A stretch of DNA of 32,688 nt from an uncultured Roseiflexus sp. GTDB lineage: Bacteria > Chloroflexota > Chloroflexia > Chloroflexales > Roseiflexaceae. Positions 1 to 32,688 of the stretch are shown one piece after another (position 1 is the stretch's first letter; every line of letters starts with the position of its first letter). Location: positions 1 to 32,688 of the forward strand of contig CALGYB010000045.1 of the NCBI GenBank assembly GCA_937935075.1. The letters run 5' to 3'. The translations under genes and the position numbers were made by a program. The notes under the pieces are model-generated. The model searched no databases. It was not told the DNA's origin and saw nothing but the letters and a program-made list of their open reading frames with translations.

Positions 1-13
1 GTAAGGGCACACA

Positions 14-814
14 ATGATAACACCTGATTTGGAACACGATAACCCGAACGCCATCGAAGCGCGTAATATGAGTGTCTACTACGGCTCGTTTCGCGCGGTG
101 AAGGATGTCAGTCTGGCGATCGAGAAGAACCGAATCACGGCGCTTATCGGGCCTTCTGGCTGCGGCAAGAGCACCGTGTTGCGCTCGTTCAATCGCATGA
201 ATGATCTGGTGCCGTCGGCGCGGGTTGAGGGCCAGGTTCTCTTCCACGGTGAGAATATCTACGCGCCGGGGGTTGATCCGGTGAATGTCCGCCGCCGGAT
301 CGGTATGGTGTTCCAGAAGCCCAATCCCTTTCCCAAGAGCATCTACGAGAACGTGGCCTACGGTCCGCGTATCAATGGCTGGAAGCTGTCCAAGCGCCAG
401 ATGGACGAACTGGTGGAGCGTTCGCTGCGCGGCGCAGCATTGTGGGAAGAGGTGAAGGACAAGATCAACCAGAATGGTCTGTCGCTTTCCGGCGGTCAGC
501 AGCAGCGTCTCTGCATCGCTCGCGCGCTCGCCGTCGAACCAGAGGTGATTCTGATGGACGAGCCGTGCTCGGCGCTCGACCCGATTTCGACCCTCAAGAT
601 TGAAGAGTTGATGCTCGAATTGCGGCGCAACTACACGATCATCATCGTGACTCACAACATGCAGCAGGCGAGCCGTGTGTCGGACTATACCGCCTTCTTC
701 CTGATGGACTCCGACCGCGCCGGTCAGCTGGTCGAATATGGTCCGACTGAGCAAATCTTCACCTCACCACACGACAAACGCACCGAAGATTACATCAGCG
801 GACGCTTCGGGTAA
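14..814 (+). CDS. pstB: Phosphate ABC transporter ATP-binding protein PstB (copy 1, next to phoU)
   Basis: This is the cytoplasmic ATPase that powers high-affinity phosphate import by PstSCAB. Walker A (GPSGCGKST) lies near residue 46, the ABC signature (LSGGQQQR) near 158 and Walker B (VILMDEP) near 178, followed by the switch His in VTHNMQQ. The length of 266 residues is normal for PstB. The ATG at 14 follows a weak AGGG, and only 13 bases of upstream sequence are visible, so the promoter and any earlier operon members are outside the window. phoU starts 4 bases after its stop, so the two are co-transcribed. The protein resembles the two other PstB proteins at 4282-5975 and is the only one paired with phoU. 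Family assignment is very secure; which PstCA it serves is unknown. Confidence 0.96.
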
Positions 815-817
815 GCA

Positions 818-1480
818 ATGGGCGCACTGCACAGCATGGCGCGCGACCACGAATATTTGCGCCATACCCTCGATGCAATGGCGCATCGGGTGCAAAGCGC
901 ATTGCATGATAGTCTTCAGGCGCTGCGGCGCTCCGACACTATTGGCGCCGATCAGATTATCCACGACGACCCCGACATCAATGCGCTGCAGCAGGATATC
1001 GAAGACCTCGTCGCGCGCTTCATCACTCAGTGGCAACCGGTCCTGCGCGACCTGCGGCGCGTTCTGGCGATATTCGCCGTCTCCGGCGAACTCGAGCGCA
1101 TCGGCGACTATGCCAAACAGGTGGCGGCGCACGTGCATCGCGCCAGAAGTGAACAGCATCCCCTGATGATGACGGCGGATCTGCTGGAGTTAGGCGCAGC
1201 GACTGAGCGCATTCTTTCCGCGAGTCTTACCGCATTTCTCGCCGAAGATGCCGCAGCGGCGCGAGCGATCGCCACGCTCGATGACCAAATCGATGCGCGC
1301 CGGCATGAGATCATTGCCGCCACTCGTCAGGCAGCGCTGAATGATGCTTCCCTCTTCGATGCAGCCGTCGCCTCTATCGAAATCGCCCGCGCCCTCGAAC
1401 GGGTCGCCGACCGCGCGACGAATATCGCCGAGCGGGCGATTTACCTCGCCACGGCAACGCACGAGTTGCTGAACGAATAG
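818..1480 (+). CDS. phoU: Phosphate signalling / transport regulator PhoU
   Basis: PhoU links the Pst transporter to the PhoR/PhoB-type two-component system and restrains phosphate uptake when phosphate is plentiful. The 220-residue protein shows the expected duplicated three-helix bundle. Each half carries the metal-binding E/D-rich motif: ELERIGDYAKQVA near residue 91 and ALERVADRATNIAERA near 192. The ATG lies 4 bases after the pstB stop, which indicates translational coupling. No phoR or phoB gene is present in the window. No terminator with a T run was found directly downstream; the first short hairpin is about 270 bases later, at 1749-1763. Confidence 0.95.
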   Translation: MGALHSMARDHEYLRHTLDAMAHRVQSALHDSLQALRRSDTIGADQIIHDDPDINALQQDIEDLVARFITQWQPVLRDLRRVLAIFAVSGELERIGDYAKQVAAHVHRARSEQHPLMMTADLLELGAATERILSASLTAFLAEDAAAARAIATLDDQIDARRHEIIAATRQAALNDASLFDAAVASIEIARALERVADRATNIAERAIYLATATHELLNE

Positions 1481-1934
<454 letters not shown>

Positions 1935-2552
1935 TTACTTCACTCGCCTTGCCGAGGATATCTGTGTCGGATCAACAGGCGTGAGCGGCGTCAACGACAA
2001 CACCTGCACGGTGAAGCGGCGTCGCGCCGGTTGACATACGGGCAGGTTGCGTTCCTCCCAGAGATATTCCCAGAAATCGCGCGCCGTGGGATGGAAGCGC
2101 ACCTCCGAGCGCGCCAGAATGGTGGCGGGGAACCCGTACTCGGCATCATACTCGATGCGGCGCAGGGTGAACACGCGGTGGCACGGGCAGTCGTGCGGCG
2201 ACGGCGTACAGCGTGATGCCGGAATATTCTCGATATCACGGGCGAGCGCAAACAACTCATCCACGGTCATTGGTTCGACCCACAGCGTATCGCAGGTATT
2301 CTCAATCACGCGGCGCACCCATACGCCACGAACCTCGAGGCGCTGGACGCACACATTCCCCAGCGCCTCAATCCGCACCACAAGGTAATACGAGTCGAGC
2401 GCCTGCGCATTCCAACGCGCGCGCGCTTCCACCCACTGCGAGCCGCGCGGTCGATCGACCGACGCCAGCCCCATCAACTGGAGACTCAGTACGCACGCCA
2501 GTACGACGCACAGCGCCATGCTTATTCGGGTGAGACGGGCAAGAGAACGCAT
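1935..2552 (-). CDS. Small membrane-anchored or secreted protein, DUF6174-like
   Basis: This protein of about 205 residues has no known function. The N terminus has Arg residues followed by a hydrophobic stretch (MALCVVLACVLSLQLMGLA), a signal peptide or anchor. The exported part resembles the DUF6174 pattern: a W/Y-rich start (RWNAQALDSYYLVVRI), a strand like LEVRGVWV, a segment like MTVDELFALARDIE, and a final IEYDAEYGFPATIL. It has several Cys residues (CTPSPHDCPC), suggesting disulfides outside the cytoplasm. The ATG at 2552 is chosen; a GTG at 2561 that shares one base with the upstream stop is an alternative three codons earlier. Neither has a good Shine-Dalgarno sequence, so translation is probably coupled to the acyl-CoA dehydrogenase gene. 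The family call is from memory of the pattern only. Confidence 0.7.
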   Translation of the reverse strand: MRSLARLTRISMALCVVLACVLSLQLMGLASVDRPRGSQWVEARARWNAQALDSYYLVVRIEALGNVCVQRLEVRGVWVRRVIENTCDTLWVEPMTVDELFALARDIENIPASRCTPSPHDCPCHRVFTLRRIEYDAEYGFPATILARSEVRFHPTARDFWEYLWEERNLPVCQPARRRFTVQVLSLTPLTPVDPTQISSARRVK

Positions 2553-2560
2553 ATGCCGCA

Positions 2561-3700
2561 CTATCGCGCAATCTCACGCGCAATGACCAGGCGCTGGATT
2601 TCGCTGGTGCCTTCGTAAATCTCGGTAATTTTGGCATCGCGGAAGTAGCGCTCAACCGGATACTCCTTCGAGTAGCCGTTGGAGCCAAACACCTGCACCG
2701 CTTTGGTCGCCGTCCACATGGCAGTTTCGGCAGCGTACAGTTTCGCCATCGACGCCGCGCTGACAAAATCGAGGTGGTGATCCTTGCGCCAAGCGGCTTC
2801 ATAGGTCAGCAGGCGCGCCGCCTTGATGCGAGTCGCCATATCCGCCAGGGTAAACCCGATCGCCTGATTTTCGATGATCGGCTTGCCGAACTGTTCGCGG
2901 ATTTTGGCGTATTCGAGCGCCGCTTCATACGCCCCTTGCGCAATGCCGACCGCCTGCGCCGCAATGCCGATCCGTCCGGCGTTCAGAATCGTCATGGCAA
3001 TTTTGAACCCCTGACCTTCTTCGCCGAGTCGTCGCCACACAGGCAGGCGATAATTGTCATATGCCATCTGACACGAGTGCGCGCTGCGGATGCCCAGTTT
3101 GTGCTCGACCTTGACGATGCTGCACCCTGGATCGCGCGGATCGACCAGGAATGCCGTGATGCCGCGATGCCCCCTCGCCGGATCGGTCATCGCCATCAGA
3201 ATGATCACGTCGGCATAATCGCCATTCGTCACCCAGTTTTTGATGCCATTGATGACATAATAGTCGCCATCGCGCACCGCCGTCGTTTTCTGCGCCGCAG
3301 CATCCGAACCCGCCCCTGGCTCAGAAAGCGAAAACGCGCCGAGCATGCGCCCTTCGGCGAGCGGCGTCAGCAATTCGCGCTTCTGTTCTTCCGTACCAAA
3401 TGTTTCGATGCCATAACACACAAGTGAGTTGTTGACCGATGCAATCACGCCAAGCGAGGCGTCCACCCGCGACAGTTCTTCGATCACAATCGCATACGAA
3501 ATATAATCAAGCCCGGCGCCGCCATACTGTTCGCTGACCGCCACGCCCATCAAGCCGAGTTGCCCCATTTTCTTGACCAGCTCAACCGGAAACTCCATCG
3601 CCTCGTCGCGCGCCGCTGCCGTGGGGCGCACCTCCTGCTCAGCAAATGCGCGCACCGTCTGGCGCAACATCTCATGCTGCTCACTGAGCGCGAAATCCAT
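2561..3700 (-). CDS. Acyl-CoA dehydrogenase (short-chain / butyryl-CoA type)
   Basis: This FAD-dependent enzyme oxidises acyl-CoA to trans-2-enoyl-CoA and passes electrons to an electron-transfer flavoprotein. The 379-residue protein has the full fold. The FAD/substrate motif [12 protein letters not shown] lies in the middle domain. A conserved C-terminal segment ([20 protein letters not shown]) includes the Glu of YEGTSE, the catalytic base position in short- and branched-chain members. The start at 3700 is set by a strong AAAGGAGG (about 3708-3715); a longer frame to 3745 would bury this site. Exact chain-length specificity cannot be read from sequence. The DUF6174-like gene follows directly and may be co-transcribed. 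Confidence 0.93.
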
Positions 3701-3808
3701 ACCCGTGCCTCCTTTGTGTGACGTACCGCGTCGTGTATTCATCATACCACATCGCGCACACCAGTTTGAATTTGTACAAAATATACAATAAAGATGGGGG
3801 TTTTCTTG

Positions 3809-3837
3809 TTGAAAATAACCATACCGTATGCTATACT
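3809..3837 (+). promoter_or_regulatory. Strong sigma-70-type promoter for the ScdA_N-like gene
   Basis: A -35 box TTGAAA (3809-3814) is followed by a 17-base AT-rich spacer and a -10 box TATACT (3832-3837). It sits in a clearly AT-rich patch in otherwise GC-rich DNA and points at the small gene at 3935. Transcription would begin near 3843, giving a leader of about 90 nt. Confidence 0.75.
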
Positions 3838-3842
3838 CAAAA

Positions 3843-3934
3843 CAACGAAACCGCAGCGATGCGGAAGACGATCAGGAGCGGCGACGCAGGCGACGCCCTC
3901 CGAGTAATGGGGTAAAGCAAGCGAGGAGGATGCC
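3843..3934 (+). promoter_or_regulatory. Structured 5' leader of the ScdA_N-like gene
   Basis: The leader can form two hairpins. The first is CCGCA-GCGA-TGCGG with a GNRA tetraloop (about 3850-3863). The second is GGAG-c-GGCG paired with CGCC-CTCC (about 3874-3901). They are followed by a G-rich single strand (GTAATGGGGTAAAGC) and the ribosome binding site GAGGAGG. The compact two-helix design with a GNRA loop recalls small cis-regulatory RNAs, but no known riboswitch consensus was matched. Confidence 0.4.
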
Positions 3935-4177
3935 ATGAACAAGAACTACGAAGAGCAGACGGTCAAAGAAGTTGCCGAGCGGGTACCCGAGGCGCGCCAT
4001 GTTCTGCGCTCATACCACATCAGCGCATCGAACGCGATGCCGCTGGATATTGCTGCAGCGGAAGCATCCGTCACGCCAGACGAACTGCTGGCGGTGGTCG
4101 AATACAAGGCGCGCCGCCGGGCGCGGCAGGCGCCAGCGATCCGCGAGTACGCGCTGGAAGAGGAACTGGTGGCCTGA
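3935..4177 (+). CDS. Small ScdA_N / DUF542-like domain protein without the Cys motif
   Basis: This 80-residue cytoplasmic protein is preceded by a strong GAGGAGG ribosome binding site. Its core (TVKEVAERVPEARHVLRSYHISASNAMPLDIAAAEASVTPDELLAV) follows the layout of the N-terminal domain of ScdA/RIC iron-sulfur repair proteins: T-V-x-E-[IV], a P near the end of helix 1, a [VL]-x-x-x-x-I turn, then an L-x-x-A-A helix. The position where that family carries a CC motif reads SASNAM here. The likely metal- or redox-active cysteines are therefore absent and repair chemistry is doubtful. The Arg-rich tail (KARRRARQ) could contact nucleic acid or acidic partners. The gene stands alone between its own promoter and a strong terminator. 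Its function is unknown. Confidence 0.72.
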   Translation: MNKNYEEQTVKEVAERVPEARHVLRSYHISASNAMPLDIAAAEASVTPDELLAVVEYKARRRARQAPAIREYALEEELVA

Positions 4178-4196
4178 TAGGATTGGACATGATCGG

Positions 4197-4234
4197 AACA
4201 ACGCCGCACTTTTCAGTGCGGCGTTGTTTGTTTT
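4197..4234. terminator. Bidirectional intrinsic terminator
   Basis: A perfect 14-bp stem (AACAACGCCGCACT at 4197-4210 with AGTGCGGCGTTGTT at 4215-4228, loop TTTC) is followed by TGTTTT on the plus strand. On the minus strand the sequence entering the stem gives AAAACAAACAACG, while leaving it reads GTTGTTCC. It lies between the convergent ScdA_N-like gene and the end of the pst operon and probably serves both. Confidence 0.9.
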
Positions 4235-4281
4235 ACAGATTCGTTCCGTTGCACGCAACGGAACTGCTGCACGTTCAATCC

Positions 4282-5175
4282 TTATCCGAATCGCCCTGTC
4301 ACATAATCTTTGGTGCGCTGATCTTTTGGATTGGTAAAAAGTTCAGCGGTTGGACTGAACTCAATCAGTTCGCCCGCACGCGTTGCACTATCCATAAGCA
4401 TGAAGGCGGTCATATCCGAAACACGCATGGCCTGCTGCATATTGTGCGTCACGATGACAATCGTAAAGTTAGCGCGCAGCTTGTGAATGAGGTCTTCGAT
4501 CTTCATGGTCGCAATCGGATCGAGCGCCGAGCACGGTTCGTCCATCAGCACCACTTCCGGATCCACCGCAATGGCGCGCGCAATGCAGAGGCGCTGCTGC
4601 TGCCCGCCGGAGAGCGCTGTACCAGACGCCTTATGCAAACGATCCTTCACTTCGTCCCACAGTGCAGCTCGATTGAGCGCCAGTTCGACTTTCTCGTCGA
4701 TTACGCGCCGGTCGCGCACGCCCTGCACGCGCAAGCCATAGGCAACATTCTCGTAGATCGATTTGACAAACGGATTGGGACGCTGAAAGACCATGCCGAC
4801 CCGTCGGCGCAGCTTGACCGGATCAATCTCGCCGTAGATATTGGCGCCGCCGAGCAACAACTGTCCTTCGCCACGTGCGCCAGGCGTGCGATCATGCATC
4901 CGGTTGATCGCCCGAAGAAACGTTGATTTTCCGCATCCCGACGGACCGATGATCGCAGTCACGCGGTTTTGCGGAATGCGAATATTGATATTCCTGAGCG
5001 CCTGAAACGTCCCATAGTAGAAGTTGAAACCAATCGCCTCAATTTTCGCTTCAGTTGCCGTCTGCGCTACGCGCTCCCCAGCAGGTGAAACTGTTTCGGC
5101 GAATCCGTTCAACAATCGTGATGATCCCTGGGTTGTTTCTTCCATGCGCTCCTCTACAGATGTAGATACGATCAT
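4282..5175 (-). CDS. pstB: Phosphate ABC transporter ATP-binding protein PstB (copy 2, operon-distal)
   Basis: This is an ATPase subunit for phosphate import. Motifs present are GPSGCGKST (Walker A), LSGGQQQR (signature), VVLMDEP (Walker B) and VTHNMQQ (switch). At 297 residues it is longer than usual because of about 37 extra N-terminal residues ([19 protein letters not shown]...) ahead of the ABC core. Its ATG overlaps the stop of the preceding pstB as ATGA. An internal ATG at residue 11 has a closer AGAGGAG and could be the true start, which would remove ten of the extra residues. It is the last gene of pstS-pstC-pstA-pstB-pstB and ends near the terminator at 4197-4234. Confidence 0.94.
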
Positions 5176-5975
5176 CCCACTTGCCCGCTGATATAATCCT
5201 CGGTGCGCGGATCGTCGGGTTGGGCAAAGATCTTTGCTGTTGGATTATACTCCACCAGTACGCCGGTTGGTGCGCCATCATCGGTATCGACCATAAAGAC
5301 AGCGGTATTATCGGAAATACGTGCCGCCTGCTGCATGTTGTGCGTTACGATCACGATCGTGTACTGTTTGCGCAGATCGAGGAGCAATTCTTCAATCTTC
5401 AACATCGAAATGGGATCGAGCGCTGAGCAAGGCTCATCGAACAGAATAACCTCCGGCTCTACCGCAATTGTGCGTGCGATGCTCAAACGCTGCTGTTGCC
5501 CGCCGGAAAGCGCCGTACCCGCCTGGTTCAACTTATCCTTCACTTCGTCCCATAAGACCGCTGCACGCAGACTGGCCTCGACGCGCTCCTCCAGCACCCG
5601 TTTATTATTGATGCCTGCCAGCCGCAAACCGATAGCGACATTCTCGAAAATCGAACGGGTGCGCAGCGCAATCGGCTGCTGGAACACCATGCCGATTTTT
5701 CGCCTAACCAGCATCGGATCGACGTCGGAAGCATAGATGTTTTCACCATTAAGCAGCACCTGACCCTCGACGCGCGCCCCGAGAATCGTTTCGTGCATAC
5801 GATTGATGCAACGCAGCACCGTGCTCTTTCCGCACCCGGATGGTCCAATAATCGCTGTGATCTTGTTCGGGGCGATCGTCATGTTGACGGACCGGACAGC
5901 CAGCCGCTTTCCATAATAGGGCTTAAGATTGCGGATCTCAACTGTCGCCCCGGTCGACAGTGAAGTTATTGTCAT
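5172..5975 (-). CDS. pstB: Phosphate ABC transporter ATP-binding protein PstB (copy 3, operon-proximal)
   Basis: This 267-residue ATPase subunit directly follows pstA with a gap of 39 bases. It has GPSGCGKST (Walker A), LSGGQQQR (signature), VILFDEP (Walker B) and VTHNMQQ (switch). One unusual feature is a Phe for Met in the Walker B tail compared with the two paralogues, together with extra residues in the C-terminal part ([15 protein letters not shown]). The start ATG at 5975 has AGGAGA about 13 bases upstream. The stop overlaps the next pstB as ATGA, so the two ATPases are translationally coupled and could form a mixed dimer. That last point is inference. Confidence 0.94.
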
Positions 5976-6014
5976 AGAAACCGAGGTCTCCTATACGTTT
6001 ATAGTCGGGGTGGT

Positions 6015-7043
6015 TCAATGCGTTCGCAACCGATTCCGGGTAGCAATGCGCACCAGGATATTGACGAGCAACACCAGCATCATCAGCACGAACGCGCTGC
6101 CCCAGGCGAGCGTATTTTCGCTGGGAAACGGCGACTCGGTGTACCGATAGGTGACGAGTGGCAATGCAGCGATTGGCTGCAGCAGACCGGTCACCAGAAC
6201 ATTGCTGCCCAGCACTGTCAGGATCAGGGGCGCGGTTTCGCCCGCACCGCGGGCGAAAGCGAGCATAACGCCGGTGACGATGCCGGAGAGCGCCGTTGGA
6301 ATAACAACCGTGAATGTCGAGTACCAGGTTGTCGCGCCCATCGCCAGCGCTGCTTCGCGGGTCGCCTCCGGCACGAGTTTCAGCACTTCCTCCGTTGTGC
6401 GCGTAATGGTCGGCACCATCAGGAAGGTGAGAGCAATAGCGCCGGCGATGCCGCTAAAACCGTATGGTTGACCGGTGTTGGGGTTAGTAGCATTCACAAC
6501 CAGGATATACGCAGTAACGCCGACGATAATGGATGGCGCTCCGGAGAGCACATCACAGGCAAAGCGCACAACTATCGCAACAGAATTGTCGGGAAACTCC
6601 GACAGAAACACGCCCGCAAGAATCCCGATTGGCATAGCAATAAGGACTGCCAGCGATGTGACCAGCAGAGTTCCAACAATTGCGTGGAAGACGCCGCCGC
6701 GCGCCGGCGCTTCCAGAATATTGGCGCCCTTCTCATCGCCAGCTTCAGCGCCGATCAGAGCTTCGGGATCGAGGTTGGCAAAAGGATCATTGGGGTCAAA
6801 CGGGGCATCGCCTGTTGGCGCAGCGCCGATCATGTCCATCGTCGTCACTGTCATGGGCGGCTGATAGACATCGGTGAAAAACTCCCAGTTTAACGCGCTG
6901 CCGCCAACAACGACTACATACCCGACAATCAAAACCAATGGCACGATGGCGCATGCTGTGGCAAACAGCACAAGTCCGCGCATGATCGCATCTGTCACTT
7001 TACGGCGCTGGTAGTTTGGCATTTGGCTCGATTTCAGGCTCAT
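6015..7043 (-). CDS. pstA: Phosphate ABC transporter permease PstA
   Basis: This is one of the two membrane subunits of the phosphate importer. The first transmembrane helix lies near residues 22-45. A block of five more follows from about 118, including the conserved cytoplasmic EAA-type loop (EATREAALAMGATTWYSTFTVVIPTALSGIVTGVMLAFARGAGETAPL). At 342 residues it is longer than a typical PstA of under 300. The excess is an acidic, Pro/Asp-rich extracytoplasmic segment at about residues 62-112 (from QPPMTVTT through FDPNDPFANLDPEAL to APARGG), inserted between helix 1 and the conserved GG-x-xx-AI-x-GT entry to the permease core. The ATG overlaps the pstC stop (ATGA). Confidence 0.94.
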   Translation of the reverse strand: MSLKSSQMPNYQRRKVTDAIMRGLVLFATACAIVPLVLIVGYVVVVGGSALNWEFFTDVYQPPMTVTTMDMIGAAPTGDAPFDPNDPFANLDPEALIGAEAGDEKGANILEAPARGGVFHAIVGTLLVTSLAVLIAMPIGILAGVFLSEFPDNSVAIVVRFACDVLSGAPSIIVGVTAYILVVNATNPNTGQPYGFSGIAGAIALTFLMVPTITRTTEEVLKLVPEATREAALAMGATTWYSTFTVVIPTALSGIVTGVMLAFARGAGETAPLILTVLGSNVLVTGLLQPIAALPLVTYRYTESPFPSENTLAWGSAFVLMMLVLLVNILVRIATRNRLRTH

Positions 7044-8041
7044 GCGCGCACACTCCCCACTGGACCACGATTGACAAACCAGATCAGCAAACGAGCGATC
7101 AGATTCAACAGGAGCGTAATCACGAAGAGTGTCAGAGCAATCAGCACCAGAGCACTTTCGTGCAGCAAACTCTGTGCATTGATCAGTTCACTGGCAATGA
7201 GCGCCGCCGCTGTTGTGGCCGGTTCGAGCAGCGACCCAGGCACCTGCGGCCGGTTGCCGACCAGCATCGTGGCCGCCATGGTTTCGCCGAGAGCGCGCCC
7301 CAGTCCCAGCATCACGCCGCCGACAATGCCAGCTCGCGCGTAGGGGACGACCGCCAGCCAGATCACTTCCCATTTCGTGGCGCCAAGCGCCAGCAGCACC
7401 TCACGCTGCGTGTTGGGAACCAGGGTCAGCACGTCGCGCGTAATCGCTGCAATGGTCGGCAGAATCATAATCGCCAGAATGATGCCGGCGATGAGCAAGC
7501 CGCGACCGGCAGCGACCTGACTACTCGAAAGCCAGGGGATGATCTCTCGCATGCTTTCTGAGAGGGGCATTGCGACATGTTGCGTAAAGAACGGCGCAAA
7601 AACCATCACGCCCCACACGCCGTAGATGACGCTTGGAATTGCCGCCAGTAATTCGACCATGAACGACAGCGGGGTACGCAGTGATAGCGGGCAGAGTTCA
7701 GCCAGGAAAATGCCGATGCCAACCGCAATGGGAGCGGCGAGGATCAACGCAATGAGTGAGGAGATCAGCGTTCCGACAATTGCCGGTACAGCGCCGAAAC
7801 TCTCAGGTGAAACCTCAGTTTCAACAGGATTCCATTCAGATGAGGCAAAAAATCCAATGCCAAACCTTTCTCGCGCAAGCGCCGAGTCATTCCATGTCAC
7901 CCACCCAATGGCGACCACGAGCGCAATAACCGCCAGAGCGAAAAAGAGCGTGACCGCCCAGAAAATGCTATCGCCGTGCTGTGTGCGCTGCGCGAGTCGT
8001 TCTCGGAAATTGGTTGTCGTTTGCGCTTTCGCTCCTGCCAT
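7040..8041 (-). CDS. pstC: Phosphate ABC transporter permease PstC
   Basis: This is the partner membrane subunit of PstA. It has an N-terminal transmembrane helix (IFWAVTLFFALAVIALVVAIGWVTW), the conserved entry motif GAVPAIVGTLISSLIALILAAPIAVGIGIFLAE, and the EAA loop (TQREVLLALGATKWEVIWLAVVPYARAGIVGGVMLGLGRALGETMAA). The start ATG at 8041 gives 333 residues and has AAGGAGAG about 10 bases upstream. A TTG at 8065 would add eight residues but would place that site inside the gene. A perfect hairpin at 8104-8132 separates it from pstS. Confidence 0.94.
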   Translation of the reverse strand: MAGAKAQTTTNFRERLAQRTQHGDSIFWAVTLFFALAVIALVVAIGWVTWNDSALARERFGIGFFASSEWNPVETEVSPESFGAVPAIVGTLISSLIALILAAPIAVGIGIFLAELCPLSLRTPLSFMVELLAAIPSVIYGVWGVMVFAPFFTQHVAMPLSESMREIIPWLSSSQVAAGRGLLIAGIILAIMILPTIAAITRDVLTLVPNTQREVLLALGATKWEVIWLAVVPYARAGIVGGVMLGLGRALGETMAATMLVGNRPQVPGSLLEPATTAAALIASELINAQSLLHESALVLIALTLFVITLLLNLIARLLIWFVNRGPVGSVRA

Positions 8042-8103
8042 AAGGCTTCTTCTCTCCTTGCCCAAAAATATCCGTAAGGTGTGATTGGCGCTATTGAAGG
8101 CTT

Positions 8104-8132
8104 CTCCCCTCGCTTCGTCGAAGCGAGGGGAG
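8104..8132 (-). other. Perfect hairpin between pstS and pstC
   Basis: CTCCCCTCGCTTCG (8104-8117) and CGAAGCGAGGGGAG (8119-8132) form a 14-bp stem around one base. On the minus strand the sequence after it is AAGCC, not a T run. It is therefore more likely an mRNA-stabilising or partial attenuation hairpin that lets pstS be expressed above pstCAB, a common design in binding-protein transporter operons. Confidence 0.65.
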
Positions 8133-8200
8133 CAAAGAAGACCTGCTTTGATCGTCAGTTCATGTCAGTACGGATCGGCGCAACCAGCGCCAGACCTCAT

Positions 8201-9469
8201 TTAGCGCGGCGGTTCAGTGAAGACCTGCTGGCCGCCCACACGGACCTTGTTCAACTGCCGCATTGCCTTGATGCGCAATTCCGTCGGCAACTGAACGTAC
8301 CCCAGGCGAATAGCAGCGCCCTGACCCTCAGTCAGCGCCCAGTAGAGGAAATCGGTGAGCGCCTGCGCCTTTGGAACATCGGTATACGTCTGCTCATGGA
8401 TCAGGATCCAGGTGAGACCAGCGATCGGGTAGGAGTTTGGACCGTCCGGATTGGTAATCGAATAGCGCAGGTCGTCCGGGATCGGTACGCCAGCCGCAGC
8501 TGCCGACACTGTCTCCGGCGTAGGCAGCACATAGTTGCCGGACCGGTTCTTCACTGCTGGAACGGGCAACCGGTTGCCAATAGCGAATGCCTGTTCGACA
8601 TAGCCTATCGCGCCTTCGGTGCGAACCACTGTTCCTGCAACGCCAGCGTTACCCGGAGCGCCGATTCCAACAGGCCAGCGAACGGTCGTACCAGCGCCAA
8701 TGGTTGTGCGCCAGCGCTCGTTCACCTTTGACAAATAATCCGTCCAGATCGAGGTGGTGCCGGAGCTATCTGAGCGATAGACGACCGTAATCGGCAAGTC
8801 CGGCAGAGCGACGCCGGGATTATCAGCCGCAATGCGCGGATCATTCCAGCGGGTAATCTCACCCAGATAAATGCCCGCCAGCGAGTCCGGCGAGAAGCGC
8901 AACACAGTGCCGGCAGGCAAGCCCGGCAGGTTGTAGGTCGGCACAACGGCGCCGATCACCATTGGCACATGCAGCGTATCCGGCGCATCTGTACGAATGC
9001 GCTCATCAGGAATCACCGAGTCCGTTCCGCCAAAGTCGGTCAGATAGCGGATAAAGTCGCGCTGCCCTTGACCGGAACCGACGGCCTGGTAACTGATCGT
9101 AACGCCTGGAACGATATTCTTGTACACGCTGATCCATGCCTGATAGAGCGGATTAGGGAAGGTCGCCCCCGATCCCTGCAACGAAACGCCGCTAATCTGG
9201 CGCGGCGCCCAGGCGCGTGGAGCGGTAGGGACTAGCGTTGGCGTGGCAGCCTGCGGGCGGGGCGTCGGAGTGCGACGCGGGCGCGGCGTCGGAGTGGATC
9301 GCGGGCGCGGCGTCGGGGTGGCTTGCGAACGCTGAGTCGGCGTAGCCTGCGGACGCGGGGTGGCGGTTGGCTGCGTCTGAGCCTGTGTCGGCGTAGCAAC
9401 TGCAACTGCTGATGCTACGATTATTAGCGCCACCAGAACGGAAACTACTCGGATAACCTGCTGCCGCAT
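8201..9469 (-). CDS. pstS: Periplasmic phosphate-binding protein PstS
   Basis: PstS captures phosphate outside the membrane and delivers it to PstCA. The start at 9469 (422 residues) has AGGAG 8 bases upstream; a longer frame to 9526 lacks one. A signal peptide (MRQQVIRVVSVLVALIIVASAVAVATPTQA in two parts: basic n-region, then hydrophobic core) ends at an AQA-like site without a lipobox Cys. Residues about 31-82 form a low-complexity linker of Pro/Thr/Arg repeats (TPTPRPR units). The folded part starts at ISGVSLQGSGATFPNPLYQAW and shows the phosphate-binding segments GSGAT, GSGQG, FGGTDS and YRSDSSGTT. The linker probably acts as a stalk. A Pho-box-like palindrome lies 57-75 bases upstream of the start. 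Confidence 0.95.
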   Translation of the reverse strand: MRQQVIRVVSVLVALIIVASAVAVATPTQAQTQPTATPRPQATPTQRSQATPTPRPRSTPTPRPRRTPTPRPQAATPTLVPTAPRAWAPRQISGVSLQGSGATFPNPLYQAWISVYKNIVPGVTISYQAVGSGQGQRDFIRYLTDFGGTDSVIPDERIRTDAPDTLHVPMVIGAVVPTYNLPGLPAGTVLRFSPDSLAGIYLGEITRWNDPRIAADNPGVALPDLPITVVYRSDSSGTTSIWTDYLSKVNERWRTTIGAGTTVRWPVGIGAPGNAGVAGTVVRTEGAIGYVEQAFAIGNRLPVPAVKNRSGNYVLPTPETVSAAAAGVPIPDDLRYSITNPDGPNSYPIAGLTWILIHEQTYTDVPKAQALTDFLYWALTEGQGAAIRLGYVQLPTELRIKAMRQLNKVRVGGQQVFTEPPR

Positions 9470-9525
9470 ACCTTGATCTCCTATTATGTCTACGCAATCT
9501 CCCCGTTCAGATACACGCTGTTCCA

Positions 9526-9544
9526 TGTCTGTACGTGACAGACA
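9526..9544 (-). promoter_or_regulatory. Candidate Pho-type operator upstream of pstS
   Basis: TGTCTGTACGTGACAGACA is a perfect 7-5-7 palindrome. Read toward pstS it also gives CTGTCAC-gta-CAGACAT, close to the two-CTGTCAT arrangement of an enterobacterial Pho box but with a spacer one base shorter. Ten bases later comes TATCTG as a possible -10, the spacing known for PhoB-activated promoters. No regulator is encoded nearby, so the role is inferred. Confidence 0.4.
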
Positions 9545-9693
9545 ATGCTCTATGCAAGCACACGTCGGGAGTCTCAGAATAATCTGCTACACACGAGTGA
9601 ATGGTACGACTTGCTGCGACAACTCGCGGCACAAGCCGAACCAGTAGAGCGAACAATCAGATGGTGCACAATCATGCCTGTGTTGACCGTCTT

Positions 9694-9736
9694 GCGGCTG
9701 ACGTTGGCTGCGACAGGCTCAGCCAACATCAGCCGC
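9694..9736. repeat. Long inverted repeat, 17-bp arms with one mismatch
   Basis: GCGGCTGACGTTGGCTG (9694-9710) pairs with CAGCCAACATCAGCCGC (9720-9736) across a 9-base loop with one mismatch. It lies about 225 bases upstream of pstS. It has no adjacent T run, so it is a stable RNA hairpin or a fragment of a palindromic repeat and not an evident terminator. Confidence 0.65.
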
Positions 9737-9756
9737 TCCACGTCCGTGATGGTCGA

Positions 9757-9797
9757 GTGTCATTGCGAAGCAATCCTCGGCTAACCGAAGATTGCAT
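9757..9797. repeat. Dispersed palindromic repeat (copy 1)
   Basis: GTGTCATTGCGAAGCAATCC begins an element that continues into a second inverted repeat (GCAATCCTCGG, loop CTAA, CCGAAGATTGC). A related sequence, GTGTCATTGCGAGCGAAGCG followed by AAGCCATCTCC, occurs at 11529-11559, so the two flank citrate synthase. Confidence 0.55.
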
Positions 9798-10050
9798 TAG
9801 CCATCACCACACTTCACCGTGCTGCGCTTGCGACGAGGTGCTTGCGACAAGCGCTCCACCGGTTGCAAACGGCAGTGAATAGCGCCTGGATAGACTCCAG
9901 GATACGGCTGCATAGGGCATGTTGCATGCATCTAAACGCGCTTTTATAATATCGCGCCCACATTAATACTATGATATCGAATTCTCAAGATTTCGTTAAG
10001 GTCTGATTATAGGAACCGAAGCGAAAATCTGTGCCGGATGTAACAACATT

Positions 10051-10060
10051 TGGTACAATA
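10051..10060 (+). promoter_or_regulatory. Extended -10 promoter element for gltA
   Basis: TGGTACAATA fits an extended -10 (TGnTACAAT). The -35 position is poor (GTGCCG). The same ten bases recur at 11707-11716 in front of the DUF433 gene. Transcription from here would give a leader of roughly 140 nt before the citrate synthase start. Confidence 0.5.
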
Positions 10061-10078
10061 TAGTCATCAAATTATGCG

Positions 10079-10113
10079 CAACTCCGCCTCAACGTCGAGG
10101 CGTTTGGGAGTTG
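10079..10113 (+). other. Stem structure in the gltA leader
   Basis: CAACTCC (10079-10085) pairs with GGAGTTG (10107-10113), and inside it GCCTC (10086-10090) pairs with GAGGC (10097-10101). The result is a two-part stem with a small one-sided bulge near the predicted 5' end of the citrate synthase mRNA. A role in mRNA stability or regulation is possible. Confidence 0.45.
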
Positions 10114-10207
10114 TCGGCGGGTGATTGCACCGCGCCGTTCGGCTCACGGCCGGCTTCGGCTCAACTGATGAGTATGCCGGTCGGGTCAATGAAGAAAGAG
10201 CACTGCC

Positions 10208-11494
10208 ATGACGAAGAACACCCTGACCATTACCGACAACCGCACCGGGAAGACCTACGAGATCCCCATCGAGCACGGCGCCATCCGCGCCACCGACCTG
10301 CGTCAGATCAAGACCGACCCGGACGATTTTGGCTTGATGTCCTACGACCCGGCATTTATGAACACTGCGTCATGCATCAGCCGGATCACGTACATCGACG
10401 GCGACAAGGGCATTCTGGAGTACCGCGGCTATCCCATCGAGCAGCTCGCCGAACAGAGTTCCTACCTGGAAGTCGCGTATCTGTTGCTGTACGGCGAGTT
10501 GCCGTCAAAAGAGCGCCTGGAGTGGTGGGAGTATCGTATCAGCCGCCACCTGTTCCTCCACAACAGCCTGGTCGAACTGATCCAGGCATTTCGCTACGAC
10601 GCGCACCCGATGGGCATTCTGATCAGCTCGGTCGCTGCAATGTCCACCCTCTATCCAGAAGCGAAAAATATCCAGGACCCGGTCGTTCGTGAGAAGCAGA
10701 TCTGGCGCATTATCGGGCAGATCCCGACCATCGCCGCTTTTGCCTACCGCCACCGCATCGGGCGGCCCTTCAACCTGCCCGACAGCTCGCTCAGCTACAC
10801 CGCCAACCTGCTTTACATGATGGACTACATGAACCAGCGCGATTATGAGGTCAATCCGGTGCTGGCGAAGGCGCTCGATGTGCTCTTCATTCTCCACGCC
10901 GACCACGAGCAGAACTGTTCGACCTCGGTGATGCGCAGCGTTGGTTCGAGCCACGCCGATCCCTACAGCGCCCTCTCGGCGGCGGCAGCGGCGCTGTACG
11001 GTCCGCTGCACGGCGGCGCAAACGAGGCGGTGCTGCGCATGCTCCAGCAGATCGGGCATCCAAAGAATGTGCCAGGGTTCGTCGAGCGGGTGAAGAAGGG
11101 CGAGATGCGCCTGATGGGGTTTGGGCATCGCGTGTACAAGAACTACGACCCGCGCGCCAAGATTATTCGCCGGATCGCACACGAGGTGTTTGCCGCAACG
11201 ACGGCGAATCCGCTCCTCGATGTCGCCATGGAACTCGAGCGCGTGGCGCTGGAGGACGAGTACTTCATCTCGCGCAAGTTGTACCCGAATGTGGACTTCT
11301 ACAGCGGCTTGATCTATCAGGCGCTACGCTTCCCAATGGAGTACTTCCCGTTCCTGTTCGCCATTCCGCGCGCTTCGGGGTGGCTGGCGCAGTGGCTCGA
11401 AATGCTCGACGATCCAGAGCAGAAGATTACGCGCCCGCGCCAGATTTATCTTGGACACGAGCGGCGCGATTATGTGCCGGTCGATCAGCGGTAG
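10208..11494 (+). CDS. gltA: Citrate synthase
   Basis: This enzyme condenses acetyl-CoA with oxaloacetate to citrate at the entry to the citric acid cycle. The 428-residue length matches the hexameric type II bacterial enzyme. Diagnostic segments are HADHEQNCSTSVMR, PLHGGANEAVLRML (active-site His), GFGHRVYKNYDPRAKIIR (second His) and the Asp in VDFYSGLIY. The N terminus (NTLTITDNRTGKTYEIPIEHGAI) also follows the type II pattern. The ribosome binding site is weak (AAGAAAGAG). It is a single-gene unit with its own extended -10 promoter and a leader of about 140 nt. A close methylcitrate synthase is the only realistic alternative and is less likely given length and N terminus. Confidence 0.95.
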   Translation: MTKNTLTITDNRTGKTYEIPIEHGAIRATDLRQIKTDPDDFGLMSYDPAFMNTASCISRITYIDGDKGILEYRGYPIEQLAEQSSYLEVAYLLLYGELPSKERLEWWEYRISRHLFLHNSLVELIQAFRYDAHPMGILISSVAAMSTLYPEAKNIQDPVVREKQIWRIIGQIPTIAAFAYRHRIGRPFNLPDSSLSYTANLLYMMDYMNQRDYEVNPVLAKALDVLFILHADHEQNCSTSVMRSVGSSHADPYSALSAAAAALYGPLHGGANEAVLRMLQQIGHPKNVPGFVERVKKGEMRLMGFGHRVYKNYDPRAKIIRRIAHEVFAATTANPLLDVAMELERVALEDEYFISRKLYPNVDFYSGLIYQALRFPMEYFPFLFAIPRASGWLAQWLEMLDDPEQKITRPRQIYLGHERRDYVPVDQR

Positions 11495-11528
11495 GAGCGA
11501 AGAGCCTTGCCGAATAACGGGTGAGGCG

Positions 11529-11559
11529 GTGTCATTGCGAGCGAAGCGAAGCCATCTCC
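11529..11559. repeat. Dispersed palindromic repeat (copy 2)
   Basis: GTGTCATTGCGAGCGAAGCG and the following AAGCCATCTCC match the element at 9757 in its first 12 bases and in general layout. Such sequences are common intergenic repeats in bacterial genomes. The function is unknown. Confidence 0.5.
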
Positions 11560-11706
11560 CCACGTCATAAGAAGACCACGTCGGTCACTGCGACACCCGC
11601 GCTTCGCTCGCAGCCGGCTCCCCGCAACTATCTCGCTGTGCGACATAGATTGCTGCGATGCTACGAGACTGAATAAATCGCCTTCCACGTTCAGCCTGGC
11701 GCTGTG

Positions 11707-11716
11707 TGGTACAATA
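11707..11716 (+). promoter_or_regulatory. Extended -10 promoter element for the DUF433/PIN pair
   Basis: TGGTACAATA is identical to the element in front of gltA. Transcription would start near 11722, which argues against the upstream ATG at 11706 and for the ATG at 11745. Confidence 0.5.
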
Positions 11717-11744
11717 CATAGGAGACATAGCGGGAAACAGGCAT

Positions 11745-12116
11745 ATGGCTGAGAAATTGACAGACTCATCGCTCATTGTTCGCACTGAGCGTGGTCTTTC
11801 CCTGGCAGGGACACGTATTACCCTCTACGATATCATGGAGTACCTCGAGGCTGGCTGGCCGCCTCGCCTCATTCAGCATTGGCTCAATCTGACCGAGCAG
11901 CAGATTGCTGATGCGCTGGCATACATCACCGCACATCGCGATACAGTTGAGGCTGAGTATCAACTGGTCTTGGAACATGCTGAAGCAAACCGACACTACT
12001 GGGAAGAACGAAACCGCGAACGATTTGAGCAAATTGCGAAGCTGCCCCCCAAACCAGGCTATGAAGCCGTGTATGCCAGGCTCCAGGCGCGAAGAGCCGC
12101 GCGTGGCACGCAATGA
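11745..12116 (+). CDS. DUF433-domain protein, probable antitoxin
   Basis: This 123-residue protein carries a DUF433 winged-helix-like domain: RTERGLSLAGTRITLYDIMEYLEAGWPPRLIQHWLNLTEQQIADALAYITAH matches the family pattern of G-x-x-x-[AV]-x-[GT]-T-R-[IV] followed by a Y-D-I helix and a repeated helix-turn-helix. The C-terminal half is helical and charged. DUF433 proteins are commonly paired with PIN-like DUF5615 proteins, as here, and are thought to act as DNA-binding antitoxins. The ATG at 11745 is chosen because an earlier in-frame ATG at 11706 overlaps the -10 element; the ribosome binding site is weak. The stop overlaps the next start (ATGA). Confidence 0.85.
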   Translation: MAEKLTDSSLIVRTERGLSLAGTRITLYDIMEYLEAGWPPRLIQHWLNLTEQQIADALAYITAHRDTVEAEYQLVLEHAEANRHYWEERNRERFEQIAKLPPKPGYEAVYARLQARRAARGTQ

Positions 12117-12508
12117 TTCTGGTGCTCGCGGATCACAATATCGAGGGGCAGGCGCTCCTCCTCTGGAGCGCCCTGGCGATAAGCGGCCGGCTCGATTTCG
12201 ACCTCGTGCGCCTGATGACCTTCGCGGATACTGGACTTCCGTTTGCAAGCACCGACCGTGCGGTATGGCGCTTCGTCCAGGAGCAGGGCATGCTCTTGCT
12301 CACGGGGAATCGCAATATGGACGGCGCAGACTCGCTCGAACAAACCATCCGCGAGGAAAACCACCCGGCAGCATTACCGGTTATCACGATCGCACGTCCT
12401 GACCGCATAATTGAACGAAGTTATCGTGAAGTCTGTGCTGATCGTCTGATTGAAATCGGGATGTATCTCGATAACTACCGTGGTGTCGGCCGCATCTATA
12501 TTCCGTAA
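12113..12508 (+). CDS. PIN-like (DUF5615-type) protein, probable toxin
   Basis: This 131-residue protein starts in the ATGA overlap with the DUF433 gene. The N terminus MILVLADHNIEG carries the first acidic residue of the PIN-like fold (Asp7). LLLTGNRNMDGAD corresponds to the strand and loop where DUF5615 members usually have T-x-D-x-D-F. Here the canonical acidic residue is partly replaced by Asn, with Asp residues a few positions later, so nuclease activity is uncertain. The protein is longer than typical short DUF5615 toxins because of a C-terminal extension (ERSYREVCADRLIEIGMYLDNYRGVGRIYIP). The pair looks like a type II toxin-antitoxin or related module. Confidence 0.75.
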   Translation: MILVLADHNIEGQALLLWSALAISGRLDFDLVRLMTFADTGLPFASTDRAVWRFVQEQGMLLLTGNRNMDGADSLEQTIREENHPAALPVITIARPDRIIERSYREVCADRLIEIGMYLDNYRGVGRIYIP

Positions 12509-12558
12509 CGCCCCGTCGTTGCAGTTCTTCCGTCAACTCACGACTATTCCAATAAGAG

Positions 12559-13530
12559 TCAGGGTGCGCCCAGGCGCGCGCGCAACGCCTCGCGCGCCTG
12601 CTGGAGCGTCGGGTCGAGTTGCAGGTTGTCGAGACGCTGAAGATCCGCCTGCGCGGCGGTCGTGTTCCCCTGCTCTGCATAGGCCGTAGCACGGGCAATC
12701 AGCGCTTCAGGGTACGCCGGCTGGAGCAACAGCGCCTGCCCGAAATCGGCGATGGCGCTGCGGGTATCGCCCTGCGCGCGGCGGATCAACCCACGCACAT
12801 AGTAGGCGTTGGCGGCGCGTGGACTCAGGCGCAGCGCGGCGTCGAGATCGGCAAGGGCTGCGTTTAGATCGCCGCCGGCATAGTGCAGCAGCGCGCGTTC
12901 GTAGAGCGCATCAACGTGCTGCGGTCGGGCGCGGAGCGCAGCGTCGAACGCCTCACGCGCCGCCGTTCGGTCTCCCAACCGCGCCAGAATCACCCCCTGT
13001 CGGTATCGGTAAGGCGCTTCCGCTTCCGGGATCAGTTGCGCAAGGCTGCCATAGTCGTCTGCGAGTTGCTGGAGAAGGGTTTCGTCCGGCGTACTGGCGG
13101 TGAGTTGCTCCAAAAGCCGCACCCGGTTCTCGTAGGCGCGACGGTAGGCGGGGTCGAGACGAATGGCCAGGGCATAATCGCGCAGCGCAGCGTCATACTC
13201 CTTCAGCATCGCATACGCCAGACCACGGTTGTGAAAGGCGCGCGACATCGAGGGGTCGAGCGCAAGCGCGCGATCATAGTCGGCGATGGCTTCGGTGTAG
13301 TTCTGCTGATCGAACCAGATATTCCCGCGATCATAGTAGGCTTTGGCGCGTTCCAGCAGATCATCGCCCGCTTCGGCAGTCGCCACGATTGCGTTGTACC
13401 GGTCGATAACTGCGGTCGGCGTGCGCGGCGCGCGCGGTTCGACCAGCGGCTCGGTGCATGCCGCCAGGATGATGAGTGGCGCAATCAGCGCCAGTCCCTG
13501 CCATCGTTGCTCAATGGCGCCACGTTTCAT
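12559..13530 (-). CDS. TPR-repeat lipoprotein of the cell-wall cluster
   Basis: This 323-residue protein has a lipoprotein signal (LIILAAC, Cys25), so it should be anchored on the outer face of the membrane. From about residue 60 it contains consecutive tetratricopeptide repeats, clearest as AKAYYDRGNIWFDQQNYTEA, ADYDRALALDPSMSRAFHNR, GLAYAMLKEYDAALRDYALA, and a second block from about residue 185 with ALRARPQHVDALYERALLHY. A short non-TPR region (LEQLTASTPDETLLQQLADD) divides the two. The ATG overlaps the PBP stop as ATGA, so it is translationally coupled to that gene and probably acts as a scaffold or assembly factor for peptidoglycan synthesis. That role is inferred from the operon. Confidence 0.88.
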   Translation of the reverse strand: MKRGAIEQRWQGLALIAPLIILAACTEPLVEPRAPRTPTAVIDRYNAIVATAEAGDDLLERAKAYYDRGNIWFDQQNYTEAIADYDRALALDPSMSRAFHNRGLAYAMLKEYDAALRDYALAIRLDPAYRRAYENRVRLLEQLTASTPDETLLQQLADDYGSLAQLIPEAEAPYRYRQGVILARLGDRTAAREAFDAALRARPQHVDALYERALLHYAGGDLNAALADLDAALRLSPRAANAYYVRGLIRRAQGDTRSAIADFGQALLLQPAYPEALIARATAYAEQGNTTAAQADLQRLDNLQLDPTLQQAREALRARLGAP

Positions 13531-15263
13531 GGCGTCACCTCCAGCGCCGCCGCCAGCACCTCGCGCGCAACCGGCAATGCGGAACGGCTCCCTTCTCCGC
13601 CGTATTCCACAATCACGGCGATTGCATAGCGCGGTTGTTCCACCGGCGCAACCGCAACGATCCAGGAGTGCGGCACACCGCGCGGCGTCTCGGCGGTGCC
13701 GGTCTTTGCGCCAATGTTGATCCCTGGCAGTGCAATCGGCTGCGCATACCCGATCTCGACCGATGTGCGCATGATGTCGAGCATGCGCCGCGAGGTCTCC
13801 GGCGATACCACCTGCCGCAACGTCTCCGGTTGCGCCCGATAGATGACACGCTCACCGGCGCGCGCTTCGGCAACCAGGTAGGGACGCATCAGGCGCCCTT
13901 CGTTGGCGACCGACGCCGCCATCTGCGCCATGTCGAGCGGCGTGACCAGCGCCTGCCCCTGCCCGAATGCGGTATCCGCCAGCGCCGCAGGACGCTGGAG
14001 GAAAGACGCTTCATTGGCAATCGTGCCGACTTCTGCCGGAATGTCGCGCAGATCAGGCGGTCCTGCGCGGGTGTCGGTCATCTGCAACCCGAAGCGGCGC
14101 GCGTACTCAAGAAAGCGGTCGGCGCCCAGCGATAAACCAATTTGCGCAAATGCGGTATTGCACGAGAAGGCATAGACGCGCACCAGGTCCGAGGGGTCGC
14201 CGGTGCGACGGAACAGATTATCGACCGCGTTGCGCACCGGTGGCGCGCCGGCTTCGGTTGGCAGCAGGTTCGGGCAGGTGACGGTCGCTGAAGGGTCTGC
14301 CAGCACCCCGCTATCGAGTGCAGCGGCGGCAGTCAGCGTTTTGATCACCGATCCGGGCGGGTAGCGCCCCTGCGTGGCACGGTTGAGCAGCGGCGCGTCG
14401 CTGCGTGCGTTCAGTTCCGCCCACGCCGCCTGCACCCGGTCCACGTCCGCCTGCGTCGCCGGTTCCGGCAACACCAGTTGATTGGGATCGAAGCGCGGGT
14501 AGGTGACCATCGCCAGGATTGCGCCGGTCGGCACATCGAGGAGCACCACCGCTCCCGCGCGCTCGCCGAGCGCCTGTTGCGCCGCTGCTTGCAGACGACT
14601 GTCCAGCGTGAGGGTCAGATCGGCGGGAACCTGTTCGACCGCCGATCCTAACAGGCGCGCTTCGAGAATGGTCGTCGGCGACAGGGTCGCCACGCCGGAG
14701 AGTTGGGCATCGAAGCGCGCTTCCAGTCCAGTGGTTCCGTAGAGGCGGCTCTGAAACCCGATCAGATGTCCGAGCGCAGGGTTGGGATAGGTGCGCCGGC
14801 CATCGACCGTTTCAGCCAGCACGACGCCGTTGCGGTCCACGATGCGCCCGCGTGTGCCGACGTTGATGACAACGGGATAGGTGCGCGCGCTGCCAAGCGA
14901 CGTTCGTTCGGCGGGATCGGTTTCGGGGAAGATCGGCTGCGGTTGTTCGACGGCGACCGGTTGCGCCAGCGATGCCACGGCGCGCAGCGTCGCCTCTGAT
15001 TGCGTCACCTGGTTGCGCGCCAGTTGCAGACCAATGGCAGCAAACCCGAGGGTCGCCACGAGCATCAACCCGCGCACGCTGTGATCGGCCGTTGTTCCAT
15101 GCTGACCGATCAGACGCCGCGCTGGGAGTGAGAGCAGCCAGAGACCGGCGAGCAGGTGCAATCGCCACTGGGTAACGCTGGCAATCATCAACCCGCTGCT
15201 CAGGATGAGTATGCCGAGCGCGCCGGCAAACCAGGCGATCCGGGTGCGAAACCGATCAGGCAT
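13527..15263 (-). CDS. Class B penicillin-binding protein (peptidoglycan transpeptidase, PbpA/FtsI-like)
   Basis: This is a membrane-anchored transpeptidase that cross-links peptidoglycan. The catalytic motifs are complete: PPGSVIKT (SxxK nucleophile), FSCNTAFA (SxN) and GAKTGTAE (KTG). The start of the dimerisation region, GTRGRIVDRNGVVLAET, precedes them. The N terminus is unusual in having about three hydrophobic segments (residues ~10-30, ~35-50 and ~65-82) instead of one anchor. The start ATG has GAGGAAAA seven bases upstream. It follows a SEDS glycosyltransferase gene, the normal partner of class B PBPs. The arrangement resembles the pknB-rodA-pbpA order of actinobacteria. Division or elongation cannot be decided from sequence. 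Confidence 0.93.
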   Translation of the reverse strand: MPDRFRTRIAWFAGALGILILSSGLMIASVTQWRLHLLAGLWLLSLPARRLIGQHGTTADHSVRGLMLVATLGFAAIGLQLARNQVTQSEATLRAVASLAQPVAVEQPQPIFPETDPAERTSLGSARTYPVVINVGTRGRIVDRNGVVLAETVDGRRTYPNPALGHLIGFQSRLYGTTGLEARFDAQLSGVATLSPTTILEARLLGSAVEQVPADLTLTLDSRLQAAAQQALGERAGAVVLLDVPTGAILAMVTYPRFDPNQLVLPEPATQADVDRVQAAWAELNARSDAPLLNRATQGRYPPGSVIKTLTAAAALDSGVLADPSATVTCPNLLPTEAGAPPVRNAVDNLFRRTGDPSDLVRVYAFSCNTAFAQIGLSLGADRFLEYARRFGLQMTDTRAGPPDLRDIPAEVGTIANEASFLQRPAALADTAFGQGQALVTPLDMAQMAASVANEGRLMRPYLVAEARAGERVIYRAQPETLRQVVSPETSRRMLDIMRTSVEIGYAQPIALPGINIGAKTGTAETPRGVPHSWIVAVAPVEQPRYAIAVIVEYGGEGSRSALPVAREVLAAALEVTP

Positions 15264-15277
15264 ATGGTTTTCCTCAA

Positions 15278-15380
15278 GACCTTTGAGGTCGCGGCGCGCT
15301 TCATCCCAGGCGGCGCAACCCCTGCCCGCCCGCGTCGCGCCCCCGGCGCAACGCCGTTTATGGCGCAGACCTCAAAGGTC
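15278..15380. repeat. Inverted repeat bounding the SEDS-PBP intergenic segment
   Basis: GACCTTTGAGGTC (15278-15290) and GACCTCAAAGGTC (15368-15380) are exact reverse complements, and each is itself a near-palindrome (GACCT/AGGTC). They enclose about 77 GC-rich bases between the SEDS gene and the PBP gene. It may be a small palindromic repeat inserted within the operon. Confidence 0.6.
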
Positions 15381-15410
15381 GGCGACGTTTCCACCTTCAA
15401 CATTCGACGC

Positions 15411-16742
15411 TCACAGCGTTCGCGGCGGTTTCCGCGACGCCGAAATCCGCAGCAGCAACCCGACCATTGCGAAGTTGATCAACGTTGACGAGCCGCCATA
15501 ACTGATGAACGGCAGAGTAATTCCGGTCAGCGGAATGAGATGCGTCGTCCCCGCCATAATGATGAACGCCTGCGCCGCAATCGCGGTCGTCAGACCGACG
15601 GCGAGCAACTGCTGGAATCCGTCGCGCGCGCGTATGGCGATCAGATACCCCTTGAGCGCAAACAGCGCGTAGCACGCTGTCAGCGCCAGTGTGCCCGCCA
15701 GACCCAATTCCTCGCCGATTGCGACGAAGACAAAATCGGTATGGCTTTCGGGCACCGTCGTAGGATCGCCGGCGCCGATGCCGGCGCCCGCCCATCCGCC
15801 GGCCGCCAGCGCGTGCAATGCCCGCACCATCTGAAAGCCGATGCCGAATGGATCGGACCACGGATCGAGCCAGGCATTCAGGCGCACCCGCACGTGACCG
15901 AAGAGCGGGTAGAGCGCCGCTGCACCTAGCGCGAATGCGAATAACCCGGCGGCGGCATAGCGCGCCCGACCGCTGACGACGTACAGCATCGCCAGGAAGA
16001 TGACAAAGAAAAGCAACGCAGCGCCAAGGTCTTTCTGCACGATAATCAACCCGATCGTCGCCCCCCACATAATCACGATTGGCGCCAGGTATGGCAGCGG
16101 CGGCAGTTTCAGCGGACCGAGCCAGTAGACGCCGCGCCCGATCAAGGCACGGTGGTCATCGAGGTAGGTGGCCAGGTAGATCACCAGCAACACCTTCAGC
16201 ATTTCCACCGGCTGAAGTTGAAAGAACCCCAGGCTAAGCCAGAGGCGCGCCCCGTTGCGCTCGACGCCGAACACCGCCGTGGCGCCGACCAGCGCCAGCC
16301 CCAGGAGCAGCCAGGTGTAGCGGTAGTGTTTGAGCCATTGCAGACGCCATGGGACGAAACTCACCAGCGCGAGGAGGACGGCGCCGCCAAAGATCCAGAT
16401 CACCTGTTTGAGCGCAATCCCGCCGTACACCTCGCCGTAGCGCTGCACGAGATCCGGTTCGAGGCGCCGCGCCATGATCATGCCAATGCCCGCCAGCAAC
16501 GCCGCGATTGGCAATACCATCTGCTCCTCGCCCCAATCACGCAGCGCGAGTGCCAGACTGATCGTAAGGAACAGACCGGCAAAGGCGCCGATGATCGTCA
16601 GATCGACCCAGCGCACGCGCCCGCCAGCGCCGGCGATCAACGCCGCCAGGCAGATCGTAATGAAGAGGAATGCGGTGATCAGAAGTTCGAGTTCGAGCGT
16701 GCGACCGCCGAGTCGCGCGCGCAGACGGGCAATCGTCGCCAT
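15411..16742 (-). CDS. SEDS peptidoglycan glycosyltransferase (FtsW/RodA/SpoVE family)
   Basis: This polytopic membrane enzyme polymerises lipid II into glycan strands together with a class B PBP. The 443-residue protein has about ten or more transmembrane helices. Family motifs are visible: GARLWLSLGFFQLQPVEMLKV, a conserved periplasmic loop with VPESHTDFVFVAIGEELGL, and the C-terminal HLIPLTGITLPFISYGGSS. The gene begins 9 bases after the kinase stop and is followed by the PBP gene, so it is part of the same operon. Membership in the FtsW or RodA branch cannot be settled here; the neighbouring PBP and kinase recall actinobacterial RodA. Confidence 0.94.
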   Translation of the reverse strand: MATIARLRARLGGRTLELELLITAFLFITICLAALIAGAGGRVRWVDLTIIGAFAGLFLTISLALALRDWGEEQMVLPIAALLAGIGMIMARRLEPDLVQRYGEVYGGIALKQVIWIFGGAVLLALVSFVPWRLQWLKHYRYTWLLLGLALVGATAVFGVERNGARLWLSLGFFQLQPVEMLKVLLVIYLATYLDDHRALIGRGVYWLGPLKLPPLPYLAPIVIMWGATIGLIIVQKDLGAALLFFVIFLAMLYVVSGRARYAAAGLFAFALGAAALYPLFGHVRVRLNAWLDPWSDPFGIGFQMVRALHALAAGGWAGAGIGAGDPTTVPESHTDFVFVAIGEELGLAGTLALTACYALFALKGYLIAIRARDGFQQLLAVGLTTAIAAQAFIIMAGTTHLIPLTGITLPFISYGGSSTLINFAMVGLLLRISASRKPPRTL

Positions 16743-16751
16743 TGTGGTTAT

Positions 16752-18341
16752 CTATCGTCCTGGCTCAAGTCCATAGGCATTCGCAATAGTTTGGATGTAT
16801 TGCAACGCCTGACCGGCGGATTCCGCCGATAGTTTGCCAGCCTTTTCCGCCTGCGTCAACTCGCGCTGAAGTTCGCGCAGTTTATCGCCTGCCCTCCTGG
16901 TATTGCCTTTACCGATCTCGCGCTCGAACTCCTCCAGGGTTTTGAGCCATTTCTGCGCTTCTTTGCCTGAGCGTCCCTCGGACGCTACCGCAGTCAGCAG
17001 CGCACGCAGGTCGGCGAGCGCATTCCCGGTCGCAACCGGCGGAGCGGCAGGCGGCGCCGGCGGAGCAGCAACCGGCGGAGCGGCAGGCGGCGCCGGCGGG
17101 GCGGGAGACGACAGTGGATCGGCGGTCGGCGCAACAGGCGTATCAGGCGGCGGAAGAACGACCTCAGGCGCAGGAGTGGCAGCGATCTCGACGGTCGGCG
17201 CTGTTGTCGCAGCGGGCGCGGTCGGCGCTGCGGCGCTGCTCTGCCCCGCCGTTGATGCACCGCTGCGCATCGCCAGAACCGCGCCAACGATCAGCAGCAG
17301 GGCAAACGCGCCGCCAAGCAGCGGCAGCAGCGAGGCGCGGCGTTCACCCTTCGCTCCGACAGGCGTCCTGGCGGCAGGCGTCGAGGGCGTCGCATCGGGA
17401 GGCGACGGAGACGCCGGTTTGACCATTCCGCCCCCCGATTGCCAGATCGCCGTCGCCTGCTGATGAATGGCGGTTGCAGCAATGCCCGGCGTACTGGTCA
17501 GATATGCGCGCTCCAGCGCAGCAGCGAACTGTTCCGCCCGCTCGAATCGCGCCGTCGGGTCTTTGGCGAGCGCCCGCAGCACAACCGCCTCGACAGCAGG
17601 CGGAATCTCGGGACGCAGGGTGCGCAACGGCGGCGGCGGCGTCTGAATGTGCTGGATGGCGATGCTCATCGGCGTATCACCATCGAACGGGAGACGACCG
17701 GCGAGCATCTCGAACACGACCACCCCTAGGCTATAGATGTCGCTGGCAGGCGTCACCGGCAACCCCTGCGCCTGTTCGGGCGAAAGGTAGCCCGGCGTCC
17801 CCACCACCATCCCGACCTGCGTCTGGTTGCCCGGCGCCAGCGTATTGCGCGCAATGCCGAAGTCGGTCAGCACCAGCGATCCGAGGGCGTTCCACATCGC
17901 ATTGGCGGGCTTTACGTCACGGTGGATGACCCCTGCGGCGTGGGCAGCGTCGAGCGCCGCCGCAAGCTGACGGGTTATCGCTACGACCTCGTCGGGCGGC
18001 AGAGGACTGCCGTTGCGCACGGCGTCCATGATCCGCTGTTCAAGCGTTGGTCCGGGCAGGAGTTCCTGGACCATGTACGGCATCCCGTTGTGGACGCCAG
18101 AATCATAGACATGCACGATGTTGGGATGGCGCAGATTGGCGATGATGCGCGCCTCCTGGCGAAAACGGTCAATGAAGCCGGGATGGGCGCGCGCCTCTTC
18201 GGACAAGATTTTGATCGCCACGGCGCGCCCCAGGTTGTGGTCGAACCCGCGGTAGACGGTCGCCATCCCGCCACTGCCGATCAGTGCCTGGATTTCGTAG
18301 TTGCCGATAGTTGCGCCAATCAACGGTGTAGTTGCGTTCAT
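16752..18341 (-). CDS. Transmembrane serine/threonine protein kinase, PknB-like without PASTA domains
   Basis: This is a Hanks-type kinase with a complete catalytic domain at residues ~10-275: GSGGMATVYRG (P-loop), AIKIL (Lys), HRDVKPANAMW (catalytic loop), DFGIAR and GTPGYLSPEQ. One transmembrane helix (LLPLLGGAFALLLIVGAVLAM) follows at about 345-365. The outer region is a long Pro/Ala-rich stretch (~375-440), with repeated PPAPPAAPPVA units, and ends in a charged helical domain of about 85 residues (LADLRALLTAVASEGRSGKE onward). There are no PASTA repeats, the usual muropeptide sensor. The ATG at 18341 gives 529 residues starting MNATTPLIGATIGNYEI; a longer frame to 18428 overlaps the promoter. 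It is first in the operon with SEDS, PBP and TPR genes and probably controls wall growth. Confidence 0.93.
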   Translation of the reverse strand: MNATTPLIGATIGNYEIQALIGSGGMATVYRGFDHNLGRAVAIKILSEEARAHPGFIDRFRQEARIIANLRHPNIVHVYDSGVHNGMPYMVQELLPGPTLEQRIMDAVRNGSPLPPDEVVAITRQLAAALDAAHAAGVIHRDVKPANAMWNALGSLVLTDFGIARNTLAPGNQTQVGMVVGTPGYLSPEQAQGLPVTPASDIYSLGVVVFEMLAGRLPFDGDTPMSIAIQHIQTPPPPLRTLRPEIPPAVEAVVLRALAKDPTARFERAEQFAAALERAYLTSTPGIAATAIHQQATAIWQSGGGMVKPASPSPPDATPSTPAARTPVGAKGERRASLLPLLGGAFALLLIVGAVLAMRSGASTAGQSSAAAPTAPAATTAPTVEIAATPAPEVVLPPPDTPVAPTADPLSSPAPPAPPAAPPVAAPPAPPAAPPVATGNALADLRALLTAVASEGRSGKEAQKWLKTLEEFEREIGKGNTRRAGDKLRELQRELTQAEKAGKLSAESAGQALQYIQTIANAYGLEPGR

Positions 18342-18369
18342 ACGATCCCGCAGTTCACAAACTTCTTTT

Positions 18370-18381
18370 CTCAGTGTACCA
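18370..18381 (-). promoter_or_regulatory. Extended -10 promoter element for the kinase operon
   Basis: On the minus strand TGGTACACT places a TGn motif before the -10 box TACACT (18373-18378). It has the same TGGTAC core as the elements at 10051 and 11707. No clear -35 is seen. The predicted transcript starts about 25 nt before the ATG at 18341. Confidence 0.4.
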
Positions 18382-18401
18382 TTGACTTCACTGCAAAAAG
18401 T

Positions 18402-18485
18402 AACCACGAAGGTCGCCAAGGGACACACAGGAAATGCGCTTCATGGTTCTTCCCCTTCGTGCGCTTCGTGCCCTTTGTGGTTCAG
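18402..18485. repeat. Imperfect inverted repeat of the CTTCGTG..TTTGTGGTT type
   Basis: AACCACGAAGGTCGCCAAGG near 18402 and GTGCCCTTTGTGGTT near 18469-18483 can pair imperfectly. The segment between contains CTTCGTGCGCTTCGTG. This resembles a widespread intergenic repeat. It lies between the divergent kinase operon and the MNT/HEPN operon. Confidence 0.4.
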
Positions 18486-18581
18486 CCCTTTTGCAGTGGA
18501 CTCACCATTGAAAAGAACGAAATATTTACTCTTTTCGGGTACAATTTCGACGACAATCTCTTGGCTGCGAGGAGACTTTCG

Positions 18582-18944
18582 ATGAGTGTTGTGTTCTCGC
18601 TTCCCGCCGATGTTGCGCCGCGCGGTTTGCCGCCGGTGGCGGAGACGCTGCCGGCGGCTATCGAAAAGATCATCCGCGAGGTCAACCCGGAGAAGATCAT
18701 CCTCTTCGGTTCCTATGCCTATGGCAACCCCACGCCCGACAGCGATGTCGATCTGCTGATCATTTGGGATACGGACAAACCGCGTCGTGAGCGTGCGGTG
18801 ACCATCTCCCTGCTGTTGTACCCGCGTTTGTTTCCGGTGGATATTATTGTCAAAACGCCGCGCGAACTGGCGGAGGAAGCGCCGCATAACTTCTTTCTGC
18901 AAGAAATCCTGAGCAGAGGCATTGTAGTGTATGAGCGTCAATGA
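18582..18944 (+). CDS. MNT-type minimal nucleotidyltransferase, module 1
   Basis: This 120-residue protein has the nucleotidyltransferase signature GSYAYGNPTPDSDVDLLI (GS-x-G-x-SD-x-D) near residues 43-60, with a third acidic position likely in FPVDIIVKTP. The ATG at 18582 is preceded by GAGGAG. Such proteins pair with HEPN proteins; in studied examples the transferase acts as antitoxin by AMPylating the HEPN partner. The HEPN gene downstream overlaps by 14 bases. Residues 4-59 are almost identical to the second copy at 19323, while the C-terminal half diverges. It is the first gene of a four-gene overlapping operon. Confidence 0.9.
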   Translation: MSVVFSLPADVAPRGLPPVAETLPAAIEKIIREVNPEKIILFGSYAYGNPTPDSDVDLLIIWDTDKPRRERAVTISLLLYPRLFPVDIIVKTPRELAEEAPHNFFLQEILSRGIVVYERQ

Positions 18945-19326
18945 CCCGCTGGAATGGGCACGGTACGCCGAGCAGGACTGGCAGGTGGCGGCATCGCTGA
19001 TGCGACGTAAACATCCGCCAACGGTCGCTGTCTGCTTTCATGCTCAACAGAGCGCCGAGAAGTATTTGAAAGCCCTGCTTTTGCAAAAATCCATTGCATT
19101 TCCCAGAACGCACGACCTGCCGATGCTGAATACACTCTGTGAACAGGCGGGCATACAGACAGGCGTATCACCCGGACGGCTGACCATCCTTTCCGATTAC
19201 GCGGTAACCACGCGCTACCCCGGCGCCGAACCGTCGCCGGAGGAAGCCCGTGAAGCCATTGCCATCGCCAGAAACGTTCGCGCCTTCGCGCGCCGCCGGC
19301 TGGGGGTGAAGGGGGGCCGTCAATGA
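18931..19326 (+). CDS. HEPN-domain protein, module 1
   Basis: This 131-residue helical protein has the HEPN family core (AVCFHAQQSAEKYLKALLL...FPRTHDLPML) and the conserved C-terminal TRYPGAEPSPEEAREAI. The RNase-type R-x(4-6)-H motif of toxic HEPN proteins is not obvious, so ribonuclease activity should not be assumed. The start overlaps the end of the MNT gene by 14 bases and the stop overlaps the next MNT start (ATGA). The last 33 residues match module 2 nearly perfectly, in contrast to the N-terminal two thirds. Confidence 0.9.
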   Translation: MSVNDPLEWARYAEQDWQVAASLMRRKHPPTVAVCFHAQQSAEKYLKALLLQKSIAFPRTHDLPMLNTLCEQAGIQTGVSPGRLTILSDYAVTTRYPGAEPSPEEAREAIAIARNVRAFARRRLGVKGGRQ

Positions 19327-19688
19327 ACACTGTGTTCTCGCTTCCCGCCGATGTTGCGCCGCGCGGTTTGCCGCCGGTGGCGGAGACGCTGCCGGCTGCC
19401 ATCGAAAAACTCATCCGCGAGGTCAACCCGGAGAAGATCGTCCTCTTCGGTTCCTATGCCTATGGCAACCCCACGCCCGACAGCGATGTCGATCTGCTAG
19501 TGGTTGTCCGCACGGACGAACCGTATCGCCAGCGGTATCTGCGTGTGGCAAGGGCGCTGCAACCGCGTTTGTTCCCGCTTGACCTGATCGTCAAGACCCC
19601 TGAAGAGATCGAAGAGGCGCTCCGCACCTTCTCTCCCTTCCTGCGCGAGATTTATACGAAGGGGATCTGTCTGTATGAAAGAAAGTAA
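19323..19688 (+). CDS. MNT-type minimal nucleotidyltransferase, module 2
   Basis: This 121-residue duplicate of the first transferase keeps the motif GSYAYGNPTPDSDVDLLV. Nucleotides 19333-19498 match 18592-18757 with only a few differences, and then similarity falls abruptly (VVRTDEPYRQRYLRVARALQ against IWDTDKPRRERAVTISLLLY). Its own C-terminal half should pair with its own HEPN partner. The start is the ATGA overlap with HEPN module 1, so expression depends on the upstream module. Confidence 0.9.
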   Translation: MNTVFSLPADVAPRGLPPVAETLPAAIEKLIREVNPEKIVLFGSYAYGNPTPDSDVDLLVVVRTDEPYRQRYLRVARALQPRLFPLDLIVKTPEEIEEALRTFSPFLREIYTKGICLYERK

Positions 19689-20058
19689 TCCCCTGGATTG
19701 GGTCGCCAAGGCGGAAGGCGACCTCGACATGGCGCGACGCGCTATGCGCGGCAAGACTCAGCATACCGACGCTGCCGTCTTCCATGCCCAACAATGCGCT
19801 GAAAAATATCTCAAGGCGCTGCTGATCGCCGGAACGATCCCATTTCCCAAGACGCACGACCTGACGATCCTGCGTCATCTCTGCATCAGCAATGGCATCC
19901 CGGTCAATGTGGACGAACAGGCGCTTGATTTTCTCACCGGATTTGCGGTCAATGCGCGCTACCCCGGCGCCGAACCGTCGCCGGAGGAAGCCCGTGAAGC
20001 CATTGCCATCGCCAGAAACGTTCGCGTCTTCGCGCGCCGCCGGCTAGGGGTGAAATAA
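19675..20058 (+). CDS. HEPN-domain protein, module 2
   Basis: This 127-residue HEPN protein overlaps its MNT partner by 14 bases, as in module 1. The core reads AAVFHAQQCAEKYLKALLIAGTIPFPKTHDLTIL. The final 33 residues (RYPGAEPSPEEAREAIAIAR, then NVRVFARRRLGVK) differ from module 1 by one residue. The stop lies only 3 bases from the stop of the convergent uvrA gene, so no terminator fits between them and antisense overlap of the transcripts is likely. Confidence 0.9.
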   Translation: MKESNPLDWVAKAEGDLDMARRAMRGKTQHTDAAVFHAQQCAEKYLKALLIAGTIPFPKTHDLTILRHLCISNGIPVNVDEQALDFLTGFAVNARYPGAEPSPEEAREAIAIARNVRVFARRRLGVK

Positions 20059-20061
20059 CAT

Positions 20062-22992
20062 TCAACGTTCAACGATTATTCGCGCCAGGTATTGACCGGT
20101 GTACGATCCCGGAGTGTGCGCAACCTGTTCGGGAGTTCCGGCGGCGACGACGCGCCCGCCCTCGTCGCCGCCTTCGGGACCCAGGTCGATGACCCAATCG
20201 GCGCACTTGATGACATCGAGATTGTGTTCGATGACGAGCACCGTGTTTCCTGCATCGACCAGCCGTTGCAACACGCGCAGCAGGCGATCCACATCGGCGA
20301 CGTGCAATCCGGTCGTTGGTTCGTCCAGAATGTAGAGGGTGCGCCCGGTAGCGCGGCGGCTCAGTTCGGTCGCCAGTTTGATGCGCTGCGCTTCACCGCC
20401 GGACAGGGTGGGGGCCGGCTGACCGAGGCGGATGTATCCCAGCCCCACATCGATCAGGGTTTGCAACTTTTCGGCGATGGCCGGCACGCGCTCGAAGAAC
20501 GACGCCGCTTCTTCGACGGTCATGTCGAGCACTTGCGCGATATTCTTGCCGCGGTAGCGGATGTCGAGCGTCTCGCGGTTGTAGCGCGCGCCGTGGCACA
20601 CGTCGCAGGTCACGTAGAGGTCGGGCAGGAACTGCATTTCGATCTGCATCAACCCTTCGCCATTGCAGTGTTCACAGCGTCCACCGGGGATGTTGAACGA
20701 GAAGCGACTCGCGTCGTAGCCCCGCGCGCGCGCTTCAGGCGTCTGCGCGAACAACTTGCGGATCGGATCGAACGCTTTGGTGTAGGTGACCGGGTTGGAA
20801 CGCGGCGTGCGACCGATCGGCGACTGATCGATATCGATCACCTTGTCGATATGCTCGATGCCGTATATGGCGTCGTGCGCGCCGGCGCGCGCGCGCGCGC
20901 CGTGGAGCGCCTGCGCCAGACGCGGGTAGAGCGTGTCGTTGATCAACGTGGATTTGCCAGAGCCGCTGACACCGGTAATGGCGACCAGGCATCCAAGCGG
21001 AATGGCGACGTCGATATGCTTCAGGTTGTGCTCACACGCCCCCTTGATCGTCAGAAACTTGCCGCTGCCGGATCGTCGCCGGCGCGGAACGGCGATTGCG
21101 CGCTTGCCTGAGAGGTACTGCCCGGTCAATGAGCGCGGCTCTGCCAGCACAGCGTCGAGCGGTCCACTGACGATCACCTCGCCGCCGCGCTCTCCTGCGC
21201 CGGGACCAATATCAACGATCCAATCGGCGGCGCGGATGATTTCTTCATCGTGCTCGACAATCAGCACGCTGTTCCCCAGATCGCGCAAGCGGCGCAGCGT
21301 AGCGAGCAGGCGCGCCGTGTCGCGCGGGTGCAGCCCGATGCTCGGCTCGTCCAGAACGTAGAGCGCACCGCTCAACCCAGAGCCGATCTGCGTCGCCAGG
21401 CGGATGCGCTGCGCCTCGCCGCCGGAAAGGGTCGTGGCGGTTCGGTCGAGCGTGAGATACTCCAGCCCTACTTCGTTCAGAAAGCGGAGGCGCGCGCAGA
21501 TGTCGTTCAGGATGGGTGCGGCGATCTGACATTCGCGCACGGTCAGAGCATAGGCGGATGAGTGCAGGTCGCTTTCGCGCGTCTCGCGCCAGCGTGCAAC
21601 CATCTCATCGACATCGGCAGCCAACGCCTTTGCCCACGACCAGGCTTCAGCGACGGGGAGCGCCGACACCTGTGCAATCGTGTATCCGGCGACGGTGACG
21701 GCAAGCAACTCAGGGCGCAGGCGCGCCCCGTTGCACGCCGGGCAGACACGCGGCGTCATAAACTGCTCGATCTGCGCGCGTTCCGTTTCGTCGGCGCACT
21801 CTGCCAGCCGACGGCGCAGCGCAGGGATCACCCCCTCGAACGGCGCTTCGACGACGCGCTCCTCGCCGCGCAGACGGTAGCGTAGCGGCAGCACATCGCC
21901 GTCGGAGCCGTAGAGGATCGTTGCCACCACGTCGGGGGGGAGGTCGCGCAGCGGCGTGTGCAGCGAAAAACCAAGGTGATCGGCGAGCGATGCCAGCAGA
22001 TCGTCGAAGTAGCGGCGCTGCGCGCGACTGACGTTTGCCCAGGGCGCAATCGCACCCTCTGCAAGCGAGAGCGAGCGGTCAGGAATGACCAGATCGGGGT
22101 CGAACTCCAGCACGCTGCCGAGTCCATCGCAGGCAGTACAGGCGCCAGACGGGTTATTGAACGAAAAATCGCGCGGTTCGAGCGCCCCAATCGTTGCGGG
22201 ACCGTGGACCGGACAGGCATACCGTTGCGAGAGGGTCAGTTCATCGCCGCCGACGACCTGCACGATCACCACCCCATCGCCGACCCGCAGCGCCGTCTCG
22301 ACCGAATCGGCGACGCGCACCCGAAACTGCGACTGATGCGGCGCCGGATCGGGCGATGGAATAACGAGGCGATCAACCACAACCTCAATCGTGTGTGATC
22401 GGTAGCGATCCAGGCGCAGATCATCCGCCAGGTCGCGCACCTCACCATCGACGCGCACGCGCACAAACCCCTGTTTGCGCACCTGATCGAGGAGGGACTG
22501 ATGATCGCCCTTCTGATCACGAACGAGCGGCGCGAGCAGCAGGATGCGGCTGTCGGGAGGCAGCCCGAGGATCGTATCGATCATCTGCTGCGCCGACTGA
22601 CGAGTCAGCGGACGACCGCAATGAATGCAGTGCGGGCGCCCGATGCGAGCGAAGAGCAAGCGCAGGTAGTCGTAGATTTCGGTGACCGTGCCGACAGTTG
22701 AGCGCGGATTGCGCGCCAGCCCTTTCTGGTCGATAGCAATGGCGGGTGACAGACCTTCGATGGCATCGACATCCGGCTTATCGATCTGCCCAAGAAACTG
22801 ACGTGCATAGACGGAGAGCGACTCAACATAGCGACGCTGACCCTCAGCAAAAATCGTATCGAATGCCAGCGACGACTTGCCGGAGCCGGACAGACCGGTG
22901 ATCACCACCAGCGCATTGCGCGGCATGGTGACCGTAATATTCTTGAGATTGTGGACGCGCGCCCCGCGCACCACGATCCAGTCAGCAGCCAT
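20062..22992 (-). CDS. uvrA: Excinuclease ABC subunit A (UvrA)
   Basis: UvrA is the damage-recognition ATPase of nucleotide excision repair and works as a dimer with UvrB. Both ABC modules are present: Walker [15 protein letters not shown] and [14 protein letters not shown], signatures [14 protein letters not shown] and [14 protein letters not shown], Walker [11 protein letters not shown] and [10 protein letters not shown]. The second zinc module is complete ([10 protein letters not shown]...[11 protein letters not shown]). The first reads ACPVHG...ACTACDGLG, with His where the second Cys is usual and one extra residue. The ATG at 22992 (976 residues, [18 protein letters not shown]) fits the family start. 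A TTG at 23055 with GGGAG upstream would add 21 residues. An alternating GC tract of 16 bases lies at 20885-20900. Confidence 0.95.
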
Positions 22993-23067
22993 AGCGCTTG
23001 CGCCGATACACAGGGTCAGACAAGGGATGGTAGCACGGAAGCGGGCAGAGATCAAATAATCTCCCGA

Positions 23068-23373
23068 CTACACGAACTTGTCGCCGCGCATCACCTGCAC
23101 GTCGGAAATATAGGCAATGACTGCGTAGTTGGGAAAATAATGATTTGCCATTGCATTCATAATGCGATCAGCAACATCGGATGAGACAAGCGTCTCAATC
23201 TTCACATTGCCGCCCCCCTGCCACTGGCCGGCATGGATCCCGCGCGTTCCCTCGCCATGCACCTCAGAAATCGTGTACCCCTGCGCGCCACACGCATGGA
23301 TCTCGTGGAGCAACCGATCTTTCAGCACCGGTTCGGCAATAATCGTCACCAGACGCACGGTTGTCAGTTTCAT
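23068..23373 (-). CDS. sbtB: PII-like protein SbtB, regulator of the bicarbonate permease
   Basis: This 101-residue protein has the PII fold pattern: strand 1 (MKLTTVRLVTIIAEPVLKD), a GYTISEVHGEG turn leading into a short T-loop (residues ~38-56, rich in Gly), and the final strand (NYAVIAYISDVQVMRGDKF). Cyanobacterial SbtB binds adenine nucleotides, including cAMP and AMP, and controls SbtA. The C-terminal CGPxGC redox loop of cyanobacterial SbtB is absent; the protein stops at RGDKFV. The start at 23373 has GGAG 6-7 bases upstream. It lies 35 bases after sbtA in the same operon, which supports the assignment. Confidence 0.88.
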   Translation of the reverse strand: MKLTTVRLVTIIAEPVLKDRLLHEIHACGAQGYTISEVHGEGTRGIHAGQWQGGGNVKIETLVSSDVADRIMNAMANHYFPNYAVIAYISDVQVMRGDKFV

Positions 23374-23408
23374 CACTCGCTCCTTTCCCGACACTCCATC
23401 GGACAGTA

Positions 23409-24407
23409 TCACATTCGTCCAAGCGCCGCACTCAGCCAGCGCGCATACTCATAATACAACGGCAAGCCAATGATGAGATTCATCGGCAGGGTAATGCCGA
23501 GCGATGATGTCAGATAGACGCTTGGATTCGCCTGCGGGAAGGTGGCGCGCACGGCGGCGGGAGCGTCGATATACGAAGCGCTGGCGGTTATGGCGCCAAG
23601 GATGAACGCGCCGTTCGGCGAGAGACCTGCCAGGAGACCGAGTGACACGCCAACAATGCCGTGGATCAGCGGCATCACCGTTCCGAAGACTGCCATAAAC
23701 GGACCGACCTTGACGAAATCGCGCAACTGCCGCCCGGCGAGCATGCCCATTTCGATCAGGAAGAAGACCAGCACCCCGCGGAAAAGGTCGCCATAGAGCG
23801 GCTTGATGCGCGCAAACCCCTGCTCGCCGATGATCACGCCGATCAGCAGCCCGCCGAGCAAGAGCACCACACTGCGCCCGGTGAGGGTATCACGGATGAC
23901 ACGACCGAGTTCACTATTCTGGCTCTGAGTCGCTCCCATGCGCCAGCGCCCGATGAAGAGCGCCACGATAATCCCCCATTCCATGAGCGCCGCCAGCGCC
24001 GGGATGAAGGCCTCGAAGGTGTTCTGTCCGTCCGGCAGGCGCTCGATGAACGAAATGCCGGCGACGAATGTCACCGACGAGACCGAACCGTAGTGCGCGG
24101 CAATGCCGGCGGCGTTGGGAATGTCGAACCTGCCGGGACCGCGCAGGATCAGGTAGCACCACGTCGGCACGGCAATCGCCAGCGCAATCGTGACCAGCGC
24201 GGGCAGCAGAAACTCGCTGAAGGTTGTGCCCGCCAGTTCGACTCCGCCATTCAAACCGATTGAGAAGAGCAGATAGACCGAAATGGCCTTGATGATCGGT
24301 TCGGGAATCTCGACTTCGCTCCTGATCAGGGTCGCTACAATCCCCAGCACAAACGCCAGCACGAGCGGCGACAACAGATTGCCGCGGATGATCTCAATCG
24401 TGTCCAT
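23409..24407 (-). CDS. sbtA: Sodium-dependent bicarbonate permease SbtA
   Basis: SbtA is a single-gene, Na+-coupled bicarbonate importer of the inner membrane. The 332-residue protein has about ten hydrophobic helices in two inverted halves: the first begins LLSPLVLAFVLGIVATLIRS and the second near SVVLLLGGLLIGVIIGEQGF. Family features include AISVYLLFSIGLNGGVELA and the ending AITASASYIDAPAAVRATFPQANPSVYLTSSLGITLPMNL, split here around the conserved SASYIDAPAA. The start at 24407 is preceded by GAGGGG. A promoter with TTGACA lies 64-69 bases upstream, and sbtB follows 35 bases downstream. The family is well defined, so the call is strong; Na+ dependence is inferred from the family. Confidence 0.93.
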   Translation of the reverse strand: MDTIEIIRGNLLSPLVLAFVLGIVATLIRSEVEIPEPIIKAISVYLLFSIGLNGGVELAGTTFSEFLLPALVTIALAIAVPTWCYLILRGPGRFDIPNAAGIAAHYGSVSSVTFVAGISFIERLPDGQNTFEAFIPALAALMEWGIIVALFIGRWRMGATQSQNSELGRVIRDTLTGRSVVLLLGGLLIGVIIGEQGFARIKPLYGDLFRGVLVFFLIEMGMLAGRQLRDFVKVGPFMAVFGTVMPLIHGIVGVSLGLLAGLSPNGAFILGAITASASYIDAPAAVRATFPQANPSVYLTSSLGITLPMNLIIGLPLYYEYARWLSAALGRM

Positions 24408-24447
24408 GTCCCCCTCAAAGATGTTCAAGGATATTATTGACACAAAA

Positions 24448-24505
24448 AAAGTATCAAATGGTTACATAATTGTCAATATAAAGATTTTTACGACACCAGA
24501 AGACT
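24448..24505 (-). promoter_or_regulatory. sbtA promoter with upstream element shared with dabB
   Basis: Read on the minus strand, -35 TTGACA (24476-24471), a 17-base spacer and a weak -10 TACTTT (24453-24448) lie ahead of sbtA. Directly upstream and overlapping the -35 is AGTCTTCTGGTGTCGTAA followed by AAATCTTTATATTGACA (24505-24471). It matches the dabB promoter element closely. An 8-bp inverted repeat (TATTGACA at 24435-24442, TGTCAATA at 24471-24478) brackets the -10 region. Confidence 0.72.
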
Positions 24506-24548
24506 ATACATTCAGCGGATCAGTCTCCGTCGAACGGTGGAGAGGAGG

Positions 24549-25901
24549 TTAATCGACATCGCGGCGCAACATATATCCCTGGCCGCGCACAGCGATCAGT
24601 TTGCGGGGATGTTTGGGGTCGGGTTCGATTTTGTCGCGAATGCGTTCGACAATCTTCTGCAACGCGCTGTCGGAAGGCGGGGAAACGGGCCAGATGGCGC
24701 GCTTGACTTCATCGCGCGAGCAGACGCGCCCGGCGTGTTCGCGCAGGTACGCATAGACCTCGCCTTCGAGATGGGTGAAGGCAGGCGGCGCCGGGGGCGG
24801 CGGGAGCGACGTTTCGGCAGAGGGGATGCCCGGCTGATCCGCCAACGCCTGCGCGAAGATGGTCGAGGTGATCCGCCAGCCATTCCGGTCGCGCTGCGCC
24901 AGGCCGCGTTGGTGAAGCGCCTCGAAGATCGCGGCTTCGGCGGAGGTTGGCGCACGGTTCTGATCGAGCAACACCGCGCGCGCGTCGGTCGCCGTAGAGC
25001 GTGTTTCGGTCAATTCGCGCCACCAGGAACGGCAGAGCAGGCGCGCCTCTTCCATCGCGGCGCGTTCGACATCATCCGGGCTGCTGCCATTGGGGTGCAG
25101 CCGCCAGTCGTAGACGTGCGCCGCAGCAATCAGGAGCAGCGTCAGGTTCGCGCCGCCGAGCCGCCGGATCCAGGCGCGATCGGCGGCGCTCAACATCGGC
25201 GCACGCGCAAGCAGCGCAGCAATATCCGCATCGTCGAGCCTGCCGATGAACAGTTCGCTGGAGAATAGCCCCCAGAAAGACGATGGCTCGCGCAACTCAT
25301 CCTCCGGGTACAGTCGGCTCAATGGCGCGCCGGCAGTGACCACGTAAGCGACCCGTGCGCCAATAGCGGGGTCCTGGGTCAGCGAGCGCAGAAAACTGGC
25401 GGTGTGGCGCGGCAAACGAGCAATCCCCTCAACATTGTCGATCAGAAACACAAACGTGTGATCGTCGCGCCGCCGAATCATGTCCTCGACCACGCACTTG
25501 AGCGCATAGACCGCATCGACGATCGACGTTTCGGCAATGCCCTGATTCGGCAGCGCCGGGAGATCGTCGGGCAAGGCAAGCGCCTGCGCTGTGGCGCGCA
25601 CCAGGTCGCGCCAGAAATAGAGCGCGCCATGGCTCTGCGAAACGCCAAGATCGGCATACGGACCGGCATTGACATAGGGGAAGACACATCGCGCCGGAGT
25701 GTCGCCGCAGATGGGACGCCCCGGCGCTGTGCCGCGCAGATAGTAGAGCAGGGAGGTTTTTCCGCTCCGCGCATCGCCGATCACCGCACAACACTGCGGC
25801 GGCGCCGTCGTCAGGCGTTCGCAGATCGCAGCGATCAGATCGCATCGCCCGACGAACAACTCAGGATCGATGACCGGCTTGCGGTTGCTGAAAGGGTTCA
25901 T
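24549..25901 (-). CDS. AAA-ATPase / winged-helix transcriptional regulator, candidate Ci-uptake regulator
   Basis: This protein of about 450 residues fuses an N-terminal STAND/AAA-type ATPase to a C-terminal DNA-binding domain. The start MNPFSNRKPVIDPELFVGR is typical of this class. Walker A is GDARSGKT (residues ~42-49) and Walker B is FVFLIDN (~150-156). The last ~80 residues (GEVYAYLREHAGRVCSRDEV to VRGQGYML) are an OmpR/PhoB-type winged helix, including the final GxGY hairpin. There is no receiver domain, so it would respond to a ligand or partner bound by the ATPase. The ATG at 25901 is preferred; ATG 25925 and TTG 25934 are possible. It lies between dabA and sbtA on the same strand. Its target is inferred. 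Confidence 0.82.
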   Translation of the reverse strand: MNPFSNRKPVIDPELFVGRCDLIAAICERLTTAPPQCCAVIGDARSGKTSLLYYLRGTAPGRPICGDTPARCVFPYVNAGPYADLGVSQSHGALYFWRDLVRATAQALALPDDLPALPNQGIAETSIVDAVYALKCVVEDMIRRRDDHTFVFLIDNVEGIARLPRHTASFLRSLTQDPAIGARVAYVVTAGAPLSRLYPEDELREPSSFWGLFSSELFIGRLDDADIAALLARAPMLSAADRAWIRRLGGANLTLLLIAAAHVYDWRLHPNGSSPDDVERAAMEEARLLCRSWWRELTETRSTATDARAVLLDQNRAPTSAEAAIFEALHQRGLAQRDRNGWRITSTIFAQALADQPGIPSAETSLPPPPAPPAFTHLEGEVYAYLREHAGRVCSRDEVKRAIWPVSPPSDSALQKIVERIRDKIEPDPKHPRKLIAVRGQGYMLRRDVD

Positions 25902-25936
25902 AGGCTCGCCTGCGTTCAGCGACATTGCTGACAATA

Positions 25937-25982
25937 ACTATACCACACTACGCAGCGGCTTGTCGATATATCGATGTCAGCA
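25937..25982 (-). promoter_or_regulatory. Promoter and palindromes upstream of the regulator gene
   Basis: On the minus strand an extended -10 TGGTATAGT (-10 box 25942-25937) lies 18 bases after TCGACA (25966-25961). The -35 overlaps a perfect palindrome TCGATATATCGA (25963-25974). An 8-bp inverted repeat TGCTGACA (25926-25933) / TGTCAGCA (25975-25982) brackets the whole promoter. This suits autoregulation or control by another factor. Confidence 0.5.
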
Positions 25983-26050
25983 CGTCACTGTGGTCGCGCC
26001 GACGCAGAGTGCTGGCATATCCTCGATGCTCAACATCCGGCGTCGTCCGC

Positions 26051-26072
26051 ACCCTGAGCCTGTCGAAGGATG
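26051..26072. repeat. Dispersed repeat of the CCTGAGCCTGTCGAAGG type
   Basis: ACCCTGAGCCTGTCGAAGGA lies between dabA and the regulator gene. A relative (GCCTGAGCCGGTCGAAGC) occurs at about 32531-32548 inside the MITE-like element. This short sequence is a common intergenic repeat in many bacterial genomes. Confidence 0.45.
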
Positions 26073-26084
26073 CATGCCGTCCGC

Positions 26085-28607
26085 TCAGCACGCTTCCCAG
26101 CGCAACCCGCCGACGTATTGGCGCGTCACCTTGCCATCTTCGCCGATGGCAAACAGGCGGAGCCAGCCATTGTCGAGCAACTGCCGCACCTGCTCGTGCC
26201 TGGCGATGATTGCGGTCATAGCATCGATCGGGGCTTCGATCATCACGTGCAGGCGCATCGGTTCATGCACATACGTTTCGCCGTCATGAACCGACTGCCA
26301 CGGCAGCCCGATGCGCAGATCGCCGGAATTGCCCTCCAGCACGCCGAGCGTGCCAACCACGTTGTGCAGCGTCTTGTTGCCGCTGCCGAAGACCCGATTA
26401 TCGACAGTTGAACCATAGTATTGCAGATTGATCCAACTCGCCACGATCATCGGCGCGATCATAATGAGTTCCAGCACGCCAAAGCCGTCGTCCTGGCGCC
26501 AGTCGTAGTTGTGGAGGAATGTGCGGCCATCGAGCTTCACCCCGGCGGTGCGCTCGCGTGGCGCGGCAATGAATGCGGCACACCCTGCCAACCCCCACTC
26601 TGGACGCACTTGCGACCAGTCTTTGCTCCGTTGACGCACTGCCTGGTCAATGTCGGCGCCGGCGTCGATCTTCAGCAGCGCCGCCCGCTCGGCGCGCGCA
26701 AGCCGTCCGGCAGCGGCCAGGTCCGCTTCTAGCCGTCTGAGATCGTCGGCATGGCTTGTGGGAACGTCGGCTTTGTCCAAAATCGCCACATCATCGGTGG
26801 TCGTGTCGTGCAGGCCGGCTAGAAACACCGTATCATCGGGAATGCGGATCCCGCGCTCACGCAGGACGACCCGCACCGCCGGATTATTGAGAATCTGCAC
26901 CGCCACCCGCACGTTCGCTTCGCCGGTGTGACCACCACACGCGCCACAATCGAGACCGGTTGCGTGCGGATTGTTGACGGTGGTCGAGCCGTGGCCAGCC
27001 AGCAGCACGAGGCGGGCAAAGTCGCCGGTCAGCGACATCGCCTTGAGCGCGCCTTCAGCAGCAGCGATCTGTTGATCGAGTGACATGCCAAACCGGCGGC
27101 CATTGATCGTGCGTGGTTCGAGACTCGGCTTGACCTGCGCGCGGGTCGCCGCATCGAGGCCGAAGGTCGCCGGGTGTGGCACCGGGCGGGTGATGCCGAG
27201 CGTATCGAGCAGCAATTTGCGCACGTAAGCCAACCCGACCGGACCGACAAAACCGAAGCACGAGACCGGACCGAACTTGAACATCCGCCATGCTTTCGCC
27301 ACGCGCTGGTTCATCGCTCGCCTGGCAATGGCGGCTTCGACTTCAGCCGTTGCTTTGCCATTGACGGACTCGGCAATGACAAACTGCGGCGTCAGCAAGA
27401 CCGGACACTGCGCGCCGCCGCGAGTCTCAGCCAGCGGCACATACTCGATCGGGAAACCGAAAAAGCCGGCAAACCCGATTGTCTCAACCTCGCCGGTCAC
27501 TGTTTCAAGCGCGCGACGGAAGATTTCTGATCGCACATCGATACAGAACGCAGCCTGTACCCGTTTGCGGGCGGCGATAGGCGCCGGTGTGCGCGTATCA
27601 AGGCGAGCAAACAACTGGCGCCGGTATGCATACTCGAAGGCGCGTTGCAGCAAGAGATCGCCGCCAAGCGCCTGCCTAGCCGCTTCGCCTATCTGATCGT
27701 TGCTCAATTCCCCCTTCTGCTGCTGCCAGGCCTCGGTCAACCCCTTGTGCGCAAAACTGCGCCAGAGCGCCACTTCCCACACCAGCCGGATCGCCAGCAG
27801 ATCGGTCAGGGTCTGGTCTTCACCGCCATAGAGTTCAGCATTCCAGCGCAGGTAGCGGGCATAGCCAGCCCAGCCGTGAATAGTCAACAGAAGCCGGTGC
27901 AGGTACGCCTCGATCCCGTCGGCAGGAACGTTCAACATCGTTACCGCAGCGACAATCGTTTCCATCGCCGACTCCGGCAGTTCGCGCAGCGCCTGGCGCA
28001 AACCGTGCGCACCGCGAATCTGCGGGGTTTGATCGTGCGCCGCCTCAGCCCGCCACGCAGCATACGCAGGCAGATCAGCCCACGGCGACCGCCAATACGA
28101 CTGACCCAGGTCGAAGTAGGCGCCAGCCCACGTCGAGATCGATTCGGTCACAATGTCGGCCCAGTTGACACCAGTCATCTTACGCGCAACATCGGCGACG
28201 GTGGGCAGCGACGTAAGCGCCGGTTCGGGCGCATCGCTCAGCGCGAACGCCTTGAGCGCTTCGACACTCGCCGGAGCGCCGGGGAACGGGATACCTTCCG
28301 CTAGAGCCGCTGCAAGGTCAGCATCGGTCACGCGACCGCTCGTGATCGCCTGTGCATAGAAGGAGCGCGGCGCGGTCATCCTGGCGCCTGCCCGGCGCGC
28401 CAGCAGTTCGGCAGCCGTCTCGAAAGAGTGGTCGAGCAATCCCAGATACGGATTGACCGCCACAAAATAGCGCAGGGGCCACAGGGGAGCGATGCGTTGT
28501 TCGGCGCGCTTCACTGCTGCTGCAATCACATCGGCGGCAGGAACATGCATCGGTGCAACCATCATCGGCGCAGGTTGGGTCCGGGTATCAGCCAGGTGCG
28601 GATTCAT
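26085..28607 (-). CDS. dabA: DabA, catalytic-like subunit of the DAB inorganic-carbon pump (DUF2309/UPF0753)
   Basis: DabA is a large cytoplasmic protein with a carbonic-anhydrase-like zinc site. With DabB it drives one-way conversion of CO2 to bicarbonate. The 840-residue protein has the expected ligands and spacing: Cys355 and Asp357 in FCIDVRSE, and His539 and Cys554 in GHGSTTVNNPHATGLDCGAC. The His-to-Cys distance of 15 matches the published Halothiobacillus protein (H524/C539). The C-terminal part has LELIMIAPMIVASWINLQYYGS, a conserved family segment. GGAGGAAG precedes the ATG at 28607. It starts 33 bases after dabB, so the operon is dabB-dabA. Length and motifs indicate an intact protein. 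Confidence 0.94.
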   Translation of the reverse strand: MNPHLADTRTQPAPMMVAPMHVPAADVIAAAVKRAEQRIAPLWPLRYFVAVNPYLGLLDHSFETAAELLARRAGARMTAPRSFYAQAITSGRVTDADLAAALAEGIPFPGAPASVEALKAFALSDAPEPALTSLPTVADVARKMTGVNWADIVTESISTWAGAYFDLGQSYWRSPWADLPAYAAWRAEAAHDQTPQIRGAHGLRQALRELPESAMETIVAAVTMLNVPADGIEAYLHRLLLTIHGWAGYARYLRWNAELYGGEDQTLTDLLAIRLVWEVALWRSFAHKGLTEAWQQQKGELSNDQIGEAARQALGGDLLLQRAFEYAYRRQLFARLDTRTPAPIAARKRVQAAFCIDVRSEIFRRALETVTGEVETIGFAGFFGFPIEYVPLAETRGGAQCPVLLTPQFVIAESVNGKATAEVEAAIARRAMNQRVAKAWRMFKFGPVSCFGFVGPVGLAYVRKLLLDTLGITRPVPHPATFGLDAATRAQVKPSLEPRTINGRRFGMSLDQQIAAAEGALKAMSLTGDFARLVLLAGHGSTTVNNPHATGLDCGACGGHTGEANVRVAVQILNNPAVRVVLRERGIRIPDDTVFLAGLHDTTTDDVAILDKADVPTSHADDLRRLEADLAAAGRLARAERAALLKIDAGADIDQAVRQRSKDWSQVRPEWGLAGCAAFIAAPRERTAGVKLDGRTFLHNYDWRQDDGFGVLELIMIAPMIVASWINLQYYGSTVDNRVFGSGNKTLHNVVGTLGVLEGNSGDLRIGLPWQSVHDGETYVHEPMRLHVMIEAPIDAMTAIIARHEQVRQLLDNGWLRLFAIGEDGKVTRQYVGGLRWEAC

Positions 28608-28640
28608 CGTTTCTTCCTCCGAGTAGTCTATCGTTACAGA

Positions 28641-30227
28641 TCAGCGAGCCAGCCGGAATGTATCAAGGAACCGGTCAAACAGCGTATTGGCGTAAAAGCC
28701 GTTCTTGAGATGAACATAGAGCGCGCGCCACGCAGGGCGGTTCACCAGCGCAGGCAGAAAGGCGCTGAGCGCCATCACCAGACCGTGGACGACGACTGCC
28801 GTCACGGCTGCAATCAGCGCTGGCATAGTGAGCGGCGGATAGACGGCCACCGCCTGTCCGAGCAGCGCCTCAGCCGTCACCTCCAGAGCAAAGAATGCGA
28901 TCGTCACCAGCGCAGCCATCAGCATGGTGCGACCGATCACCGAGACAGGCGCTTTATTGGTATTGCCCTTTACCAGCAAATAGGCGACAGCAAGCATAAA
29001 GATCGCAATCATCGCCGTTTCACCCGGTCGCTTGGTCATATCGATCCCGATGGCAGTCGCCACTGCCGCGAATATTGCTACTGCAACCGCCATATTCGTC
29101 AGCAAAGCCAGCGGATGCGGCGCCTGATCGAGCTTCTGCGCGCCGGTGTTGCGCACATACTCGATAATGCTGCCCGACGAGAGAAAAGCGTGCGCCTTAT
29201 AGCAGGAATGAGCGATGAGGTGCATGATTGCGACGGTATGTGCGCCAAACCCGCACAACATCAGCATGAAACCCATATGCGCCGCGCTCGAATATGCCAG
29301 CGAGACTTTGACACTGGTCTGGGCAATCATCGCAGACGAGGCGAACAGCGCGGTACAACCGCCAAGCGCGATCAGCAGAATCAGCGCCGGGGTTGACAGG
29401 AACACCAGTTCGCCGAAGCGCACCACCAGAAAGATGCCGGCATTGAGCAAACCGGCGTGCAGCAGCGCCGATACCGGCGTCGGCGTCTCCATCACCTCGA
29501 TCAGCCAGCCGTGGAAAGGGAACATCGCCGATTTCAGCGCCGCCACAATCACAATCAGGATCGCCGCAGTCGCAGCTTCGGCGGGGACGTTGCCATCCGC
29601 AAGCGCCGCCGCAACTGCCGCGCGGATCATGCCCAGATCGGTTGTGCCAAACGCCTGCGCGATCAACACGGCGGCGACAATCAAACACACATCGCCGATA
29701 CGGGCGGTAATGAATTTCTTGCGGGCAGCCCGGATCGCCCGCGGGCGATCCGGGTAGAATACCAGGAGTTCGTGCAGCGCAAGGCTCATCGCAATCCACG
29801 CCAGGACGAGTTGCCAGAGATTACCGGCCAGCACCATCCACAGCACGGCGCCGCTCGTTATGTAGAGGCGGATGAAAAAGAGTTTCTGGCGCGGGTCGCC
29901 ATCGAGATAGTTGCGACTGAACTGGATCAGCAATGCGCCCAGCAACGTCACCAGCCACGACATCATAACGCTCAGCGCATCGAGGCGCAGCGCAATGCCC
30001 GCCTCGCCAACACCGATCAGCGGGCTGACCATTGGACCAGACGTAAAGACCACGATCCCAAGCACAAACAACAGCAAGAACGCCCCCACGCTCACAGCGC
30101 GTCCAAGGTGAAACGTCAGGTCAACCGACCGTACCAGGTTGAGTGCGGCCATGAGCGCCACGACGGTCAGTGACAACGGCGCCAGATATCCGAGAAGCGC
30201 CAGATTGCCAACCACAACTCCATCCAT
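28641..30227 (-). CDS. dabB: DabB, NuoL/MrpA-like membrane subunit of the DAB inorganic-carbon pump
   Basis: DabB is a proton-channel-like membrane subunit of the proton-antiporter M family, which lends ion-motive force to DabA. The 528-residue protein has about 13 or more transmembrane segments. The core motif AALKSAMFPFHGWLIEVMETPTPVSALLHAG carries the Lys and HGWL features of NuoL/M/N homologues. The later HSCYKAHAFLSSGSIIE is also typical. Being adjacent to dabA and lacking other nuo or mrp genes identifies it as DabB, not a complex I subunit. The start has GGAGGG about 8 bases upstream. The promoter at 30266-30322 carries the element shared with sbtA. Confidence 0.92.
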   Translation of the reverse strand: MDGVVVGNLALLGYLAPLSLTVVALMAALNLVRSVDLTFHLGRAVSVGAFLLLFVLGIVVFTSGPMVSPLIGVGEAGIALRLDALSVMMSWLVTLLGALLIQFSRNYLDGDPRQKLFFIRLYITSGAVLWMVLAGNLWQLVLAWIAMSLALHELLVFYPDRPRAIRAARKKFITARIGDVCLIVAAVLIAQAFGTTDLGMIRAAVAAALADGNVPAEAATAAILIVIVAALKSAMFPFHGWLIEVMETPTPVSALLHAGLLNAGIFLVVRFGELVFLSTPALILLIALGGCTALFASSAMIAQTSVKVSLAYSSAAHMGFMLMLCGFGAHTVAIMHLIAHSCYKAHAFLSSGSIIEYVRNTGAQKLDQAPHPLALLTNMAVAVAIFAAVATAIGIDMTKRPGETAMIAIFMLAVAYLLVKGNTNKAPVSVIGRTMLMAALVTIAFFALEVTAEALLGQAVAVYPPLTMPALIAAVTAVVVHGLVMALSAFLPALVNRPAWRALYVHLKNGFYANTLFDRFLDTFRLAR

Positions 30228-30265
30228 AGCAATCGTCCCTCCTTCCTGTTTCTGTCCTGAAAGTG

Positions 30266-30322
30266 AGAATATCTGAAATTGTCGATAAAGTCAATATAAA
30301 GATATTACGACATCAAAAGACT
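30266..30322 (-). promoter_or_regulatory. dabBA promoter with upstream element shared with sbtA
   Basis: On the minus strand -35 TTGACT (30294-30289), a 17-base spacer and -10 TATTCT (30271-30266) lie ahead of dabB. The upstream element AGTCTTTTGATGTCGTAA followed by TATCTTTATATTGACT (30322-30289) differs from the sbtA element by four substitutions and one missing base. GTC recurs at 10-base spacing (AGTCTT, TGTCGT), which would suit an OmpR-type winged helix binding direct repeats. Confidence 0.75.
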
Positions 30323-30704
30323 CTCTCTTTGACGGGTATTCCTCGGCATATGGCGGGGATGACAAGGGTGCGCTGCGATAGGCGAGCCTGGCTGCCGCAC
30401 GGCGCCTACCGCAGCACAGATGGACTCGGCCTTCGCCGCCTTTTTTGAAAACGTGTCTAAAAAAGTCCGTTGGATAGGCGCAACAAGTGCGTTCGCCCGC
30501 CCGACGGCGCCTCATGGGGCGAGTTTTCAGACACACGCCGACGATTCCTGCGTGGGTCGCGGCTCGCATCCGCATAGTGACAACCGGCATGTCTCCTCGT
30601 ATAATGGGAACGAACACCTATTGCAAGGCGCGTCGCGCCGGAGCGCCGATATGTCGGAGCGAAAACGCCAGAGCCAGCCATCGACACCACAAGGAGGAAG
30701 CGGC
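30323..30704. other. Intergenic region between divergent dabB and the SPFH gene
   Basis: These 382 bases hold no convincing gene. A good plus-strand promoter lies at 30577-30605. A short inverted repeat GTGTCT / AGACAC occurs near 30452 and 30530. An upstream in-frame extension of the SPFH gene (from 30420) is unlikely because it would run through this promoter. Confidence 0.6.
30577..30605 (+). promoter_or_regulatory. Promoter for the SPFH gene
   Basis: GTGACA (30577-30582), a 17-base spacer and a consensus TATAAT (30600-30605) point at the SPFH gene. They leave a leader of about 90 nt before the ATG at 30705. Confidence 0.65.
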
Positions 30705-31724
30705 ATGAATGTTGCAGGTCGAACTGTCGCCATCGTCTTTGTACTGCTGATCATTGTCGGATTGGGAGCGGCGACTGCGCGCTTCGTGCAGGTGGACGAG
30801 GGACAACGCGGGATCATTATCACCAGCGGCGCCGTTGAGGGCGTCCAGGAACCGGGCGTGTTCTTTCGGCCCTTTGCGCCATTGACCCGCGTCGAGATCG
30901 TGAATGTCCGTCGTCAGACGCTCCAGATCTCGCAGAATGTCGCCAGTAGCGACAAACAACTGTACGATATCGACATTCAGATCGACTTCAGCCGGAAGAC
31001 CGATCCGGAGTCGTTACGCCAGATGTACGCCCGCCTTGGCGCCGAAGATGATCTGCTCCGCCTGCAACTTGAAGGCTTCGCTTCCGACGCCTTGAAGAGC
31101 GCCAGCACGCAGTTTACGCTCGATCAGGCGCTCTCCGACCGTGGCGGTTTTTCCCAGCGCATTCGCGCCAATCTGACGTCGCCGCCCGGTCCGGGACAGC
31201 AAAGCCCTGCCGATCAACTCTTTGTCGTCATCGAAGCGGTGAAGGTGCTCGACATCAAAGTCAGCGATGAATACGCCCGCCTCCTCTCCGAAAAGGCGAA
31301 TCTGGAAGTGAAGATCGAAACCGAGGAGCGTCGCCGCCAGCAGATCGAGGCGGAGCAGGCGAACAACCTGTTCCAGGCGGAGCAGGAGGCGCGGGTGGCG
31401 CTGACCCGCGAAAAGGGGCAAACGGCGGCGGCGCTCGAGGCGGCAAACCGCGAGGCGCAGGTGCGCGCGATCCAGGGGCGCTACTGGCGCGAGAACCCGG
31501 AATTGTTCGAACTACGCATCCGTGAGTTGATGGTCGAAATGTTGAAAAGCGGCAATATCTGGTTCATCGATCCCAACACCAACATTACCCTGTTGCTGAA
31601 CCAGATGGCAACCGGCACAACGGTCGTGCCCAACCCGTCGTCGGGGCAGCGAACATCGACGCAACCAGCGCAGCCGTCACAGCCTGCGACGCCTGAGCAA
31701 CCGGCGGCGCCGACGACGCCGTAA
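30705..31724 (+). CDS. SPFH-domain (prohibitin/stomatin-like) membrane protein
   Basis: This 339-residue protein has an N-terminal transmembrane helix (residues ~6-26), an SPFH domain (from VQVDEGQRGIIITSGAVEGVQEPG to about residue 190), a long charged coiled coil (KANLEVKIETEERRRQQIEA onward to ~265), and a low-complexity Pro/Gln/Thr tail (QPAQPSQPATPEQPAAPTTP). SPFH proteins form large rings that organise membrane regions and control proteases such as FtsH. The ATG at 30705 is preceded by AAGGAGG, and this start retains the membrane anchor. A small membrane protein gene follows after 5 bases. The exact subfamily is not resolved. Confidence 0.9.
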   Translation: MNVAGRTVAIVFVLLIIVGLGAATARFVQVDEGQRGIIITSGAVEGVQEPGVFFRPFAPLTRVEIVNVRRQTLQISQNVASSDKQLYDIDIQIDFSRKTDPESLRQMYARLGAEDDLLRLQLEGFASDALKSASTQFTLDQALSDRGGFSQRIRANLTSPPGPGQQSPADQLFVVIEAVKVLDIKVSDEYARLLSEKANLEVKIETEERRRQQIEAEQANNLFQAEQEARVALTREKGQTAAALEAANREAQVRAIQGRYWRENPELFELRIRELMVEMLKSGNIWFIDPNTNITLLLNQMATGTTVVPNPSSGQRTSTQPAQPSQPATPEQPAAPTTP

Positions 31725-31729
31725 TTGCG

Positions 31730-32026
31730 ATGGCATATGTGGTCTGGATCATAACAGGCGTGCTCACAGCGGCGCTCCTTAGCGCGGCGCCGCCACACCG
31801 TTCCGTGTACGGAAACGCGGTCGCGCCGGCGCTGGCAGGCGTTTTTGGCGCGCTCCTCGGCGGCATCATCGTCAGCGGCGTCATTCATGCCGATCATACG
31901 GTGACGCTGCCGGGCGCGCTGGGGTCCATCATCGGCGCAGCGATCTTCGTCCTGACGGTGCAGGCGCAGCCGGGCGCCGGAAACCGGCGGGTCGGGCGGG
32001 GGAACCCCGGCACGGATGACCGCTGA
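31730..32026 (+). CDS. Small three-helix membrane protein, possibly transglycosylase-associated (GlsB/YeaQ)-like
   Basis: This 98-residue protein has three hydrophobic segments (YVVWIITGVLTAALLSA, VAPALAGVFGALLGGIIVSGVI, and LPGALGSIIGAAIFVLTVQA) and a polar basic C-terminal tail. The glycine-rich second and third helices (GALLGG, LGSIIGAAIFV) resemble the small GlsB/YeaQ/YmgE membrane family, although the first helix is less typical. It begins 5 bases after the SPFH gene and is presumably co-transcribed; no clear ribosome binding site is seen, so coupling is likely. Function unknown. Confidence 0.6.
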   Translation: MAYVVWIITGVLTAALLSAAPPHRSVYGNAVAPALAGVFGALLGGIIVSGVIHADHTVTLPGALGSIIGAAIFVLTVQAQPGAGNRRVGRGNPGTDDR

Positions 32027-32364
32027 CGGAATGACGGACCTCGCCGGGGGAAAGCGGGACCTCACAGGATCGGGCCGTCCGTAAATGTGATTTCCCTCAT
32101 CCCCCTTCCTCTTCTCCCACAAGGGGCGAAGGGGGCGTGAGGGAGGCGTCGCCTCCCTCATACGGGGCGAAGCGGGTGCGGGGAAGCAGCGTTGCCTTGC
32201 CCACACGGCGCGAAGGAGGCGGCGGGGCGCCACCTTTTTGCTTTCTCGGATAAGCCTAACGCATTAGCCCAACTCTTGCGCCCTGCGTTCCCTGCTCTTC
32301 GAGGAATGCTCCCTGTGAAAAGCGGACAGTACGTCGCTTTTGAGTGGATAGGCGAGGAAAACGA
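32027..32364. other. Intergenic, repeat-rich, no gene
   Basis: Nothing here looks coding. The segment contains pyrimidine-rich stretches (CCCTTCCTCTTCTCCC near 32103) and a perfect 10-bp stem GAGGGAGGCG-T-CGCCTCCCTC (32139-32159). No terminator with a T run was found for the SPFH operon. Confidence 0.55.
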
Positions 32365-32649
32365 CTAGAGCCTGTTATGTACTTTCGAGCATAACGGTAA
32401 TGAACCGCTTCAGCCACGTGGACCTTGCCGCCCCCCCTTTCCCCCCCCTGCGGGGGGGGAAAGGGGGGGCGCAGCGCGTGGTTGCGCTGCGCGAGGTCTT
32501 CGGTCATGAAGGTCAGGTAGGGAGCGCGGCGCCTGAGCCGGTCGAAGCGACGAAGGCCCGCTCCGCGTCGCTCACATCGCTTGGATAGGGTTGACGTGTC
32601 ATACTGAAATCATACCACGTGTACCTCTGAAGTGCATAACAGGCTCTAG
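32365..32649. mobile_element. MITE-like element with terminal inverted repeats
   Basis: CTAGAGCCTGTTATGTACTT at 32365 and the reverse complement of the sequence ending at 32649 (CTAGAGCCTGTTATGCACTT) match at 19 of 20 positions. They enclose 285 bases with no open gene of note. The palindromic CTAG at each outer end fits a YTAR target duplication as made by IS5-type elements. It is too short to encode a transposase, so it would be a non-autonomous derivative. It contains a very stable hairpin at 32429-32471. Confidence 0.7.
32429..32471. repeat. Extreme GC hairpin inside the MITE-like element
   Basis: The left arm is CG, seven C, TTT and eight C; the right arm is eight G, AAA, seven G and CG. 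They pair perfectly over 20 bp around a 3-base loop (TGC). The homopolymer runs could also form a G-quadruplex or be prone to sequencing error. The arm lengths should be treated as approximate in other copies. Confidence 0.8.
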
Positions 32650-32688
32650 AGATGAGCACTCATGGTCTCGCCGTGCTGTCCTGGCCCC

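Follow-up and report, generated by a model that had tools for sequence, protein, structure and literature searches.

In cyanobacteria and autotrophs, sbtA or other genes of inorganic carbon (Ci) uptake and CO2 fixation are controlled by the LysR-type proteins CcmR/NdhR, CmpR and CbbR, and by Sll0822, which is AbrB-type (PMC3401165). In Synechocystis, CcmR represses sbtA, and this repression is relieved at low Ci (PMC3401165). The original prediction for the locus described here held that known Ci regulators are mostly LysR-type: the LysR members stand, but the AbrB-type Sll0822 was missing. Roseiflexus in hot-spring mats takes up bicarbonate during daytime photomixotrophy (PMC12542760), and no regulator of its DabA/SbtA or of its Ci uptake was found in the open literature searched.

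The protein encoded between dabA and sbtA in Roseiflexus (the regulator) is unrelated to CcmR/NdhR, CmpR, CbbR and Sll0822 in both protein family and operator. STAND ATPases with OmpR-type domains are already known; their application to Ci uptake is unreported in the literature searched. MalT and GutR (STAND regulators) are likewise one-component ATPases, whose switch is probably operated by ligand and nucleotide. MalT binds repeated sites. Its DNA-binding domain is of the LuxR type and its sensor is a large TPR domain, whereas the regulator has a winged helix of the OmpR type and shows no evident sensor repeats. In AfsR/SARP of Streptomyces, a STAND ATPase and an OmpR-type DNA-binding domain are combined in one chain, AfsR reads direct repeats, and ATP binding relieves its autoinhibition (PMC10936776). 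However, the winged helix of AfsR is N-terminal and followed by a BTA domain, and its sensor is a TPR domain, whereas the regulator has a C-terminal winged helix and, as predicted here, carbon-uptake targets. Neither a BTA nor a TPR domain was matched in the regulator by Pfam, and its classification as a SARP was rejected, as it lacks the BTA domain and has the winged helix at the opposite end. The closest winged-helix matches, in sequence and in fold, are those of WalR/YycF/VicR and KdpE, the last of which reads AT-rich 6-bp direct repeats (PMC3264566). These proteins have a phospho-receiver where the regulator has an ATPase, and the recognition helix of the regulator (SDSALQKxxERIR) is unusual.

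The locus and the regulator protein

The window (the whole stretch of DNA that was analysed, 32,688 nucleotides) is a contig of G000, a Roseiflexus genome of 4.85 Mb. Its dab-sbt cluster is transcribed in the order dabB, dabA, regulator, sbtA, PII-like sbtB, and then uvrA, all on the (-) strand:

28641..30227, (-) strand: dabB, NuoL/Mrp-type membrane subunit of the DAB uptake system (PF00361, 143 bits)
26085..28607, (-) strand: dabA, inorganic-carbon uptake subunit (PF10070, 934.5 bits)
ATG at 25901 to stop at 24549 (coding 24552-25901), (-) strand: regulator, an ORF of 450 amino acids (ORF and Pfam)
23409..24407, (-) strand: sbtA, a member of the Na+/bicarbonate transporter family and the gene next downstream of the regulator (PF05982, 346 bits)
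23068..23373, (-) strand: sbtB-like PII protein (PF00543, 80 bits)

The regulator thus lies between dabA and sbtA in the same reading direction as its neighbours dabB-dabA and sbtA-sbtB, as had been claimed, and the claim that it is the sole regulator in the Ci island holds for the dab-sbt cluster. A diverged second sbtA, about 54% identical, lies elsewhere in the genome (G000:C88:11735-12643) without regulator or array, as it does in most related genomes. Window positions 18480-20058 carry two tandem pairs of small genes, nucleotidyltransferase-like and HEPN-like (MNT/HEPN toxin-antitoxin type), and the near-identical N-termini of their nucleotidyltransferases suggest a recent duplication.

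The regulator comprises three parts:

residues 1-355: P-loop ATPase, consisting of NBD, helical and winged-helix regions, with an archaeal ATPase_2/ORC/STAND-like fold
residues about 356-372: Pro-rich linker, of low confidence in the model
residues 373-447: C-terminal OmpR-type winged helix

The C-terminal domain belongs to the OmpR/PhoB type, as Trans_reg_C (PF00486) matches residues 375-445 with 50 bits against a cut-off of 26.2. No receiver domain (PF00072) was matched by Pfam; the N-terminus is instead a P-loop ATPase, with Walker A GDARSGKT and a Walker B-like FLIDNVE, the core residues of which are kept in 13 homologues. Because it lacks a receiver, the regulator is not a two-component response regulator, and because Pfam found neither the LysR HTH nor the LysR substrate-binding domain, it is not LysR-type. 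The description in the original prediction (a receiver-less ATPase with a C-terminal OmpR-type winged helix) is borne out by the ORF, Pfam, the Walker motifs and the fold.

A structure model built on 13 sequences (pLDDT 82) supersedes one built on 8 (pLDDT 68). In this model, the best fold match of residues 3-355 is the archaeal Walker-type ATPase 2qen (Z 18.8, rmsd 5.3 Å, 309 aligned), further matches of the ATPase (residues 3-360) are ORC/Cdc6, and CED-4 and NLR cores (Z 13-15), and the predicted C-terminus resembles the DNA-binding domains of VicR/YycF (rmsd 1.2-1.6 Å). A P-loop NBD with Walker A and B motifs plus a winged-helix domain, the combination by which STAND proteins are recognised, is found in the sequence and predicted fold of the regulator. 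In the window copy, AAA_16 is below the Pfam cut-off and nSTAND1 scores 23.9 bits (cut-off 27.1); nSTAND1 scores 28.9 bits in the orthologue L096, and each of the two families is above its cut-off in an orthologue. Pfam matched no sensor repeats (TPR, WD40 and similar), only the linker and the winged helix following residue 355, and the helical middle of the protein may hold a sensor. By its modelled fold, the regulator is STAND-like; it is so termed, rather than called a STAND member, because it has no evident sensor repeats and the window copy is just below the Pfam STAND cut-off. That it could be an anti-phage STAND (Avs-like) defence protein was rejected, as PADLOC gave no match.

Linkage of the regulator to Ci-uptake genes

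Genomes were searched with a profile made from eight orthologues; the search covered 158 from the class and 400 from the phylum. Orthologues of at least 43% identity are present in ten genomes, several of them fragmented MAGs: seven of Roseiflexaceae and three of another family (43-45%). Every one of the ten adjoins bicarbonate-uptake genes (dabBA, sbtAB or both); the loci fall into three gene arrangements and belong to two families. The original prediction counted homologues away from Ci genes against itself, and on this point the survey upheld it. The order dabB-dabA-regulator is kept in all seven Roseiflexaceae genomes, which represent one lineage, so that their counts are not independent and independent weight comes from the three arrangements and the two families. 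It is followed there by sbtA-sbtB-uvrA, with an sbtA gene in six genomes and a remnant in G009, i.e., 57 C-terminal codons between regulator and sbtB (L040 10714-10884). In G051 and G071, of the other family, dabB-dabA-regulator is again found, with dab genes that share only about 40% identity with the Roseiflexus ones; in G068, of the same family, the regulator is divergent from sbtA-sbtB and no dab genes adjoin it. Thus, as the three arrangements demonstrate, the partner genes vary but the regulator is still found with Ci uptake. Conversely, the transporters are widespread without the regulator (dabA in 24 of 60 relatives, sbtA in 41 of 158 class genomes).

Between the two families, identity is 71-75% in the winged helix but 45-51% in the ATPase and 26-27% in the middle region, as would be expected if the DNA site had been held constant. 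Three distant homologues from other Chloroflexota (L098, L099, L100) have the same architecture and are 27-34% identical over the alignment; they form a separate branch and are located elsewhere, beside a RelA/SpoT-like HD-TGS-AAA protein where scanned, and dab/sbt genes are not nearby. SbtB is unlikely to be an obligate co-regulator, as G051 and G071 have no sbtB beside the regulator. G003 is a complete Roseiflexus genome; its regulator-linked sbtA is frameshifted near codon 86 (L038 6959-7956 (-); G003:C1:4809988-4810913), by either decay or sequencing error, and the second sbtA, at C1:2466134, is intact.

Direct-repeat arrays in the dabB and sbtA promoters

The promoters of dabB and sbtA had been said to share an element of direct-repeat character. 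Such an element exists: TCTTTATATTGAC has exactly two copies in the whole 4.85-Mb genome, one before sbtA and the other before dabB, and the repeats are to be seen on the other strand, where it is part of an AAAGAY-like direct-repeat array. In the arrays, copies of the 6-bp unit AAAGAY follow one another head to tail, one per 8-11 bp; the spacing varies within this range, and some Roseiflexus units are weak. The features in the window are as follows:

24472-24484 (before sbtA) and 30290-30302 (before dabB): shared element TCTTTATATTGAC, the opposite strand of which starts an array
30298..30321, (+) strand: dabB array AAAGATATTACGACATCAAAAGAC, directly upstream of the dabB -35
30266..30294, (-) strand: dabB core promoter, TTGACT-17-TATTCT
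24480..24504, (+) strand: sbtA array 1, AAAGATTTTTACGACACCAGAAGAC, directly upstream of the sbtA -35
24448..24476, (-) strand: proposed sbtA core promoter, TTGACA-17-TACTTT, from alignment with five other genomes
24417..24441, (+) strand: sbtA array 2, AAAGAT-N4-AAGGAT-N4-TTGAC, with exact 10/10 spacing, roughly from +1 to the ribosome-binding site
25937..25966, (-) strand: regulator gene promoter, TCGACA-18-TATAGT

The proposed sbtA core promoter was not reported by a consensus promoter scan. That the shared element might be a palindrome (at dabB, ATGTC-N8-GACAT) was rejected, as the palindrome is lost at sbtA, where the direct repeats are retained. In all six Roseiflexus genomes, array 2 lies between the sbtA -10 and the ribosome-binding site as AAAGAY-N4-ARRGAY-N4-NNGAC, with 10/10 spacing and varying linkers; it is unique genome-wide in five of the six and has one extra match in G005. 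It was not found anywhere in the genome of G009, which has lost sbtA. Both sbtA arrays are missing from G009 and its dabB array is retained, which amounts to a natural deletion. The sbtA array of G004 reads AAAGAT-N3-AGAGAT-N4-AAAGAC. In the other family, the dabB array of G051 reads AAAGAT-N4-AAGGAT-N4-AAAGAT-N4-AAAGAC (spacing 10-10-10), the array of G071 retains the four units with changes at linker and pyrimidine positions, and that of G068, between sbtA and the regulator, has four units spaced 10-11-10. The arrays of G051, G071 and G068 overlap or follow a near-consensus TTGACA-17/18-TATAAW promoter, and their orientation relative to the promoter is opposite to that in Roseiflexus.

A unit matrix was derived from 12 units of the G051, G068 and G071 arrays, without Roseiflexus input, and was scanned over both strands of loci from Roseiflexaceae and of Chloroflexota loci without the regulator, 411 kb in all; hits in the AT-rich L098 locus, outside these 411 kb, were set aside. 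The top matches are the upstream regions of Roseiflexus sbtA and dabB, and the eight best distinct sites before the first unrelated one are all upstream of sbtA/dabB in Roseiflexaceae. Scores of 17.7-24.3 were obtained for 11 of the 13 regulator-linked Roseiflexaceae promoters, the exceptions being dabB of G001 (10.4) and of G003 (11.4), where the element is further upstream and the third unit is lost. By comparison, the regulator-free promoters at 43 loci (13 dabB and 30 sbtA, including the second sbtA of G000-G004, G009, G051, G068 and G071) score at most 14.5, and no arrays were found in them; a rank test between the two sets gives p of about 2e-7, which is indicative only, since the loci are related by descent. 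Searched genome-wide, a four-unit pattern matches G051, G068 and G071 once each, always at the Ci locus; since the pattern was defined by these arrays, only its uniqueness is tested there. In the genomes of 12 regulator-free relatives it has no match. Thus, the direct-repeat element is present in three lineages, and it tracks the regulator, not merely the transporter. A regulon extending beyond dab/sbt was considered and rejected: the one other match in G000 (C40:18621) is at the level of the reversed-pattern control and near an unrelated membrane-protein gene.

An AAAGAY array was looked for in front of the regulator gene and not found, and autoregulation via such an array was rejected. After the regulator promoter, TTATTGTCAGCAATGTCGC is conserved in the seven Roseiflexaceae genomes, with a few bases differing in one. 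The stretch past the regulator -10, TATAGTTATTGTCAGCAATGTCGC (window 25913-25942 and the L036-L041 equivalents), is nearly invariant in the seven genomes; on the other strand it has GAC(A) pairs 9 bp apart, a possible weak autoregulatory site.

Proposed control and its alternatives

The regulator is proposed to be a dedicated one-component transcription regulator of Ci uptake. Its C-terminal winged helices would bind head to tail along the AAAGAY arrays at the dabB and sbtA promoters, and its N-terminal STAND/ORC-like ATPase would set assembly or activity by its nucleotide state rather than by phosphorylation of a receiver, much as ATP binding is the switch of MalT and AfsR (PMC10936776). The input to the ATPase may be a signal or ligand of carbon or energy status, such that transcription would be repressed when Ci is plentiful and released when it is scarce. 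Judged from sequence, the probability that the regulator controls dabB and sbtA through the arrays, whatever the sign, is about 0.8, and Ci uptake in these bacteria is very probably controlled by a protein that has no relation to the known LysR-type regulators. The original prediction, if read as naming a candidate regulator of Ci-uptake genes, is well supported by the linkage and by the arrays that track the regulator.

A gene that simply travelled with the Ci island, playing no part in its control, would also account for linkage, given that most of the ten loci are from one family with synteny conserved out to uvrA. This is very improbable, as the regulator stays while its partners differ (dab genes of two clades, or only a divergently oriented sbtAB), and as its best conserved part is the DNA-binding domain. 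There is a slim chance that some other response regulator of the OmpR family reads the arrays and that the linked protein has a different role: direct repeats are the usual target of that family, and Roseiflexus encodes at least nine further OmpR-type winged helices. None of these is more than 38% identical to that of the regulator over the domain, however, and arrays are found only where the regulator is encoded beside the transporter, the regulator-free dab/sbtA loci, including second sbtA copies of the same genomes, being without them.

With regard to the sign of control, repression by the regulator has somewhat better than even chances on the promoter sequences. It is favoured because in three of four promoter types the array covers the -10 region or the transcription start: array 2 of sbtA is over the transcription start, and the arrays of G051, G071 and G068 overlap or follow near-consensus promoters. 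That the same protein, at the same sites, would instead be an activator at low carbon, recruiting RNA polymerase from upstream of the -35 as do KdpE and MalT, is possible but doubtful. The dabB array and sbtA array 1 of Roseiflexus do abut the upstream side of the -35, and MalT and AfsR, two characterised STAND regulators, activate transcription and are themselves switched by binding ATP (PMC10936776); against this, the position of array 2 is ill-suited to activation, and the near-consensus promoters of G051, G071 and G068 should need no activator. The opposite array orientations in Roseiflexus and in G051/G068/G071 are awkward for a single geometry of either activation or repression, and a mixed mode is unlikely.

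In its fullest form, the proposal is that one ATPase-winged-helix switch is dedicated to the unrelated DAB and SbtAB systems in phototrophic Chloroflexota, acts via AAAGAY arrays and senses the status of carbon or energy with its NBD, as a third kind of Ci control besides LysR and AbrB; all of this together may be given roughly even odds. If true, DAB and SbtA systems, which are under LysR- or AbrB-type control where studied, would have moved under an ATPase-type switch, and energy or nucleotide state would be a plausible input to Ci uptake. A dedicated regulator with defined, predicted operator sites offers a concrete handle, as the sites predict which genes are controlled and direct tests are simple.

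AAAGAY-type repeats are also present at L098 (12728-12977), between the operon and a divergent sigma-factor-like gene, and none of 100 shuffles was as good. The distant homologue there, in an operon with the RelA/SpoT-like HD-TGS-AAA protein, has a nearly identical recognition helix, and its DNA site may be the same as AAAGAY.
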